Origin: Candidatus Pacearchaeota archaeon
GTDB lineage: Archaea > Nanobdellota > Nanobdellia > Pacearchaeales > GW2011-AR1
Assembly (NCBI GenBank): GCA_016181885.1
Contig: JACOYJ010000005.1
Span: 1 to 38,752, forward strand
Direction of reading: 5' to 3'
DNA length: 38,752 bases
Part shown: in pieces, positions 1-38,752 of the stretch
How the letters are laid out: each line of letters begins with the position of its first letter
Position numbering within the stretch: the first letter of the stretch is position 1
Program-made: the position numbers and the translations under genes
The notes under the pieces: generated by a model
Told to the model about the DNA's origin: nothing
The model's input: only the letters and a program-made list of their open reading frames with translations
The model's database searches: none

Positions 1-84
1 CGGGTTCGGATTTTCATACCGACGAAACGGCGCATCATGACCGTGGCGGCGGACCGGAACTTGCTTCGTTTACCGCTTACGGTA
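1..84. other. GC-rich segment unlike the rest; probable chimeric contig end
   Basis: By hand count about 58% of these bases are G or C, while the rest of the window is strongly AT-rich. The + strand frame starting at base 3 is open and reads like protein (it contains FHTDETAHHD), but it runs into the AT-rich sequence and stops by chance near 130. The neighbouring kinase on the - strand ends abruptly at the border, at 77. I infer a junction around 80-90 with foreign sequence, either an assembly chimera or a recent insertion. No function is assigned. Confidence 0.5.
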
Positions 85-565
85 TTGATGTATCAAATAT
101 CGTAGCTTCTCTATATTTTGATTTATCATAATGCTTAGTGTTTCTTTTAATTTTAGATACAGGTAACTTTTTTTTATCCTTTCTTTTTAATTCTCTTTTA
201 TTTATACGCTTAACCCTCAAACCAAAAGGAGCTTCCAACTGATAAATTAAAATTTTCGTCATCTTTCTTAATGGCTTGATGAAAGAATTAACAAATTCTT
301 CTCTAGTAAATGCCTTTTCTACAATAACATTCATATTTCTTTTTAAGTATTCTTTTGCCATAGCAATGCCAATATTTGAAGCAAGTTCTACATAGGCTTT
401 GTTATCTATTTTATAGCCATAAACAATTCTTTTTAAGCTGTCTAAAGAGATTAAGGCGCTCAATCTCTTCTTTTTGTAAAGTTCCATCTGCAGCATTTTA
501 GCTGTTGTAGATTTTCCAGAGCCAATAGGACCGTCAATTAAAATCAAAAAAGATTTTCTTTTCAT
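77..565 (-). CDS. P-loop kinase (zeta-toxin/AAA_33-like), 3' end probably lost
   Basis: A 162-residue protein with a Walker A loop at residues 12-20 (GPIGSGKST) directly after a hydrophobic first strand, as in small-molecule or nucleotide kinases of the zeta-toxin/AAA_33 type. A Lys/Arg-rich lid-like stretch lies at about 120-150. The last recognisable residues (ATIFDTS) resemble the strand near the end of such kinases, where a final helix normally follows; here only two residues and a stop remain, at the GC-rich border. The substrate cannot be told. The start overlaps the stop of the upstream 71-residue gene by four bases (ATGA), so the two are probably co-translated. Family is likely, specificity unknown, truncation inferred. 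Confidence 0.7.
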   Translation of the reverse strand: MKRKSFLILIDGPIGSGKSTTAKMLQMELYKKKRLSALISLDSLKRIVYGYKIDNKAYVELASNIGIAMAKEYLKRNMNVIVEKAFTREEFVNSFIKPLRKMTKILIYQLEAPFGLRVKRINKRELKRKDKKKLPVSKIKRNTKHYDKSKYREATIFDTSIP

Positions 566-777
566 TTTTTATATTTTAATGTAATTTTGTTAAGATAGCT
601 AATAAGAGGCAATCTCCAATTTTTCTTTAATTGGGTTCTGATAAGATTAACAATTTCTTTATCATTTCTACTTAATTCATGCTTCTCAACATTTTTTATT
701 TTAGCTAATATAACAAAATATTCTTTATCACTTAATGCATAATTTCTTTTTTCATAGGCTGTAACTTTCATCTCCAA
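562..777 (-). CDS. small hypothetical protein, first gene of kinase operon
   Basis: 71 residues, basic and mostly helical in appearance (many Lys, Asn, Leu), with no cysteine and no membrane segment. I do not recognise a family. The start is the first ATG in the frame and the stop overlaps the kinase start by four bases, the best evidence that it is a real translated gene. A role tied to the kinase, such as an antitoxin-like partner, is only a guess from the overlap. Confidence 0.5.
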   Translation of the reverse strand: MEMKVTAYEKRNYALSDKEYFVILAKIKNVEKHELSRNDKEIVNLIRTQLKKNWRLPLISYLNKITLKYKK

Positions 778-826
778 AAAATCTCCCCTAGTTCGATAAA
801 TTTATTTAGCGAAATTGTAGAAATAT

Positions 827-1387
827 TCATTTGAATATTTCCTCTGCAATTTTAATTCTGTCTTTTATATCCATTGTTTTTGCGAAATTGACATCTGGGA
901 TTCCAGTTTGCCCGACATAGCCAGCAAGCTCCCACATGGTAATTCCAAGAAGTTTTGCTGTTTTCTCCATTGAGATTCCATGCTCATAAATCCTTGAAGC
1001 CTTGTTTACTTTAGCTTTTATAATTACTTCCCTAATGTATTTTTTCAACTTTCCAGATGCGCTATCAAGTTTTTTTGCAATTCTTTCTATATGAAACCTT
1101 AAGTGAGCATCATCTTGTTTTCCTATAGCATAAATTGCGTGCTCTATTTCGTTTATCAGACCTTTGTAGAACTTATTCCAGCCAGGCCTCTGCCGGTAGT
1201 CTGGCCTTTCAAGTATTTTTGATAATGCATAAACTATGACTGCTATTGCAATATTGTCCGGATCTTGGGTTATCGAGGCTGTGTGAATTGTCTGATTGCT
1301 CAACTCCCTCAGCCCAACAACATCATAATTTTTAATCTTCTTGATTGTTCCCTCAAGAATTCTCTTTATGTTCTCTTTTTCCTGCAT
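827..1387 (-). CDS. helical protein with C-terminal HTH-like segment
   Basis: 186 residues, nearly all helix-forming. Near the C-terminus HGISMEKTAKLLGITMWELA has the spacing of a helix-turn-helix of the type found in small archaeal antitoxins (UPF0175-like): Ala-Lys-Leu-Leu-Gly-Ile at the turn, then a second helix. The first 130 residues show no motif I know. A TATA-like box (tttattaa, about 1408-1415) lies some 25 bases before the ATG, so the mRNA is probably leaderless and monocistronic. A DNA-binding role is plausible from the HTH; the target is unknown. Confidence 0.6.
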   Translation of the reverse strand: MQEKENIKRILEGTIKKIKNYDVVGLRELSNQTIHTASITQDPDNIAIAVIVYALSKILERPDYRQRPGWNKFYKGLINEIEHAIYAIGKQDDAHLRFHIERIAKKLDSASGKLKKYIREVIIKAKVNKASRIYEHGISMEKTAKLLGITMWELAGYVGQTGIPDVNFAKTMDIKDRIKIAEEIFK

Positions 1388-1423
1388 GAAATAAATAATG
1401 ATAAAGGATTAATAAAGTTAACC

Positions 1424-2245
1424 TTAAGCATTCACTTCCATCCAATAAGTTGGATATACTTCATTATCGTCAATACGATTTTCAAGCCCGCGATATTCAG
1501 ATGCCTGCCTAATTCCAGTAAATCCTCTTTTGCTAAAATATTCAAAAGGAGTTTGTTCATCAAAGTGTCCTTTTAATCTACCTTTAAACAAAAAACCAAA
1601 CAAGTTCAATACTCTTTCCCCTTTTGGCAGGTCCATAAATCTCTGAAGATTTATATCGTGACTAACATACAATCCTCCACCAAGGTTTCTTAAACAATTT
1701 TGCACATTTTTTGTTAATATATTGTGCTCATTAGGATCTAAATGAACTGTAAGACCTTCTGCTATAACCATTGTCCTTTTGCCATTTTCCAGATAAGGCG
1801 AGACCTGGGAGTATAAATCATCACTAAGCAAATTAACTGGGACAATGTGGTGATTGGAGCATTTAAGGATACCTTCGGTAGATTCAATTTTTCTCTTTTT
1901 CCATTCACACACTTCTGGAAGATCTATTTCAACATATGTGCCGTCAGGATTGTTTCTAGCCCACTCTAATCCATAAGTGGAACCTCCAGCACCTAAATCA
2001 ATAACCTGATCTGGTTGATATTTTATTAAAGCCTTTCTAAATGATTTTACGAGATCTGCTCTTTTTTGTATATGCGCCCTTTGATCTTCTTTACCTATTC
2101 CCATTAGTCTTCCAATTAGATATGGCATCTTTCCCATAAACGACGTAAAATATCTTGCGTAAGGCATGCCAATTTGAGCCCTAATTTCCGCCACTAAAAA
2201 GGAGGTATTCATTCTTCCTCGCTTTATTCTTTCTTCGTTTTCCAT
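1424..2245 (-). CDS. SAM-dependent methyltransferase, LCMT/PPM1-like family
   Basis: 273 residues. Motif I of Rossmann methyltransferases lies at 81-88 (VIDLGAGG). An acidic strand end follows (TYVEIDLPEV, about 103-112), which would bind the SAM ribose. AEGLTVHLDP at about 162-171 matches the E-G-hydrophobic block of the leucine carboxyl methyltransferase-like O-methyltransferases (COG3315 type). Bacterial and archaeal members often modify small molecules, so the substrate is open. It is divergently transcribed from the Lrp-type regulator at 2370 across 124 bases, so that protein could regulate it; this is inferred from position only. Length and motif order are normal. Confidence 0.8.
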   Translation of the reverse strand: MENEERIKRGRMNTSFLVAEIRAQIGMPYARYFTSFMGKMPYLIGRLMGIGKEDQRAHIQKRADLVKSFRKALIKYQPDQVIDLGAGGSTYGLEWARNNPDGTYVEIDLPEVCEWKKRKIESTEGILKCSNHHIVPVNLLSDDLYSQVSPYLENGKRTMVIAEGLTVHLDPNEHNILTKNVQNCLRNLGGGLYVSHDINLQRFMDLPKGERVLNLFGFLFKGRLKGHFDEQTPFEYFSKRGFTGIRQASEYRGLENRIDDNEVYPTYWMEVNA

Positions 2246-2263
2246 TTTATTAATTTCTCATGT

Positions 2264-2348
2264 ATTTACTACTATATAGTAACATGTAAATAATACTTAA
2301 AACCCAACCAGCTGTTTTTGCGCTAAATTGCAACACAACGTTTTTAAA
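2264..2348. promoter_or_regulatory. divergent promoters with 12-base palindrome
   Basis: A perfect palindrome, TACTATATAGTA, lies at 2270-2281 and carries the TATA box of the methyltransferase gene, about 30 bases before its ATG. The adjacent ACATGT (2282-2287) is also self-complementary. On the + strand TTTTTAAA at 2341-2348 is centred 26 bases before the ATG of the Lrp-type gene, so that mRNA is probably leaderless. The palindrome is the right size for a dimeric regulator such as the Lrp protein encoded here; binding is not shown. Confidence 0.55.
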
Positions 2349-2369
2349 CAATAGCTGGCTTTTCTCTTT

Positions 2370-3467
2370 ATGGAAGACCTTAAAGGATTTGTAGAGCCGG
2401 CTACACCAAGCCATACTTATGACGTTTTAGATAAGAGATTATTAGTGGGATTAGCCCACAATGCACGATTCTCACCAACTCAATTAAAGAAATTGGTTAA
2501 TCTATCAAAAGACGGAATACGCCATAGAATAGAAAAAATGCATAAAAACTACACTATATTGCAAAATATTCTTATTCTAAATCCATTCGTTTTAGGATTC
2601 AAATTCCACACTTTGGCTTTAGAAATTAATTTTCCCTCAATAAATGAGGAGATGATTTTAATAGGAAAACTGGCAATGCACCCAAATACGGCTTGGATAG
2701 GACAATGTTTAGGAAAATACAACCTTATTGTCAACATAATTACCTCCAAAGAAGATACCAAAAGCATTGTAAGTCAAATAAGGAAGATATGCGAATCAAA
2801 TTTGGGAAAAAGTGAATTAGTAGAGATTACTCAGATGCATTCTTATAACCTTCTCCCAAAATGGTTCATAAATGAAACAGGTATTAGTGAAAGAGTTTTA
2901 TATAAACAAAAAAATTCGTTCAATGAAATTCTTTCATATCCCTCAATTAATCAAGTGAAACGAACTTCAATAGATAAGCTTGATGTATCAATAATCAGAT
3001 CCCTTTCTCAAGATAGTTCAAAATCAATTGCAAATATTGCAGATGAGCTTAAATCTCCATTCAATACTATAAAAAACAGATTACGGAGTTTGATTAAAAA
3101 TGAGATTATCTTAGCATTTCGTCCATTAATTAATTCAGCGTTTTTACACTTTTTTCCATTTGTGGCATTAATTAAATTAAACAGTGATTCTGAGATTGAC
3201 AACATTAGATCTTTTTTGAAAAATCATGGAAATGCGGGTTTTGTCCTGGAAACAAAGGGTAAGTGGAGCTTTGAATGGTTTGCAGCAAATAAAAACAATG
3301 CACAAATTTACAAAGACACAAAAGAGCTAAGAGAGAAATTTAAATCAATTAAAGACATAACAACACTATTTATTGTTAAAGATTATAAAATGACATTTAT
3401 CCCAGAATACGTTCTTAACAATGGGCTGGATTCTTGCCTTATGAAAAAAAGATTATTTAAACCTTAA
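2370..3467 (+). CDS. Lrp/AsnC-family regulator with duplicated HTH-ligand modules
   Basis: 365 residues, about twice the usual Lrp length. The first module has an AsnC-type winged helix at about 20-66 (DKRLLVGLAHNARFSPTQLK) followed by an alpha/beta ligand-binding half. A second winged helix begins near residue 201 (DKLDVSIIRSLSQDSSKSIA) and a second ligand-like half runs to the end. Tandem Lrp-type proteins occur in archaea and likely bind DNA as an internal pseudodimer. Effector and regulon are unknown; the divergent methyltransferase and the downstream PIN gene are candidate targets. The ATG follows a TATA box by 26 bases, with no room for a ribosome site. Confidence 0.8.
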   Translation: MEDLKGFVEPATPSHTYDVLDKRLLVGLAHNARFSPTQLKKLVNLSKDGIRHRIEKMHKNYTILQNILILNPFVLGFKFHTLALEINFPSINEEMILIGKLAMHPNTAWIGQCLGKYNLIVNIITSKEDTKSIVSQIRKICESNLGKSELVEITQMHSYNLLPKWFINETGISERVLYKQKNSFNEILSYPSINQVKRTSIDKLDVSIIRSLSQDSSKSIANIADELKSPFNTIKNRLRSLIKNEIILAFRPLINSAFLHFFPFVALIKLNSDSEIDNIRSFLKNHGNAGFVLETKGKWSFEWFAANKNNAQIYKDTKELREKFKSIKDITTLFIVKDYKMTFIPEYVLNNGLDSCLMKKRLFKP

Positions 3468-3482
3468 GATGTTCTATAATTC

Positions 3483-3842
3483 ATGAAACAAGTCCTCCTT
3501 GACACAAGCTTTATACTAACATGCATAAAGCAGAAGATTGACTTTTTTGAAGAAATATTTTTCATGGGATTGGGGATAATAATTCCAGAAGAAGTAATCA
3601 AAGAGCTTGAGCTATTGGTAAAAAGCAGAAAAAGCGCAAGTTCTGCCTTTGCCTTGAAGCTATTAAGCCTTAACAAATTTGAAATTATCTCTCTTAAAAC
3701 AAAAAAAGTTGATCAAGGAATTATAAATTATGCCAGGAAAAATCCTTTAGTTATTGTCGCCACGCTCGACGGAGAGATTAAAAGAAAACTGAGAAACCAT
3801 AAACTTGTTATAAAAGGAAAAAAAAAGCTGGATATTATTTAA
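3483..3842 (+). CDS. PIN-domain ribonuclease-like protein (FCF1/VapC9-like)
   Basis: 119 residues covering one PIN domain. The first strand ends in LLDTSF with the invariant Asp near residue 7; EEVIKELE (about 37-44) supplies the conserved acidic residue of helix 2; VATLDGEIKRKL (about 92-103) has the third Asp. The latter pattern, with a basic following helix, resembles the FCF1-type PIN proteins of archaea more than classical VapC toxins. No antitoxin gene lies beside it: it follows the Lrp gene by 15 bases and was probably captured by that transcript. Its 3' end overlaps the convergent gene by 8 bases. Target RNA unknown. Confidence 0.75.
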   Translation: MKQVLLDTSFILTCIKQKIDFFEEIFFMGLGIIIPEEVIKELELLVKSRKSASSAFALKLLSLNKFEIISLKTKKVDQGIINYARKNPLVIVATLDGEIKRKLRNHKLVIKGKKKLDII

Positions 3843-4062
3843 CCTTGGAAATCATTTCTCGAGCTTCTATCAGGGCTTCTCCAGTTAATGTAGATAAATA
3901 AGCATTGCCCATTTCTCTAAAATTCCAGCTATAATTAAGAGGATCTGTTACTCTCTCTAATCTTCCCGCTTGAACAGCAAAAACTCCCTGATCAGCAACG
4001 TAATATCTTTCAGCAATTCCCCCGGTTTTCTTCGTTACCTTTAACTCGTATATTTTGTCCAT
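3835..4062 (-). CDS. small hypothetical protein
   Basis: 75 residues, no recognised domain. The first half is beta-rich (IYELKVTKKTGGIAERYYV) and the last 25 residues look helical and end in a basic tail. It has no signal peptide or cysteines. It converges on the PIN gene with an 8-base overlap and is transcribed away from the DHH-like gene. The ATG at 4062 is the only sensible start. I consider it real because the composition is balanced and the intergenic spaces fit. Confidence 0.5.
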   Translation of the reverse strand: MDKIYELKVTKKTGGIAERYYVADQGVFAVQAGRLERVTDPLNYSWNFREMGNAYLSTLTGEALIEAREMISKVK

Positions 4063-4151
4063 GTTTGCTTTTAATGATTCTTCTTTTTAAGCATTATTGT
4101 GCTAAATTAACTTAGTTATATCTTTATAAATCTGGAAATAATGTGAATTTT

Positions 4152-5102
4152 ATGTCAATTGACCTGTGTGTTGAGCCGAGAAAAGTTTACACTTGGGACG
4201 AATTCAGGCTTGAAAAACCATCGTTTTCTATAGCTCTTGATGGAATTGTTAATGGACCGACAATGAGGGAGCATTTCGGACCTTATGCAAATTTTGACCA
4301 TCATGCCGGTGTTGATAGGACTTCGACCAGGTCAACTTCAGAACAGGTTTATATGGAAATAAATCTTGATTTATTTGATCAATTCAGAAAAAACGGCATT
4401 CCCCACGCTAATGTTTTTGTCAATGATCCTGATGAAGACACCTGCTTGGCATGGTGGCTGTTGAAGAATCATGAGGAAGTTTCTGATCATGCTAATCCAA
4501 AAATAAATAGGTTAGTTTCGTGCGAGGATAAATTGGACTGCACTGCCGGAGCATATCCTTTTGGAGACATAAAAATGAGAAGGCAGATGGCATGGATTTT
4601 TCAGCCATATACTCAGGCAAGATTTGAGGAGAAGCTTGGAGATATGGGCGTTGCAGAAATGACTAATCTAATAGAATCTGTTGAGAAAAGAATAAGCGAA
4701 CATATTTTTGGGACCGGGGGGGAAATAGCGCTTGAAGGAAATTACGAAAAGATTGGGGGAGGAAAGAATTGGACTTTCGTGAAAGAGACTGGGTCTGTTG
4801 CAAGAATGGCAATGTATAATGACGGAATAAAGGCATTCATATCTTTTTTGTCAGAAAAGGATGGCGGTTTCTTTGTTTATTCTGTCGGCAGAAAGTCCGG
4901 TTGGGTTAAAGATTTTCCAATACCAAGGCTTTATGATAGATATAACTATGAGGAGAAAAAGCTTGGAGCAGAGATAACCCAAAATAACAGATGGAATGGT
5001 GGAGACACTACGGGAGGCTCGCCTAAAAAAACAGGGAGCAAGATTCCGCCAGAAATATTAGAGGAAATCACTAACGATGAGCTTGAAAAATTGGGGGTTT
5101 GA
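4152..5102 (+). CDS. DHH-like putative phosphoesterase of unknown function
   Basis: 316 residues from ATG 4152. I prefer this start over the in-frame GTG at 4143 because the TATA box TTTATAAA (4123-4130) is centred 26 bases before 4152. Motifs resembling DHH phosphoesterases are visible: LDGIVNGP, then NFDHHAGVDR with the Asp-His-His, then VNDPDEDTCLAWWLL with further acidic residues, and CEDKLDC. DHH proteins use such residues to hold two metal ions and cleave phosphodiesters or pyrophosphate, but this family is not one whose substrate I know. It stands alone in its transcript. Catalytic assignment is an inference from the motif pattern. Confidence 0.6.
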   Translation: MSIDLCVEPRKVYTWDEFRLEKPSFSIALDGIVNGPTMREHFGPYANFDHHAGVDRTSTRSTSEQVYMEINLDLFDQFRKNGIPHANVFVNDPDEDTCLAWWLLKNHEEVSDHANPKINRLVSCEDKLDCTAGAYPFGDIKMRRQMAWIFQPYTQARFEEKLGDMGVAEMTNLIESVEKRISEHIFGTGGEIALEGNYEKIGGGKNWTFVKETGSVARMAMYNDGIKAFISFLSEKDGGFFVYSVGRKSGWVKDFPIPRLYDRYNYEEKKLGAEITQNNRWNGGDTTGGSPKKTGSKIPPEILEEITNDELEKLGV

Positions 5103-5349
5103 AATAAGGGTGCAAATTAAACCCGCAATCTTAACTACACTAAATCCTAATAATTATCTACAAATAAGTTAGCGGCTACAAAAGGCATAATCATCGATAA
5201 AAATTTGATAGATTATCATAAATCAATAATTGCCATCGAATTAATAATTATGAATTATAATAGATTAGTAGGTATTATTTATGAAGCAACGTACTTAACC
5301 TAAAAATATACACCCAAATACTCTATGCCTTCATCATTAATAACTAACA
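5103..5349. other. AT-rich intergenic region upstream of structured repeat
   Basis: No convincing ORF. Bases 5112-5135 match 25664-25687 in 20 of 24 positions, and both blocks precede a copy of the 101-base element described next (214 bases before it here, 51 bases there). The match suggests the repeated unit extends further 5' than the 101 bases, with a spacer of variable length. The rest shows only AT-rich sequence. Confidence 0.4.
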
Positions 5350-5450
5350 GCAAATCTGTGAATGAAATAAGTAGCTAATTATATTTATTATTTGCGGGTT
5401 ACTGAACGAATTAAACCATGGAATGTTGAGTTATGAACCTGACTTAACAC
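5350..5450 (+). ncRNA. structured repeat element, copy A (candidate RNA)
   Basis: 101 bases aligning without gaps to 25739-25839 with about 80 identities by hand count. Two stems can be drawn in both copies. Stem 1 pairs element positions 4-13 with 42-51 (ten pairs); the copies differ at 44, 47 and 49 and each difference keeps a pair, G-U here against Watson-Crick there. Stem 2 pairs 75-82 with 93-100 and differs at 79, again keeping a pair, while its 10-base loop differs at half its positions. It ends before the TATA box of rpo7, so it is not in that mRNA leader. Strand is assumed from the final hairpin being at the rpo7 side. Confidence 0.5.
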
Positions 5451-5458
5451 GGGGATAA

Positions 5459-5468
5459 GCTTTAAAAA
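5459..5468 (+). promoter_or_regulatory. TATA box of the rpo7 operon
   Basis: TTTAAAAACC with an upstream purine-rich BRE-like stretch is centred about 26 bases before the ATG at 5490. Transcription would begin at or next to the start codon, giving a leaderless first gene. Confidence 0.6.
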
Positions 5469-5489
5469 CCGTTTTTTACTACTCTTTTT

Positions 5490-6113
5490 ATGTTCTATCT
5501 AACTGAAGTTGAAGATTATGTGCGGGTTGAACCGAAACTTTTTGGCCTGCCTACTGTCGAGGCTGTTGATCAGCAGCTTAGAGAGATTTATGCTGATTAT
5601 TATGATGAGGAATTGGGAAAAGTTGTTGCTGTAATGGAGGTCTTGAATGTTGGCGAGGGAGTCATTATTCCCGGCGACGGCGCAGCTTATTATAATTCGG
5701 CATTTAGAGTTTTGGTTTGGAAGCCCGAGCTGCAGGAAGTTGTCTTCGGTGAAATTGCAGAAATAGCAAATTTCGGCGCGTTTATAGATATGGGAGTCAT
5801 GAGAGGCATGATTCACATCGGGCAAACAATGGATGATTATGTTTCTTTTTCAAAATCAAATTCTCTTCTTGGCAAAAATTCCAAAAGGGCATTGAAATCT
5901 GGAGATTTATGTCTGGCAAGATTAGTTGCTTTGAGCCACAAAGGCGACGAGCCAAAAATTGGCTTGACAATGAGACAGCCAGGATTGGGAAAACTTGAGT
6001 GGATTAAAGAAGACGAGATGAAAAAAGACAGGGAAGAAAAAAGATTGGCTAAGGCTGAAGAAAAAGCAGAAAAAGGAAAAACTGCTAAGGGCAAAACGGA
6101 GAAGAGAAAATGA
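5490..6113 (+). CDS. rpo7: DNA-directed RNA polymerase subunit Rpo7 (RpoE')
   Basis: 207 residues. The N-terminal tip domain opens with MFYLTEVEDYVRVEPKLF and continues through the G-hydrophobic-I-P-G-DG stretch typical of archaeal Rpo7 and eukaryotic Rpb7. The S1/OB domain starts at about residue 83 (GEIAEIANFGAFIDMG). Rpo7 pairs with Rpo4 to form the polymerase stalk, which aids open-complex formation and binds emerging RNA. After about residue 170 comes a Lys/Glu-rich tail ending in repeats of Lys-Gly-Lys, not part of the usual fold. It leads an operon with spt4 and two ribosomal protein genes, a classical archaeal neighbourhood. Start follows the TATA box at 5459. Confidence 0.93.
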   Translation: MFYLTEVEDYVRVEPKLFGLPTVEAVDQQLREIYADYYDEELGKVVAVMEVLNVGEGVIIPGDGAAYYNSAFRVLVWKPELQEVVFGEIAEIANFGAFIDMGVMRGMIHIGQTMDDYVSFSKSNSLLGKNSKRALKSGDLCLARLVALSHKGDEPKIGLTMRQPGLGKLEWIKEDEMKKDREEKRLAKAEEKAEKGKTAKGKTEKRK

Positions 6114-6454
6114 CCCAAGAAGATGAATTTAGATTGAATGAAATAACAACAATGGAATATGATTCAAATACTCGCCAGAGGAACTTAGTAATATCTGCTC
6201 TAAATGACCCTATTATGCAAAATAGTAGTTATTCTTTTAGATGTGTTAATGAAAACATTCTAAGTAGAACATATTGTATGCCTACAAGCCAAGGAAGTGA
6301 TGTCACAGTAGTTGTGATAAATCCCTTAATTCCGAGATTTTCTAAAGTGTTAATTTCTGGAACAAAAGAAGCTTGTGAATGGCACAAAGGAACTTTGGAT
6401 GAGCTTGCAGGAACTAAAGAATTAAACTCTGGAGCCCGCTTCCAAAGAAGATAA
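6110..6454 (+). CDS. hypothetical protein between rpo7 and spt4
   Basis: 114 residues with no recognised domain. The ATG overlaps the rpo7 stop by four bases (ATGA), and spt4 begins two bases after its stop, so it is firmly inside the operon. The middle is beta-rich and contains three cysteines (near 44, 55 and 88) that do not form a zinc motif. The rpo7-spt4 pair is normally adjacent or separated by other known genes, so this insertion is lineage-specific. No function can be given. Confidence 0.6.
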   Translation: MTQEDEFRLNEITTMEYDSNTRQRNLVISALNDPIMQNSSYSFRCVNENILSRTYCMPTSQGSDVTVVVINPLIPRFSKVLISGTKEACEWHKGTLDELAGTKELNSGARFQRR

Positions 6455-6456
6455 AA

Positions 6457-6645
6457 ATGCCTAAAGAAAAAGCATGCAAAATCTGCAATACAATATATGA
6501 AGGCGGAGATAAATGCCCCAACTGCGGGGCTTCTGAATCGTCAGACTCTTTTAAGGGAAGAGTAAGGATTCTTAATCCTGAAAAATCAGAAATTGCCCAG
6601 AAATTAAAAGTAAAAAAGAAAGGAAATTTTGCAATAAGAGCCTAA
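6457..6645 (+). CDS. spt4: transcription elongation factor Spt4 (RpoE'')
   Basis: 62 residues, the normal size of archaeal Spt4. Four cysteines at about 7, 10, 20 and 23 (CKIC and CPNC) form the single zinc site, followed by the strand-rich GRVRILNPEKSEIAQKL. Spt4 binds Spt5 and clamps the RNA polymerase during elongation. It follows the unknown 114-residue gene by two bases and precedes rps24e by one, which places it in the rpo7 operon. Confidence 0.92.
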   Translation: MPKEKACKICNTIYEGGDKCPNCGASESSDSFKGRVRILNPEKSEIAQKLKVKKKGNFAIRA

Positions 6646-6646
6646 A

Positions 6647-6967
6647 ATGAATGAGACTTTAAAAATAATTTCACAAAAAGAAAATCCATTGTTTAAGAGA
6701 AAGGAAGTTGAGGCAGAATTGACTGCGGAAATATCTCCAAGCAGAGAAGATCTTATGTCTGCATTGGCCAGGAAGCTTTCTTCTTCTGCCGATGCTGTAA
6801 GAATAAAGAAGGTTAAGAGCAAATTTGGCTCAAAGAAATTTTCAATTTCAGCGAATGTTTATCAGGATAAGGAGACTAAAAAATCTGTTGAGATTAAAAA
6901 GCAAAAGGAAGAGGCTTTAGATAATAAACCAGCTCCGGCAGAAGCGAAAACAGGGGAGGCTAAATGA
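6647..6967 (+). CDS. rps24e: ribosomal protein S24e
   Basis: 106 residues. The core has the family signature: the N-terminal strand with NPLFKRKEVEAEL, the PSREDLMSALARKL helix, and IKKVKSKFGSKKFSISANVY. It is a small-subunit protein shared with eukaryotes. The last 25 residues form a Lys/Glu/Ala/Pro tail that is variable in the family. Its stop overlaps the start of the next gene by four bases. The position after spt4 is usual in archaea. Confidence 0.93.
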   Translation: MNETLKIISQKENPLFKRKEVEAELTAEISPSREDLMSALARKLSSSADAVRIKKVKSKFGSKKFSISANVYQDKETKKSVEIKKQKEEALDNKPAPAEAKTGEAK

Positions 6968-7281
6968 AATATATAAGTTTAAAATTAGATGATGATTGGG
7001 GGCATAAATCATATTCAACAAAAGGTAAAAATCCAAGAGAAGTTGAATTTGCCGGAGGACAAGCCCTGAATGTGCAATGGCCAGAGGGTATTATTACTAA
7101 AGAGACAATTAGAATGCACTATTATGAAGAACATATTAATGACATGGGACATGAATATATTGCTAGGGGAGAAATACCAACATTTAAAATTAAAGTCAGA
7201 GGTCTTGAAGTAATAATAGATAATTTTGAGAGGTTAAAATTCAGGGACGATGAAATAAAATTTAAAGAGGAAAGAAAATGA
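6964..7281 (+). CDS. hypothetical protein in ribosomal operon
   Basis: 105 residues, no known family. It is rich in aromatic and charged residues and beta-strand patterns (YISLKLDDDWGHKSYSTKG; PTFKIKVRGLEVIIDNF). The ATG overlaps the rps24e stop by four bases and its own stop overlaps the next small ORF by four, so ribosomes probably pass directly from gene to gene. The position suggests expression with the ribosome; nothing indicates a particular function. Confidence 0.6.
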   Translation: MKYISLKLDDDWGHKSYSTKGKNPREVEFAGGQALNVQWPEGIITKETIRMHYYEEHINDMGHEYIARGEIPTFKIKVRGLEVIIDNFERLKFRDDEIKFKEERK

Positions 7282-7448
7282 AATTAGAATATGCTTTGGT
7301 TTGGGCAAGAGGCAACAAAATGCAAGTTTTTAATTTAGGTAATGAAAGATATTCCCTTCTGAATAATAGCGGAAAGGTGCTTGGAGAGATTTACCTTATT
7401 GAAGAAACTAAGGACGAATACTTTCTGCAATTAGGATTGGATTTGTAA
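7278..7448 (+). CDS. 56-residue ORF between two ribosomal operon genes
   Basis: A short ORF starting MKLEYALVWARGN and ending FLQLGLDL. Its ATG overlaps the upstream stop (ATGA) and rps27ae starts two bases after its stop. That exact packing and its beta-rich, non-random composition argue that it is translated. No family is recognised; its length and pattern resemble a single small beta-sheet domain. Confidence 0.55.
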   Translation: MKLEYALVWARGNKMQVFNLGNERYSLLNNSGKVLGEIYLIEETKDEYFLQLGLDL

Positions 7449-7449
7449 A

Positions 7450-7656
7450 ATGGCAGACAAAGGAAAGAAAGGAAAGAAGAAGCATGTGAATAAGCCTACT
7501 AGCAAGAAATATAAAAAATATAAAATTTCCGGAGATAAATTTACGAGAGACAAGTGCTGCCCTCGATGCGGTCCCGGAATTTTCTTGATGGTTACAAATG
7601 ATAGATTGTACTGCGGTAAATGCCATTATGCTGAGTTTGTGACTAAGGCAAAATAA
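7450..7656 (+). CDS. rps27ae: ribosomal protein S27ae
   Basis: 68 residues. A basic N-terminal tail (MADKGKKGKKKHVNKPTSKK) is followed by the zinc ribbon of the S27a/S27ae family: CCPRCGPG near 36-43 and YCGKCHYAEF near 54-63. It is a small-subunit protein, in eukaryotes made as a ubiquitin fusion; here there is no ubiquitin part, as in other archaea. It is the last gene of the rpo7 operon; a T-run (7699-7706) lies about 45 bases downstream and may end transcription. Confidence 0.93.
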   Translation: MADKGKKGKKKHVNKPTSKKYKKYKISGDKFTRDKCCPRCGPGIFLMVTNDRLYCGKCHYAEFVTKAK

Positions 7657-7713
7657 TAAACATATACGCCTTGTGTAAATAAATAGGTCAAAAAGGTAAT
7701 CTTTTTTAACAAG

Positions 7714-8316
7714 CTACTTTGATCTTAATAACTCTAAAACTTTCTCAAATTCTTTTGCTTGTATTACTGCATCTTCCAAAGCATTATGGGGCAAATCTCC
7801 TCCTCTCAGTCCCAGATTAACCACATTTATATTAATGTCTTTCATTAAACCACGATACATAGAATTAATGTCTTCCCCACCATACCCAAAAGGATTTTCT
7901 CCATGATAGAAATTATCAAAGTACCATGTTGTAAACATTCCATCAAATTTTATTGGTGCTGCTACTTCAATAGGTTTAAATCCTTTTGTAACTTTTTTTA
8001 CCCAAGACGCATATTCTTCCATTACTATCTCCGGTTTTTCCCCCTTTTCATATAAAACATCTAAAACTTTTTGGGCATCAAATTTATCACTTTTGGGATT
8101 AAATTCATCTCGATTATTTAAATCATCTAAACATCTTAATCCTTTTGCACTAACAATCATAGCCTAGTTAATTAAATTTCTACTAATTGGTTTTATTTCA
8201 CGATAAAAGCAAATAGATGTGTCTCCGACTAAACATGCCCCCAGAGATAACATAGAATACTTACCAGGAGTTAGACCTGAAGCTTCAACGTCAAATGATA
8301 TATATTTTTTGTCCAT
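7714..8316 (-). pseudogene. DEDD 3'-5' exonuclease interrupted by in-frame TAG
   Basis: From ATG 8316 the frame reads MDKKYISFDVEASGL, with Exo I residues D9 and E11, for 50 codons, then meets a TAG at 8166-8164. The same frame continues without a shift through ATG 8160 to 7714. That 148-codon part contains the Exo II block (IKFDGMFTTWYFDNF) and Exo III (HNALEDAVIQA). All three motifs needed for the two-metal active site are present, so a single nonsense codon breaks an otherwise whole RNase T/DnaQ-like gene of about 200 codons. TAG ends other genes here, such as the one at 13209-13211, so general recoding is unlikely. Recent mutation, error or read-through remain possible. Confidence 0.75.
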
Positions 8317-8402
8317 AATTCTAAGGAAAGGGCTGTCCTTAAATATTTATCGAATTTGTCCAATCTGGATCGAACTTGAATCTGTTTGTTTCTAAGAAAC
8401 AA

Positions 8403-8812
8403 TCACCTGAAAAAATCTCTTACAAATCTTCCGAATCTCGTTGTTAAAGAAGCCTGTTCAGGGTTAACTAATGAAATGAGATTCTTCTCACTTCCACCCC
8501 TCAAGTAATACTTTAGCCCCTTCTTCCCGGCTTCCAGTATTTTTTCTTCTGTTTGAAATCTTCCATTAATTTTCAAGCTTGTTAGCATGGTGTCTGTCGG
8601 GTCATATTGAAATATAATTGTTGAGCCATTTTCAGTTTCAACTTCCAGAGATGCCTGAGGAGGATTTCTATACATTGGGGGGGTCTTGAGGTTATTCTGT
8701 TTTCTTCTACAAAGTATGTTTCACTTGAATTACTGGAAAAATGAGCACATCCATAGCTCAATAATGGAGCCATGAGAGCCCCCGCAAAACCCATTCTCGC
8801 TTTTCTATTCAT
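8403..8812 (-). pseudogene. lipoprotein-like gene, frameshifted at a G7 run
   Basis: The first part (ATG 8812) encodes a signal peptide ending in a lipobox-like LLSYGC near residues 17-22 and then a Ser-rich spacer. At the G7 run at 8677-8683 (C7 in coding sense) the reading moves to another frame, which continues as YRNPPQASLEVETENG to the stop at 8403. With six instead of seven bases the frames join into one protein of about 135 residues. A TATA box (gtttaaaaac, about 8836-8845) precedes the ATG by about 28 bases. It may be phase-variable, broken, or a sequencing error. The mature part has no recognised domain. Confidence 0.6.
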
Positions 8813-8968
8813 GAAAAATTGATAAATGGTTTGTTTTTAAACTTATCTAGAATTTGATGTGTCAAATTACGGCGATATAATTATGCCTGACAAATCTGAT
8901 TAAGTTAAGCGATTTAGTTTTCCTAATTTTAAAGCATTAAATTTTTTGTGAAAGATAATTTTCTAGAA

Positions 8969-10132
8969 TTAAGCGCTTGTTACTTGAACATAATTTTCTA
9001 AGGTCTTTGCAGCTCTTTGTTTTCCTTCATCAACTATTCTGGCAACTTCTCTTGCATTTTCTGTTGATTCAGTTCTTAATTCATCTATCATCTTATAAGA
9101 CTCTTCTTGGAAAGTAACAATTGCGTCAACAAGCTTTTGTACAGAGCTAGCATTAATTGTAGCTCCGTATCCCGCCTTTAACGCAGCTTTTTCTAAAGTA
9201 TTTCCTAATTCAGCAATATCCTCAATTCCTTTGTTTGCTCCGGTTTTCATCGATTCAGAAGCCTGAGTTTGTTCATGCAAACCGTGTTGGGCAGTATAAA
9301 CAGCATCCATTGTAGTAAAGACATGTTCGTTTGTTGTGAAAAATGTAACAGATTGTCTGTAAACTCTTTCTTTAAGATCATGTGTTTGTTTAAGCTTTGC
9401 AACTAAAGTTTCACCAACATTATAACCGATAGTCAGATTTTCAGCTACGTCTTTAATAAGTTGGTATTTTTGCTCTTCCTGATCAAATGCTCTTTGAGAC
9501 TCATCTCTAACTAACTGCAATCTTGATTTTTCCGCATCATTATTTCCGGAGTATTTGCTTACGGCTTCTGTAGACGCTGCAAATTTTTGTTTTGCATCAT
9601 TCATTTTAGCATCCTGAGCCTTAAGAACTTCATAAGATAATATCTCAGCCTCTTTAATGGCAAATCTAAAGTCCATATATGAATCCATGATAGTATTCTC
9701 TCTTTTAAGCTGTTCATGAGTTCTTTCAGTAACGCCAGAATAAACTTCCTTTATTTTCTCAAATCTATCATGAGTAGTCCCCTTTGTTAATCTCATCCAG
9801 AAATTTGACGCACTTTCTCTCCAATCAATTTTTCCATCACCAAGCTGTTCTACAAGTTTTCTTGAATCATCTCTAATAGAGTTAAATAGTTTTGTTATCT
9901 TTTGATAATCTTGAGAAACATCCATTTGTTCAATGTTATCTCTAACCAGCTCGTTAAATGTTCCTTGGTATTGAACAACTCTTGCTATAGCAGTTACTCT
10001 TGGTTGATCAATGTCAACAACTTCTTGCAGTAAAGTAGCTAGTTGGGATTCCTCGCCTTTTCTTTCTGTAAGTCCGAATCTATCCAGAACCGATGTTGCG
10101 CTATCAAGATATTTCTGCAATCCTGTTGACAT
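8969..10132 (-). CDS. long coiled-coil protein, possibly TelA-like
   Basis: 387 residues, almost entirely heptad-like helix with no membrane segment or signal. The last 100 residues (ANKGIEDIAELGNTLEKAA, then repeated Glu/Arg/Lys heptads to the end) are reminiscent of the C-terminal part of TelA/KlaA-type tellurite-resistance-associated proteins, but the resemblance is by eye and not strong. It is divergently transcribed from the DUF6384-like and Gly-rich-tail genes from a shared 98-base promoter region, so the three probably form one module. A TATA box (ATTTATAAA on the - strand, about 10155-10163) lies 27 bases before the ATG. Confidence 0.6.
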   Translation of the reverse strand: MSTGLQKYLDSATSVLDRFGLTERKGEESQLATLLQEVVDIDQPRVTAIARVVQYQGTFNELVRDNIEQMDVSQDYQKITKLFNSIRDDSRKLVEQLGDGKIDWRESASNFWMRLTKGTTHDRFEKIKEVYSGVTERTHEQLKRENTIMDSYMDFRFAIKEAEILSYEVLKAQDAKMNDAKQKFAASTEAVSKYSGNNDAEKSRLQLVRDESQRAFDQEEQKYQLIKDVAENLTIGYNVGETLVAKLKQTHDLKERVYRQSVTFFTTNEHVFTTMDAVYTAQHGLHEQTQASESMKTGANKGIEDIAELGNTLEKAALKAGYGATINASSVQKLVDAIVTFQEESYKMIDELRTESTENAREVARIVDEGKQRAAKTLENYVQVTSA

Positions 10133-10154
10133 GAGATATTTTTATTTTATCTTC

Positions 10155-10208
10155 TTTATAAATGTTTCTATGATTAAATTATATAGTGGTGACACAAAAT
10201 ATTTATAA
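10155..10208. promoter_or_regulatory. divergent TATA boxes of the coiled-coil module
   Basis: TTTATAAAT at 10155-10163 serves the - strand gene and ATTTATAAATA near 10199-10208 the + strand gene; each is centred 27-28 bases before its ATG. The two boxes share the core ATTTATAAA(T), so the two arms may respond together. No clear operator palindrome is visible between them. Confidence 0.55.
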
Positions 10209-10230
10209 ATAGTCCTTAGATTTAATAAAA

Positions 10231-11781
10231 ATGGTAGGATCACCTAAAGAATCAGATAATTCCCAGAAAGAACTTGGGGAATTTATGAGCATGATGGACG
10301 TTGTTGATATAGAAAGACGGCAAGATCAAGCTGTTCAAGAGCAATTAACTATTGACGAAAGAAAATTAGCGATAAAAACCCAATTAAGAAAAACCTATGA
10401 AGAAATGGGAGTTAACGCTACCGATTCTCAATTAGATTCCGCTATTGAAGATCATTATTCAAAGAAATGGAGTTTTACATCTTCAGCTGGAGGATTGGGC
10501 GCTAAGCTAGTTAATATGTATATAAACAGGGGGTGGATTGCAAAAAAGATTATTCTCCCGACGCTGGTAGCAGCAGGTTTTATTGCTGGGGTTTATGGCG
10601 GAGTAAAAGCAATACAGCATAGCGCTGAAGTTCGAAGGGAACAAGCTGTTGAAGTGAGAATTGAACAAGCTTATAATACATCAAAAGAATTGGAAAGAAA
10701 GATAGCAGAAACTTCTTCTTCACATTTTATAACTCAATTACCTCAAAATGAAAAAAATACTTTAGAAGATAAAACTTTAAGCGCAAGAAGAAAATTAGAT
10801 TATACAAGACCTTTCTTTACAGAATTCTCAATTGATGGTCAGGCAGATAAACTTGTTACATTGGATAATTATGCACAAGCTGATGAAAAACTTAAGTCTA
10901 CTATGCCTATTCTCGAGGATGCTGAAGTTGATGTAAATTCTGCAAAAGGCATAATTCAAAGACAGGAGCAATTTGTTTTAACAGATAATGGATTGGAAAA
11001 CTTAATGGCCCAAGTTGAAACATGCAATTCTCCAAAACCTCTTAAAGAAAAAGCTACATCTGCTTATGAGGCTGGAAAATCCAGTATAGCAAATAGGGAA
11101 CTTGATGCAGCTAGGGGGGCACAAACAAATTTAATCACTATTTTAAATGATTGCAATGATTTTGGAAATTTGAAGCAAGAGTTTTCTAAGTTATATAATT
11201 CTGCTATAAATGCTGCAGTTGAGAGATTGGCTATTGACGAAACTGAAGATTTAAATGAAAGAGCTAAAAGCTATGTGCAAGTTGCAGATGTAGGTAGTTT
11301 AAGAAAAGCTGTTTCTGAGATTGGAGAGATTAATACAACACTAATACAAGAGTATGTTATTGAAGTTGTTAATCGATCTGGGATAAGAAGTGGACTATGG
11401 AGAAGAAGTAATGACAACCCCCCAAGAAATAGTGACGACACAGATTCCCAAGGTAAAAGATTTTATTTAGTTTGTCAAGCGGTTGAAAAAGACGGAGATG
11501 TTGTATCATTAAAACTTAAGAACATAGAAGATCAAAGAGTTGAAAGTGTTTCTATGTTTGGTGTTGGAGTGCCTCATGAGGTTTATCTAAGAATTAAAGC
11601 AGATAAAATAGACAATTGGTTAGTTGACAATAGCTCAACAAAACTTGAAAATAGACATTTCTCTAAAAAGCAAAAAGGATATATTCACACAGAACAAATA
11701 ATGACTGACAATAGCGGAAAGCCACTTGGAGACATGGGGTTTTTAACAAGGGAAGAAAATAATTGGAGGAAGCCCAGATAA
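10231..11781 (+). CDS. DUF6384-like membrane protein
   Basis: 516 residues. The N-terminal 100 residues follow the pattern I recall for bacterial DUF6384 proteins: MSMMDVVDIERRQD, a long acidic helix, QLRKTYEEMGVNATDSQLD, then GLGAKLVNMYINRGW just before a single membrane helix at about 106-126. A helical middle domain follows, then a C-terminal beta domain (FYLVCQAVEKDGDVVSLKL; VGVPHEVYLRIKADK) that also matches this family in my memory. The function of DUF6384 is unknown to me. The stop shares one base with the next start (TAATG), implying coupling. Topology predicts a short inside part and a larger part on the other side, or the reverse. Confidence 0.65.
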   Translation: MVGSPKESDNSQKELGEFMSMMDVVDIERRQDQAVQEQLTIDERKLAIKTQLRKTYEEMGVNATDSQLDSAIEDHYSKKWSFTSSAGGLGAKLVNMYINRGWIAKKIILPTLVAAGFIAGVYGGVKAIQHSAEVRREQAVEVRIEQAYNTSKELERKIAETSSSHFITQLPQNEKNTLEDKTLSARRKLDYTRPFFTEFSIDGQADKLVTLDNYAQADEKLKSTMPILEDAEVDVNSAKGIIQRQEQFVLTDNGLENLMAQVETCNSPKPLKEKATSAYEAGKSSIANRELDAARGAQTNLITILNDCNDFGNLKQEFSKLYNSAINAAVERLAIDETEDLNERAKSYVQVADVGSLRKAVSEIGEINTTLIQEYVIEVVNRSGIRSGLWRRSNDNPPRNSDDTDSQGKRFYLVCQAVEKDGDVVSLKLKNIEDQRVESVSMFGVGVPHEVYLRIKADKIDNWLVDNSSTKLENRHFSKKQKGYIHTEQIMTDNSGKPLGDMGFLTREENNWRKPR

Positions 11782-13211
11782 TGGCAAGTGGAAAACAAGT
11801 TTATAATACCATAGAAGCGCATACTGATACGCTAGAAATAGAAAGTCAAACTTTTGGTGGTAAAATTACCTCTGCACAAGAACAGATTAGAGCAGATGCC
11901 ATAACACAAGAAGAACTTTATATAAAACTTGCTAAAATTTATCTTCCGGAAATGGATGCTGATGATGTTCAAAGAACTTTGAAAGAAGTAAGAGCCGATG
12001 TTCAAGGCATACTTGATAGGAAAAATCAGAGGAGAACAGAGCTAGAATATTTAATAGGTGACACAACACAAAGAAGAGCCAGTCTTAGTGTAAGATTAAA
12101 ACAAGTAACTGAAACGTTGGATGAAAAAGCTAGACAAAGAGAAGAGACACAAATAAAGATTAATGAAGAATTAAGTTTAAATCAAGATTATTTGGATATT
12201 AAAACAAACGCCGATCAAGCCCAAAAAAGGCTTGAACAAGGAGCTAAGAGGCTTGAAACATTTGAACAGGAAGCAAAAGAAAAGCTTGCTGTTTATGAAG
12301 CAAATAAGGTGTTTATGTATCTCGTGGAAACAAAATATCCTAATCGGGAAGGGAGTGTCATTAAGAGAGCTATTGATTCCTGGACCGCACAAAAAATTAA
12401 TTTTAGAGAAAACAAAAAGAATTATGATTTTTTGAAAGTAATGCCTCAAAAAATGAAAGAAGAAATCGATAGACAAAAAGTAACATTAGAAAGTTATGTT
12501 GCAGAATTAAGAGCAACTGAACAACAAGCTGCCCAAAAATACGGATTACCTGCAATAGTAGAAGAAGTTGGAATAATTACTAAAACCCGTCAGGATATGC
12601 TTCGTGGTGTGGGCGAATTAGATAAAGCTGTTGCGGGATATGCTGCAGAAAGAGATGCAATGAACGATACGAGGGGAAAATATTATGAAGAAGCTGTAGG
12701 AAGGCTAAAATCTTTCCTTACTGGAAATACAATTGATGATTTAAGAAAAAGAGCACAGCAAACTCCAGATGCAACTGATGATGGATACGTTGAGAAAATA
12801 GATGAACTGAATTATAGAATTGCCGATAGAACAAAGAGTTTAGATACCCTGAGAGCAGAAAGAAAATCTGTTGAAACAAAATTAGCTGGTTTAAGAGAAA
12901 TTGCCTATAATTTCAAAAGCAGAGATTATGAATCAAGCAGATCCACATTTAATAGTGGATTTAACATTAGTGATTTACTTCTCGGGTATATGCTTGGAAA
13001 TATGAGTTCACACGATGTAAACAGGCACATTGAGAATAATCAACATTTTAAGCCTGTAGAAACAAGTTACTCACGCAGCTATAGCCATGATTCTGGAAGC
13101 TCATATAACAGCGGTAGCAGTTCTTGGAGCCATAGTAGCGGAAGTAGCGGCTTTTCTTCGGGTGGCGGATTCGGCGGTGGCGGAGGTCATTCCACTGGCG
13201 GCGGATTTTAG
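11781..13211 (+). CDS. coiled-coil protein with Gly/Ser-rich tail ending TGGGF
   Basis: 476 residues from ATG 11781, which overlaps the upstream stop by one base; the earlier in-frame ATG at 11763 lies inside the preceding gene. Residues 1-385 are long helices with heptads (Gln/Glu/Lys/Arg rich). Then come a short hydrophobic segment (FNISDLLLGYMLGNM), a Ser/Tyr/His-rich stretch and a glycine tail finishing GGGGGHSTGGGF. Such tails occur at the end of membrane-associated bacterial proteins, for example many TPM-domain proteins, though no TPM domain is visible. It is translationally coupled to the DUF6384-like protein, so both probably act together at the membrane. It ends at a TAG followed by a terminator-like hairpin. 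Confidence 0.65.
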   Translation: MASGKQVYNTIEAHTDTLEIESQTFGGKITSAQEQIRADAITQEELYIKLAKIYLPEMDADDVQRTLKEVRADVQGILDRKNQRRTELEYLIGDTTQRRASLSVRLKQVTETLDEKARQREETQIKINEELSLNQDYLDIKTNADQAQKRLEQGAKRLETFEQEAKEKLAVYEANKVFMYLVETKYPNREGSVIKRAIDSWTAQKINFRENKKNYDFLKVMPQKMKEEIDRQKVTLESYVAELRATEQQAAQKYGLPAIVEEVGIITKTRQDMLRGVGELDKAVAGYAAERDAMNDTRGKYYEEAVGRLKSFLTGNTIDDLRKRAQQTPDATDDGYVEKIDELNYRIADRTKSLDTLRAERKSVETKLAGLREIAYNFKSRDYESSRSTFNSGFNISDLLLGYMLGNMSSHDVNRHIENNQHFKPVETSYSRSYSHDSGSSYNSGSSSWSHSSGSSGFSSGGGFGGGGGHSTGGGF

Positions 13212-13265
13212 TTTTTGAATTTGAATTTTAAAAATAATTTTGATAAATTTTTTGTGAATATAATG

Positions 13266-13317
13266 CGTGGAGGCATTTACTAAAAAATAAATTGCCATAT
13301 TCCACGACTTCTTTTTT
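13266..13317 (+). terminator. hairpin plus T-run after the coiled-coil operon
   Basis: CGTGGA (13266-13271) pairs with TCCACG (13301-13306). Inside, GGCATTTA pairs with TAAATTGCC with one bulged base. A T-rich run (13307-13317) follows at once. This is a good intrinsic-terminator shape, 54 bases after the TAG of the Gly-rich-tail gene. Confidence 0.55.
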
Positions 13318-13339
13318 ATCTTTAAATAAAATATGAATC

Positions 13340-13455
13340 AACGCTCTATAATTTTTGAAAATTATAAACCCTGGGATAGATGCCCTGAGAGCTAAAATAG
13401 TTTCCCAAAGCCTCTATCCTGGGGAAAAAGAGGTGATGAAAAACCAAAAGATAGC
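13340..13455 (+). ncRNA. candidate structured RNA with 12-pair stem
   Basis: CCCTGGGATAGA (13369-13380) can pair over all 12 positions with TCTATCCTGGGG (13413-13424), using two adjacent G-U pairs. The enclosed 32 bases fold into a second hairpin around AGCTAAAATAGTT. Upstream ATAATTTT and AAAATTAT form another stem (13347-13364). A competing pairing exists between CCTC (13411-13414 region) and GAGG near 13440. A TATA-like box (TTTAAATAAA at 13321-13330) lies a suitable distance upstream. No ORF covers it. I could not match it to a known RNA: a CTGAGA resembles the TPP riboswitch, but the rest does not fit. Strand and ends are estimates. Confidence 0.4.
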
Positions 13456-13508
13456 TAGTATTTAAATCTTTCGTTTCTGTAACTATTTTAAAATGACATA
13501 AGTTTTTT

Positions 13509-13617
13509 CACTTTAAGTAGTAATTATTTTCAGTGTCGTGCTAAGACAATTACGAAAGTGCTTAGTTACTACGAGCCTTGTATTTAGGGCTTACATGAAT
13601 TTTAAGCCATTCTTTTT
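13509..13617 (+). ncRNA. second candidate structured RNA with terminator-like 3' hairpin
   Basis: Several perfect stems compete: CACTTT (13509-13514) with AAAGTG (13555-13560), GTAGTAA (13517-13523) with TTACTAC (13566-13572), GTAATT (13520-13525) with AATTAC (13548-13553), and CTAAG with CTTAG. The 3' end has GGCTTA (13588-13593) pairing with TAAGCC (13603-13608), followed by TTCTTTTTC, an intrinsic-terminator shape. A TATA-like ATTTTAAAAT lies at about 13485-13494. It ends before the separate promoter of scpA, so it is not in that leader. The mutually exclusive stems suggest switching or a pseudoknot, but this is inferred from pairing alone. Confidence 0.35.
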
Positions 13618-13658
13618 CAGTGCGTATAGTTTATAAAATCCAGCTATTTAAGATATTC

Positions 13659-14591
13659 ATGGAAGAAAATAAAGAGGCTGACACGGAAAAAGACAGCACA
13701 CCACCGATTAACGCGAAACAGGAGCAAGTTCACGATTTGATTTTCAGCAGGCAGATTGACTGGCAGGAAATTATATACGACTTGATTAATACTGAGCAAT
13801 TAGATCCGTGGGATGTAGACATTGTGATTTTAAGCGATAAATATCTTGAAAAAATACAGGTGCTGGAGGAAGCTGATTTTTTTGTCTCGAGCAAGGTTCT
13901 GCTTGCAGCTTCACTGCTTTTGAGGATAAAGTCAGAAATTCTTCTTAATAAATACATATGGAGCATTGACGAAATTCTATTCGGAGGGAAAGAGGCTAAA
14001 AAATACGAACTTGAAAGGATTGAACTCGATGAAGATATTCCTTCCCTAACGCCAAAAAGCCCAATTCCAAGATTTAGGAAAGTTACATTGCAAGAGCTTA
14101 TGGAATCTTTGAACAAGGCAATAAAGACAGAAAACAGAAGAATTTACAGGGAAATTGTCAATACAAATGCATTAAGGGAAGTCGGAATATCGCTGCCAAA
14201 GAGAAAAGTCAGCATAAAAGACAAAATAAAAGAAATTTACAATAATTTAGCCTTGCACTTCAATAAGAATGCAGACAAGAGGAAAGTTTCTTTTTCTGAG
14301 TTTGTAGGTAAGGATAAAGAAGAGAGGATAATTTCATTCGGACCTTTGCTGCATCTTGAAAACCAGAAAAAGATATGGCTCGACCAGGAAAAGCATTTTG
14401 ACGAAATTTATATATGGCTTAAAGAAGTTTATTTTGCAAATAATCCGGATCCATTTGCTGATTTAAGAGAGCAGCTTGAGGAAGAAATAGGAAATCTTGA
14501 CGCTGAAGGCAGGAAACGCCTTAAACAAGTTAACGAAGAATTTGAAAACCCATTGGCAGATTTTTTCGACGGGACGGCAAATTCCGATTAA
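13659..14591 (+). CDS. scpA: segregation and condensation protein ScpA
   Basis: 310 residues from ATG 13659. I choose it over the upstream GTG at 13620 because the TATA box TTATAAAA (13631-13638) is centred 25 bases before it. The N-terminal kleisin region (QIDWQEIIYDLINTEQLDPW, then DVDIVILSDKYLEKI) and the following LLLRIKSEILL helix are the ScpA signature. ScpA links the heads of an SMC dimer in chromosome condensation and segregation. Neither smc nor scpB is in the window, so it is genetically isolated. The charged middle is long, and the C-terminal winged-helix region seems present. Confidence 0.88.
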   Translation: MEENKEADTEKDSTPPINAKQEQVHDLIFSRQIDWQEIIYDLINTEQLDPWDVDIVILSDKYLEKIQVLEEADFFVSSKVLLAASLLLRIKSEILLNKYIWSIDEILFGGKEAKKYELERIELDEDIPSLTPKSPIPRFRKVTLQELMESLNKAIKTENRRIYREIVNTNALREVGISLPKRKVSIKDKIKEIYNNLALHFNKNADKRKVSFSEFVGKDKEERIISFGPLLHLENQKKIWLDQEKHFDEIYIWLKEVYFANNPDPFADLREQLEEEIGNLDAEGRKRLKQVNEEFENPLADFFDGTANSD

Positions 14592-14821
14592 CCATTTAAT
14601 TTTTATGATTGAGATATTTTAGGCAGTTTCTAATAATCTCTCCAATCTGTTGTTCTGGTTTTTCCAGTTTCTTTTAAGATATGGGCTACCTTAGATACCA
14701 TAAAAATCTATTAAATATATTCTTTATAAGGCTTTTTCAAATAAAGCTCAAAAACTTCTTTAACTCCAACCTCCCTTGAACTCTTCGCTTCATTTATAAA
14801 TATCTTTTTCTTAAAAAAAAC
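14592..14821. other. intergenic region with gene fragments and a promoter
   Basis: On the - strand two protein-like fragments without clear starts or partners are visible: one ending REVGVKEVFELYLKKPYKEY (stop near 14711), and a 23-codon ORF reading MVSKVAHILKETGKTRTTDW plus three residues. They may be relics of a lost gene or very small proteins. On the + strand a TATA box (ATTTATAAAT, about 14791-14800) is centred 26-27 bases before the ATG at 14822. Nothing else is seen. Confidence 0.35.
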
Positions 14822-17257
14822 ATGGCAAAGGATGAAAAGTTCATTATGATGAATCTTGACGACGACAGATCAAAGAAAGTTGCAGAAGCAATAAGCAATC
14901 CAACTTGCAAAAAGATTCTTAATTACCTTGCAGAAAACAAAGACAAATCAGAAGAAGATATTGCAAAAGACTTGGCAATGCCTATTAATACAGTTGAATA
15001 CAATTTGAAGAAGTTGCTTGAATCCGGACTTATAGAAAAATCAAAGAACTTTTTTTGGAGCAAGAGAGGCAAAAAAATAAATCTTTATAAGCCGGCAAAC
15101 AGACATATTATTATATCGCCAAAATCAAAGAGGCCAAACATGGATGTTCTTAAGACAATTCTCCCTGTAATAATTGCTTTAGTAGTTGTGGTTGCAGCAG
15201 TTTTATTGCTTTCAAACCCCCCTCAAGAGCAGACAGCTTCTAATGATTTTAAGACGTTTAGCTCACTTTCCGAACTAAAAGATTTCTTAAAAGAAAATCA
15301 AGAAGCAGGGGCATTTTATGGTGGAATAAGAGGGACAACTGCCGAAGAATTTTCTGCTTCAGATTCAGCCGCTGTTGCCGGCACTGCAGAATCAGCCGAC
15401 GCTCCCCAAACAAAATCAAGTGCAGACGACTACTCAATAACAAATATCCAAGTTGAAGGAGTAGATGAAGCAGACATAGTGAAGAATGATGGGAAATATA
15501 TTTATGTTCTTTCTGGAAAGAAGCTCGTTATAATTAACGCTTTTCCAGCAGAACAAATGGAAATACTTTCGGAGACAAATATTAGCGATTATCCTATTGA
15601 AATATTTGTAAATGGAGACAAGCTATCCGTCTTTACAAATTCGTATGGCCAATATGGCAACACGCAAGAAACAAAGTCTTTAGTTTTTGATATAACTGAC
15701 AGAGAAAATCCCATATTGGAAGATGAATTTTCAATTAATGGAAATTACCTGTCTTCAAGAATGATCGGGAATTATGTTTACTTAATTTCAAGCCAGTATG
15801 CTTACTTGGATAATGTCATCTTGCCTGCTGTAAGAGTTGATGGCATCACAAAAGAAGTCCCAATAACAGACATTGCTTATTTCCCATATCCTGATACAAG
15901 CTATGTTTTCACAAACATACTTGCTTTTAATATTAATAATGGGCGGTATGAAACCCAAACTTACCTAACAGGAGCGAGCTACACTGTTTACGTTTCGGAG
16001 AACAATATTTACTTGACTTACACAAAGCAAATGAGCCAGCAGGCTTATTTTAAGGAGATGGTTAAAGAAGTAATAATTCCTTTGGTTCCGTCTAACATCG
16101 GAGATGAAATATTAGAAATTATGACTTCAAAAGAAAATAGGCCATTTTATGAAAGGACGCAAGAAATCTCAACAATCGTTCAAGATTATTCAAATTCACT
16201 AAGAGGAGCTGAAAAATCAGAATTTGATCAAAGATTACAGGAGAAAACGCAGGAGTTTTTTGTAGACCTGCAGAAAAGATCAGAGAAAACAGTTATACAT
16301 AAAATAAAAATTGATGAGTTAGACATAGAATACCTTGCAAATGGCGAAGTTCCAGGACACTTATTAAACCAATTTTCAATGGATGAAAACAAAGATTATT
16401 TCAGAATTGCAACAACTACCGGAAATACATGGGGAAGCGCTTCCAGCTTAAGCCATATGTATGTTCTTGACGAAAACCTGGAAATAGCTGGAAGCGTTGA
16501 AGATTTAGCTAAAGGCGAGAGAATATACTCTACTAGGTTTATGGGCGATAGGGCTTATATGGTTACATTCAGGCAAGTGGATCCTTTATTTGTAGTTGAT
16601 TTATCTAATCCTTCAAGCCCAGAAGTTCTTGGACAACTAAAAGTAACAGGCTTCTCTAATTACCTGCATCCTTATGATGAAAATCACATTATAGGAATAG
16701 GAAAAGAAGCAAGTGAGGAAGGAAGAGTTCAGGGATTGAAGATTGCTTTGTTTGATGTCAGCGATGTCTCAAATCCAATTGAAAAAGCAAAATATGAAGT
16801 CAAACAGCAATGGAGCGATTCAAATGCATTATATGAACATAAAGCATTCTTATTTGACAAGAAAAGAGAATTACTAATTTTGCCTGTTACATATTCAGAA
16901 CCAAGTGAAGAAATTATCAATGAATGGGGAAGATATTGGAACTACAATTACTGGCAGGGAGCATTTGTTTTCAATATAAATGAAGATGAAATTACATTAA
17001 GAGGCAAGATAGATCATGAGGACAATGTCTCAGAGAATTACTATTACAGCTATGCAGTTCAAAGATCATTATTTATGGATGAAACTCTTTACACGATTTC
17101 ACAGAAAATGGTAAAGGCAAACGACCTTTCAAGCCTTGCCAAGATAAGCTCTGTTGAATTGCCTTATGAACAGCAATATGGTGGACCTTATTATGCTGAA
17201 TCAGGAGTTGGTGTTGTTGGAAGAGGCGTGGCTGTTCCCGAGGGAGTTGTGAAGTAA
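14822..17257 (+). CDS. membrane-tethered winged-helix protein with extracellular beta-propeller
   Basis: 811 residues in three parts. Residues about 18-75 form an ArsR-like winged helix (SNPTCKKILNYLAENKDKSE; INTVEYNLKKLLESGL). Residues about 111-131 are one membrane helix. From about 205 the sequence carries the hallmark of the C-terminal beta-propeller secreted-protein family (NIQVEGVDEADIVKNDGKYI), with blade-like repeats to the end. A helical, charged insert sits near residues 410-500 between blades. The arrangement predicts DNA binding inside and a propeller outside, which would be a one-component sensor; this is inference. It has its own leaderless-type promoter and no operon partner. 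Confidence 0.8.
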   Translation: MAKDEKFIMMNLDDDRSKKVAEAISNPTCKKILNYLAENKDKSEEDIAKDLAMPINTVEYNLKKLLESGLIEKSKNFFWSKRGKKINLYKPANRHIIISPKSKRPNMDVLKTILPVIIALVVVVAAVLLLSNPPQEQTASNDFKTFSSLSELKDFLKENQEAGAFYGGIRGTTAEEFSASDSAAVAGTAESADAPQTKSSADDYSITNIQVEGVDEADIVKNDGKYIYVLSGKKLVIINAFPAEQMEILSETNISDYPIEIFVNGDKLSVFTNSYGQYGNTQETKSLVFDITDRENPILEDEFSINGNYLSSRMIGNYVYLISSQYAYLDNVILPAVRVDGITKEVPITDIAYFPYPDTSYVFTNILAFNINNGRYETQTYLTGASYTVYVSENNIYLTYTKQMSQQAYFKEMVKEVIIPLVPSNIGDEILEIMTSKENRPFYERTQEISTIVQDYSNSLRGAEKSEFDQRLQEKTQEFFVDLQKRSEKTVIHKIKIDELDIEYLANGEVPGHLLNQFSMDENKDYFRIATTTGNTWGSASSLSHMYVLDENLEIAGSVEDLAKGERIYSTRFMGDRAYMVTFRQVDPLFVVDLSNPSSPEVLGQLKVTGFSNYLHPYDENHIIGIGKEASEEGRVQGLKIALFDVSDVSNPIEKAKYEVKQQWSDSNALYEHKAFLFDKKRELLILPVTYSEPSEEIINEWGRYWNYNYWQGAFVFNINEDEITLRGKIDHEDNVSENYYYSYAVQRSLFMDETLYTISQKMVKANDLSSLAKISSVELPYEQQYGGPYYAESGVGVVGRGVAVPEGVVK

Positions 17258-17296
17258 CAGAGAAAAGTTTATAAGTAAGGAAATTCTTACTTTAAT

Positions 17297-17530
17297 ATGG
17301 AAATTAAAGTAATTAAAGTTACAGACAAAGGGCAGATATCATTACCGATAGGTTTTAGAGACTCTCTTAATATTAAACAAGGAGATGATTTAATTGTAAC
17401 AAAAAATAAAGATATTCTTATACTTAAAAAAATTAATAATGATGATTTTTCTGATTTACTAAAGCATTCGGAAAAAGTAGCCAATAAGCTTTGGAATAAT
17501 AAAGAAGATGAAGTGTGGAATAATGTATAG
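17297..17530 (+). CDS. AbrB/MazE-type antitoxin
   Basis: 77 residues. The first 45 form a SpoVT-AbrB swapped-hairpin domain (IKVTDKGQISLPIGFRDSLN, then KQGDDLIVTKN), which binds DNA as a dimer. The C-terminal 30 residues, rich in Glu and Lys, would contact the toxin. The downstream mazF-type gene overlaps its stop by eight bases but is broken, so this antitoxin may now lack a working partner here. A TATA-like box (ttataagtaa) lies at about 17270-17279, close to the start. Confidence 0.85.
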   Translation: MEIKVIKVTDKGQISLPIGFRDSLNIKQGDDLIVTKNKDILILKKINNDDFSDLLKHSEKVANKLWNNKEDEVWNNV

Positions 17531-17809
17531 GCAAGGAGAAATTGTTGTTGTACCCTTTCCTTTTTCCGATCTTAGCAGCGTGAAACAAAGGCCGGTTGTA
17601 ATTTTATCAAAAATTCAAGATATTGAAAGATCAGAAGATATTGTCACCTGTGGCATAACCTCTAACTTAAAAGACGCAAGCCATTCTGTTCTAATAGAAA
17701 ATTTAACAAGTTGTTTACACTAGACAAGAATATAGTGATCAAAAGCGTTGCAAGATTAAACAAAGAAACATTTCAAAAAATCAGGGAAGAATTTTGCAGG
17801 CTTGTTTAA
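17523..17809 (+). pseudogene. MazF/PemK-type toxin with internal deletion
   Basis: From ATG 17523 the frame encodes a typical MazF start (YRQGEIVVVPFPFSD; KQRPVVILS) that cuts RNA in intact relatives. After SHSVLIEN the frame hits a stop at 17721-17723. Another frame then gives LFTLDKNIVIKSVARLNK and continues to REEFCRLV, ending at 17809. Compared with the second fragment at 28442-28614, about 50 bases (coding roughly NLLEGTIPLKSRVKVDK) are missing at the break, which also shifts the frame. The C-terminal half would therefore not be made. The last 30 bases before the stop are the same in both fragments. Confidence 0.8.
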
Positions 17810-17879
17810 TTATCACCTTGCAACTTTCCAGACGCTTTCAAAATAATTCTTAAAGTTATCAGCCATGCTTTGAGAGTGA

Positions 17880-17999
17880 ATTAAAATAGCAATAATTGGC
17901 TTTTTCCAAGAAATTAATATCTTTGGAGGGCTTCTAGCTTTTTTTGGAGGGATTGCTTTTACTTATCTTGGTGCATATAAAAGTAAAAAAGAGGATTAA
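17880..17999 (+). pseudogene. C-terminal fragment of a small membrane protein
   Basis: An open stretch without ATG, reading GFFQEINIFGGLLAFFGG and ending GAYKSKKED. It has one hydrophobic helix followed by a basic-acidic tail, like the end of a small membrane protein. Upstream in the same frame is a stop at 17877-17879. The TATA box of the next gene (CATATAAAAG, about 17974-17983) lies inside it. Likely a relic. Confidence 0.35.
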
Positions 18000-18005
18000 A
18001 TTAAA

Positions 18006-18596
18006 ATGAAAAAGTCAAGCAATAATTTAATCCCTGCATTAATGATTGCATTAGCCAGTCTTCTCCCAATAAAAAAGGCCGAGGCAGGAATAACTGGCAG
18101 TGTTGAATACATTCAATCAGAGCATCATGAAAATTCTTATGCGAGAGCGAGTGCTTCTTACAGTCTTCCTTTGAATGTTAGCGGATTTACGTTTTCAGAA
18201 TTTTATAAGGCTGAAGAAGGTTATTATGGAATTACTTATCTTGAAAAGCCAGTTACAGGAAACCTTAATGCTAGATTGAGATTACAACATGATAACGATC
18301 CATTATCTCAAATTGTTGTCGGCACATCTTTTAATATCCCATGGGTTCCTAAAGAAGCCTTTGCTCAAGTTTATTATGATGCTCTTTGGTTTTCACCTAA
18401 AGGATTTAGATTAAAAGCATTTGGTGAATGGAATTTGTCAGATCGCAATGGAGTAACATGGAATTATGGAGAAGTTTCTATTGGTAAAAGGTTTGGACCA
18501 TTTACATTTAGTTATAATCCTTCGCTTAATCCTCAAAATGGAAATAAATTAATTCCTGAATTAGAACACAGAGTTTCCGCTAAAGTTAATTTTTAA
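18006..18596 (+). CDS. secreted beta-strand-rich protein, outer-membrane-barrel-like
   Basis: 196 residues. A signal peptide (Lys-rich start, hydrophobic core ALMIALASLLP, likely cleavage after KKAEA near residue 27) is followed by about 165 residues of alternating polar/hydrophobic, aromatic-rich strands (YARASASYSLPL; FRLKAFGEWNLS; GKRFGPFTFSYNP). The protein ends VSAKVNF, with a terminal Phe as in bacterial outer-membrane barrels. Barrel insertion is not expected in an archaeon with a single membrane, so it may instead be a secreted beta-sandwich. The TATA box is about 28 bases before the ATG. No family recognised. Confidence 0.6.
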   Translation: MKKSSNNLIPALMIALASLLPIKKAEAGITGSVEYIQSEHHENSYARASASYSLPLNVSGFTFSEFYKAEEGYYGITYLEKPVTGNLNARLRLQHDNDPLSQIVVGTSFNIPWVPKEAFAQVYYDALWFSPKGFRLKAFGEWNLSDRNGVTWNYGEVSIGKRFGPFTFSYNPSLNPQNGNKLIPELEHRVSAKVNF

Positions 18597-18717
18597 TAAA
18601 ATACGTTACACTACCCCCTCTTTAACCTCATTTCTTAATCTTTTTGTAATTTTTCTCCAAATCCAAACTTTTATATATTTACACTACCTCCATAAACCAT
18701 AAGAAAAAGGTGAAGAA

Positions 18718-21357
18718 ATGGGTAATTTTTATAAGAGGTATATTTACAAGAATGGGGTAAAGCATGGCCCATATTATTATTCTAATAAAAAAGTTGATGG
18801 CAAAGTAATTTCTACATACTTAGGAACAGACGAGCCTACAAGATTTAATTTCAAGGTTAACCCCAATAATAAGAAAATAGTTATTGCATTTCTTTCTCTT
18901 GTTAGCGTTGCTTTGGCAATTTATGTTGTAATGAATCTTGGTTTGTTTGGGACTGGAAAATCTATTGTCGATTCAGGGGCAACAGGAATTATAGGTTCTG
19001 TTCCTGGAGAAGAAATTAATGAGCCTAATTTGAGTGTTGGAGATATTGCTGTTGATAAGATTAAGGAAATAGAAGAAGTTCCAGAAGTAATTACAGAACA
19101 GAAACAAGCAATTATAAATTCAGAGGTAGAATGGAGCAAGGAGATTAAGCTTAAAAAAGAGGGGCCTGCAAAAGTTCAGATTCCAATTCAAGCAACAGAC
19201 ATAGTTGTTTATTCTGTGGATGAACAGGGAAATAAAGAGGAAGTTTCAGATACAAATATTGGGGTGACTGCCCAGGCTTCATCAGAGATAGTTTTGGATG
19301 AAAAAGAGCCAGCTATTATTTCTTTCTTTAAGAAAATATTTAACTTCTTTAAAGGAACTGGAAATGTTGTTACTATTTCAGAAACTGAAGAGTTTAAGGA
19401 AGTAATAATTAATGAGAACAAGAACAAGTATGAGATTCAATATAAAACTCCAGGGCCAATTGTCACAGAGGAGGAAACAAATAATGGGAAAAAGGTTACG
19501 GTCAGCAGTCCTCCGGGTTTGCAGTATAATGATGTTACGGTTTACACTAACATAGAATCTTTGGGAATTTCAGATGCTGGTTCAATAATTATTTATTCAG
19601 TTAATCAAGAGGAATATGTTGAATACACTAATATTGATGATACAAATGAAGATGGTATTTTAGATTACTTGGAATGGGTTTCTCCAGATGCAAACAATCA
19701 AACGTTTGAGATAATAGTTATAACAAAAGCAGAGCATCTTGGTCAAAATAGGGAATTTATCTCAGACATTTACAATGAAGTTAAAGAGTTAGATAATATA
19801 TGGAGCGAAGAAATTCCAGATATGCATTATGTAAGGGTTACATTTGAAAAAAACCTTACCCAAGAAAATGATATAACTATTTTTGTAAAGATTGGAAGAG
19901 GAAACCCAAAGATAGAAGTTTATGAAGAAAATTCTGACATAAAGCTTGCAGAATTTTCATCTTTGGTTGATAACGAATATAACACTATTTATTTAACAAA
20001 TCTTCAAAACGAACAAGATACTTTTGATTTGAAGATTGTCGGAGGAAGTGTTTTCTTTGACCATGTTGTTGATCCTGTTGCTCAGCCAGGAGGAACTCCT
20101 GATTTAAGAGCACAAGTTTGTTGGGGGGAAGACAATGCAGCACAGGGAAGCTTTGCAGTAGCTTGTGATGGAATTTATCCTGGAGCTTGTGCATCAGCAG
20201 GCGATAGACTAAGTTGCAATGATAATGTATTAGAAACTCACACATCTTCTACAACAAGCAATTGGGGCGGGATTAGAATTCAATCTTATAATAGCGCAGT
20301 GACAGACTGCCAGAGCATTACTCAAGTTAGACTTTGTTACGAATGGTGGACATCAAACTTAAGAGTTACACAATGCGATATTTCTATTGATGCAAACGGG
20401 GGTGCATCTTATACGGCAGTTACAACAATATGCCCCGGAACAAGTGCAAATTCAGGAGTAACTTGCGTAGATGTAACTTCGCTTGAATCATGGAATTGTG
20501 AAAATTTCTTTGGGTCAAGTGGAACAAGAACTTTAGCAAAATCAGAATTCAGAAAGTCTAGTGGTGGGGGAACAAGAGAAATGACTTGGGATGTTTTGTA
20601 TTTTGATGTTACTTATACTGTTCCAAATCAGCCACCAGTAATAGATTCTGTTGGTCCGGTTCCATCTGTTGGTCCGCTTGAAGGAACAACAAGACCAGCA
20701 ATATTTAACATTCAAGTCTCCGACCCTGATGGGTTTGCTGATGTAACAAGCGTAAATGCAGAGTTCAGTTTAATTGGCGAGCCAACGCGAAGCGGGGCAT
20801 GTTTATTTGACAGCAATATAGATGCAGACACAGCTATTTACATATGCACAGTAAATATGCAGTATTATGATAAGAATGGAGTGTGGAGTGTTTTAGTTAC
20901 AGCAACAGACACACAATCACAGCAAGACACAGACAACACGCAGACTTTTACATACCAATTATTAAAAGCAATTGTAATTAATCAGCCAACAGGAGCTTTA
21001 AATTGGCCAACTTTAAATCCAGGAACAATAAGCATTCCGTCGAATAATGATCCAAACACAATAGAAAATACAGGAAATTACGAAGGGCCAATATTTATAA
21101 CAGCCTATAATTTGATTGGAAACACTAATCCTGCTGAAAATATTCCAGCGTCAAACTTTAGGGCAGGCATAACTCTTGACTTGGAATGCACTGCAACACA
21201 ACTGCAAGACGGAATTTCAGTTTCAATAACAGGCTCTAATCTGCCTAGAGGCGTTGGAGCAACAGAAGACATTTACTATTGTTTAACAAGTGTTCCTTAT
21301 GTTTCCTCGCAGTCATATTCGGCAAATGGGGCGAATTCATGGAGAATTGAGATATAA
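18718..21357 (+). CDS. large membrane-anchored surface protein with Ig-like domains
   Basis: 879 residues. The cytoplasmic N-terminus has KNGVKHGPYYYSNKKVDGKV and STYLG, a short motif I associate with DPANN surface proteins. One membrane helix follows at about 53-74, then about 800 external residues of beta-sandwich type. A cysteine-containing region lies near 465-610. The C-terminal 250 residues (from SVGPLEGTTRPAIFNIQVSD) are paralogous to the protein at 23914: both have the MQYYD block, the NNDP..NTGNY block and the YYC(L/I)TSVP block. GGTGA at about 18708-18712 sits six bases before the ATG and is one of few Shine-Dalgarno-like sites seen here. Likely part of the cell envelope or an attachment structure. 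Confidence 0.75.
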   Translation: MGNFYKRYIYKNGVKHGPYYYSNKKVDGKVISTYLGTDEPTRFNFKVNPNNKKIVIAFLSLVSVALAIYVVMNLGLFGTGKSIVDSGATGIIGSVPGEEINEPNLSVGDIAVDKIKEIEEVPEVITEQKQAIINSEVEWSKEIKLKKEGPAKVQIPIQATDIVVYSVDEQGNKEEVSDTNIGVTAQASSEIVLDEKEPAIISFFKKIFNFFKGTGNVVTISETEEFKEVIINENKNKYEIQYKTPGPIVTEEETNNGKKVTVSSPPGLQYNDVTVYTNIESLGISDAGSIIIYSVNQEEYVEYTNIDDTNEDGILDYLEWVSPDANNQTFEIIVITKAEHLGQNREFISDIYNEVKELDNIWSEEIPDMHYVRVTFEKNLTQENDITIFVKIGRGNPKIEVYEENSDIKLAEFSSLVDNEYNTIYLTNLQNEQDTFDLKIVGGSVFFDHVVDPVAQPGGTPDLRAQVCWGEDNAAQGSFAVACDGIYPGACASAGDRLSCNDNVLETHTSSTTSNWGGIRIQSYNSAVTDCQSITQVRLCYEWWTSNLRVTQCDISIDANGGASYTAVTTICPGTSANSGVTCVDVTSLESWNCENFFGSSGTRTLAKSEFRKSSGGGTREMTWDVLYFDVTYTVPNQPPVIDSVGPVPSVGPLEGTTRPAIFNIQVSDPDGFADVTSVNAEFSLIGEPTRSGACLFDSNIDADTAIYICTVNMQYYDKNGVWSVLVTATDTQSQQDTDNTQTFTYQLLKAIVINQPTGALNWPTLNPGTISIPSNNDPNTIENTGNYEGPIFITAYNLIGNTNPAENIPASNFRAGITLDLECTATQLQDGISVSITGSNLPRGVGATEDIYYCLTSVPYVSSQSYSANGANSWRIEI

Positions 21358-21358
21358 A

Positions 21359-21895
21359 ATGGTTTACGAAAAGACTAAATACAATTTTATTTTTTTAATA
21401 ATTAAATTCTTGTTAAGTTACATAAGATATTTTTTTCTAACCACTTTTATAATTTTCGTCGTAGCAATTTTGCTGTTTATCTTATTGATTTTTAACCCAG
21501 ACTTCTCATTTGCTTTTCTAAAGTATTTTTCATTTATTAACCAAATTTACAATAATGCCGCGTTCACAATGAGCAAAAAGGAATTAATCCAAATTTTTTC
21601 AATAGTTTCATTTTTGTTCATGATTGCCGTTAGTTTAATAAAAATGGTTATTAGGAAATTATTTGATGTTCCTTTTTCTTTGACTGCTAAGAGAAAACGA
21701 ATATTGTTTTTTACCATTAATTCAATAATTTATCTTATTGCAATTTTTATTTTTTTGTTTAGCACCTCGTTGGAAAAAAGCCTAGTGTTTATATTAATTA
21801 TTTTTTACGTCGTTAGTTCAATATTTATGGTCTTTTATTTCTTATTTGAGTTTCTGTTAGATAAATTATCCAAGGTATATGAAAAAATAGGATGA
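21359..21895 (+). CDS. polytopic membrane protein
   Basis: 178 residues from ATG 21359, one base after the upstream stop; the longer frame would overlap the surface protein. Four hydrophobic helices are visible (around FLTTFIIFVVAILLFILLIF, IFSIVSFLFMIAVSLI, the NSIIYLIAIFIFLF stretch, and the last 30 residues), with short basic loops. No family is recognised. Close spacing suggests co-transcription with the surface protein; a role in its export or anchoring is only a guess. Confidence 0.6.
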   Translation: MVYEKTKYNFIFLIIKFLLSYIRYFFLTTFIIFVVAILLFILLIFNPDFSFAFLKYFSFINQIYNNAAFTMSKKELIQIFSIVSFLFMIAVSLIKMVIRKLFDVPFSLTAKRKRILFFTINSIIYLIAIFIFLFSTSLEKSLVFILIIFYVVSSIFMVFYFLFEFLLDKLSKVYEKIG

Positions 21896-21922
21896 GCCAA
21901 TATCTATTCGTTTTGATTTAAT

Positions 21923-21967
21923 ATTGTCGCTTCACTTCGTTCCGCGAATTTTATATCTTGATAACTT
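21923..21967. repeat. short dispersed repeat, copy 1
   Basis: 45 bases that match 33524-33568 in about 35 positions. The outer parts (ATTGTCGCT and CGCGAATTTTATAT, then GATAACTT) are conserved, while the middle, between TCGC and GCGA, varies. TCGC and GCGA can pair, closing a hairpin. Reverse-complemented it carries a TATA-like box (GATATAAAATT). The remainder of 21896-22101, between convergent genes, shows no gene. Confidence 0.5.
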
Positions 21968-22101
21968 AAATGCGCTTTGTCAATATATTTTGATTAGTTG
22001 CTAAAGAATTAAGTTAAGCCCCATATTAAAAATTATTTCACATTAATACATCTTTCATGTTGAAAAATTCAGCGAGGTTGATTTCATGGCAGGCATAATT
22101 T

Positions 22102-22794
22102 TCATAATTTATCTAACTCCGAAAGGCGTATCCTTACGGGATTCAAATCCCTTAGTCTGTCGTATAAATTTGGATAGTCTCCGAAAAAATGCAGCAACCC
22201 CCCAATATAGGCTAAATTATTATCTGTTTCTTTTAATGCTTCTCTTATTTTTTCCTCCGTTTTCTCGTCCCTGTCAATTGTCAATGCTCTAAAATATTTT
22301 GCCTTTTTCTCCAATTCTTTAACTGATGTATCATTGTATGAGGCATCAATTATTCTTTGAAATTCTTGAAAGTCAGTTTCTGCAAGCGCGTCCATTAAAT
22401 CGGGTGTTATTTTATAGGATTCGTCAACCAATTTTCCAAAGACCTCTCTGGTCGCTTCTCTTAGCAGTTTAGGATTGTGTACGTCGCAAAAAACTAATTT
22501 TGTTTCAGGATTCTTTTGAGAAAATTCTGAAGAAGCCACGCATTCATAGCCGAACATTTGAAGGTATTTTATAATATTCTCAATTGCTTCAGTGCTGTAG
22601 TTTGATTTTAACATTGATTTTAGAAGAGGCAATTCCAATGCTAATTCTTTATGGTCTTGAATTCTTCGTTCAAAAGCTTCTGCTGTTGATTCTAATCCTA
22701 TGCAATCAGGTTTGATAAAATCAAAAAATTTTTCAAGTCTTTCATGACCATTTATGTCGAGATGATGCGTTCCAACCAAATATAATTGCGCCAT
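22102..22794 (-). CDS. TraB/TIKI-like putative metalloprotease-fold protein
   Basis: 230 residues from ATG 22794; the upstream in-frame ATG at 22815 is rejected because TATATA (22817-22822) is centred about 26 bases before 22794. The N-terminus LYLVGTHHLDINGHERLEKF has the G-T-H-H strand end, GLEST follows near 40, and YIGGLLHFFGDYPNL near 200 gives the second conserved Gly-His block. This layout is that of the TraB/TIKI (EreA-ChaN-like) superfamily, whose members bind metal and in some cases cleave peptides. The middle is helical. Substrate unknown; no neighbour helps. Confidence 0.65.
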   Translation of the reverse strand: MAQLYLVGTHHLDINGHERLEKFFDFIKPDCIGLESTAEAFERRIQDHKELALELPLLKSMLKSNYSTEAIENIIKYLQMFGYECVASSEFSQKNPETKLVFCDVHNPKLLREATREVFGKLVDESYKITPDLMDALAETDFQEFQRIIDASYNDTSVKELEKKAKYFRALTIDRDEKTEEKIREALKETDNNLAYIGGLLHFFGDYPNLYDRLRDLNPVRIRLSELDKL

Positions 22795-22815
22795 ATCACA
22801 ATTTTTGACTATCAA

Positions 22816-23091
22816 TAATATATAAGGATTTCTGTTATTTCAGCCTTGCACAATTTTAGATTATTTAAAATGACTATTATTCACACTATCCGCATTTACT
22901 TATTGAGATTTATTAAATGTTAATTAAGTCTGTGAACCGAGCAATTTCACGAGATAATCCGAAAGCGAGTTGGGTTGCGAGTAAAAGTGAACAGCAATTT
23001 AAAAGCTTGTGGATTTTGGTTAAGCCTCGATAACTTGACAGCATCTTTTGATAATTTGTATGGTGAGATGCTATGAAGCTAAACTAAATTT
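22816..23091. ncRNA. intergenic region with several hairpins, candidate RNA
   Basis: No ORF is seen. AGCATCT (23040-23046) pairs perfectly with AGATGCT (23066-23072). GTGAA (22932-22936) can pair with TTCAC (22946-22950), extended by TCT/AGA over one bulge, while the same TTCAC could instead pair with GTGAA at 22987-22991. AATCC and GGGTT also pair around 22956-22975. The core 22926-22995 is richer in G and C than other spacers here. Strand is unclear; both flanking genes run on the - strand. It resembles a structured RNA but matches none I know. Confidence 0.35.
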
Positions 23092-23637
23092 TTACGACTT
23101 TATTATTGCAGTCTCCAGCTTTGCTGTCTGCACAAATCTCTTCAGGTATGGTTCGTCTGATGGACTTGAATAAAAAGGAGTTGTCAGCCAAATATCAACA
23201 ATGGCAAGCGCGGTCTCTAAACCTACGGAATCAGCTCCAATGCCTAAAACATTGGTGTTGTTGTGTTTTCGAGAAGCTGCTGCTTCCTGCGGTGTTAAGC
23301 ATCTTGCTGAATATACTCCCCTATATTTTGATGCTGGAATAAGTATGCCGATTCCAGAACCGCAAATGCCTATTCCAACTGTGTTGTAATAATAGTCTTC
23401 ACTTACTAACCTTCCAATTTCATTAGATATTGCTGGATAATCACATCTCGCTGAGGAGAAAGTTCCAACATCAATTAGTTGATAGTTTTTGTATTTGAGT
23501 GCTTCTATTACTGAATTCTTATAACCAAACCCGCGATGGTCTGCTCCAATAACTATTTTTTTAGATTCATGCGATCCTATCGGAACTTCTATTCCTTCAA
23601 CGTGAATTGTTTTTGGAATTGTAAGATCGTCTTTCAT
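23092..23637 (-). CDS. rpiB: ribose-5-phosphate isomerase B (RpiB/LacAB family)
   Basis: 181 residues. After about 25 extra N-terminal residues comes the family core: VIGADHRGFGYKN, IDVGTF, VGIGICGSGIGI with the catalytic-type Cys, and RKHNNTNVLGIGADSVGL. RpiB interconverts ribose-5-phosphate and ribulose-5-phosphate in the non-oxidative pentose phosphate route; related proteins act on other sugar phosphates, so the exact substrate is not certain. The N-terminal extension is unusual, and no internal ATG gives a shorter natural start. A TATA-like run (AATATTTAAATG) lies about 26 bases before the ATG. Confidence 0.85.
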   Translation of the reverse strand: MKDDLTIPKTIHVEGIEVPIGSHESKKIVIGADHRGFGYKNSVIEALKYKNYQLIDVGTFSSARCDYPAISNEIGRLVSEDYYYNTVGIGICGSGIGILIPASKYRGVYSARCLTPQEAAASRKHNNTNVLGIGADSVGLETALAIVDIWLTTPFYSSPSDEPYLKRFVQTAKLETAIIKS

Positions 23638-23698
23638 AGATAATGAAAAGAATTGTTCATTTAAATATTTTTTTAGTTATTATCTTTGCTGATTTTGT

Positions 23699-23800
23699 TT
23701 AACTCTTTTTAGAATTATACTCATCTCTTCTTTTTATTGCAGCTCGATATGCTTCTCTATTTGGACGAATTATATTTCCTTCTCTATCGATAAAAGGCAT
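23699..23800 (-). CDS. 33-residue ORF upstream of rpiB
   Basis: Reads MPFIDREGNIIRPNREAYRA and ends DEYNSKKS. The composition is charged and protein-like rather than the Lys/Asn/Ile/Phe mixture of random AT-rich frames. No ribosome site is evident. It lies in a 276-base spacer that also holds the promoter of the surface-protein gene (TTTATAAATAA, about 23884-23894). Function unknown; it may also be a remnant of a larger gene. Confidence 0.3.
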   Translation of the reverse strand: MPFIDREGNIIRPNREAYRAAIKRRDEYNSKKS

Positions 23801-23913
23801 ATCTCCCAATACTCTTCGAATCTTTTACACTTTAAAATACTTTTGCATTTATCCATTATTCCAACTCTCAAAATCAAAGAAAACTTTATAAATAACTTTA
23901 AACTGTATAGAAT

Positions 23914-24837
23914 ATGAAAAGAGAGTTGAATGTGGTTTTGTCTTTTGTTGTTGTAGTTCTTATGTTATCTTTAGCTTCTGCTAACATTTTTGATTTGTTC
24001 AAATCTTCAGGAAAAGCATCATTTGGAAGCCAGGATGTTTCTGTAACTGTTGCCGGAACAAATGCCCCGACAATTGACCAGCCAAACGCTGCAATTGCAA
24101 ACCAGAATCCTACAGAGGGGACAACAACAGCAGTAGCTTTTCAGGTTGTTGTTACAGATTTAGATGGAGTTGCTAATATTGATGACAGTTCGCTTATTGC
24201 CAGAGTTTCAAGAGGAGCAACAACGAGAACCGCCACATGCATAAATCCTACAAACGTTGATGCTGATACGAGAAGTTATGACTGCACTATTAACATGCAA
24301 TATTATGATGAGAACGGGGAATGGGATTTCTATGGCGAAATTAAGGATCAAGAAACAAATACAGGAACTAGAACAGTTGTTCCTTATTTTACTTATACTC
24401 TTTTGACTTCAATGCAGGTTCCTTTGTCTCCCGCAACTTTAAGCTGGCCATCTCTTAGTCCTAGTGCTTCAAATGTTCTCTCGAACAACGATCCAACTAA
24501 TGTAGTCAATACCGGAAATTATAATGGAAACGTTTTCTTACAAGCATATTATCTTCAAGGAGAGACTACTCCTGCAGAGAGCATTCCAGTAAATGTTTTT
24601 AGCGTTGATTCAGCAACTGGTGGAATTCCTCCTTCAGAATGTGATATCGGAGTTACTGCTGTTCAATTAGGTCCTGCTGATGGAAATACTGTAGATACAG
24701 GCATATCTTCAAACAAGGGAAATCCTTCTGGAGCGAATGTTTATTACTGCATTACCTCTGTTCCTTCTGTTTCTTCCCAAGTATATTCAACCTCGACAAG
24801 AGGAGCAGGATTTTCATGGAGGATCTCTTACCAATAA
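23914..24837 (+). CDS. secreted Ig-like surface protein, paralogue of the 18718 protein
   Basis: 307 residues. A signal peptide (KRELNVVLSFVVVVLMLSLA, cleavage near SAN) precedes two beta-sandwich segments. The blocks MQYYDENGEWDFYG, LSNNDPTNVVNTGNYNGNVF and YYCITSVPSVSSQVYS correspond one by one to the C-terminal quarter of the 879-residue protein at 18718. There is no C-terminal membrane helix, so it may be released or bound to partners. The next gene begins one base after its stop and encodes a membrane-anchored protein, a likely co-expressed partner. The paired Cys in each block could form disulphides. Confidence 0.7.
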   Translation: MKRELNVVLSFVVVVLMLSLASANIFDLFKSSGKASFGSQDVSVTVAGTNAPTIDQPNAAIANQNPTEGTTTAVAFQVVVTDLDGVANIDDSSLIARVSRGATTRTATCINPTNVDADTRSYDCTINMQYYDENGEWDFYGEIKDQETNTGTRTVVPYFTYTLLTSMQVPLSPATLSWPSLSPSASNVLSNNDPTNVVNTGNYNGNVFLQAYYLQGETTPAESIPVNVFSVDSATGGIPPSECDIGVTAVQLGPADGNTVDTGISSNKGNPSGANVYYCITSVPSVSSQVYSTSTRGAGFSWRISYQ

Positions 24838-24838
24838 A

Positions 24839-25348
24839 ATGATATCACATAAATTAGCTTTGTTTTTTGCAGCGGTTTTGGTAATTGGTTCGGTAAGCGC
24901 CGTTGGAATAGTCTCACCTTACTGGAAAGATTATCCTTTAAATATGGAGTATGGGGAGACAAAAATAGTTGAGTTCAACCTTCAAAATATGGTTGGTAAT
25001 GAAGATATAACTGTTGATGTGAGTCTGAAACAAGGTTCAAACATCGCTTCACTGGAAAAAACAAGATATACTGCAGCTGCAGGAACCTCCAGCACAATGA
25101 TTCCCCTAAAAATAACTATTCCTAAAGACTTTAATAAGCAAGTTCAGAAGGTTGAGCTTGAAGTTAATACAGTTTCCCCGGAAGGCGAAGGGATGATTAA
25201 TGTTGGCGCTGGATTTATTGCTTCTTTTGATGTTATTGTTTCTGGGAAAGAGGTTGAGAAAAGCACACTTGTATGGATAATCCTTGGGTTGGTTATTGCA
25301 TTGATTGTTTTATTGCTGTTAATTTTGTTAGTGATTAGAAGAAAATAA
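24839..25348 (+). CDS. signal-anchored surface protein with C-terminal membrane helix
   Basis: 169 residues from ATG 24839, one base after the upstream stop. It has an N-terminal signal peptide (KLALFFAAVLVIGSVSA), a single beta-sandwich of about 115 residues and a final membrane helix (WIILGLVIALIVLLLLILLV) with a basic RRK stop-transfer tail. This is the layout of an archaeal type-I surface protein. The sandwich resembles domains that assist or decorate glycosylated S-layer proteins, but no family is certain. Coupling with the 23914 gene suggests that they act together. Confidence 0.65.
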   Translation: MISHKLALFFAAVLVIGSVSAVGIVSPYWKDYPLNMEYGETKIVEFNLQNMVGNEDITVDVSLKQGSNIASLEKTRYTAAAGTSSTMIPLKITIPKDFNKQVQKVELEVNTVSPEGEGMINVGAGFIASFDVIVSGKEVEKSTLVWIILGLVIALIVLLLLILLVIRRK

Positions 25349-25738
25349 ATTGTTCTATGTAAAATAAACTATCTAACTTAACATTTGGTTCGCCCGATTA
25401 TTTTTTCACTTCACTAAAACAATTAATATATAGATGATCTCTTATATGGAATTAATAATAATTAAATCCTGATGGGGCTAATCAAGTTAATTTTAACATT
25501 ATAATGAGTTAAACTAAGATAGTTCGAGTTATCATTCTATTAAATCTCTCCGCATGAAAACAGAATTTATGGGAATACGCTTTTTATGCAGGGTTTGAGT
25601 AAATAAGTTAAGATTAGCAAGATTATCAAACTAAGTTTAAGTTAACATAAAATTAAATATTCTGTAAAGTAAACCCACAATCTTAGCATAAAAAATTGCT
25701 AATTCCTATCGTCGTGCATTTTATTATTAACATTAATG
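25349..25738. other. long intergenic region with hairpin, precedes repeat copy B
   Basis: 390 bases without an ORF. GCATGAAAA (25552-25560) pairs with TTTTTATGC (25581-25589) through nine pairs, one of them G-U, around a 20-base loop. Bases 25664-25687 match 5112-5135 in 20 of 24 positions, so the repeated unit extends upstream of the 101-base core in both copies. The rest is plain AT-rich sequence. Confidence 0.4.
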
Positions 25739-25839
25739 GCAAATCTGTGAATTAAATGAGCAGATAATTATATTTATTCTTCGCAGATTATTTAAGGAAT
25801 TAAACTCAGGAATGTTAAGTTGACAAGTTGACTTAACAT
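25739..25839 (+). ncRNA. structured repeat element, copy B (candidate RNA)
   Basis: 101 bases matching 5350-5450 at about 80 positions with no gap. Here stem 1 has Watson-Crick pairs where copy A has G-U, and the terminal hairpin is a perfect nine-pair stem (ATGTTAAGT with ACTTAACAT). The stem-1 loop is 28 bases and contains the identical run AATTATATTTATT. It ends 48 bases before the next ATG, upstream of that gene's likely TATA box (ATTTTAAATAC, about 25848-25858). No terminal inverted repeats or target duplication are visible that would mark a MITE. Confidence 0.5.
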
Positions 25840-25887
25840 CTTGCTAAATTTTAAATACTTATATTTGCTGTTTTAATTGATGTTAAA

Positions 25888-27174
25888 ATGAAAAAGTGGT
25901 TGATTACATGGTTGTTTGTCTTGTCATTGTTTTCTATCATTGGAGCAATTACAGGCGAGACAATAACGGGAGAGGCCTCTCAATCCCCAACAAATGTTTC
26001 TGTTTTTATCGAGCCAGGCTTGCCAGTAATCTATATTTATTCTCCTTTAAATGCAACTTATCAAGGGACTGATTTTCTCTTTAATTACTCCATAAGAAAT
26101 GACTTAAATCAAAGCTGGTATAATTTGGATAATGGCGCAAATGTTTCTTTGGGGATTTTGAAAGACAGTTCTTTAACAATTTCTTCTTCATTTGGATTTC
26201 ATACACTCTCTCTTTATGCAAATAATTCCATGGGAGAAAATTCTAAAAATATTTCATTTACTTTATTTCAAGAGCCGCCGCCAGGTTCATCATCAAGCTC
26301 ATCATCAAGTTCTGGGGGAGGCTCTTCTGGAGGTGGCGGAAGTTCTGGCGGCGGAGTGTCAGCTCCAAGTTTTGAATTAGATAAAGAAATAATTGAGGTT
26401 TCATTAATTCAGGGGGAAAGCAAGAAGGATAGCTTTATTATAAAAAATTTGGGCAGAAGAGATTTAACATTAAAAGTTGAATTAGAAGAGCTTGAAAATT
26501 TTGCAATAATTGATAAGGCTAAAATTTTATTGGGGCCCGGAGAATCTAAATCAATAGACGTTAATTTCTTTTCTCTTAGCACATTTCCTCCGGGAATTTA
26601 TGTTGGAAAAATAAATGTTGCTGATGAAAATAGGGAGCAAACCATAGTCGCCATAGTTGAAGTTAAGCCAAGAATTGCGCTTTTTGATGTCGGTGTTGAA
26701 ATATTGAAAAGAGACAAAAAATCATCCCAGGGAGACGAGATTTCAACAATTATTGAACTAACCAACATTGGACTAAGGGGGACTGCCGTTGATGTTGAGC
26801 TTGAGCTTTCAATTTTGGATTTGGATAAGGATTTAATAAAAGAATATTCCAAGGAAACACTTGCTGTTAAGGATGAGCTTACCTTAAACAGGAAACTACG
26901 GCTTCCTGAAATTATGGCGGATGGAACTTATTTGCTCGTTGCGGATTTAAAATATGAGAATATTTCCGCGAGTTCTTACGATTCTTTTGAAATAATTAAT
27001 AAGGAGCCGTTTAATTTTTTGTTGCTTTTATTAATATTGATAATTATATTGTCAATTATTATTCTTATGCTTATCTTCAGGGATAAGAAAAACAATAAGG
27101 TAAAAAGAAAAACAGGAAGCAAGGAAAAATCAAGAGTTTTCTATAAATCAACGGTGCAGGAGGAAGAGGATTAA
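25888..27174 (+). CDS. anchored surface protein with Ser/Gly linker and CARDB-like domains
   Basis: 428 residues. In order: signal peptide (LITWLFVLSLFSIIGA), an Ig-like domain to about 130, a low-complexity Ser then Gly/Ser linker (about 131-156), two CARDB-like beta-sandwiches (about 160-365), a membrane helix near 374-398 and a basic cytoplasmic tail ending FYKSTVQEEED. Several Asn-X-Ser/Thr sites in the first domain suggest glycosylation. The architecture predicts an anchored protein with an outward adhesive or sensing domain. Two variants of the tail peptide recur downstream as orphan fragments. Part of the surface gene cluster; exact role unknown. Confidence 0.7.
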   Translation: MKKWLITWLFVLSLFSIIGAITGETITGEASQSPTNVSVFIEPGLPVIYIYSPLNATYQGTDFLFNYSIRNDLNQSWYNLDNGANVSLGILKDSSLTISSSFGFHTLSLYANNSMGENSKNISFTLFQEPPPGSSSSSSSSSGGGSSGGGGSSGGGVSAPSFELDKEIIEVSLIQGESKKDSFIIKNLGRRDLTLKVELEELENFAIIDKAKILLGPGESKSIDVNFFSLSTFPPGIYVGKINVADENREQTIVAIVEVKPRIALFDVGVEILKRDKKSSQGDEISTIIELTNIGLRGTAVDVELELSILDLDKDLIKEYSKETLAVKDELTLNRKLRLPEIMADGTYLLVADLKYENISASSYDSFEIINKEPFNFLLLLLILIIILSIIILMLIFRDKKNNKVKRKTGSKEKSRVFYKSTVQEEED

Positions 27175-27211
27175 ATATTTTTATAAATCGATTGTGAAAG
27201 AAGAGGACTAA
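27175..27211 (+). repeat. orphan second copy of the FYKS-EED tail
   Basis: Directly after the stop of the surface gene, one frame reads FYKSIVKEED and then a stop (about 27179-27211). It repeats the end of that gene, FYKSTVQEEED, with two changes. A third variant is at 28116-28178. These look like ends left by tandem duplication and deletion. Confidence 0.5.
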
Positions 27212-27214
27212 AAA

Positions 27215-27301
27215 ATGGAAAAAGTTTCTATATTTATTGATGGAAGCAATTTTTACCATAGCACAGCAAAGAAAGGCAAAAAAGTCTGCAGATCACTTTA
27301 A
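27215..27301 (+). pseudogene. truncated NYN/LabA-type nuclease gene (N-terminus only)
   Basis: An ATG at 27215 opens 28 codons reading EKVSIFIDGSNFYHSTAKKG. I-F-I-D-G-S-N-F-Y is the first strand of the NYN (LabA/DUF88) ribonuclease fold, with its first catalytic Asp. The frame stops after KKVCRSL, whereas an intact domain has about 150 residues. No continuation is visible in any frame downstream, where the VapBC pair now sits on the other strand. It was probably cut off by the rearrangement that brought in the VapBC genes. Confidence 0.6.
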
Positions 27302-27392
27302 TTATATACTATTTTTTCTCAATTTCCAAAAGAGAAACGTTTATCCAGCACACGAAACAATAGTGTTTCAGATATAACAAAACTTTTTGAAT

Positions 27393-27788
27393 TTACGGCA
27401 CTTCTCTTTTAATTTCCGAAACCTTATCAAAATGCTTGTCAAATGAAATTATCTGCGCGCATTTTAATGAAAAAGCGGATTGGAGTGTAATTGAATCTTC
27501 ATAATCTAGACTGTATTTTTCCATTAATTCCAGGGCATTAATCCTGTCTTTTATAGATACTTGATAAATTCTCAGGCCTTTGTATTTTGATAAGCTAAAA
27601 ATAAACGCGCGAATTTTTTCATTTTTTATATTACATCTAGTCATAGATAAAATTATTGAGTCTATAGTGAAGCTTGAAATAAAGGCCAGTTTTTTCCTTT
27701 CCAGGACTTCACGTAAAAACTTTTTGCACTGTTCTGATTTGTTTTGTTGAAGCAAAACTTCTAAGAAAATATTAGCGTCTATGAGCAT
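27393..27788 (-). CDS. VapC-type PIN toxin, copy 1
   Basis: 131 residues, a full PIN domain: LIDANIFLEVLL with Asp at 4, a Ser/Thr-Asp block (TIDSIILSM), DYEDSITLQSA near 95-105 and IISFDKHFDKV near 113-123. The acidic residues would hold metal for RNA cleavage. It overlaps the antitoxin gene by 17 bases. It differs from copy 2 (35220-35615) at about 11 of 131 residues, several of them at the last seven positions where the copies end. Likely a toxin kept in check by its partner; target RNA unknown. Confidence 0.85.
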   Translation of the reverse strand: MLIDANIFLEVLLQQNKSEQCKKFLREVLERKKLAFISSFTIDSIILSMTRCNIKNEKIRAFIFSLSKYKGLRIYQVSIKDRINALELMEKYSLDYEDSITLQSAFSLKCAQIISFDKHFDKVSEIKREVP

Positions 27789-28041
27789 GTTTTTTTATTA
27801 CCCCTTCCCACGCTTCATGTTGCAATTCAACAGAGCTTTTCTTTGCATTTTTCATTATCCCTGAAATAGCTTCAATAGGATCCTCAATATCTTCTGGTTC
27901 AATGTATGAAAAAGTCCAGCTTTCAATGGCTTCTTGAGCGGCTTCGCTAATAGATCCTTTTTGGTATCCAAACTTAGCCATTGCTAACTTTCTAAATTTC
28001 TCTTCAATTTTTTCAGGTAATTTAATCTTGAGTTCTCCCAT
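27772..28041 (-). CDS. VapB-type ribbon-helix-helix antitoxin, copy 1
   Basis: 89 residues. The first strand and helix (ELKIKLPEKIEEKFRKLAMA) and the second helix (GSISEAAQEAIESW) form a ribbon-helix-helix DNA-binding domain. The rest, acidic then basic, would wrap the PIN toxin. It differs from copy 2 at five residues. The palindrome at 28050-28065 is a likely autoregulatory operator, directly downstream of the TATA box. It is the first gene of the operon. Confidence 0.85.
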   Translation of the reverse strand: MGELKIKLPEKIEEKFRKLAMAKFGYQKGSISEAAQEAIESWTFSYIEPEDIEDPIEAISGIMKNAKKSSVELQHEAWEGVIKKHAHRR

Positions 28042-28049
28042 AATCCCTT

Positions 28050-28071
28050 AAGTCCATATGTACTTTTAAAT
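28050..28071 (-). promoter_or_regulatory. VapBC copy 1 operator and TATA box
   Basis: AAGTCCATATGTACTT (28050-28065) is a palindrome with one broken pair, at the C in 28054. In copy 2 the same site is perfect. The TATA box TTTTAAAT (28064-28071) is centred 26 bases from the ATG, so a dimer on the palindrome would block polymerase. Confidence 0.6.
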
Positions 28072-28100
28072 CTTTAGGTTTTATATCCTCTTTAATTTAG

Positions 28101-28178
28101 CCAAGTTTGGACGAAGTAAAGAAGAAAGATAAATCATTTTACAAACCAATTGCCAAAAGAGAAGAGGATATTAACTAA
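28101..28178 (+). pseudogene. C-terminal tail fragment, third FYK-EED copy
   Basis: After the short motif CCAAGTTTGGACGAA (28101-28115), which recurs as CCAAGCTTGGGCGAA at 34735-34749, a frame reads KKKDKSFYKPIAKREEDIN and then TAA at 28176-28178. It resembles the tail of the surface protein at 25888. There is no start codon, so it is a fragment. Confidence 0.4.
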
Positions 28179-28441
28179 TCAAACGCCGTGTATGTTGCTA
28201 AAACATTGTGATCATTTTCACCAATTAGCAGGTATATTGAATCAATATATAACGCCACCCTCCTATCAAGCTGTGTGAGGTCAGCCTCCAGATTTTCTTT
28301 ATCTCCATGACGACAATAGCCTCCCGTCGAAATGTAATCTCCTGGTCTAAGGGATGTTGAATCTGGAAAAATAGCGGTTACTTCATTCAATCTTTTTGGA
28401 ACAAATAATGTAAAAGAAGTCTCCCTTCCTTGTGAAACCAT
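28175..28441 (-). CDS. small hypothetical protein
   Basis: 88 residues from ATG 28441; the longer frame to 28489 is antisense to a toxin remnant, so I reject it. No domain is recognised. It is rich in short beta-strands (TSFTLFVPKRLNEVTAIFPD; VALYIDSIYLLIG) and has one Cys. It starts exactly where the MazF remnant on the other strand begins, so it may have arrived with the rearrangement that cut that gene. Confidence 0.45.
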   Translation of the reverse strand: MVSQGRETSFTLFVPKRLNEVTAIFPDSTSLRPGDYISTGGYCRHGDKENLEADLTQLDRRVALYIDSIYLLIGENDHNVLATYTAFD

Positions 28442-28614
28442 TCTTTGTTCTAATAGAAAATAAGAACTTGTTAGAAGGGACAATTCCATTAAAAAGCAGG
28501 GTTAAAGTTGATAAGCTATTTACCTTAGACAAAAGCATAGTAATAAAAAGCGTCGCAAGACTAAATAAGGATGCATTCCAAAAAATCAGGGAAGAATTTT
28601 GCAGGCTTGTTTAA
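28442..28614 (+). pseudogene. MazF-type toxin remnant, C-terminal half
   Basis: The frame reads VLIENKNLLEGTIPLKSRVK and continues DKLFTLDKSIVIKSVARLNK to REEFCRLV. It corresponds to the C-terminal half of the MazF fragment at 17523-17809 and retains the part that copy lacks. The N-terminal half, with the R-Q-G-E start, is absent: homology ends at about 28441, where the gene on the - strand starts. The 30 bases before the stop are identical to those of the other copy. Confidence 0.7.
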
Positions 28615-28651
28615 CCAAAATTAATAAAAACCCATTTCCCTTATTTTACCT

Positions 28652-30868
28652 ATGAAAAAGAAGAGGTTGAAAATTTTTAATTCAATTAATATAATCCTTA
28701 TTTCTTTGTTGGCTGTTGAATTAATCTTAGTTGGAAATTGGGCTATGACGGGGAATCCGGTGAGGGGGGTGAGTTTGGATGGGGAAGGAGAAAATAAAAT
28801 ACCTCTTGTTAGTACCACAAACATTTCAGAAAATAAAACATGCAAAACCGAGATTTGCGGGAGACTTGATAGCGATTGTGATGGATTGATTGATGACCCT
28901 TTTTTATGTGATTTAATGTCTAAAGCTAAAGACAGCCCAAAATTTAACGGTTATATTGTCCAATTAAAAGGTGATTCAGCTTCTCAATACTATCTAAAAC
29001 AAAAACAGGACAAATCGTTATCAGAAACAAAAATAAAAGAGAATACAAATTCCTACAGAAAAAACCTTGTTGATAAACAAAACTCTCTTGAAAGCAAAAT
29101 AAAAAATATCTATCCAAAAGCAAAAATCGATTCAAAAATACAGAATGTTTTCAATGGCTTTGCAGTTTTTGACATTTCAGGAGCCGATGTCGAAAAAATA
29201 AAGAATTTACCTGAAGTTAAATCAGTTTCTCCAAATTATGAAGTTCATACAACTTTAATGGATTCTGTTCCTTTGATTAATGCTGATGATGTATGGAATA
29301 TACAACTTAATGGAACAAATTTAACTGGAGAAGGCGTTATTATTGGAATTATTGATACTGGTGTTGATTATACTCATCCAGATTTAGGAGGATGCCAGAT
29401 AGCATGGTATAACCTTACAGACATTGTCACAGAACCCGTCTATCTTGAAAGTGACCACCCTTATAGTGAAGGATACTCTCTTGATTGGTGGCTAGGCACT
29501 CCTCCACCCTATACGGGATACGATGTTCTATCGGCTCATTTTCAAAAGATTGAACTAAGAAAGGATATTGATTTCCTTAATATTTATGACGCCAACACAA
29601 ATGAACTATTGAACTCTTATACTGGAAACCACAGCGATATCTGGACTTTAAACGCATCAAAAGGGAATCTTCATATAAAACTTGTCATGCCAAATGCCAC
29701 TCAAAACACTTCAACCCAGCATTATGGAATTCTATTAGATTTTAAGAGATATACCAGGGGGGAGATGATTTATCCTCCTTGTGAAAAAGTAATTAGGGGC
29801 TGGGATTTTATAAATAATGATGCTGATCCAATAGATGATCATGGACACGGAACTCATGTTGCTTCAATAGCTGCTGGAAATGGTGTTTTGAGAGGAGTTG
29901 CACCAGATGCTAAGATATATGTGTATAAAGTTTTAGGAAGCTCAGGCCTTGGCTTTGATAATACAATTATTTCAGCGATAGAAAGATCAGCTGATCCAAA
30001 TCAAGACGGAGATTTTTCTGACCACCTAGAGGTTATAAGTATGAGTTTTGGAAGTTATGGGAACTCAGATGATATAAAATCACAAGTCGTAGATAGTGTT
30101 ATTGATTTGGGGGTTGTTGCTGTTGTCTCTGCTGGGAATTTTGGTCCTGGAGCTCAAATTGGTGGAGGATGTAGACACGGGGAAGACACAACTGGATCAT
30201 CGTACTCTATATGTTCTCCAGGAACAGCAAGAAAAGCAATAACTGTTGGAGCTTCAGACAAAAGTGATTTGATCGCTGGATTTAGTTCTAGAGGGCCAAC
30301 TATTAATGGAATTCAAAAACCAGATATGACTGCTCCAGGTGTTTATATTTGTGCAACACAATGGGATTCTGCTTGGGAAAGTGATAAGTGTATAGATAAT
30401 GAACATGTGGCTATTTCTGGAACTTCTATGTCAACGCCAATGGTGGCAGGTGCAGTTGCTTTAATTAAACAAGCCCATCCTGATTGGACTCCTGAACAAA
30501 TTAAACAAACATTGAAAAATGGGGCAAAAAATTTAGGTTACGATGTTAACACTCAAGGTGCAGGAAGATTGGATATTTTAAATTCATTATTAACATCTTG
30601 CACCGACACCGACGGCGGAATAAACTACAATACAAAAGGAGCAGTAACTATTACAAACTCTTCCGGAACATTTGGCTATCAGGATATTTGTCTGCTTAAG
30701 AATAATTTGCGAGAGGCATATTGCGATGGAAATAATCTTGCGTATTCCACTTACAGCTGTCCTTCATCGGGAAAAGTCTGTTCTGACGGGGTATGCAGAA
30801 CATCCCCTTCAGGTGGCGGTCCTTCTTGTTATTATGACAAGATAAAGAGAGCTTATGTCTGCAAATAG
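28652..30868 (+). CDS. subtilisin-family serine protease with CUB-like insert
   Basis: 738 residues. A signal or anchor segment lies at about 11-30, then an inhibitor-I9-like propeptide at about 97-200. The catalytic domain has Asp235 in IIDTGVDYTHPDLG, His399 in DDHGHGTHVA, the oxyanion Asn496 in SAGN and Ser592 in SGTSMSTPMVAGA. Between Asp and His sits a long insert (about 245-375); its middle (HFQKIELRKDIDFLNIYDAN, then SYTG, ending HYGILLDF) has a CUB-like pattern. The last 90 residues are Cys-rich. The protease is probably exported and self-processed, and may mature the neighbouring surface proteins, although substrates are inferred from position only. It ends with a TAG. Confidence 0.88.
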   Translation: MKKKRLKIFNSINIILISLLAVELILVGNWAMTGNPVRGVSLDGEGENKIPLVSTTNISENKTCKTEICGRLDSDCDGLIDDPFLCDLMSKAKDSPKFNGYIVQLKGDSASQYYLKQKQDKSLSETKIKENTNSYRKNLVDKQNSLESKIKNIYPKAKIDSKIQNVFNGFAVFDISGADVEKIKNLPEVKSVSPNYEVHTTLMDSVPLINADDVWNIQLNGTNLTGEGVIIGIIDTGVDYTHPDLGGCQIAWYNLTDIVTEPVYLESDHPYSEGYSLDWWLGTPPPYTGYDVLSAHFQKIELRKDIDFLNIYDANTNELLNSYTGNHSDIWTLNASKGNLHIKLVMPNATQNTSTQHYGILLDFKRYTRGEMIYPPCEKVIRGWDFINNDADPIDDHGHGTHVASIAAGNGVLRGVAPDAKIYVYKVLGSSGLGFDNTIISAIERSADPNQDGDFSDHLEVISMSFGSYGNSDDIKSQVVDSVIDLGVVAVVSAGNFGPGAQIGGGCRHGEDTTGSSYSICSPGTARKAITVGASDKSDLIAGFSSRGPTINGIQKPDMTAPGVYICATQWDSAWESDKCIDNEHVAISGTSMSTPMVAGAVALIKQAHPDWTPEQIKQTLKNGAKNLGYDVNTQGAGRLDILNSLLTSCTDTDGGINYNTKGAVTITNSSGTFGYQDICLLKNNLREAYCDGNNLAYSTYSCPSSGKVCSDGVCRTSPSGGGPSCYYDKIKRAYVCK

Positions 30869-30909
30869 AATGAAAAAAGTCTGTCCTGCACAGCTTACTT
30901 AAGCAGGAG

Positions 30910-31143
30910 TTAATCCACAGCCTCTATCTTAACATTTGCTGGAAGAGGAATTCTTATGTCTTTCATTCCGCCTCTTTTCACAAAGTCAAAAATCTTATAC
31001 CCTTTAAGTTCATTAGTTTCCATATCATGAGCCTCAAATATCCCCTCCTCAATTTCATCAAAAATACATTGTGACGGCTGAGATATAGTTATCTCTAAAA
31101 TGTCAGCTTCTTTATCGTAGTATATATCTAAATTTTGTTTCAT
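30910..31143 (-). CDS. DUF2283-family small protein
   Basis: 77 residues. The opening IYYDKEADILEITISQ and GYKIFDFVKRG match the small DUF2283 fold as I remember it. Members often sit beside toxin-like genes. Here the ATG follows the stop of the 99-residue gene by one base, so the pair is one operon, and this protein may be the antitoxin. This is inferred from family habit. Confidence 0.7.
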   Translation of the reverse strand: MKQNLDIYYDKEADILEITISQPSQCIFDEIEEGIFEAHDMETNELKGYKIFDFVKRGGMKDIRIPLPANVKIEAVD

Positions 31144-31144
31144 G

Positions 31145-31444
31145 TTATCTTATTAGCTTTCTAGTAAGGAAAGCTGTAGTAACAAAACCATCACCATTTA
31201 AATATTTAACCCCAACAAGTAAATAAACTCCTCTCTCTTTTATATAAAGATAGTAATCCGCTTTCTTATTATCTAAGGTATGTGTAACAATTTTAGAAGG
31301 TTTTGTCAAAGCCTCTTTTATTTCTTGCAGATAATTAGTCATGTAAGGATGTAAAGAACTTGGAGAAGTTATATGTTTCCATCTTTCCTTTGAAAGATGT
31401 ATTTTCCTTCCTGATTTATCCACTATTTCAAAGATCACATCCAT
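31145..31444 (-). CDS. putative toxin, PBECR/DUF4258-like nuclease fold
   Basis: 99 residues. RKIHLSKERWKHITSPSSLH, then a helix with two prolines, then YYLYIKERGVYLLVGVKYLN and TTAFLTRKLIR: this is the layout of the small RelE-like or Barnase-EndoU-ColicinE5-like nucleases (PBECR, DUF4258). The His in the first block is a possible catalytic residue. It leads the operon with the DUF2283 gene. A TATA box (ATTTTATAAAG, about 31464-31474) is centred 26 bases before the ATG. Toxin activity is an inference from the neighbour and the fold. Confidence 0.6.
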   Translation of the reverse strand: MDVIFEIVDKSGRKIHLSKERWKHITSPSSLHPYMTNYLQEIKEALTKPSKIVTHTLDNKKADYYLYIKERGVYLLVGVKYLNGDGFVTTAFLTRKLIR

Positions 31445-31494
31445 TTAATCCCAAAGGTCTTTTTCTTTATAAAATATCCTAAAAAACAAAATTA

Positions 31495-33501
31495 TTATAT
31501 CCTTTTTCTTCTCAGCAAATTAGCATTGCTTACCACAGTTATCGAAGATGCTGCCATTGCGATTTCTGCGATTATTGGATGAAGAACCCCTGCAACAGCT
31601 AAAGGAATAGCAATAACATTATATGCAAATGCCCAGAACAAGTTTTGTTTTATCTTTGAAAATGTTGCCTTGCTCAAATTAATTGCTCCAACAACGCCCA
31701 TTAAAGAGCCTCTTGCTAAAACTAAATCTCCAGCTTCAATAGCAATGTCTGTTCCTGTTCCCATTGCAATCCCGACATTGCTCTGCTTAAGTGCAGGCGC
31801 ATCATTAATCCCATCTCCTATAAATGCAACAAAGCCCCTTCTTTGCAATTCCATAACTTTTTTTGCCTTGTCTTCTGGAAGAACATTAGCAATAACTTCT
31901 TTAATTCCTACTTCTTTTGCAATCGCTTTAGCAGTTCTTTCATTATCTCCCGTTATAATCACTGTTTTATAACCAGCGTAATTAAGAATTGAAATAGCTT
32001 TTCTTGAGTCTTCTTTTACAGCATCGGCAATTCCAATAATCCCGAGAACTTTTTTGTTTTCAGAGATAATAACTGCAGTATATCCGGAATCTTCAAACTC
32101 CTCAATATTCTTTTCAAGCCCCTTTAGACTGATTGATTTTTCTTTCATTAAACTAGAGTTTCCAATAACAATATTCTTGCTTCCAATTTTTCCTTCAACA
32201 CCTCTTCCCCTTAAAATCTTGAAACTTTTCACTGGTTTGTATCTCTTTAAGCCAGCCTTGTTCACAATCGCTTTAGATAACGGATGCTCGCTTAACTTTT
32301 CAAGACTGCCGGCAATTTCCAATAAATAACTTTCTCTGACTTTTGAATAAATTTGTCTGACTTCAGGTTTTCCCTTAGTAATTGTTCCTGTTTTATCAAA
32401 GACAACGTATTTTATTTCTTTCATTGTCTGTATTGCTTCACCCTTTCTTATCAAAATTCCTTTTTTAGCGCCCATTCCACTTCCAACAGTCAGCGCAATT
32501 GGCACCGCCAACCCAAGTGCGCACGGACAGGCAATTACAAGAACAGAAATTGCAACTCCAATTGCTCTTCCTATTTCTCCATTAAAATACCACCATCCAA
32601 AAAATGTCAAAATAGCAACAACAAGTATTGAGGGAACAAATATGCTCGTAATATAGTCTGCTGTTTTTTGAATAGGCACTTTTGTTCCTTGAGCTTCTTC
32701 AACAAGTTCAATAATATGTGCAAGGAAAGTGTCTTTTCCTATTTTTGACGCTTTAACATACAAAATTCCATCCTGATTAATTGTTGCTCCGATAACATTG
32801 CTTCCTTTAGCCTTATCTATGGGAAGACTTTCCCCTGTAACCATTGATTCATCGACAGCGCTTTCACCTTTAACGACTATTCCGTCTGTTGGAATTTTTT
32901 CTCCTGGTTTTATAATTAAAATATCACCAACAACAACTTCAGAGATGGGAATTTCAATTTCTTTTCCGTCTCTTTCAACTCTTGCGTTTTTAGCTCCAAG
33001 TTCAAGCAATTTTTTTATCTCTTGTGATGCTCTTCCTCTTGCTTTTGCTTCAATATACTTGCCTGTAACAAAAATCGCCATAATCATTGCAGAAACTCCA
33101 GAATAATCGCTAATTTCCATAAAAAACGTCAATATTCCTGTCGTATAAGCAATAAGAGTCCCAAGCGCAATCAAGGAATCCATATTAAAGTAAAACGTAA
33201 ATAATCCCCTAAGCCCAGACTTTAAAGTAGAAAATCCAAAAACAAAAACAACAGGAAAACCAAGGATAAGCAAAATAATGATGGATATATTATCAGATAT
33301 AATAATGCCATTGAGTATCCTCATGTATACCATGAGAATTGCAATTGGAACAGCAAAAATCCAGCTTCCAATCAATTTTTTCTTCCAATCTCTAATTTCA
33401 GAGTCTTCTGCTGGTTTTGAGTGGTCATGATCTTTATGATCCATCTTTGGAATTCTATTATTTTGCATATTTCTCATTTGATGATATTTGTGATTTTGCA
33501 T
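31495..33501 (-). CDS. copA: copper-type P1B ATPase (CopA)
   Basis: 668 residues. A His/Met-rich N-terminus (QNHKYHQMRNMQNNR; KMDHKDHDHS) replaces the usual N-terminal HMA domains. TM helices, the TGES actuator motif, the ion site CPCALGLAVP, the phosphorylation loop DKTGTIT and GDGINDAP follow in order. The YN in TM7 and the MAASSITVVSNA block in TM8 are those of Cu(I) exporters. It pumps Cu(I) out at the cost of ATP. It is the last gene of the operon. The annotated ATG gives the H/M-rich leader; later ATGs at 33477 or 33468 would remove part of it. Confidence 0.92.
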   Translation of the reverse strand: MQNHKYHQMRNMQNNRIPKMDHKDHDHSKPAEDSEIRDWKKKLIGSWIFAVPIAILMVYMRILNGIIISDNISIIILLILGFPVVFVFGFSTLKSGLRGLFTFYFNMDSLIALGTLIAYTTGILTFFMEISDYSGVSAMIMAIFVTGKYIEAKARGRASQEIKKLLELGAKNARVERDGKEIEIPISEVVVGDILIIKPGEKIPTDGIVVKGESAVDESMVTGESLPIDKAKGSNVIGATINQDGILYVKASKIGKDTFLAHIIELVEEAQGTKVPIQKTADYITSIFVPSILVVAILTFFGWWYFNGEIGRAIGVAISVLVIACPCALGLAVPIALTVGSGMGAKKGILIRKGEAIQTMKEIKYVVFDKTGTITKGKPEVRQIYSKVRESYLLEIAGSLEKLSEHPLSKAIVNKAGLKRYKPVKSFKILRGRGVEGKIGSKNIVIGNSSLMKEKSISLKGLEKNIEEFEDSGYTAVIISENKKVLGIIGIADAVKEDSRKAISILNYAGYKTVIITGDNERTAKAIAKEVGIKEVIANVLPEDKAKKVMELQRRGFVAFIGDGINDAPALKQSNVGIAMGTGTDIAIEAGDLVLARGSLMGVVGAINLSKATFSKIKQNLFWAFAYNVIAIPLAVAGVLHPIIAEIAMAASSITVVSNANLLRRKRI

Positions 33502-33523
33502 TTTTGATTTTATTCTTGCTTAA

Positions 33524-33568
33524 ATTGTCGCTCAGCAAAGCTTCGCGAATTTTATATTATGATAACTT
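33524..33568. repeat. short dispersed repeat, copy 2, in the copA leader
   Basis: 45 bases matching 21923-21967 at about 35 positions. It lies in the 114-base gap between copZ and copA. On the - strand it contains AATATAAAATT, a possible extra promoter for copA, and a TCGC/GCGA hairpin with the inner AGC-TTT-GCT. Its presence between two genes of one operon could tune copA separately. Confidence 0.45.
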
Positions 33569-33615
33569 GGATACTTATTTTTAAACTTAATTGCATTTAA
33601 AATTCAAAGTTAATT

Positions 33616-33831
33616 TTATCCTTCAATGCTTAATGTCTTATACCCTGCTCGCGCAACAGCCTTTTTTAGCTCTTCTTCAGGAACTCTTTCATCAACTTCC
33701 ACAAAACATTTTTTGCCTACCAAGCTTACATTTGCTTCTTTGACTCCCGGAACTTTTCTTAAACTACGTTCAATGTTTGCTGCGCAACTCGCGCAATGCA
33801 TTCCTTCTATGTTTATTTTTACTTTTTTCAT
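33616..33831 (-). CDS. copZ: copper chaperone (HMA domain)
   Basis: 71 residues, one ferredoxin-like HMA domain. GMHCASCAANIERSL gives the CxxC copper site, and later strands (EANVSLVGKKCFVEVD) are normal. It delivers Cu(I), and it probably substitutes for the missing HMA domains of the ATPase encoded just downstream. Its start overlaps the stop of the small membrane protein gene by four bases. Confidence 0.92.
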   Translation of the reverse strand: MKKVKINIEGMHCASCAANIERSLRKVPGVKEANVSLVGKKCFVEVDERVPEEELKKAVARAGYKTLSIEG

Positions 33832-34067
33832 TTTTTTGTATTTATTTTTTTAATCAGCCAGACAATCAGCAAAACAACAGCCACTAAAACAATAACATTA
33901 AATATCCAACCAAAAATCCATCCTGTTCCATAACCATAATATCCCGACATCATCCCCCACATTCCACCATAATTGCCATAACCCATCATTCCATATCCAA
34001 ATCCGCCTAAAAGCAATACGACTAAGATAACTATGACTACAATCAGCAAGGTGTTATTATCTTTCAT
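33828..34067 (-). CDS. small Met/Gly/Tyr-rich membrane protein of the copper operon
   Basis: 79 residues with two membrane helices (TLLIVVIVILVVLLLGGFGY and FNVIVLVAVVLLIVWLIKK). Between them is a loop rich in Met, Gly and Tyr (GMMGYGNYGGMWGMMSGYYG). Met-rich loops bind Cu(I) in several copper proteins, and the gene overlaps copZ by four bases, so a copper-handling role is plausible. I do not recognise a named family. Confidence 0.6.
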   Translation of the reverse strand: MKDNNTLLIVVIVILVVLLLGGFGYGMMGYGNYGGMWGMMSGYYGYGTGWIFGWIFNVIVLVAVVLLIVWLIKKINTKK

Positions 34068-34100
34068 TTTATGTTTTGCCTTCCATAATTTAGGTTGGAT

Positions 34101-34730
34101 CTAAAATCCAAGTACCTCATTGACTATTATTAAATTTATCCTATCCGGTTGAATTTCTTTATTTACTATTAAAATCTTATTTACTGCACTTCCAGGAATG
34201 CCATAAGCCTTTTTTGCTCTTTCACTTTCTAATGGCAAGGTATATTCGTACATTCTTTTAAATCCTTGATCCAAATTTTTCACAATTTTTTGTGCTCCTG
34301 CAACAAAAATTACTTTGCCTGCCCCATAAACATATGCTGGCAGTTGGCTTCCTGTATTTGATGCTATCATAATTTTGCCATCTTCAGTTATAGCGTGGCA
34401 ACTTCCAATTGCATAATCTGGCGAAGCCCCTAATTTTCTCATTTCTCTTGATTGAGTTTGTCTGTTCATAGAATTGAGCTTGTTTCTTATTGAATCATAA
34501 TTTCCTGATTCACTAATCTCTAAGAGTACTCCTAATGTTTCAAGTGTTACAGAGGTCATATCAAAAACCTCTGCTCTTTCTGGAACTAACCCCAAAACTT
34601 TTTTCTTTGCCTCTTCTTTCGTTTCAACAAACAAGACATTAATTCCGTTTTCTTTTAATGACTTAATGGTTTTTTCTATTGTCTCTTTATCTGCGGTTTT
34701 ATTCCATTTTTCCATTTTCTCCCCCTTCAT
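34101..34730 (-). CDS. LUD-domain protein (LutC-like)
   Basis: 209 residues forming one LUD domain: NGINVLFVETKEEAKKKVLG, the block VFDMTSVTLETLG, SPDYAIGSCHAITEDGKIMI and VIFVAGAQKIVKNLDQ near 140-155. LUD domains occur in LutB/LutC for lactate oxidation, and as single-domain proteins of unclear role. It sits between arsR and the copper genes, without lutA or lutB. A later ATG at 34715 is an alternative start. Confidence 0.8.
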   Translation of the reverse strand: MKGEKMEKWNKTADKETIEKTIKSLKENGINVLFVETKEEAKKKVLGLVPERAEVFDMTSVTLETLGVLLEISESGNYDSIRNKLNSMNRQTQSREMRKLGASPDYAIGSCHAITEDGKIMIASNTGSQLPAYVYGAGKVIFVAGAQKIVKNLDQGFKRMYEYTLPLESERAKKAYGIPGSAVNKILIVNKEIQPDRINLIIVNEVLGF

Positions 34731-34734
34731 TTGA

Positions 34735-34771
34735 CCAAGCTTGGGCGAATGATTGAAAATCTTTGATTTTC
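34735..34771. repeat. short motif CCAAGCTTGGGCGAA plus hairpin
   Basis: CCAAGCTTGGGCGAA (34735-34749) matches 28101-28115 in 13 of 15 positions and contains the palindrome CCAAGCTTGG. Next to it GAAAATC (34755-34761) and GATTTTC (34765-34771) form a 7-pair stem with a 3-base loop. It lies in the gap between arsR and the LUD gene and may thin transcription between them. Confidence 0.35.
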
Positions 34772-34778
34772 TTTCATG

Positions 34779-35147
34779 TTATGCATTCCCTCCTTTCATA
34801 TTATGCAAAATATGAATACAATACTGCGACATATGCTCGTCAATAAGTTTCATTATGGGCTTTATTGTTTCTTCATTTAAGGTGTAATATCTATACTTTC
34901 CATCAGTATGAACTTTAACAAAGCCGTGCTCTTTTAATCTTGCTAAATCATGGGAGACAGCTGTTTGGTCCATATTAAGCTCTTTCATTATTTCAGAAAC
35001 ATTCTTTTTCCCGTTTCTTAATATATTAATTATTTTCAGTCTTGACTCAGAAAATAATGTTCCAAAGAACAGCTTATACGCTCCATAAACTTCTTCCTCG
35101 TTAAATCCTTCTTTATGAACATGTCTTAATATGTTTTTGCTTATCAT
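34779..35147 (-). CDS. ArsR-family metal-responsive repressor
   Basis: 122 residues from ATG 35147; the longer frame to 35219 would run through the promoter. The winged helix is clear (ESRLKIINILRNGKKNVSEI; NMDQTAVSHDLARLKEHGFV; GKYRYYTL). The C-terminus MSQYCIHILHN offers a Cys and two His that could bind copper or another soft metal. As first gene of the copper operon it likely represses its own operon until metal binds. The two CATATG sites in the promoter are candidate operators. The actual metal is inferred from the neighbours. Confidence 0.85.
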   Translation of the reverse strand: MISKNILRHVHKEGFNEEEVYGAYKLFFGTLFSESRLKIINILRNGKKNVSEIMKELNMDQTAVSHDLARLKEHGFVKVHTDGKYRYYTLNEETIKPIMKLIDEHMSQYCIHILHNMKGGNA

Positions 35148-35178
35148 ATGAAAGTAGGACACATATGTATTTATAAAT
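35145..35178 (-). promoter_or_regulatory. arsR promoter with paired CATATG sites
   Basis: The TATA box ATTTATAA (35171-35178 region) is centred 27 bases before the ATG. CATATG occurs at 35145-35150 and 35162-35167, both between the TATA box and the start, spaced as for a dimeric regulator. One overlaps the start codon. ArsR binding here is an inference. Confidence 0.55.
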
Positions 35179-35193
35179 GTTTGTATAGTGAAG
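35161..35193 (+). repeat. 33-base direct repeat, left copy
   Basis: This matches 35881-35913 in 31 of 33 positions. It starts ACATATGTA and includes the TATA box and about 15 bases beyond. The two copies flank the VapBC pair 35220-35868 with the same orientation, one serving arsR and the other vapB. Confidence 0.6.
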
Positions 35194-35219
35194 AATATAG
35201 AAAACAATTGATATAACAC

Positions 35220-35615
35220 TTATGGTTCTTTTCTTTCTATTAAAGAAACTTTATCAAAATGTTTGTCAAATGAGATTATCTGCGCGCATTTTAATGAAAG
35301 GGCGGATTGGAGTGTAATTGAATCTTCATAGTCTAGACTGTATTTCTCCATTAATTCTAGGGCATTAATTCTGTCTTTTATAGATACTGGATAAATTTTC
35401 AGGCCTTTATATTTTGATAAGCTAAAGATGAATGCACGAATTCTTTCATTTTTTATATTATATCTGGTCATGGATAAAATTATTGAGTCTATAGTGAAGC
35501 TTGAAATAAATGCCAGTTTTTTTCTTTCCAGGACTTCACGTAAAAATTTTTTGCATTGTTCTGATTTGTTTTGTTGAAGCAAAACTTCTAAAAAAATATT
35601 AGTGTCTACGAGCAT
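35220..35615 (-). CDS. VapC-type PIN toxin, copy 2
   Basis: 131 residues, near-identical to copy 1 at 27393-27788; the PIN acidic residues are retained (LVDTNIFLEVLL, DYEDSITLQSA, IISFDKHFDKV). Differences include Ile3Val, Ala5Thr, Cys52Tyr, Phe105Leu and the last few residues. It overlaps its antitoxin by 17 bases. The stop lies in sequence shared with the flank of arsR, so copy 2 sits directly upstream of that gene in the same direction and could add read-through into the copper operon. Confidence 0.85.
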   Translation of the reverse strand: MLVDTNIFLEVLLQQNKSEQCKKFLREVLERKKLAFISSFTIDSIILSMTRYNIKNERIRAFIFSLSKYKGLKIYPVSIKDRINALELMEKYSLDYEDSITLQSALSLKCAQIISFDKHFDKVSLIERKEP

Positions 35616-35868
35616 GTTTTTTTATTACTCCTTCCCACGCTTCATGTTGCAACTCAACAGAGCTTTTCTTTACATTTTTCATTATTCCTGAAATAGTCTC
35701 AATAGGATCCTCAATGTCTTCTGGTTCAATGTATGAAAAAGTCCAGCTTTCAATGGCTTCTTGAGCAGCTTCGCTGATCGAGCCTTTTTGATACCCAAAC
35801 TTAGCCATTGCTAACCTTCTAAACTTCTCTTCAATTTTTTCAGGTAATTTAATCTTGAGTTCTCCCAT
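35599..35868 (-). CDS. VapB-type ribbon-helix-helix antitoxin, copy 2
   Basis: 89 residues, differing from copy 1 at five positions (for example Lys18Arg, Ala58Thr). The ribbon-helix-helix is unchanged, so the two antitoxins could recognise the same palindrome and possibly each other's toxin. The ATG is 26 bases from the TATA box. It leads the two-gene operon with the PIN toxin. Confidence 0.85.
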   Translation of the reverse strand: MGELKIKLPEKIEEKFRRLAMAKFGYQKGSISEAAQEAIESWTFSYIEPEDIEDPIETISGIMKNVKKSSVELQHEAWEGVIKKHARRH

Positions 35869-35876
35869 AATTCCTT

Positions 35877-35913
35877 AAGTACATATGTACTTATAAATGT
35901 TTGTATGGTGAAG
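35877..35913 (-). promoter_or_regulatory. VapBC copy 2 operator, TATA box and right-hand direct repeat
   Basis: AAGTACATATGTACTT (35877-35892) is a perfect 16-base palindrome, the likely VapB operator. It overlaps the TATA box TTATAAAT (35891-35898). Bases 35881-35913 are the second copy of the 33-base direct repeat. An ACATATGTA core is shared with the arsR promoter, so VapB may also bind there. Confidence 0.6.
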
Positions 35914-35989
35914 ATATAATTAAGGACTCACTTTCTTAACTCTTGCATTATGATATCACCAATATTTGGCTCTTTCTAAAGATATTCTT

Positions 35990-36436
35990 TTAATCTAAAC
36001 TATAACCAGTTGAATTACATGGAATAATACCATCATGTTCTCTTTCAAGAGCCTCTTTTACTTCATCTCTCCCCCTTTTTGTGAGGTATACAAGTCCATT
36101 GGCTAAAAAAATATTAGAGTAGTCTCCCTCCCCGACTTTTCTAGCGGAGTAAATACTGTTATTGCGAGGATCAGTGCATTCAACAGTTGTAAATAACTCT
36201 TTAAAAAACCTGACTACTTCTTTTTCATCAGAGAATTTAACATTCATTATGGGATGTGGTGCTAGCGATTCAAAAATAAATGGATGTCCATCCCCATCGG
36301 GCATAAGCTCTATTAAAAAAGCACGCTGATGCTCTACAATCATATTTTCGTCTATTGCATTCCATGCTTCTGAAAGTGTTCTGCATTCTAAGGATTCTTC
36401 TCTAAAAGGAAATCTGGAATATTTTATTTTTATCAT
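35990..36436 (-). CDS. hypothetical protein
   Basis: 148 residues without a recognised domain. It is mixed alpha/beta (FREESLECRTLSEAWNAIDE; EVVRFFKELFTTVECTDP; ANGLVYLTKRGRDEVKEALE) with balanced composition and three Cys. The final block resembles the end of a winged helix (VYLTKRGRDEVKE), so DNA or RNA binding is possible but unsupported. It is divergently transcribed from the TrmB-type regulator at 36529 across 92 bases. Confidence 0.5.
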   Translation of the reverse strand: MIKIKYSRFPFREESLECRTLSEAWNAIDENMIVEHQRAFLIELMPDGDGHPFIFESLAPHPIMNVKFSDEKEVVRFFKELFTTVECTDPRNNSIYSARKVGEGDYSNIFLANGLVYLTKRGRDEVKEALEREHDGIIPCNSTGYSLD

Positions 36437-36528
36437 TATCTAGTGGATAAATGTTTCTTTTTATTATTTATTTACCCCCCTTGGAGGTATAAAATAGAAA
36501 AGTTTAAAAAATGTGCCTCGTTTTTTAA

Positions 36529-37260
36529 ATGATGGAAGAAGTATTAAAAGATTTAGGATTTTCTGAGAGAGAAATAAAAGTTTATTTGTCATTGTTAGAG
36601 CTAGGTGAAACTACTGTCGGTCCAATTTCTGCTTCAACTAGGATTCAACATTCCAAAGTTTATGAAACCCTTGAAAAATTATTGAATAAAGGTTTAGTGT
36701 CCTATATAATAAAATCAAAAACAAAGTATTTCTCAGCCCAAAATCCAAAAGAACTGCTAAATATCCAAAAGGATAAAGAGAGGAAGTTGATTGAGATTTT
36801 GCCAGAATTACAGCAAAAACAGAAATTTTCAAATGAAAAGCAAGTTTCTACAGTTTATGAGGGATACCCAGCAATAAAATCTATGTTTAATTCTATTTTA
36901 GACTTATTAAATAAAAATAGTTATTATTATGCTTTTGCTTTCAAGGAAGAATATATTTCATCTGACTCAGCGTCAATATTTCTTAGAGCAATTCACATGA
37001 AAATTGCCGAAAAAAGGATAGATGATAGATTAATTGCCAGTTTTGATATAAAAAAAGAGTTCGTCAAAAATTATAAAGGGATTAAAAATTTAAAAATTAG
37101 ATTCACTAAAATTAATTTTCCATTAGGTTTAATGATAATAGATAATAAAGTGATTAACTGGACGTGGGGAGAAAGACCAACAGCTATAAAAATAACTTCC
37201 AAACAAATAGCTCAAAGATATAAACAGTTTTTCTTAGAAATGTGGAAAATTTCGAAATAA
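36529..37260 (+). CDS. TrmB-family transcriptional regulator
   Basis: 243 residues. The N-terminal winged helix is typical of TrmB (LGFSEREIKVYLSLLELGET; HSKVYETLEKLLNKGLVSYI), followed by a short coiled coil (about 85-105) and a C-terminal effector-like domain lacking the long sugar-binding part of full TrmB. It opens with two ATG codons; the TATA box AGTTTAAAAA (36501-36510) is 24 to 27 bases away. Ligand and regulon unknown; the divergent gene at 36436 is a candidate target. Confidence 0.82.
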   Translation: MMEEVLKDLGFSEREIKVYLSLLELGETTVGPISASTRIQHSKVYETLEKLLNKGLVSYIIKSKTKYFSAQNPKELLNIQKDKERKLIEILPELQQKQKFSNEKQVSTVYEGYPAIKSMFNSILDLLNKNSYYYAFAFKEEYISSDSASIFLRAIHMKIAEKRIDDRLIASFDIKKEFVKNYKGIKNLKIRFTKINFPLGLMIIDNKVINWTWGERPTAIKITSKQIAQRYKQFFLEMWKISK

Positions 37261-37316
37261 CTAATTTTATTTCTAACTATTTCTCTTCAGCATCCAAAAG
37301 CTTATTATAAGAATTA

Positions 37317-38528
37317 TCACATCAAAAGCCATTTCCAAACAGGCAAAACCTTTATTTTTTTATTTTTAATATTAAATTCGTCATCTTGTTTATAAGTTAA
37401 AATTATTCCATCTTTTAAATTAAATTTCTCCAATGCTTCCAGCAGCCCATTTATCTCCCTATCTTTATTATCTTCATTCAAATCAAAACAGACTTGAACT
37501 GCTTTTGTAATTTTATCCTTTTCTTTAATAACAAAATCACACTCATTTTTTTCTTGAAAATAAAAAATGTTCTTATACCTTTTTCTCAGGCTTAAAAACA
37601 CTAAATTTTCAAGCAGTTTCCCCTGATCCTTAGAAAATGATGCTGAATTATTTGAAGAAAATCCATTATCTATAGAATAAACTTTCTTAGGGTTTACCTG
37701 CTGTTGTTTATACGAATAACTAAATCTAGGTAAGGTAAAGACAAGATAAGCATTTTCAAAGAAAGAAATATAATCAATAACACTCTTCACTGATTTAATT
37801 TCAAACATTTTCTTTATTGAATTATATGAAAACTCTTTTCCAACATTGCTTATTAAATAAATTACTATTTTATTAAGGATTGCAGTATTTTTTATTCCAA
37901 ATCTTGCAGCAATATCTTTCATTACAATATCTGTCAGCAATTCATGGAGAACTTCAGGGTTTTCCTTTTTAAGGTATTCTGGAAATCCTCCTTTTATGAG
38001 ATATTCTTCAAAAGACTTAATTGAAGGCTCTTGTTTTTTCAGGCTCAGAAATTCCTCAAATGAGAATGGAAATAGCTCTACAGAAAGGTGTCTGCCTGTA
38101 AGTTTTGTTCCAAGTTCCTTGCTTAGAATAGAAGCGTTAGAACCTGTTAAAACAACTTTTTCTTTTCTATCAACTAAATATCTTATAAATCTTTCCCACC
38201 CTGGAACGTTTTGTATCTCATCAAAAAAATAAACCCCTCCTTCGCCATAAAGTTCTTTCATAATGGCTTCAACTTTATTAAAATCAGAAAAATCAAATCC
38301 TCCTAATCTAGGATCTTCTAGATTGAGGTAATATCCTTTCTTCTGTTTTTTTAATAGCTGATTCATGAGTGTGCTTTTCCCACATCTTCTTACACCAGTG
38401 ATTATTAAAGCAAAAGAATCTTCTATCTTCATCTCCCTGCCTTTCTCCCTTAAAATTCCTTGTTCAGAGCTGTCTAAAAAATCTCTTTGTGAAGTTATTA
38501 CATTTTTTATTGTTTCTTTTGATATCAT
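37317..38528 (-). CDS. AAA ATPase with DUF4143 C-terminal domain
   Basis: 403 residues. Walker A ITGVRRCGKSTLMNQL lies near 43-58, Walker B VYFFDEIQNV near 99-108, and a sensor-like LTGSNASILSKELG near 130-143. The LTGRHLSVELFPFSFEEFL block and the C-terminal restriction-endonuclease-like part (QGKLLENLVFLSLRKR; CDFVIKEKDKI; KAVQVCFD) are those of the archaeal ATPase/DUF4143 family. The function is poorly known; a DNA-related or regulatory role is often suggested. The TATA box (gatttaaaaatac on the - strand, about 38546-38558) is 25 bases before the ATG. Confidence 0.85.
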   Translation of the reverse strand: MISKETIKNVITSQRDFLDSSEQGILREKGREMKIEDSFALIITGVRRCGKSTLMNQLLKKQKKGYYLNLEDPRLGGFDFSDFNKVEAIMKELYGEGGVYFFDEIQNVPGWERFIRYLVDRKEKVVLTGSNASILSKELGTKLTGRHLSVELFPFSFEEFLSLKKQEPSIKSFEEYLIKGGFPEYLKKENPEVLHELLTDIVMKDIAARFGIKNTAILNKIVIYLISNVGKEFSYNSIKKMFEIKSVKSVIDYISFFENAYLVFTLPRFSYSYKQQQVNPKKVYSIDNGFSSNNSASFSKDQGKLLENLVFLSLRKRYKNIFYFQEKNECDFVIKEKDKITKAVQVCFDLNEDNKDREINGLLEALEKFNLKDGIILTYKQDDEFNIKNKKIKVLPVWKWLLM

Positions 38529-38702
38529 AATTATTCTCTATTTTCAGTATTTTTAAATCTTTCTATTAACAATATAAACTATTTTATATCCTAAATATAA
38601 ACTTTAGGATCACGCCATTGTACATATTTTTTATTATAAATGTTTGTGTTTTTGTAGCTACATCTCAATTAAAAATTTGGAGGCTTTAGCCTCTTAATTC
38701 TT

Positions 38703-38745
38703 GAAGAATTTCTTGTCCGTAGTCCGAAGAAATTCTTCTGTTTTA
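38703..38745. terminator. strong hairpin near the window end
   Basis: GAAGAATTTCTT (38703-38714) pairs perfectly over 12 bases with AAGAAATTCTTC (38727-38738). The loop GTCCGTAGTCCG contains GTCCG twice, and TGTTTTATC follows. Just upstream GAGGC-TTTA-GCCTC forms another small hairpin (about 38680-38693). The rest of 38529-38702 has no gene. It fits an intrinsic terminator on the + strand, or a structured RNA or mobile-element end, and the window stops too soon to decide. Confidence 0.45.
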
Positions 38746-38752
38746 TCAATAA

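Follow-up and report, generated by a model that had tools for sequence, protein, structure and literature searches.

The window, that is, the whole 38,752-nt stretch of DNA that was analysed, contains three neighbouring genes, which we call A, B and C. Gene A (positions 8969–10132, minus strand) encodes an all-helical protein of 387 residues with a TelA-like predicted fold and no transmembrane segment. It runs away from gene B (10231–11781, plus strand), which encodes a DUF6384 protein of 516 residues that is predicted to be a single-pass membrane anchor. Gene C (11781–13211, plus strand) encodes a predicted coiled-coil protein of 476 residues, and its start overlaps the end of B: one base is shared by the B stop codon TAA (11779–11781) and the C start codon ATG (11781–11783), giving the string TAATG. 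A first-pass annotation of this DNA had given these positions and strands and this stop/start overlap; the former are borne out by the open reading frames and the latter is confirmed in the sequence. Among the loci compared, B and C overlap or lie no more than 50 bp apart in most. The neighbouring genes Rpb7, S27ae and ScpA establish that the genome is archaeal, and the closest relatives of B lie on contigs titled as Pacearchaeota and Woesearchaeota. The ScpA gene (13620–14591; PF02616, E 7e-16) adjoins C in the window, which is not so in the other loci read.

The region between A and B contains two TATA-like boxes with the sequence TTTATAAA, one at 10155–10162 (minus strand), 23 bp from the ATG of A, and one at 10202–10209 (plus strand), 22 bp from the ATG of B. 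Both are seen in the sequence and recur in homologous loci, although such boxes are frequent in AT-rich DNA anyway. In six more archaeal loci (L007, L008, L013, L037, L038 and L040) an A-side box and a B-side box lie 47–53 bp apart. The distance of 22–23 bp from box to start codon makes leaderless archaeal transcripts plausible for both A and B. The first-pass annotation described a shared divergent promoter with similar TATA boxes on both arms; the similar boxes stand, but the arrangement supports two putative leaderless promoters placed back to back with conserved spacing, and not one shared promoter. The conserved spacing would make joint expression of A and B-C likely.

The product of gene B matches PF19911 in two stretches with 157.2 bits (E 6.8e-46), above the curated cut-off of 25 bits, and the DUF6384 identity that had been proposed is thus secure. 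It has a single hydrophobic segment (residues 107–125; 10549–10605, plus strand), in agreement with the earlier single-pass description, which is followed by a helical stalk (about residues 126–374; 10606–11352, plus strand) and a C-terminal mixed alpha/beta domain (about residues 375–516; 11353–11778, plus strand), the best conserved part of DUF6384. The hydrophobic segment is kept in 28 of 28 B homologues and is the only strong one in the A-B-C family. An excess of lysine and arginine lies on its N-terminal side in 22 of the 28 homologues and on its C-terminal side in 3. Under the positive-inside rule, the K/R-rich flank of a membrane segment marks the cytosolic side, and on this basis the N-terminal part of B is predicted to be cytosolic, and the stalk and the alpha/beta domain to lie outside. 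The AlphaFold2 model of B (mean pLDDT 82.7) has low-confidence N-terminal helices, a long helix that crosses residues 107–125, and a confident helical stalk that leads to the alpha/beta domain. Whole B proteins range from 301 to 602 residues among the homologues, and the stalk in the window is longer than in the short bacterial forms of roughly 300 residues.

Sequence and PDB fold searches found no solved relative of B. The PDB fold search with the model gave nothing at E <0.001, and the VIA list for B contains common helical bundles only; as helices fill the list, the C-terminal alpha/beta domain is barely covered. Our literature search found no paper that mentions DUF6384. In the C-terminal domain of some members (e.g., L052, 11247–12152), a conserved DKxDNGxI stretch after a helix resembles a calcium-binding loop; the Bradyrhizobium protein has DKNDDGIV at this position, and the ligands are missing in other members, including B of the window.

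Gene A has no significant match to any family of Pfam, NCBIfam, PHROGs or PADLOC, and the Pfam TelA profile (PF05816) matches neither A nor any of 19 A homologues at E up to 5. The model of A is all helical and of moderate confidence (pLDDT 66.6; residues 281–331 are unreliable). When this model was searched with Foldseek against BFVD, the top matches that bear a name are TelA proteins, namely those of Lactobacillus phage Semele (E 3e-5, TM 0.60/0.63, rmsd 5.6 over 355 columns), Escherichia phage VEcB (E 1.8e-4) and phiPsa397 (E 1.2e-3), and two more TelA names rank lower. A global profile alignment of A with 18 TelA proteins is colinear and scores 16.1, compared with 5.2 +/- 2.9 (maximum 11.5) for 60 block shuffles and 7.1–7.5 for reversed-profile controls. 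Local hhalign scores of A against TelA are no better than those of shuffles, and the assignment of A to TelA by sequence was rejected, with Pfam, HMM cross-scoring in both directions and local hhalign all within controls. The "TelA-like" label of the first-pass annotation finds some support in the predicted fold and the global alignment, but none in sequence or the Pfam profile. A is TelA-like in its predicted fold and outside the TelA family by sequence; the likely explanation is a remote relation or a shared architecture, short of family membership. TelA proper was found in none of the 23 A-B-C host genomes scanned, so A could fill the slot of TelA in these hosts.

The fold comparison also brings up a different reading, in which A, B and C form a pore-forming or membrane-attacking system and A resembles the alpha-helical pore formers. 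The top PDB alignments of A are indeed to YaxA, XaxA, AhlB, SmhB and ClyA, with Z values of 9–11 (best 11.3), but the background for helical models reaches about 13–14, and these alignments fall below it. Neither a signal peptide nor a strong hydrophobic hairpin is evident in A, and TelA ranks higher where the library includes it (with a different program and library), and we regard a pore-forming role as very improbable. Three plasmid records label their A homologues "cell surface protein" or "merozoite surface protein 3b". These labels are probably wrong, since the proteins show neither an evident signal peptide nor an evident membrane segment; database names carried no weight as functional evidence in the analysis.

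The same four collections yield no significant family for gene C either. Its library matches are weak and many are to coiled-coil proteins (those in PADLOC at E 0.013 and above), which together with the sequence points to a coiled coil, and the searches by sequence for solved relatives of the A-B-C proteins returned only weak helical or coiled-coil matches. The protein ends in a Ser/Gly-rich tail (13062–13208, plus strand; C terminus GGGGGHSTGGGF), which closes with GGGHSTGGGF and contains the glycine-rich TGGGF end noted in the first reading. The C-terminal phenylalanine motif is common to bacterial and phage C proteins. In the form F-[SRK]-[ST]-x-[GD]-x-F, it stands at the extreme C-terminus of most C proteins, whether from archaea, bacteria, plasmids or phage (examples of the tail are STGGGF, FRTGGGF, FSTSDSF and FSSSDSF), and overall alignment identity between archaeal and bacterial C is just 22–26%. 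The exceptions are L038 and L040 (which end in FGH), L043, L044, PA83, Rhizobium and Methylorubrum. The strict DNA form of the motif has seven exact matches in 17 host genomes, all at the C gene, and a reversed control has none; this strict pattern missed 10 of the 17 genomes, including the window. A general sorting tag, considered as an explanation of the tail, was rejected for the strict form on these counts. The tail is kept in genomes that have B-C without A, which makes A unlikely as its sole partner. We infer that the tail more probably binds B, the membrane or C itself than A alone.

The distribution of the three genes was followed by running A, B and C profiles on loci retrieved via B and via C; the collections are samples, and many of the genomes are incomplete drafts. 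The genomes of at least 11 DPANN archaea have B-C with a divergent A (the window, L008, L010/L035, L011, L013, L037, L038, L040, L042, L043 and L046). At two further archaeal loci the contig end cuts off C (L007) or most of A (L044), and three archaea (L039, L041 and L045) have B-C with no A nearby. In bacteria the genes are colinear, in the order A-B-C: they were found so at seven loci from Planctomycetota, Pseudomonadota and unclassified records (L014–L020), and in four more genomes located via DUF6384 alone. Plasmids, including megaplasmids, also have A-B-C (Bradyrhizobium, P. aeruginosa PA83 and NY8709, pMPPla107 and Leaf58, and further Microvirga, Rhizobium, Methylorubrum and FeN3W). In the Yersinia jumbo phage phiR1-37, g190 is A (E 1e-122) and g191 is B (E 1e-33), while g192 is assigned to C by position and tail only, as the C profile reaches merely E 0.29; the papers on this phage that were examined do not mention g190–g192. 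Among IMG/VR contigs, three (L094, L096 and L097) have all three genes and one (L095) has A-B. Wherever the trio was read in bacteria, plasmids or phage, its order is colinear. All full-length DUF6384 genes examined adjoin C wherever the contig extends to the neighbours, and two Planctomycetota loci (L112 and L113) have an N-terminal DUF6384 fragment only, without A and C. No recurrent fourth gene was found beside A-B-C.

These data bear directly on whether A, B and C are merely unrelated neighbours. Such a reading could draw on the divergent position of archaeal A, outside the B-C operon, and on the three archaeal genomes in which A is not near B-C. It is refuted by the neighbourhoods, both by the colinear order just described and by co-occurrence: C is present in 14 of 371 genomes of the phylum (one of them marginal) and A in 10 of 343, and all 10 of the latter also have C. 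If the two were independent, the hypergeometric probability would be about 5e-17, a figure that is indicative only, as it ignores relatedness and the two samples differ slightly. A-B-C is thus a real, ancient gene set whose members are inherited together. The coupling of three genes proposed in the first-pass annotation is genuine, and the prospect it had held out, that the trio might never occur together elsewhere, is dispelled by the finds in archaea, bacteria, plasmids and a phage. It also called DUF6384 mainly bacterial. In our samples the family is scarce among archaea and bacteria alike, with 3 of 92 relatives and, counting the seed in each case, 2 of 299 Pseudomonadota and 6 of 246 Planctomycetota above the cut-off, so that "mainly bacterial" is not supported and the archaeal module is no oddity. 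In the tree of A, a single well-supported branch (100/99) separates archaeal A from bacterial and viral A, and there is on this account no sign of a recent transfer into the archaeon; long branches (L043, L008, L046 and Rhizobium) leave the inner placements unsure. A recent transfer of module genes from bacteria to archaea was considered and is not supported.

Another reading is a structural, cytoskeleton-like role in shaping or dividing the cell, in which B would be a spectrin-like membrane strut and A and C its filament partners. The B stalk aligns with the cytoplasmic domain of EzrA (Z 10.8, rmsd 5.4, 171 residues), but also with other three-helix bundles, and Z values under about 13 are ordinary for helical bundles. 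The coiled coil of C and the ScpA gene beside C in the window would suit this reading, but ScpA is no neighbour in the other loci read. Moreover, the spectrin-like part of EzrA is cytosolic, whereas the B stalk lies outside by the charge rule, and core division machinery is unlikely for so rare a module. We consider the cytoskeletal reading improbable.

The closest comparison is with the TelA (PF05816) and XpaC-TelA (YaaN) operons. As in these, the gene for a soluble, all-helical protein of about 390 residues, here with a predicted fold like that of phage TelA, has a membrane-protein gene as its partner. They differ in that A and its homologues have no Pfam TelA match and the A-B-C genomes lack TelA proper, in that the membrane partner is a DUF6384 protein, and in that a third gene, C, is always beside B. 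An hhalign comparison of B with XpaC-like proteins brought out no clear relation, with a local score of 25.7 over 34 columns (P 0.017, uncorrected for several comparisons) and no global match; the comparison set consists of eight TelA-adjacent proteins picked for their position and on visual inspection rather than through a Pfam match. At six loci from several Pseudomonadota (L060–L065), a repeated gene order consists of a two-helix membrane protein (XpaC-like by eye), TelA and a possible lipoprotein, and in some of these an SPFH-like protein is also part of the order. The DUF6384 family, of which B is a clear member, omits by itself the two constant partners A and C. Phage shock (PspA-type) systems offer a broad parallel, a coiled-coil protein that works at the inner face of the membrane, but a Pfam search of the three proteins detects neither PspA nor Toastrack. 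Ter systems share a TelA-like component, occurrence in jumbo phages and a nearby StiP gene on two megaplasmids, but of 23 A-B-C hosts just one has TerD, and none has a TerF-like vWA domain above the cut-off. The StiP-PELOTA protease gene lies near A-B-C on two Pseudomonas megaplasmids (L054, 8597–9664; L057, 6522–7592), with domains PF11202 and PF15608 in L054, StiP being a Ter-associated protease. In both, a peptidyl-tRNA hydrolase-like gene lies between the StiP gene and A-B-C, and a dCTP deaminase gene follows C in L054, L057 and L107.

By analogy with the XpaC-TelA pair, in which a membrane partner is combined with a soluble TelA, we tentatively favour a sub-membrane scaffold that protects the envelope under stress, a reading whose chances we put a little short of even. 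The membrane-linked scaffold or stress role suggested in the first-pass annotation is plausible on this same analogy. In Lactococcus lactis, the CesSR cell-envelope response raises llmg_1115 10.3-fold and telA1 3.4-fold (xpaC and telA; PMC3139573), and a telA-type mutant of Listeria shows raised sensitivity to nisin and tellurite, according to work cited in PMC12791056. In the Ter system, TelA has been assigned to sub-membrane structures (PMC7824862). No EcfG stress promoter was found upstream of A in two alphaproteobacterial loci, those of Bradyrhizobium and Methylorubrum. In the proposed scheme, A-B-C would work as one ancient functional unit. B, a single-pass membrane protein, would keep a small helical N-terminal domain (about 105 residues) in the cytosol, and its helical stalk of variable length would hold the alpha/beta domain outside the cell. 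The soluble proteins A and C, both without an export signal, would gather on the inner face of the membrane, docked to B, with C bringing its sticky, Phe-ended Gly/Ser tail to the assembly. The docked proteins would form a sub-membrane lattice, and the unit might sense or resist envelope damage. A fuller version, namely a three-protein membrane-protection system that predates or crosses the divide between archaea and bacteria, has been captured by megaplasmids and a jumbo phage, and assembles A and C on the DUF6384 anchor via an F-x-[ST]-x-[GD]-x-F docking tag, is possible, with the balance of probability against it.

The mobile-element loci suggest instead an anti-invader module, acting at the membrane in superinfection or plasmid exclusion, in cells and mobile elements alike. 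The patchy distribution (C in the 14 phylum genomes noted above) fits such a role, as do the megaplasmid, phiR1-37 and four IMG/VR occurrences, and jumbo phages have been proposed to use Ter/TelA for excluding rivals (PMC7824862). Against this, A and B go unmatched in PADLOC and C gets only the weak coiled-coil matches there, the archaeal and bacterial loci that were read showed no defence-island neighbours, and the tree bears no sign of recent exchange between the domains. In view of the XpaC-TelA and Ter literature and the lack of TelA in the scanned hosts, we rate the anti-invader role as unlikely and retain the envelope-protection scaffold as the preferred reading; the two roles could hold together.

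With these assignments DUF6384, an orphan domain without a function, becomes part of a defined three-component system with two fixed partners, one of them TelA-like, and the probably wrong record names can be replaced. The trio is within reach of tractable hosts (Methylorubrum and Bradyrhizobium), and the DPANN archaea, a group about whose envelopes very little has been learnt, gain a candidate envelope-protection system.

Two further features lie downstream of C in the window. A strong RNA hairpin (CCCTGGGATAG...CTATCCTGGGG; 13369–13424) follows an AT-rich, TATA-like stretch; its fold z-score is -2.87, it has no Rfam match, and it is possibly a small RNA or a terminator. The product of the gene at 14822–17257 has a winged helix-turn-helix at its N terminus, which a hydrophobic segment separates from a large beta-propeller domain of secreted type (PF09826, E 5e-161); from these parts it looks like a membrane-tethered regulator.
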